Assembly: GCA_017467225.1 (NCBI GenBank) | Contig: JAFTSR010000206.1 | Location: forward strand, 1-12,875 | From: Clostridia bacterium | Lineage (GTDB): Bacteria; Bacillota_A; Clostridia; Oscillospirales; CAG-272 | DNA length: 12,875 bases | Reading direction: 5' to 3' | Shown: piece after piece, positions 1 through 12,875 of the stretch | Layout of the letters: every line of letters begins with the position of its first letter | How positions within the stretch are numbered: position 1 is the first letter of the stretch | The notes under the pieces: model-generated | What the model saw: only the letters and a program-made list of their open reading frames with translations | What the model was told of the DNA's origin: nothing | Databases searched by the model: none | Position numbers and translations under genes: made by a program

Positions 1-148
1 TGCGGTCTGCGAGATCATGCGCAAGAACCCCGTCAAGCTGACGCCCTGCATCTCGCACCACGTTCCCTTTGCGCAAGCGATGGACGTGTTTGTCAACGAA
101 GATCAGTATCACAAGGAAAAGATCAAGATCATGATCGATTTTGACTGA
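1..148 (+). CDS. C-terminal fragment of a zinc-type medium-chain alcohol/polyol dehydrogenase (5' end outside window)
   Basis: Only the last 48 residues are present, read in the frame that starts at base 2 and ends at TGA 146-148. The segment TPCISHHVPFAQAMDVF followed by a short helix and a K-x-K-I-M-I-D-F tail matches the end of the medium-chain dehydrogenase/reductase family. In that family the motif I-[ST]-H-x-[FV]-P-[FL]-x-x-A is followed by a final strand carrying K-V-[LM]-I. Members oxidise sugar alcohols, threonine or similar alcohols with NAD(P). The catalytic zinc and nucleotide-binding parts lie upstream and cannot be seen, so the substrate is unknown. A cupin gene begins 15 nt after the stop with a strong ribosome site, so the two are probably co-transcribed. 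Family assignment from so short a piece is moderately secure. Confidence 0.72.
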   Translation, partial: AVCEIMRKNPVKLTPCISHHVPFAQAMDVFVNEDQYHKEKIKIMIDFD

Positions 149-163
149 CAGGAGGAAACTACC

Positions 164-589
164 ATGGAAAAGAAACAGTTAGCACCGCTGCAGGTGGACG
201 TAGGCCGCGTCAAGCCGCTGATTTTCGGCAAGGAGTATGAGTCGCGCATGATTCTTGATCACGTCATCACGGGTCGCGACGATGTCATTCAGATCAACCA
301 CGGCACCGTCAAGGCCGGCTACGCGCTGGGCGGCGCGACCCACGATGAGGACGAAATCTACTACATTCTCTCCGGTCACGGCAAGCTCCAGCTGGACGAA
401 AAGATTGTGGATATCGCACCCAATCAGGTGATTTTCATCCCGGCCGGCTGTTTCCACGCGCTGGACAACCGCGATTCCGACGAGGATATGTGCATTCTGA
501 CCTTCTGGCGCGACTGGCGCTTCAACGACGCCTACGAGGAGCGCCTCAAGCAATGGGGCAAGTCGTTCAAGACGATCGACGAGGAGTAA
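164..589 (+). CDS. Small single-domain cupin protein (possible sugar isomerase/epimerase or metal-binding cupin)
   Basis: A 141-residue protein that is essentially one cupin beta-barrel. Cupin motif 1 is seen at about residues 57-73 (GGATHDEDEIYYILSGHG) and motif 2 at about 86-102 (PNQVIFIPAGCFHALDN). In the usual H-x-H-x3-E ... H metal site, H60, E64 and H98 are present, but the first histidine position is alanine (A58), so the metal site is incomplete or altered. There is no signal peptide, so it should be cytoplasmic. The start is fixed by AGGAGG at 150-155, 8 nt before ATG. It follows a dehydrogenase closely and ends just before a repeat element. Such small cupins next to sugar or polyol dehydrogenases often act in carbohydrate catabolism, but the reaction here cannot be told from sequence. 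Confidence 0.85.
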   Translation: MEKKQLAPLQVDVGRVKPLIFGKEYESRMILDHVITGRDDVIQINHGTVKAGYALGGATHDEDEIYYILSGHGKLQLDEKIVDIAPNQVIFIPAGCFHALDNRDSDEDMCILTFWRDWRFNDAYEERLKQWGKSFKTIDEE

Positions 590-632
590 GGCAAGGGGCG
601 GATATGGCAAGGGGCGCTGCCCCTTGACCCCG

Positions 633-662
633 CAAGAAACCTTTTTGAAAAAAGGTTTCTTG
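633..662. terminator. Long AT/GC hairpin after the cupin gene; possible transcription terminator
   Basis: CAAGAAACCTTTTT (633-646) pairs with 649-662 to give a 14-bp stem. It sits 44 nt past the cupin stop, just after the 8-bp GC hairpin at 608-626. A further hairpin, CCAAAA/TTTTGG at 667-680, follows, and then A/T-rich sequence. Transcripts from the dehydrogenase-cupin unit could end here. There is no clean T-run straight after the stem, and the hairpin is also the end of the repeat element, so a terminator role is inferred. Confidence 0.4.
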
Positions 663-969
663 ACTTCCAAAAACTTTTGGAAAAATTTTCAAGTTGAATT
701 TTTAGCGGTTCTGTTCTGGATATACGGATTGAGAACCCATGTGGGGCCCCTACCCCACAAGATGGATAAATGTTTTGTTTCGCGTTGGAATGAACATGTC
801 GAGCGCATTCGCAAGCGAATGCCGCCTGTCCCTACAAGACAGTCACAAGCAAGTTACATATCTGTTCGCCTGACATTTGGGGCAGGGGCCCCAAAAGGAT
901 AACAGAAGCGTTAGTTCAGAATACCACGACAAAAGCCTCCACCAAAACGGATCAAAAGTTTTTGGAATT

Positions 970-1022
970 CCTAAAACCTTTTTTCAAAAAGGTTTTAGGT
1001 GGGGGTACGGGGGTTAGCCCCC
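970..1022. repeat. Right-end hairpin pair of the repeat element
   Basis: CCTAAAACCTTTTT (970-983) pairs with 986-999 in a 14-bp stem. It is followed by a small GGGGG/CCCCC hairpin (1009-1013 with 1018-1022). This mirrors the left end in reverse order, with the GC hairpin outermost and the AAACC/GGTTT hairpin next. It lies about 40 nt before the deoC start and could affect read-through or the 5' leader of the deoC transcript. Confidence 0.6.
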
Positions 1023-1060
1023 GCATATAAACATATAAAACACAAAGGAGAACCACCATT

Positions 1061-1717
1061 ATGAAACCCTTAAACAAATACATCGATCACACCAACCTCA
1101 TGCCCTTCGCCACCCGCGCCGACATCGCAAAGCTCTGCGCCGACGCCAAAACCTGGAATTTCGCATCCGTTTGCGTCAACCCCTGTAACGTCAAGCTCGC
1201 CAAGGAGCTGCTTGCCGGCACCGACGTCGAGGTCTGCACCGTCATCGGCTTCCCTCTCGGGCAGAACACCACCGCACTGAAGGTCGCAGAGGCTGAGGCC
1301 GCATACGCCGACGGCTGCGAGGAGTTCGATATGGTCATCAACGTCGGCCGTCTCAAGGATGGTCAGACCGATTACGTCCGCGACGAGATCGCTGCCATTG
1401 TCAAGGCTGCCAAGGGTAAGACGGTCAAGGTCATCATCGAGACCGGTCTTCTGACCGACGAAGAAAAGGCAATTGCTACCCGCCTCTCCTGCGAGGCAGG
1501 CGCACATTACGTAAAAACCTGCTCCGGCGTGTCCCAGGGCGTGGCTACCGTTGCCGATATTACGCTGATGAAGGCAAACCTCAGCGGCAACGTCAAGCTC
1601 AAGGCCTCCTCCGGCATCCGCACCTACGAGGACGCCAAGGCGCTGATCGACGCAGGCGCTGAGCGTCTGGGCACCTCGGCAGGTATCGCCATCGTCACCG
1701 GCGCACCCAAGGCATAA
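1061..1717 (+). CDS. deoC: Deoxyribose-phosphate aldolase (DeoC)
   Basis: A 218-residue cytoplasmic class I aldolase of the usual bacterial length. It cleaves 2-deoxyribose-5-phosphate to glyceraldehyde-3-phosphate and acetaldehyde. Family landmarks are D-H-T-N-L at 9-13, V-I-G-F-P-L-G at 61-67, the D-M-V-I-N-V-G strand with D90, the Schiff-base lysine K152 in Y-V-K-T-C-S-G, the second active-site lysine K181 in K-A-S-S-G-I-R-T, and the phosphate loop L-G-T-S at 203-206. Two motifs differ from the textbook forms: KTCSG in place of KTSTG, and KASSG in place of KA[SA]GG. The catalytic lysines are kept. The start follows AAAGGAG (1044-1050) by 10 nt. The kinase gene begins 13 nt downstream, so the pair forms a (deoxy)ribose or nucleoside-sugar breakdown unit. 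Confidence 0.96.
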   Translation: MKPLNKYIDHTNLMPFATRADIAKLCADAKTWNFASVCVNPCNVKLAKELLAGTDVEVCTVIGFPLGQNTTALKVAEAEAAYADGCEEFDMVINVGRLKDGQTDYVRDEIAAIVKAAKGKTVKVIIETGLLTDEEKAIATRLSCEAGAHYVKTCSGVSQGVATVADITLMKANLSGNVKLKASSGIRTYEDAKALIDAGAERLGTSAGIAIVTGAPKA

Positions 1718-1730
1718 GGAGGCAGACATC

Positions 1731-2666
1731 ATGGCAAAAATTATCGGCCCCGGCTCGCTGATTGTCGACGTAACCGGCTTTGCGCCGCACCTGCCCGTGG
1801 CAGGCGAGACTACCAAGGGCTCAACGCTGCGCTTCGGTCCCGGCGGCAAGGGCTCCAACCAGATGACTGCGGCACACCGCGCCGGCTCGGACGTGCGCAT
1901 TATCAGCTGCCGCGGCGATGACGTGCTGGGTCAGATCCTCAAAAAGCACTACGAGACGGAGGGCATGAGTGAGCAGTACGTCAAGATCGATCCCAAGGCC
2001 GAGACAGCAAGTGCCCTCATTGAGATCGACGAGAGCGACGCGCAGAACCGTATTATTGTCATTTTCGCTGCCAACGAGCAGGTCGGACGCGAGAACGTCT
2101 ACGCTGCCGAGGCGGATTTTGCCGACTGCGACGCGGTGCTGACCCAGTTTGAGACCACCACCGAGGCTGTGATCGCCGCCAAGGAGCTGGCGCACAAGTA
2201 CGGCAAGCCGTTCATTCTCAACCCCGCTCCCTATATTCCCGTAGACTCCACTCTGTTTGACGGCGTGGATTTCGTCACACCGAACGAAACCGAGGCGGAG
2301 CAATTCACCGGCATCAAGGTGGACACCGTCGAGGACTGCCGCCTGGCTGCGCAAAAATTCTTTGAGATGGGCGTCAAGAACGTCATCATCACGCTGGGCG
2401 TGCGCGGCGCGTTCTACACCAACGGCCAAGAGGAGATCGTCGTGCCCTCCATCAAGGTCAAAGCGGTCGAAACGACCGGCGCGGGCGACGCCTTCAACGG
2501 CGGACTTTCCACCGCCATTGCCGAGGGCTTGCCCATGCAGACGGCGCTGCAGTTTGCCACCTGTACGGCTGCTATTTCGGTCACACGCCTGGGCTCCTCT
2601 CCCTCCATGCCCTACCGCCACGAGATTCTGGCGCTTTTGGAAAAGGAATTCGGTACCAAGCTGTAA
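1731..2666 (+). CDS. PfkB/ribokinase-family sugar kinase, candidate (deoxy)ribokinase
   Basis: A 311-residue cytoplasmic kinase of normal family length that phosphorylates a sugar hydroxyl with ATP. Visible signatures are the N-terminal G-S-L-I-V-D at 8-13, the sugar-binding G-G-K-G-S-N-Q at 38-44, N-P-A-P-Y in the centre, T-P-N-E-T-E just after it, and the anion-hole and catalytic motif T-T-G-A-G-D-A-F-N-G-G at 248-258 with catalytic base D253. These are closest to RbsK-type ribokinases. Its ribosome site AAGGAGG (1716-1722) overlaps the deoC stop codon, so translation is likely coupled. Because its partner is DeoC, the natural substrate may be 2-deoxyribose, giving deoxyribose-5-phosphate for the aldolase. 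Ribose or another pentose remains possible, and sequence alone does not separate these. Confidence 0.9.
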   Translation: MAKIIGPGSLIVDVTGFAPHLPVAGETTKGSTLRFGPGGKGSNQMTAAHRAGSDVRIISCRGDDVLGQILKKHYETEGMSEQYVKIDPKAETASALIEIDESDAQNRIIVIFAANEQVGRENVYAAEADFADCDAVLTQFETTTEAVIAAKELAHKYGKPFILNPAPYIPVDSTLFDGVDFVTPNETEAEQFTGIKVDTVEDCRLAAQKFFEMGVKNVIITLGVRGAFYTNGQEEIVVPSIKVKAVETTGAGDAFNGGLSTAIAEGLPMQTALQFATCTAAISVTRLGSSPSMPYRHEILALLEKEFGTKL

Positions 2667-2675
2667 CGTATATAC

Positions 2676-2717
2676 TCCCGCCCGCCCCACGCTTTGCCCA
2701 GGGTGAGGCGGGATTTT
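2676..2717 (+). terminator. Weak hairpin after the kinase gene
   Basis: TCCCGCC (2676-2682) pairs with GGCGGGA (2707-2713), followed by TTTTC. The loop is long (24 nt) with only weak internal pairing. It starts 10 nt past the kinase stop and could be a partial terminator or processing hairpin separating deoC-kinase from the DUF5054 unit. Confidence 0.45.
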
Positions 2718-2736
2718 CAAAATGATTTTGAATGAA

Positions 2737-2743
2737 AAAGGAG
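2737..2743 (+). promoter_or_regulatory. Ribosome binding site that fixes the DUF5054 start
   Basis: AAAGGAG ends 7 nt before ATG 2751. An in-frame GTG at 2745 would begin only 1 nt after this site, so the ATG at 2751 is preferred. The resulting protein begins M-R-I-L-V, directly at the first beta-strand of the family. Confidence 0.75.
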
Positions 2744-2750
2744 CGTGCCT

Positions 2751-4673
2751 ATGCGCATTTTGGTTCTGTTTAAGACGCACCTTGACGTCGGCTTTACCGA
2801 TTTCAGCGAGGCTGTGGTCAAAAAATACAACGAGCACTATATTCCCAAGGCGATTTCGGTGGCGCGAGAGGTTGCGGCATCGGGACGGGCTGAGGGATTT
2901 ATCTGGACGACGGGCAGCTGGCTGATCGCCCAGTATTTGCGCACGCAGAGTGCGCAGGCCGTCGCGCAGATGGAGGAAGCCATCCAAAACGGCTGGATCA
3001 GCTGGCATGCGCTGCCCTGTACCATGCATTCCGAGCTTTGCACAGGTGAGCTGTATGATTACGGCCTGTCGCTGTCGCGAGAGCTGGATGCGCGTTTCGG
3101 TCGGGAGACCATCGGCTCCAAGTGCACCGACGTGCCCGGACACACGGCGGCGATTGTTCCGCACTTGGCGAAAAGCGGCGTCACGCTACTGCATATCGGC
3201 GTCAATCCCGCATCGACCCCTGCTGACGTGCCGTCGGTCTTCCGCTGGCGATTTGAGGGCAGCGAGGTCAACGTGATGTACAATGGCGGAGACTACGGCG
3301 AGTTTACTCAAATTCCGGGCACGGACACCTACGTGTATTTTGCCCACACGGGCGACAATCTCGGACCGCAATCGGCGGCGGAAATTTTTGGCGTTTATGA
3401 TGCAATTCATGCAAAATATCCGGATGCGACGGTGTGCGCGGCTGATCTGAGTGATGTGGCGCGCGCGGTTGAGACGGTCAGGGATACGCTGCCGGTGGTT
3501 GAGACCGAGATGGGTGACACCTGGATTCACGGCGCTGCGACCGACCCACAAAAGATGGCGCAATATCGGGCGCTGCTGCGCTATGCCAAGAGTGCCGAGG
3601 CGGATGAAGCACGCGACATTTACAGCGCTTTGTTGCTTGTGCCCGAGCACACCTGGGGCTTGGACGAGAAAACGCACCTGGGTGAGAACGAAAATTATAT
3701 CCGTCCCCGCTTTGAAAAGGTGCGCAACAATTACAAATACAAAAAGATGGAGCTTTCCTGGGCGGAGCAGCGCAGGTATGTGCTGGATGCGGCGGACTGT
3801 GTCAGAGATGCTGCGATGCGCGAGGCGTTGCTTGGTGCGTGGTACGCGCAAAAGCCCGATTTTGCGGCTATGCGCGAACTGCCGGGCGGTGAGGCGAGGA
3901 TCGGCGGCATGCGCGTCGGATTTTCGGAGAGCGGTGAGATTGTTTCGCTGCATGATCCCGCGGCCGGTTTGGCGCTGGACGGTTGCCACCTGTTCGGCTT
4001 CTCTTACGATGAATATTCCTTTGACGAGGTCTGGGCGTTTCAGAATGCCTATCTGATCCCACGATATATCCGCGATTTTGAAGAGTCGGGCGTGCTCAAC
4101 TGGGGTATCAATGATTTTGGCAAGTATGGTCTGCAATACGAGCGCAACAAGCATACCGCCGCCGCGCCGCTGTCCTACCGCCTGTACACGGATGAGGTAT
4201 CCCTGCATGTGGTTTATGAAATGGACGCGCGCGTGAGCGCGGAAAACGGACAGCCGCCGGTCTGCATGCTCAAGATCACGCCTGTCGGGAAGGAAGTTCC
4301 CTTTGATTTTGCTTGGTTTGACAAGCCTGCCAATAGTGCGCCCGAGGCCATGTGGCTGCGCTTTGATCCGGGCTGCACGCTGCGCGGTATCTCCAAGCTG
4401 GGACACGTGATCGATCCAGCAAACGTTGTCGGGCACGGTGGACGCGGACTGCACGCGACCGACGGCACACTGTATTTTGACGGTGTCAAGCTGCAGAGTA
4501 TGGATGCGGTGCTGGTGTCGATCGGTGGCAAGAACGTCTACCGTTACGTGACCGAGATACCAAATATGGATGGCGGCGTTTATATCAATCTGTTCAACAA
4601 CCAGTGGGGAACCAACTTCCCTATGTGGTGTGAGGGCGACGGACGGGCGAGATTTGTCCTGTCCACGCAATGA
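2751..4673 (+). CDS. DUF5054 protein, glycoside hydrolase family 38-like (putative alpha-mannosidase-type enzyme)
   Basis: A 640-residue protein without a signal peptide, so probably cytoplasmic. The N-terminal half resembles the alpha/beta barrel of GH38 alpha-mannosidases. Its first strand ends in K-T-H-L-D-V-G-F-T (H10, D12), like the HxD zinc pair of GH38. D127 in T-D-V-P-G-H-T-A falls where GH38 has its zinc-binding nucleophile in D-x-F-G-H-S. P-E-H-T-W-G with H300 is a candidate fourth ligand. The C-terminal part (roughly 375-640) looks like beta-sandwich sequence. I recognise the whole as the DUF5054 family from memory; its substrate is not known to me. The zinc-ligand mapping is inferred. 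The glycyl radical enzyme gene starts 20 nt after its stop, so the two are probably co-expressed. It may trim an imported oligosaccharide or glycoside. Confidence 0.82.
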   Translation: MRILVLFKTHLDVGFTDFSEAVVKKYNEHYIPKAISVAREVAASGRAEGFIWTTGSWLIAQYLRTQSAQAVAQMEEAIQNGWISWHALPCTMHSELCTGELYDYGLSLSRELDARFGRETIGSKCTDVPGHTAAIVPHLAKSGVTLLHIGVNPASTPADVPSVFRWRFEGSEVNVMYNGGDYGEFTQIPGTDTYVYFAHTGDNLGPQSAAEIFGVYDAIHAKYPDATVCAADLSDVARAVETVRDTLPVVETEMGDTWIHGAATDPQKMAQYRALLRYAKSAEADEARDIYSALLLVPEHTWGLDEKTHLGENENYIRPRFEKVRNNYKYKKMELSWAEQRRYVLDAADCVRDAAMREALLGAWYAQKPDFAAMRELPGGEARIGGMRVGFSESGEIVSLHDPAAGLALDGCHLFGFSYDEYSFDEVWAFQNAYLIPRYIRDFEESGVLNWGINDFGKYGLQYERNKHTAAAPLSYRLYTDEVSLHVVYEMDARVSAENGQPPVCMLKITPVGKEVPFDFAWFDKPANSAPEAMWLRFDPGCTLRGISKLGHVIDPANVVGHGGRGLHATDGTLYFDGVKLQSMDAVLVSIGGKNVYRYVTEIPNMDGGVYINLFNNQWGTNFPMWCEGDGRARFVLSTQ

Positions 4674-4680
4674 TCCGGGC

Positions 4681-4685
4681 GGAGG
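4681..4685 (+). promoter_or_regulatory. Ribosome binding site that fixes the glycyl radical enzyme start
   Basis: GGAGG lies 8 nt before ATG 4694. Two earlier in-frame ATGs exist. The one at 4670 overlaps the DUF5054 stop but precedes this site, and the one at 4688 is only 2 nt from it. ATG 4694 is the best start, although an ATGA overlap start at 4670 cannot be excluded. Confidence 0.7.
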
Positions 4686-4693
4686 TAATGACT

Positions 4694-6796
4694 ATGACCA
4701 ATATAGAAAGAGTCAGCAAACTGCGCGCGAGTGCTGTCGCGCCGGCGGTTTGCTATTTGGAATTTTACCTGCATTTTTACCGTTATTTTCAAGAAAAAGA
4801 GCTTCCGTACAGCCATGATCGGTACGGCGAGGCGTTTTACTATGCCTGCGAGCGTGTCACGCCCGTCATCGAGTCGGGCGAGCTGATCGTCGGGCGGGTG
4901 GTAGGAGGCCTTGATACCGGGATGACAGCCGAGTGGAACGGCACGCTGGGCGCCTTTGCACGGCAGACGGCGGCAGCCGCCGGTGGGGGTCAGGACTCGC
5001 ATATGGCGATCGACTATCCGCTGCTGCTGTCGTGCGGCATTGAAGGCGTGATCGCCAAGCTTGACGCGTATGCGGCAGAGAATACTGCCGAGAGTGCGCA
5101 GTTGTTTTATTGCAACGCGCGCCGCTGCCTGCAGGGCGTGGTGCTGCTCTCCGAGCGGTATGCAACGCTGGCCGAGAGTATGGCGCGGCACTGTGAGAAT
5201 GCCGACGAGCGCGCGGAGCTTAGCGAGATCGCGCGCATCTGTCGTGCGGTACCCAAGCACCCTGCGACCACCTTTTACGAGGCGGTGCATTCGGCGCATT
5301 TTGTTTCTCTTTGCGTGTCGTTCAATCCGCTGCGCCTGTGTCCGCAGCAGTTTCAGCTGGGACATCCCGACCGCTATCTGCTTGCATACTATGAGGCGGA
5401 TGTGGCGGCAGGGCGCATTGACCGCGAACGTGCGCAGCTGCTGATGGATTGCCTGGCCATTCAGATCAATCACCGTGTCCCTGCCGGACTTTCCAGCGGC
5501 TACATGCTGGGCGGACGGGACGAGAGCGGCGCGGTGGTGGCCAACGAGGTGACCGAGCTGGGACTTCGCGCCATTGACGAGGTGCGCTTGGTCTATCCTG
5601 CGGTCGGCTTTTGCTACACGGCGGATATGCCCGATCACTATCTGGCACTGTCCTGCGAGATTTTGTCGCACGGCTGCTCGCATCCCGCGATCTTCAACGA
5701 TGATATCATCACGCAAGGACTGATGGAATACGGTCTGCCGCGCGAGGAAGCGTGTAACTATATCCACAGCACTTGCGTTGAGATTACGCCGGTGGCCTCA
5801 TCCCACGTTTGGGTAGCTTCGCCGTACACCAATCTGCTTGCCATTCTCCTGGATGTCATGCAGGGTGATCATGCAAGCTACGAGTCGCTTGTCGCAGCCT
5901 ACCGTCAAAAGCTGGCGGACAGCATCCGTGCCAATTTTGAAGCACACAACGCGGCGCGCAAGCACCGCGCGACGCACGCCTTCAATCCGCTGCTTTCCTG
6001 CTTTGTCAACGATTGCCTGCGCGACGGTGTGGACATTGAGTGGGGCGGCGGTCGTTACAACTGGATTATGCCCTCCTTTGTCGGCATGGCCAATCTGGTG
6101 GACTCGCTGTATGCCATCAGAACGTTGGTGTATGAGGAAAAATCGCTGACGCTTTCGGAATATCTTGCCGTGCTGGCGGATAATTTCAAGGGGCACGAGG
6201 CGCTGCACGCGCGCATTCTCAACAAGCTGCCCAAGTACGGCAACGACACCGATGACGTAGACGCGCTGTTCGGTGAGATGACCGCCTTTATTATCTCGGA
6301 GTGCCGCAAACACACCCCCATTCACCAAAATGCGCGGCTGGTTCCCAGCGTCTTTTGCTACGTTCGTCACGAGCAGTTCGGCGCGCAGACGGGGGCGACG
6401 CCCGACGGACGCCTCGCGACCTTCCCCTTGGGCGATGGCTCCGGACCTGCGCAGGGCAGGGAGCTGTGCGGACCGACGGCGTCCATTATCTCCAGCACCA
6501 AGTGGTCGCATAAGGAGTTTATCGGCGGCGTGGCGGTCAATATCAAGTTTGCCAAAAAGCACTTTGACGGCGACTCGCTTGCCAAGGTCATGGCGCTGGT
6601 CAAGACCTACATGCAACGCGGCGGATTTGAGCTGCAGGTCAACGTGATCGATCGTGACACGCTGCTCCGCGCGCGCGAAAATCCTGCGGCGTACAGTGAT
6701 CTTGTGGTGCGCATCGGCGGCTACAGCGATTACTTTGTCCGCCTCTCCCCACGTATGCAGCAGGAGGTTATCACGCGTACCGAGCACGAGCTTTAA
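4694..6796 (+). CDS. Glycyl radical enzyme of the pyruvate formate-lyase/dehydratase superfamily, substrate unknown
   Basis: A 700-residue oxygen-sensitive radical enzyme. Near the C-terminus is R-I-G-G-Y-S with G676 as the predicted radical site, 24 residues from the end as expected. The thiyl loop is at S-T-C-V-E-I-T-P with C361 and E363. A C-x-E pair is typical of eliminase/dehydratase or decarboxylase members rather than PFL itself (C-C) or X-succinate synthases. T-P-D-G-R, G-P-T-A-S and G-G-V-A-V-N near residues 570-615 are further superfamily signatures. The loop has threonine where most members have glycine before the cysteine, and the protein is shorter than typical 760-850 residue relatives. 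It needs a radical-SAM activating enzyme, and none is encoded nearby. It sits between the DUF5054 gene and a membrane-protein gene, with 20 and 11 nt gaps. Confidence 0.93.
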   Translation: MTNIERVSKLRASAVAPAVCYLEFYLHFYRYFQEKELPYSHDRYGEAFYYACERVTPVIESGELIVGRVVGGLDTGMTAEWNGTLGAFARQTAAAAGGGQDSHMAIDYPLLLSCGIEGVIAKLDAYAAENTAESAQLFYCNARRCLQGVVLLSERYATLAESMARHCENADERAELSEIARICRAVPKHPATTFYEAVHSAHFVSLCVSFNPLRLCPQQFQLGHPDRYLLAYYEADVAAGRIDRERAQLLMDCLAIQINHRVPAGLSSGYMLGGRDESGAVVANEVTELGLRAIDEVRLVYPAVGFCYTADMPDHYLALSCEILSHGCSHPAIFNDDIITQGLMEYGLPREEACNYIHSTCVEITPVASSHVWVASPYTNLLAILLDVMQGDHASYESLVAAYRQKLADSIRANFEAHNAARKHRATHAFNPLLSCFVNDCLRDGVDIEWGGGRYNWIMPSFVGMANLVDSLYAIRTLVYEEKSLTLSEYLAVLADNFKGHEALHARILNKLPKYGNDTDDVDALFGEMTAFIISECRKHTPIHQNARLVPSVFCYVRHEQFGAQTGATPDGRLATFPLGDGSGPAQGRELCGPTASIISSTKWSHKEFIGGVAVNIKFAKKHFDGDSLAKVMALVKTYMQRGGFELQVNVIDRDTLLRARENPAAYSDLVVRIGGYSDYFVRLSPRMQQEVITRTEHEL

Positions 6797-6807
6797 GGAG
6801 GTTACAC

Positions 6808-7758
6808 ATGGAAAATTTTGATGCCAAAAAATTTGCAAAGCAGTTGAAATTCAAGGCGGGCTTTTGGCAAATCTTTGCCGCTGTGGCGTGCGTGGGTCTG
6901 ATGCTGACCACGCTGCTTTCCGACGAGATTGGGCTGGGCCGGGTCATATTGGCGATTGTGGTATATTTTATCATTCGTACTGTGATTATACTGGACTACA
7001 ACCGCAGGCTTTACGCGCTGCTCCACGATGGGCTGGCACCGACGCGCCTTCTGGACGTGATGCGTGAGGGCAGAATTTACTCGCGCAGCGGTGTGCTTGA
7101 GCTGCACGCGGCGTTAGCAGCCGGACAGTGGCAGCGCGTGGCGGACATCTGTGCGCAAAAGCTGAACGACCCTCAGTACCGTTTGAAGAAGCACGTTTAT
7201 ATGGGCTTTTTGGCAGATATGTACTTCAATCTGGCAGATGATGCTCATCTGCGCGAGGTTTGCGACGCGTTTGATGCGTACGTTGCGGCAAGCAAGCCGG
7301 ACGCCATCCTGCAGCGGATGAAAGAGCCTATGGCGTATTACCGTGACTATCTGGATGGCGCATACGAGCGCTGCTTTGCGTACCGCGAAAAGACGCAGGC
7401 ACAGGCGGCCAAGGCCAAGCCCAACCGCTATGCCACGGCCATCCGCGATTTTGAGCATGCGGTGGTTTGCTTCCGTGCAGGACACATGGACGAAGCGCAG
7501 GTGCTGTTTGAGCGCGTTGTCGCGGATGCGCCGCAGTTGGCGCTGGCGACGCTGTCGGAGGAATACCTGCGCGCGCTGCGAGAGGGTGGCGAGCCTTGCT
7601 TTGGCGAGCGCGTGACACCCAGCGGTCAGGATTGCCTGCCGCCCATTCCCAAATCCCATCGCGTGCTGCGCGTCATAGCACGTGTGGCTATGACCGTGGC
7701 TCTCATTATGCTTGCTGTAGCGGCTGTTCTTTTGCTGGCTGTTGAGATGATTACGTAA
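6808..7758 (+). CDS. Unrecognised membrane protein with TPR-like cytoplasmic helices
   Basis: A 316-residue protein that I cannot assign to a named family. Two hydrophobic segments near the N-terminus (about residues 19-37 and 43-62) form a hairpin in the membrane. A third at about 293-312 is close to the C-terminus. Between them are amphipathic helix pairs reminiscent of tetratricopeptide repeats, clearest at about 95-150 and 208-260 (for example F-E-H-A-V-V-C-F-R-A-G-H-M-D-E-A). The start follows AAGGAGG (6795-6801), which overlaps the stop of the glycyl radical enzyme gene, so the two are very likely translated from one mRNA. A scaffold or membrane-anchoring role is conceivable but is only inferred from the layout. 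Confidence 0.82.
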   Translation: MENFDAKKFAKQLKFKAGFWQIFAAVACVGLMLTTLLSDEIGLGRVILAIVVYFIIRTVIILDYNRRLYALLHDGLAPTRLLDVMREGRIYSRSGVLELHAALAAGQWQRVADICAQKLNDPQYRLKKHVYMGFLADMYFNLADDAHLREVCDAFDAYVAASKPDAILQRMKEPMAYYRDYLDGAYERCFAYREKTQAQAAKAKPNRYATAIRDFEHAVVCFRAGHMDEAQVLFERVVADAPQLALATLSEEYLRALREGGEPCFGERVTPSGQDCLPPIPKSHRVLRVIARVAMTVALIMLAVAAVLLLAVEMIT

Positions 7759-7760
7759 AA

Positions 7761-7809
7761 TATGGAAAATGTCCAAACGCATCTTACCATTTTCCATAGA
7801 CATTTTTCC
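7761..7809. promoter_or_regulatory. Overlapping inverted repeats at the promoter (possible operator or alternative hairpins)
   Basis: TATGGAAAATG (7761-7771) is a perfect 11-bp inverted repeat with 7788-7798, whose right arm touches the -35 box. The same left arm can also pair with GACATTTTTCC (7799-7809), which runs through the -35 into the spacer, with one bulged A. Three copies of a GGAAA(A)ATG-like half-site therefore crowd the promoter. This could be an operator, or a hairpin ending the upstream transcript. The stretch is only partly T-rich, so I cannot choose between them. Confidence 0.5.
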
Positions 7810-7825
7810 CCGAATGTGCTATAAT
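7797..7825 (+). promoter_or_regulatory. Sigma-A promoter for the GH28-like lipoprotein gene
   Basis: TAGACA (7797-7802) and a perfect TATAAT (7820-7825) are separated by 17 bp. The start codon at 7863 follows about 30 nt after the expected start of transcription, with GGGAGG at 7848-7853 as the ribosome site. Confidence 0.8.
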
Positions 7826-7862
7826 GAGATACAAACGCTATTGTTGAGGGAGGAAAAATTAC

Positions 7863-9956
7863 ATGAAACTCGTTTGCTTTCGCATGCTGAAAACCGTATT
7901 GATCGCTCTTTTGGCGCTGGGGCTTTGCGCCTGTGGCACGCCGGAGCAGCCGGATGGCACCAAGCAAGACCCACCTGTTGAGCAGCCGCCCGAAGTAACT
8001 CCCGAGCCCGAGCCGATCCCAGACCCGATCGAGCTGTGGGTCATGGACGCGCCATACAACGCTAAGGGTGATGGCGTAACCAATGATCGTGCGGCCATCC
8101 AAGCGGCGATTGATGACGCGCATGCCGCACCGGGCGGCGGTATTGTTCATCTCAATGCCGGCAAGGTGTTCTGTATGGGTAACATTATGCTGCGCAGCAA
8201 CGTCGAGCTGCATTTTGAGGACGGCGCTATGATCTTGCAGAGCGACGACCCTTCGGATTTTGTCAATCCGCTCAAGGGCTTTGTCGAGCAGGAGCTGGTG
8301 ATGGGGCAGTATGTCAATTCCAATATCCAATGGGATGCGGCGGCGTTTTACAATTTCCCTCTGATTTACGCAGGCACAGGAACGACCAACGTTAAGATCA
8401 CCGGTAAGGGTGTCATCGAGATGGCGGCGGGCAACGATCCGCGCGGTATTATGACCATGCAGGCTATCGGCTTTTTCGATGTGGACGGCTATGAGCTGTC
8501 CGGCTTTACCGTGCAAAAATCTCATGCCTACTGCATCAAGGCGGTGGCATGTCAGAACGGATTGTACAAGAATTTGAAGATTGATATCACCGGTGGAACC
8601 ATGGGCGGTACGGACGGCATCAACCTCAATGGCTGCCGAAATATCCGCGTGACCGGCTGTGATCTCAACACTGGCGACGATGGTGTGTACATCGCGTCCA
8701 CCTACAAGGACCCCAGAGAGGGCTTGTGGTACAATTGTGACAACCCGTTGCCCATTGAGAACATCGAGATCGATAACAACCATTGCGAAGTGGCTTGGGA
8801 TGAGACCAAAGCGTTCGCCTTTATTCTGTGGGGGTCAACCTATCCCGATCAGAAGCAGGTTGAGGTCAACAACATTTATATCCACGACAACTATTTTGAA
8901 AGCATGGGCGCATGGTCGGGCTGCTGGAATTTGGAAACACGTACCTACGACGGTAACGGCTCCAACAATCCCATCAAGAACGTTCGCTTTGAGAACAACG
9001 AGGTCGATCGCATCCAAAGCAATTTTTACGGCGTGCCGATCAGCGACGTTTACGGCTTTGACTGCATGACCACGCTGCAAAATGGCGATTTTGCGCAGGA
9101 TGATATTTACTGGATTTCTCGCGGTGGTGAGAGTGCCGGTGAGACGGGCGGACACGGCTTCCTCAAGCCGGATGGCGCGGATGCCGCACTGTATCAGGGC
9201 TTGAAACTGACGGCAGGTCTGGCCTACGAACTCACGGCCGACGTAACCACCGACGGTGGTGCATACCGCCTATATGTCCGCGATCAGGTGACGCAAAAGC
9301 TGATCGCTTCCAAGGATATTACTGCCGGCAGCAAGGCAACCGTGGTGTTGAGCTTTGAGGTGCCGACGACGGGTAACTATCACGTGGGCATTGAGTGCGG
9401 TGACGCGAAAGCCGGCACGGCGGAGATCGACAATGTGACGCTTGCGGCAGATCTTGGTGGCGAGCTGAGCGATGGTAATACGTTGTTCACCGATTTTGAG
9501 CCGACCTCGGTCAAGGATGGCGGCGGCATGCGCAACGAGCTGGGCTTTGTCTTCTCGTCCCGTGTGAACGGAGAGGTAATGGCCGTGCGCATCTACACGG
9601 CAGAGCGCGAGGCGGGCATCCATTACGTCAGCCTTTGGGACACGGCAACGGGTAAACTGGTGAGCGATGAGATCTACGAGTGGGAGATTGTACCCGGCTA
9701 TGAGGGCTGGCGTGAATTTGAGCTGCCCGAGAGCGTCAGCATCAAGGCAGGGAAGAAGTACACCGTTTCGGTGTCTGCCGGCCCGGATTGTCTGTTCTCC
9801 TGGGGTGAGGCGCAGCTCAAGTCCCCGATTGAGAGTGACGATCTTGTGACCTACCCGAACGGCGGTGTTTACAGCGCCGACGGCGTTCTTGGTAAGATGC
9901 CAGCCGGTGCGACGGCGAGTAACTATTTCCGCGATATTGTCTTTATTGCTGATTGA
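7863..9956 (+). CDS. Secreted lipoprotein: GH28-like right-handed beta-helix protein with CBM-like region and DUF4082 domain
   Basis: A 697-residue surface protein. A signal peptide ends in the lipobox L-C-A-C with lipidated C24, followed by a P/E-rich linker to about residue 55. The beta-helix (about 57-400) opens with Y-N-A-K-G-D-G-V-T-N-D, typical of pectate-lyase-3/GH28 proteins. G-T-D-G-I-N (D251) and N-T-G-D-D-G (D272, D273) match the polygalacturonase aspartates with the canonical 21-residue spacing. The expected G-H-G histidine motif is instead A-F-A-F-I-L-W-G-S, so galacturonase chemistry is doubtful. Residues about 403-530 (starting T-L-Q-N-G-D-F) resemble a CBM4/9-type sandwich. 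Residues about 540-697 match DUF4082 (R-I-Y ... S-L-W-D-T-A-T-G ... I-K-A-G-K-K-Y). It likely binds or cleaves a polysaccharide at the cell surface. It has its own promoter. Confidence 0.88.
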   Translation: MKLVCFRMLKTVLIALLALGLCACGTPEQPDGTKQDPPVEQPPEVTPEPEPIPDPIELWVMDAPYNAKGDGVTNDRAAIQAAIDDAHAAPGGGIVHLNAGKVFCMGNIMLRSNVELHFEDGAMILQSDDPSDFVNPLKGFVEQELVMGQYVNSNIQWDAAAFYNFPLIYAGTGTTNVKITGKGVIEMAAGNDPRGIMTMQAIGFFDVDGYELSGFTVQKSHAYCIKAVACQNGLYKNLKIDITGGTMGGTDGINLNGCRNIRVTGCDLNTGDDGVYIASTYKDPREGLWYNCDNPLPIENIEIDNNHCEVAWDETKAFAFILWGSTYPDQKQVEVNNIYIHDNYFESMGAWSGCWNLETRTYDGNGSNNPIKNVRFENNEVDRIQSNFYGVPISDVYGFDCMTTLQNGDFAQDDIYWISRGGESAGETGGHGFLKPDGADAALYQGLKLTAGLAYELTADVTTDGGAYRLYVRDQVTQKLIASKDITAGSKATVVLSFEVPTTGNYHVGIECGDAKAGTAEIDNVTLAADLGGELSDGNTLFTDFEPTSVKDGGGMRNELGFVFSSRVNGEVMAVRIYTAEREAGIHYVSLWDTATGKLVSDEIYEWEIVPGYEGWREFELPESVSIKAGKKYTVSVSAGPDCLFSWGEAQLKSPIESDDLVTYPNGGVYSADGVLGKMPAGATASNYFRDIVFIAD

Positions 9957-9986
9957 TGTAACGCATTGATCATTGATTACTCATGG

Positions 9987-10024
9987 CAGGGCGGTGCGGC
10001 TGCGATAGCGGCTGCACCGCCCTG
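9987..10024 (+). terminator. GC-rich hairpin after the GH28-like gene
   Basis: CAGGGCGGTGC (9987-9997) pairs perfectly with GCACCGCCCTG (10014-10024), giving an 11-bp stem with a 16-nt loop. It begins 30 nt after the stop codon. The following sequence is only mildly T-rich (TTCGTATGCCTTGTC), so termination may be inefficient. Confidence 0.65.
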
Positions 10025-10034
10025 TTCGTATGCC

Positions 10035-10080
10035 TTGTCAAAAAAGAATTAACATTTTTTGTCAAAAAAGTTGAAACTTT
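10035..10080. repeat. 24-bp-spaced direct repeats and a palindrome just upstream of a promoter
   Basis: TTGTCAAAAAAG occurs at 10035-10046 and again at 10059-10070, 24 bp start to start. It is followed by the palindrome AAAGTT-GA-AACTTT (10067-10080), which ends 3 bp before the -35 box. These sites lie where an activator, a repressor or an A-tract/UP element would act. Confidence 0.55.
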
Positions 10081-10083
10081 CTG

Positions 10084-10112
10084 TTGACTTTTTCGGTGAA
10101 ATAGTATAGAAT
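10084..10112 (+). promoter_or_regulatory. Sigma-A promoter for the CBM9-like lipoprotein gene
   Basis: TTGACT (10084-10089) and TAGAAT (10107-10112) are 17 bp apart. TATAGA two bases earlier would give a 15-bp spacer and is less likely. The leader is about 70 nt, with AAAGGAG at 10174-10180 before ATG 10190, and contains a small GCATGG/CCGTGC hairpin at 10147-10161. Confidence 0.75.
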
Positions 10113-10189
10113 ATGTGTACACAAGTCATGCGGTATGATTTGCACTGCATGGCAACCGTGCCAAAAAATACATAAAGGAGAATTTTACA

Positions 10190-11518
10190 ATGAAGAAACT
10201 GCTTGTAATGCTGCTGGCTCTGGCAATGATGATCACTTGCATCGCTATGACCGCATGCACCGACAACGAACAGACTCCTGATGGTGATCAGGGTGAGCAG
10301 GGCGATACCCCTGAGAACCCCGATGAGCCTGCGCACACCCACGCCGGTGGCGAGGCTACCTGTACCGCAAAGGCAAAGTGCGCTGATTGCGGCGAGGAGT
10401 ACGGCGATCTTGCTGATCACGACTATGATAAGAAGGGTATCTGCAAGGTTTGTGGAGCTAAGGACCCTGAGGTCGAGGCTGAGGAGAAGGCTGCCGCTGA
10501 GGCTGCTGCTCCCGTTATCGAGCTGATCAAGGCTCTGGAGGGCATCACCGAGGTCAACGAGGCTAACCTGGCTGACGCACAGGCAAAGTACAACGCTGCT
10601 AATGACGCGTACAATGCTCTGGATAAGGCCGGCAAGGACGCCGTTGGCAAGGAAACCAAGGCTATCCTGACCGCTTGCAAGAACCTGATCAAGGACTATG
10701 AGACCGCGATCGAGTCTATCAAGGCTGCTGCAGAGTGGAAGGAAACCGTTTGGGCGGCTCTGCCCCAGACCAAGATTGCAAACGCTACCATCACCATCGA
10801 CGGTGAGTTTGATAACGATGCAATGAATAAGTGCACGCCTATGACTCTGACCAAGGAGCAGTGCGACACTTGGAACGGTGAGGGCCGTAAGGACGGCGCA
10901 GGTGTCGTTGGCGATACCGATCTGACCGCAGGTGCTGAGACTGATATCAGCTTCTACGTTATGTACGATAACGATTATCTGTACATTGTTGAGTGGCGCT
11001 GCGACCTGAACTGGAACTTCTCCGCACAGGACTTCAAGAAGTCCTACACCGGTGACGGTTCTCTGCTTTGGTTCGTTAACACCGGCGATGCTGCTACCTG
11101 GATCGCTAACGGCGGTTCTGCTGAGGGCGGCGACAAGCCTGCTTTCGGTCTGATGTGGAACGCCGGTATCGGCGGCGAGAAGCCCGGCGAGAACAAGCCG
11201 CAGATCGCTTACTACCCTGAGGATGACCAGTCCGCTCCCGATGAGAAGACTGCTTCCGGTAAGTGGAATTACGCTCTGAAGTGGGATGCTGACAAGTACT
11301 ACTACGTGCTTGAGGTTGCTATTCCGTGGGCAGACGTTCCCTTTACCTTTGCTGACATGGATGCAGGTAACATCTCTGCTACCTTCTGCTCCGTTGACAT
11401 CGTTAGCCCTGAGTTCGACGGTGACTCCAGCAAGCTGTGGGCAGGTATGGGCTACCAGATGCAGTACCCCGGTGTTAACAACTGGTGTCTGTCTCAGCCT
11501 CTGATCCCCAACAAATAA
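10190..11518 (+). CDS. Secreted lipoprotein with Cys-rich segment, helical spacer and CBM9-like carbohydrate-binding domain
   Basis: A 442-residue exported lipoprotein. The signal peptide ends in M-T-A-C with lipidated C23. An acidic stretch follows, then a segment at about 49-89 with cysteines C58, C64, C67, C85 and C88 and several histidines (C-A-D-C-G-E-E-Y-G ... C-K-V-C-G). This is a short Zn-ribbon-like repeat seen in clostridial surface proteins. Residues 95-175 are helical and Ala/Lys/Glu-rich. From about 197 the sequence fits a CBM9/DOMON-like sandwich: I-T-I-D-G-E-F-D, F-Y-V-M-Y-D-N-D-Y-L-Y-I, and L-E-V-A-I-P-W. There is no catalytic domain, so it probably presents a sugar-binding module at the surface. 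Codons are strongly biased to GCT, GAG, AAG and CTG compared with its neighbours, suggesting high expression. It has its own promoter and terminator. Confidence 0.83.
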   Translation: MKKLLVMLLALAMMITCIAMTACTDNEQTPDGDQGEQGDTPENPDEPAHTHAGGEATCTAKAKCADCGEEYGDLADHDYDKKGICKVCGAKDPEVEAEEKAAAEAAAPVIELIKALEGITEVNEANLADAQAKYNAANDAYNALDKAGKDAVGKETKAILTACKNLIKDYETAIESIKAAAEWKETVWAALPQTKIANATITIDGEFDNDAMNKCTPMTLTKEQCDTWNGEGRKDGAGVVGDTDLTAGAETDISFYVMYDNDYLYIVEWRCDLNWNFSAQDFKKSYTGDGSLLWFVNTGDAATWIANGGSAEGGDKPAFGLMWNAGIGGEKPGENKPQIAYYPEDDQSAPDEKTASGKWNYALKWDADKYYYVLEVAIPWADVPFTFADMDAGNISATFCSVDIVSPEFDGDSSKLWAGMGYQMQYPGVNNWCLSQPLIPNK

Positions 11519-11542
11519 TTTTCTGAATAAGCAAATCACACT

Positions 11543-11572
11543 GCGCCCTCCGACTCCGTCGGAGGGTGCTTT
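11543..11572 (+). terminator. Rho-independent terminator after the CBM9-like lipoprotein gene
   Basis: GCGCCCTCCGAC (11543-11554) pairs with GTCGGAGGGTGC (11558-11569) around a TCC loop, with one G-T pair. A T-rich tail (TTTGTTGTCTT) follows. It lies 24 nt after the stop codon. Confidence 0.88.
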
Positions 11573-11611
11573 GTTGTCTTATAGGCGGCAAATGCGACGA
11601 AATTTTGAAAA

Positions 11612-11646
11612 AATTGTAAAAAAGTCGCGATAAAAAATTTACAATT
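11612..11646. promoter_or_regulatory. Inverted repeat upstream of the SH3 lipoprotein promoter (possible operator/UP region)
   Basis: AATTGTAAA (11612-11620) is the perfect reverse complement of TTTACAATT (11638-11646), 17 bp apart. The right arm ends 16 bp before the -35 box. A shorter pair, CGCCG (11651-11655) and CGGCG (11676-11680), brackets the -35. The region is very AT-rich, so part of the symmetry could be chance. Confidence 0.4.
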
Positions 11647-11662
11647 ACACCGCCGATATATC

Positions 11663-11691
11663 TTGACAAGCAGGGCGGCGTATGCTATAAT
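11663..11691 (+). promoter_or_regulatory. Perfect-consensus sigma-A promoter for the SH3 lipoprotein gene
   Basis: TTGACA (11663-11668), a 17-bp spacer and TATAAT (11686-11691) match the consensus exactly. The leader is about 90 nt. It contains an 8-bp hairpin, ATAGCAGC (11724-11731) with GCTGCTAT (11742-11749), and the ribosome site GGAGG (11774-11778) 8 nt before ATG. Confidence 0.9.
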
Positions 11692-11786
11692 ATAGGCAGT
11701 GAAACTTTGTCTACCCACAATATATAGCAGCGTCTCCCTGTGCTGCTATCATACATATACGGAATGTAAAAGCGGAGGAAGAAAAA

Positions 11787-12785
11787 ATGTTGAAAAAGAT
11801 TTTAGCGTTTGCATTGGCACTTTTGATCGCGGCATCCATGGCGGCTTGCAATGATGATCAGCCCGAGGAAAATCCCGACGATCAGCACGGACAACAGACT
11901 GACAATACCGATCCCGAAAATCCCGGCACGACCGACCCGATCACTGATCCGGAGCCTGAACCCCAGCCTGAGCCTGAACCCGAGCCCCAGCCCGTTGATC
12001 CCGAGGCTGAAATGGAGGAGGTCAGCGAGCAGGTTTACGCAACGGTAACCGTTGATCTGCGCTCCGCTCCTGCCATTGAAGACAACGTGGTGGCTGTGCT
12101 GCGCTACGGTCAGAGAGCGACTCGCATCAAGAAGGGTACGACCTGGAGCAAGATTTCCTACCAGGGCGCGGATTATTACGTTGCTTCCAACTGCCTGGCG
12201 TTGTACGACGACAGCGTTGTGCTGCCCGGCGATAAGGACGACGAGCCGGGCTCGACTGTCGCGCCCGACACTTCCGATTTTGTCAAGCTGGATGCACCTG
12301 AGACGGTGTACGTCGTCGTTGACACGGCGCTCAACCTGCGTGCTGAGCCGCATATCAACGGTGAGGTCAAGATGCGTGTCGGCTTTGCTACTAAGATGCA
12401 GCGTGTGGCGCTCAACAACAGCTGGAGTGAGGTCGTTTACAACGGTCAGACCTACTACGCATATTCCGACTTTTTGACCAACGAGCAGATCACCGACGAG
12501 GGCTATACTCCCCTGGCAGCGCCGCAGACCATGTATGTCACGGTGCAGTCGATGTGGGTGCGCTACTATCCGAGCATGCTGGAGGCAGCCAAGGTGCCCT
12601 ATACCGTGATGGACGGTCTGCACTACGGCGATGCCGTACAGGTGATTGCTATCTCGCCCGATAACGCATGGGCTAAGGTCATCATTATGGGTGACGAATA
12701 TTATGTCGGCTATCAGTTCCTCTCAACGGCCGCTCCTGCCGGCAGCGGTGAGATCGTGGAGCCTGAGATCCCCGGCGGTAAATAA
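11787..12785 (+). CDS. Secreted lipoprotein with three SH3-like repeats on an acidic/proline stalk
   Basis: A 332-residue surface lipoprotein. The signal peptide ends in M-A-A-C with lipidated C21. Residues 22-80 are an acidic stalk rich in D, P, E and Q, including a PEPEPQ-type run at about 54-72. Three related bacterial SH3-like units follow, at about 82-140, 169-235 and 245-318. Each opens with a V-Y-x-T/V-V strand, has a basic/proline turn (L-R-S-A-P, L-R-A-E-P, V-R-Y-Y-P), a central W (W-S-K, W-S-E, W-A-K), and ends in a G-x-x-Y-Y-x motif. Such SH3b units usually bind peptidoglycan or cell-wall polymers, or mediate protein contacts. No hydrolase domain is present. The gene has its own consensus promoter and strong terminator, so it is a single-gene unit. 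Its precise role is unknown. Confidence 0.88.
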   Translation: MLKKILAFALALLIAASMAACNDDQPEENPDDQHGQQTDNTDPENPGTTDPITDPEPEPQPEPEPEPQPVDPEAEMEEVSEQVYATVTVDLRSAPAIEDNVVAVLRYGQRATRIKKGTTWSKISYQGADYYVASNCLALYDDSVVLPGDKDDEPGSTVAPDTSDFVKLDAPETVYVVVDTALNLRAEPHINGEVKMRVGFATKMQRVALNNSWSEVVYNGQTYYAYSDFLTNEQITDEGYTPLAAPQTMYVTVQSMWVRYYPSMLEAAKVPYTVMDGLHYGDAVQVIAISPDNAWAKVIIMGDEYYVGYQFLSTAAPAGSGEIVEPEIPGGK

Positions 12786-12796
12786 GATACAATTTG

Positions 12797-12826
12797 CAAG
12801 GAGCCCATGACGGGCTCCTTGTTTTT
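12797..12826 (+). terminator. Strong rho-independent terminator after the SH3 lipoprotein gene
   Basis: CAAGGAGCCC (12797-12806) pairs perfectly with GGGCTCCTTG (12812-12821) around a 5-nt loop, followed by TTTTT (12822-12826). It starts 12 nt after the stop codon. Confidence 0.95.
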
Positions 12827-12847
12827 ACCGAAAATTGCAGATACTAC

Positions 12848-12875
12848 TTGACAATACGGCGAAAATGTGGTACAA
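12848..12875 (+). promoter_or_regulatory. Promoter of the next gene, cut by the window end
   Basis: TTGACA (12848-12853) is followed by exactly 17 bp and then TACAA (12871-12875), the first five bases of a -10 box like TACAAT. The gene it drives lies beyond the window. Confidence 0.65.

Follow-up and report, generated by a model that had tools for sequence, protein, structure and literature searches.

Do three adjacent genes, encoding a protein of the DUF5054 family, a glycyl radical enzyme (GRE) and a membrane protein, form a functional unit, and which reaction would such a unit serve? The question is raised by a 12,875-nt stretch of DNA from a Clostridia bacterium, which was analysed at its full length and is referred to below as the window.

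Gene layout and boundaries of the trio

The window contains nine predicted complete genes, all on the + strand, and a partial gene at its 5′ edge whose tail ends at 148. Upstream of the trio are the genes of a cupin (164-589), a deoxyribose-phosphate aldolase (DeoC, 1061-1717; TIGR00126, 262.4 bits, cut-off 117.3) and a ribokinase-like PfkB kinase (1731-2666; TIGR02152, 296.3 bits, slightly below 299.65). The trio comprises the DUF5054 gene (2751-4673; 640 amino acids), the GRE gene (4694-6796; 700 amino acids, eliminase type) and the gene of a TPR-like membrane protein (6808-7758; 316 amino acids). Downstream follow the predicted genes of a GH28-like protein that carries DUF4082 (7863-9956), of a protein with no assigned family (10190-11518) and of a bacterial-SH3 protein (11787-12785). 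The gaps within the trio are 20 nt (DUF5054/GRE) and 11 nt (GRE/membrane gene), and a Shine–Dalgarno-like sequence precedes each of the three starts; the layout described in the original prediction was thus recovered. For DUF5054, the ATG at 2751 was chosen over the GTG at 2745 because of its ribosome site. A codon-based gene caller also picks all three open reading frames, which adds little because its training set contained the window's own DUF5054 and GRE. The trio looks like a real operon-like unit.

Concerning its boundaries, a GC-rich hairpin followed by AUUUU (2676-2713, + strand) is a possible terminator or attenuator. The fold of 2664-2730 has an energy of -24.4 kcal/mol (z -3.42; 0/200 shuffles as good), and a consensus terminator scan of the window did not list this hairpin. 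It sits between the ribokinase-like gene and DUF5054 and parts the DeoC–ribokinase pair from the trio. On the other side, a sigma-70-like promoter (TAGACA-17-TATAAT, 11/12, with TG before the -10; 7797-7825, + strand) lies ahead of the next gene as a consensus match only, and this likely marks the downstream edge of the unit; consensus scans for promoters and terminators are no proof of function. A perfect TTGACA-17-TATAAT promoter-like site is also found before the bacterial-SH3 gene (11663-11691). Between the cupin gene and deoC there are two 69-nt arms (611-679 and 953-1021) that are 78% complementary and separated by 273 nt; each encloses a perfect 14-bp hairpin. They resemble an intergenic repeat element; one exact 22-nt core is absent from the 140 loci compared, and an Rfam scan of the window gave no match.

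Among the nine complete genes there is no activase, shell-protein, aldehyde dehydrogenase, formate or amine gene, in agreement with the earlier statement that the known GRE contexts are absent. Within these 12.9 kb, a microcompartment or formate/amine context was rejected on this basis.

The DUF5054 protein and the membrane protein

The product of the first gene matches DUF5054 (PF16477) with 105.6 bits against a cut-off of 37.6, and its structure is predicted with a pLDDT of 91.5. GH38 structures head both the Foldseek and the VIA lists obtained with this model, as expected from the GH38-like nature proposed originally, and 510/640 residues align structurally to 2wyi. The fold is shared with the GH38 alpha-mannosidases (S. 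pyogenes 2wyi, E. faecalis 5kbp, jack bean, Golgi mannosidase II), whereas identity to these enzymes is 9-14% and their length is about 830-1180 residues, as opposed to 640. The GH38N Pfam model does not match the window protein, and a sequence-profile search of solved structures returned nothing significant. Four residues (H10, D12, D127 and H260) are invariant in 34 aligned DUF5054 proteins (alignment A2) and are located where the zinc site of the alpha-mannosidases is expected; by analogy with GH38 motifs, they may form that site (His, Asp, Asp nucleophile and His, respectively). A literature search on DUF5054 found no paper. Based on the predicted model, DUF5054 has the GH38 alpha-mannosidase fold and is a putative zinc-dependent glycosidase.

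The membrane protein contains two N-terminal hydrophobic stretches and one C-terminal stretch, as judged by eye. Its description as TPR-like holds in part: TPR_12 weakly matches 6/10 aligned members (best E 1.9e-5), and no family is found in the window's own protein. There are 12 homologues among the scored candidates, and remote matches (17-26% identity) occur in 4/295 genomes of one order. We regard the protein as an accessory of the unit; a scaffold role is a guess.

The glycyl radical enzyme and its clade

The second gene encodes a short GRE of the eliminase type, as originally described, with matches to PF02901 (350.8 bits) and PF01228 (82.3 bits, cut-off 22.2). The thiyl-cysteine motif is CVE (C361 in 201/201 and E363 in 200/201 aligned relatives), and the glycine-radical motif RIGGY, which agrees with R-x-G/A-G-Y, is found at 673-677 with the radical position at G676. 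The PFL-like barrel, the CxE loop and the C-terminal glycine-radical loop are common to this protein and the known eliminase-type GREs (glycerol/propanediol dehydratase, CutC, HypD, PflD/YbiW and IseG). Those enzymes differ from it in length (764-836 residues vs 700), and identity in structure alignments is 22-29%; the window GRE is further set apart by conserved W457, W604 and H358. A pocket arginine considered as an anion anchor was dropped, as a broader alignment shows no conservation of this residue.

Distinct GRE sequence clusters have often proved to have distinct reactions. The window GRE is 26-29% identical to 8yjo and 24-26% identical to 8id7 (PflD/YbiW), below the threshold of about 60% that a passage of PMC6453916 gives for separating GREs of distinct function. 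According to the passage of PMC12441222 that cites Ma et al. 2024, YbiW and PflD cleave 1,5-anhydroglucitol- and 1,5-anhydromannitol-6-phosphate. None of the listed NCBIfam equivalogs reaches its cut-off with the window GRE (HypD 336.9/1100, CutC 270.1/1050 and HpsG 308.9/1000 bits); curated identities were dropped accordingly, and the view that the enzyme falls into no characterised clade stands. The clade is large: of 7997 candidates scored, 1100 are homologues with an E value of at most 1e-3. No assigned function was found for it by the equivalog test or by a literature search covering mostly titles and abstract openings. In an excerpt of a 2024 review, many abundant gut GREs are said to have unknown functions (PMC11574389). 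Some genomes, 2.6-3.5 Mb in size, are rich in glycyl radical domains: PF01228 has 10, 10, 9 and 8 matches in G002, G009, G006 and G007, and the window GRE has six matches at 1e-60 in G325.

The residues following the thiyl cysteine bear on the substrate. V374/A375 align to H/D in 1r8w and 5i2a, so the His–Asp pair of glycerol/propanediol dehydratase at C+13/C+14 is missing. Position C+14 is A375, and Ala is present there in 196/201 aligned relatives; in glycerol/propanediol dehydratase the Asp at this position has a functional role. PflD, like the two dehydratases, has H/D at the first two of the positions V374/A375/Y378, whereas the corresponding residues are V/L/Y in HypD and T/S/Y in CutC. 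A role of the GRE as polyol or anhydro-sugar lyase (comparable to PflD/YbiW or a pentitol dehydratase), feeding the DeoC–ribokinase pair located just upstream, is very unlikely. Among solved structures PflD gives the best match in a single-sequence search (290.6 bits), but its H–D pair is V–A in the window enzyme, the hairpin parts the upstream pair from the trio, and among 80 GRE loci of relatives DeoC is matched in none and a ribokinase-like gene in three, adjacent only in L060. The hairpin and the lack of DeoC in those loci also led us to reject a common pathway of the pair and the trio.

A C–N or cyclic-substrate lyase of the amino-alcohol, hydroxyproline or amino-sugar type, comparable to CutC, HypD or HplG and distinct from the polyol dehydratases, is unlikely, although less so. 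The residues at V374/A375/Y378 are consistent with it, and a profile of the clade finds CutC first among solved structures (494 bits), above glycerol dehydratase (476 bits). Against this, identity to solved GREs is low and the structural scores are tied, the HypD and CutC equivalog models are missed by a wide margin, and the HypD alignment has a gap adjoining CVE. Genomic context adds to the argument: an operon at L063:3215-13050, matched by a stretch of L064, comprises genes of an amidohydrolase, a SelA-like protein, three YjgF-like proteins, two SDRs, a TIM-barrel isomerase, a clade GRE and an activase (domains scanned in L063, with two of the three YjgF-like proteins included; assigned by sequence cluster in L064). 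Of the GRE contexts this one most resembles a pathway, and it hints at a substrate containing nitrogen, which fits no worse than a sugar; the GREs of L063 and L064, however, are only 49% identical to that of the window.

Neighbourhoods of relatives and the proposed explanation

The best 80 of 86 GRE loci found were compared, many of them on short contigs, together with 21 DUF5054 loci (L104-L122, L139 and L140; up to about 8 kb on each side). No GRE locus matches DUF5054, the membrane protein or DeoC (tblastn, E 1e-6), and no DUF5054 locus matches the GRE, the membrane protein or the activase. The three families therefore do not recur as a unit among these relatives, contrary to what had been proposed, all comparators being at or below 60% identity (20/21 compared DUF5054 proteins 28-46% identical to that of the window, L139 58%). 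At the genome level, a clade GRE (55-56%) is present in 3/21 DUF5054 genomes, each time on a contig apart from DUF5054, and any match to the window GRE at 1e-60 in 4/21; conversely, 1/11 genomes taken from GRE loci has a DUF5054 match. DUF5054 is found in 16/394 genomes of one order (1e-30). The closest proteins in the samples searched have 59% (DUF5054) and 26% (membrane protein) identity. The best DeoC match is 72% identical, and in the family of one genome with such a match GREs of 48-60% identity occur in 7/21 genomes.

Closer homologues of the GRE (P0002, 76%), DUF5054 (P0124, 72%) and the membrane protein (P0243, 77%) are listed with the same longest contig size, 39,142 bp. Co-location in a second species is likely on this basis, the size itself giving neither order nor distance. 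Together with the tight spacing and the ribosome sites, it suggests that close relatives retain the grouping, and the trio is probably a narrowly distributed unit, likely of uncultured gut Clostridia, to judge from its relatives. A viral or plasmid origin was rejected: no relative was found among viral contigs, and all plasmid matches are under 60% identity.

Concerning activation, an activase gene lies within 400 nt downstream of the GRE in 32/80 loci. Among the 71 loci with at least 900 nt downstream it is right behind the GRE in 31 and missing from that position in 40, so its absence from the window is not unusual; seven further GRE loci, whose flanks measure at most about 1.5 kb, gave no match to the activase query. 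A divergent upstream AraC gene is seen in 13/71 loci with at least 900 nt upstream. Loci of gut Clostridia with both genes (L001, L004, L005, L010 and L012) contain GREs 56-59% identical to that of the window, which has neither the downstream activase nor the upstream AraC gene. A tandem of a clade GRE (57%), an activase and another, divergent GRE (29%) lies at L028:1748-6977.

The genes adjacent to clade GREs are highly varied and include GH78, GH95, GH127, GH43/32-like, GH106, GH38-type, heparinase-like and DUF2961 genes, as well as acyltransferases, peptidases, a URO-D-like gene and more. In L060 (11141-12942) the GRE gene is directly followed by ribokinase-like and nucleoside hydrolase genes of opposite orientation, and L023 has the same pair of clusters at a distance of about 8 kb from its GRE. 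A glycerate kinase gene is divergent from the GRE in L048 (8663-9856) and, by sequence cluster, in L069. A clade-wide pairing of glycosidases with GREs looked striking in hand-picked neighbours and was not borne out by a defined comparison, in which a glycosidase is found beside the GRE in 8/41 cases vs 2/20 for distant genes (Fisher p 0.47) and which accordingly carries no weight. For the test set we took the first gene on the strand of the GRE that encodes 300 amino acids or more and lies no further than 300 nt from the GRE on either side, with activases skipped (33/41 scanned directly, eight assigned by sequence cluster; DUF2961 and a heparinase-like lyase counted). As a control, 20 genes were drawn at random out of 55 that encode 300 amino acids or more, regardless of strand, and are separated from every GRE by more than 4 kb.

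It is a real, if doubtful, possibility that the neighbours are functionally unrelated, i.e. that a stand-alone clade GRE with its activase elsewhere lies between unrelated glycosidase and membrane genes and is co-transcribed incidentally. Such chance grouping is in keeping with the lack of co-occurrence among the relatives examined, the near-invariant catalytic residues of the GRE whatever its neighbours, the variety of those neighbours and the many relatives which also lack an adjacent activase. The tight spacing with a ribosome site at each junction, and the contig size common to the 72-77% homologues of all three proteins, argue against it.

We tentatively prefer a narrow operon in which a GH38-fold glycosidase is combined with a radical lyase of an uncharacterised clade, activated in trans, with DUF5054 possibly as the substrate supplier; the functional link between DUF5054 and the GRE is held as tentatively as this explanation as a whole. 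DUF5054 would be a cytoplasmic zinc-dependent enzyme, probably hydrolysing an alpha-mannoside-like glycoside. A radical-SAM activase encoded elsewhere would generate the radical on Gly676, from which it would move to Cys361; Cys361 would abstract a hydrogen next to a hydroxyl, which Glu363 would deprotonate. The GRE would thereby cleave a C–O or C–N bond in a small polar molecule (sugar-, polyol- or amino-alcohol-type), and DUF5054 may supply this substrate. The preferred explanation is weakened by the lack of pairing in both sets of loci, by the separate contigs in the three genomes with both enzymes, by the neighbour comparison, by Ala in place of the Asp of glycerol/propanediol dehydratase and PflD, and by the L063 operon. 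The conserved active site, moreover, suggests that the clade members share a single class of substrate, and those examined have no DUF5054 neighbour.

For the clade as a whole, a radical elimination of an undescribed kind, acting on a molecule of the animal gut that derives from a sugar or amino sugar and is released in this lineage by an intracellular GH38-type hydrolase, is a rather unlikely hypothesis. The analysis provides a structural assignment for the DUF5054 family of unknown function, and for a large GRE clade with an almost fixed active site the unit gives one hypothesis for the substrate, namely that it may be the product of a GH38-type hydrolase.
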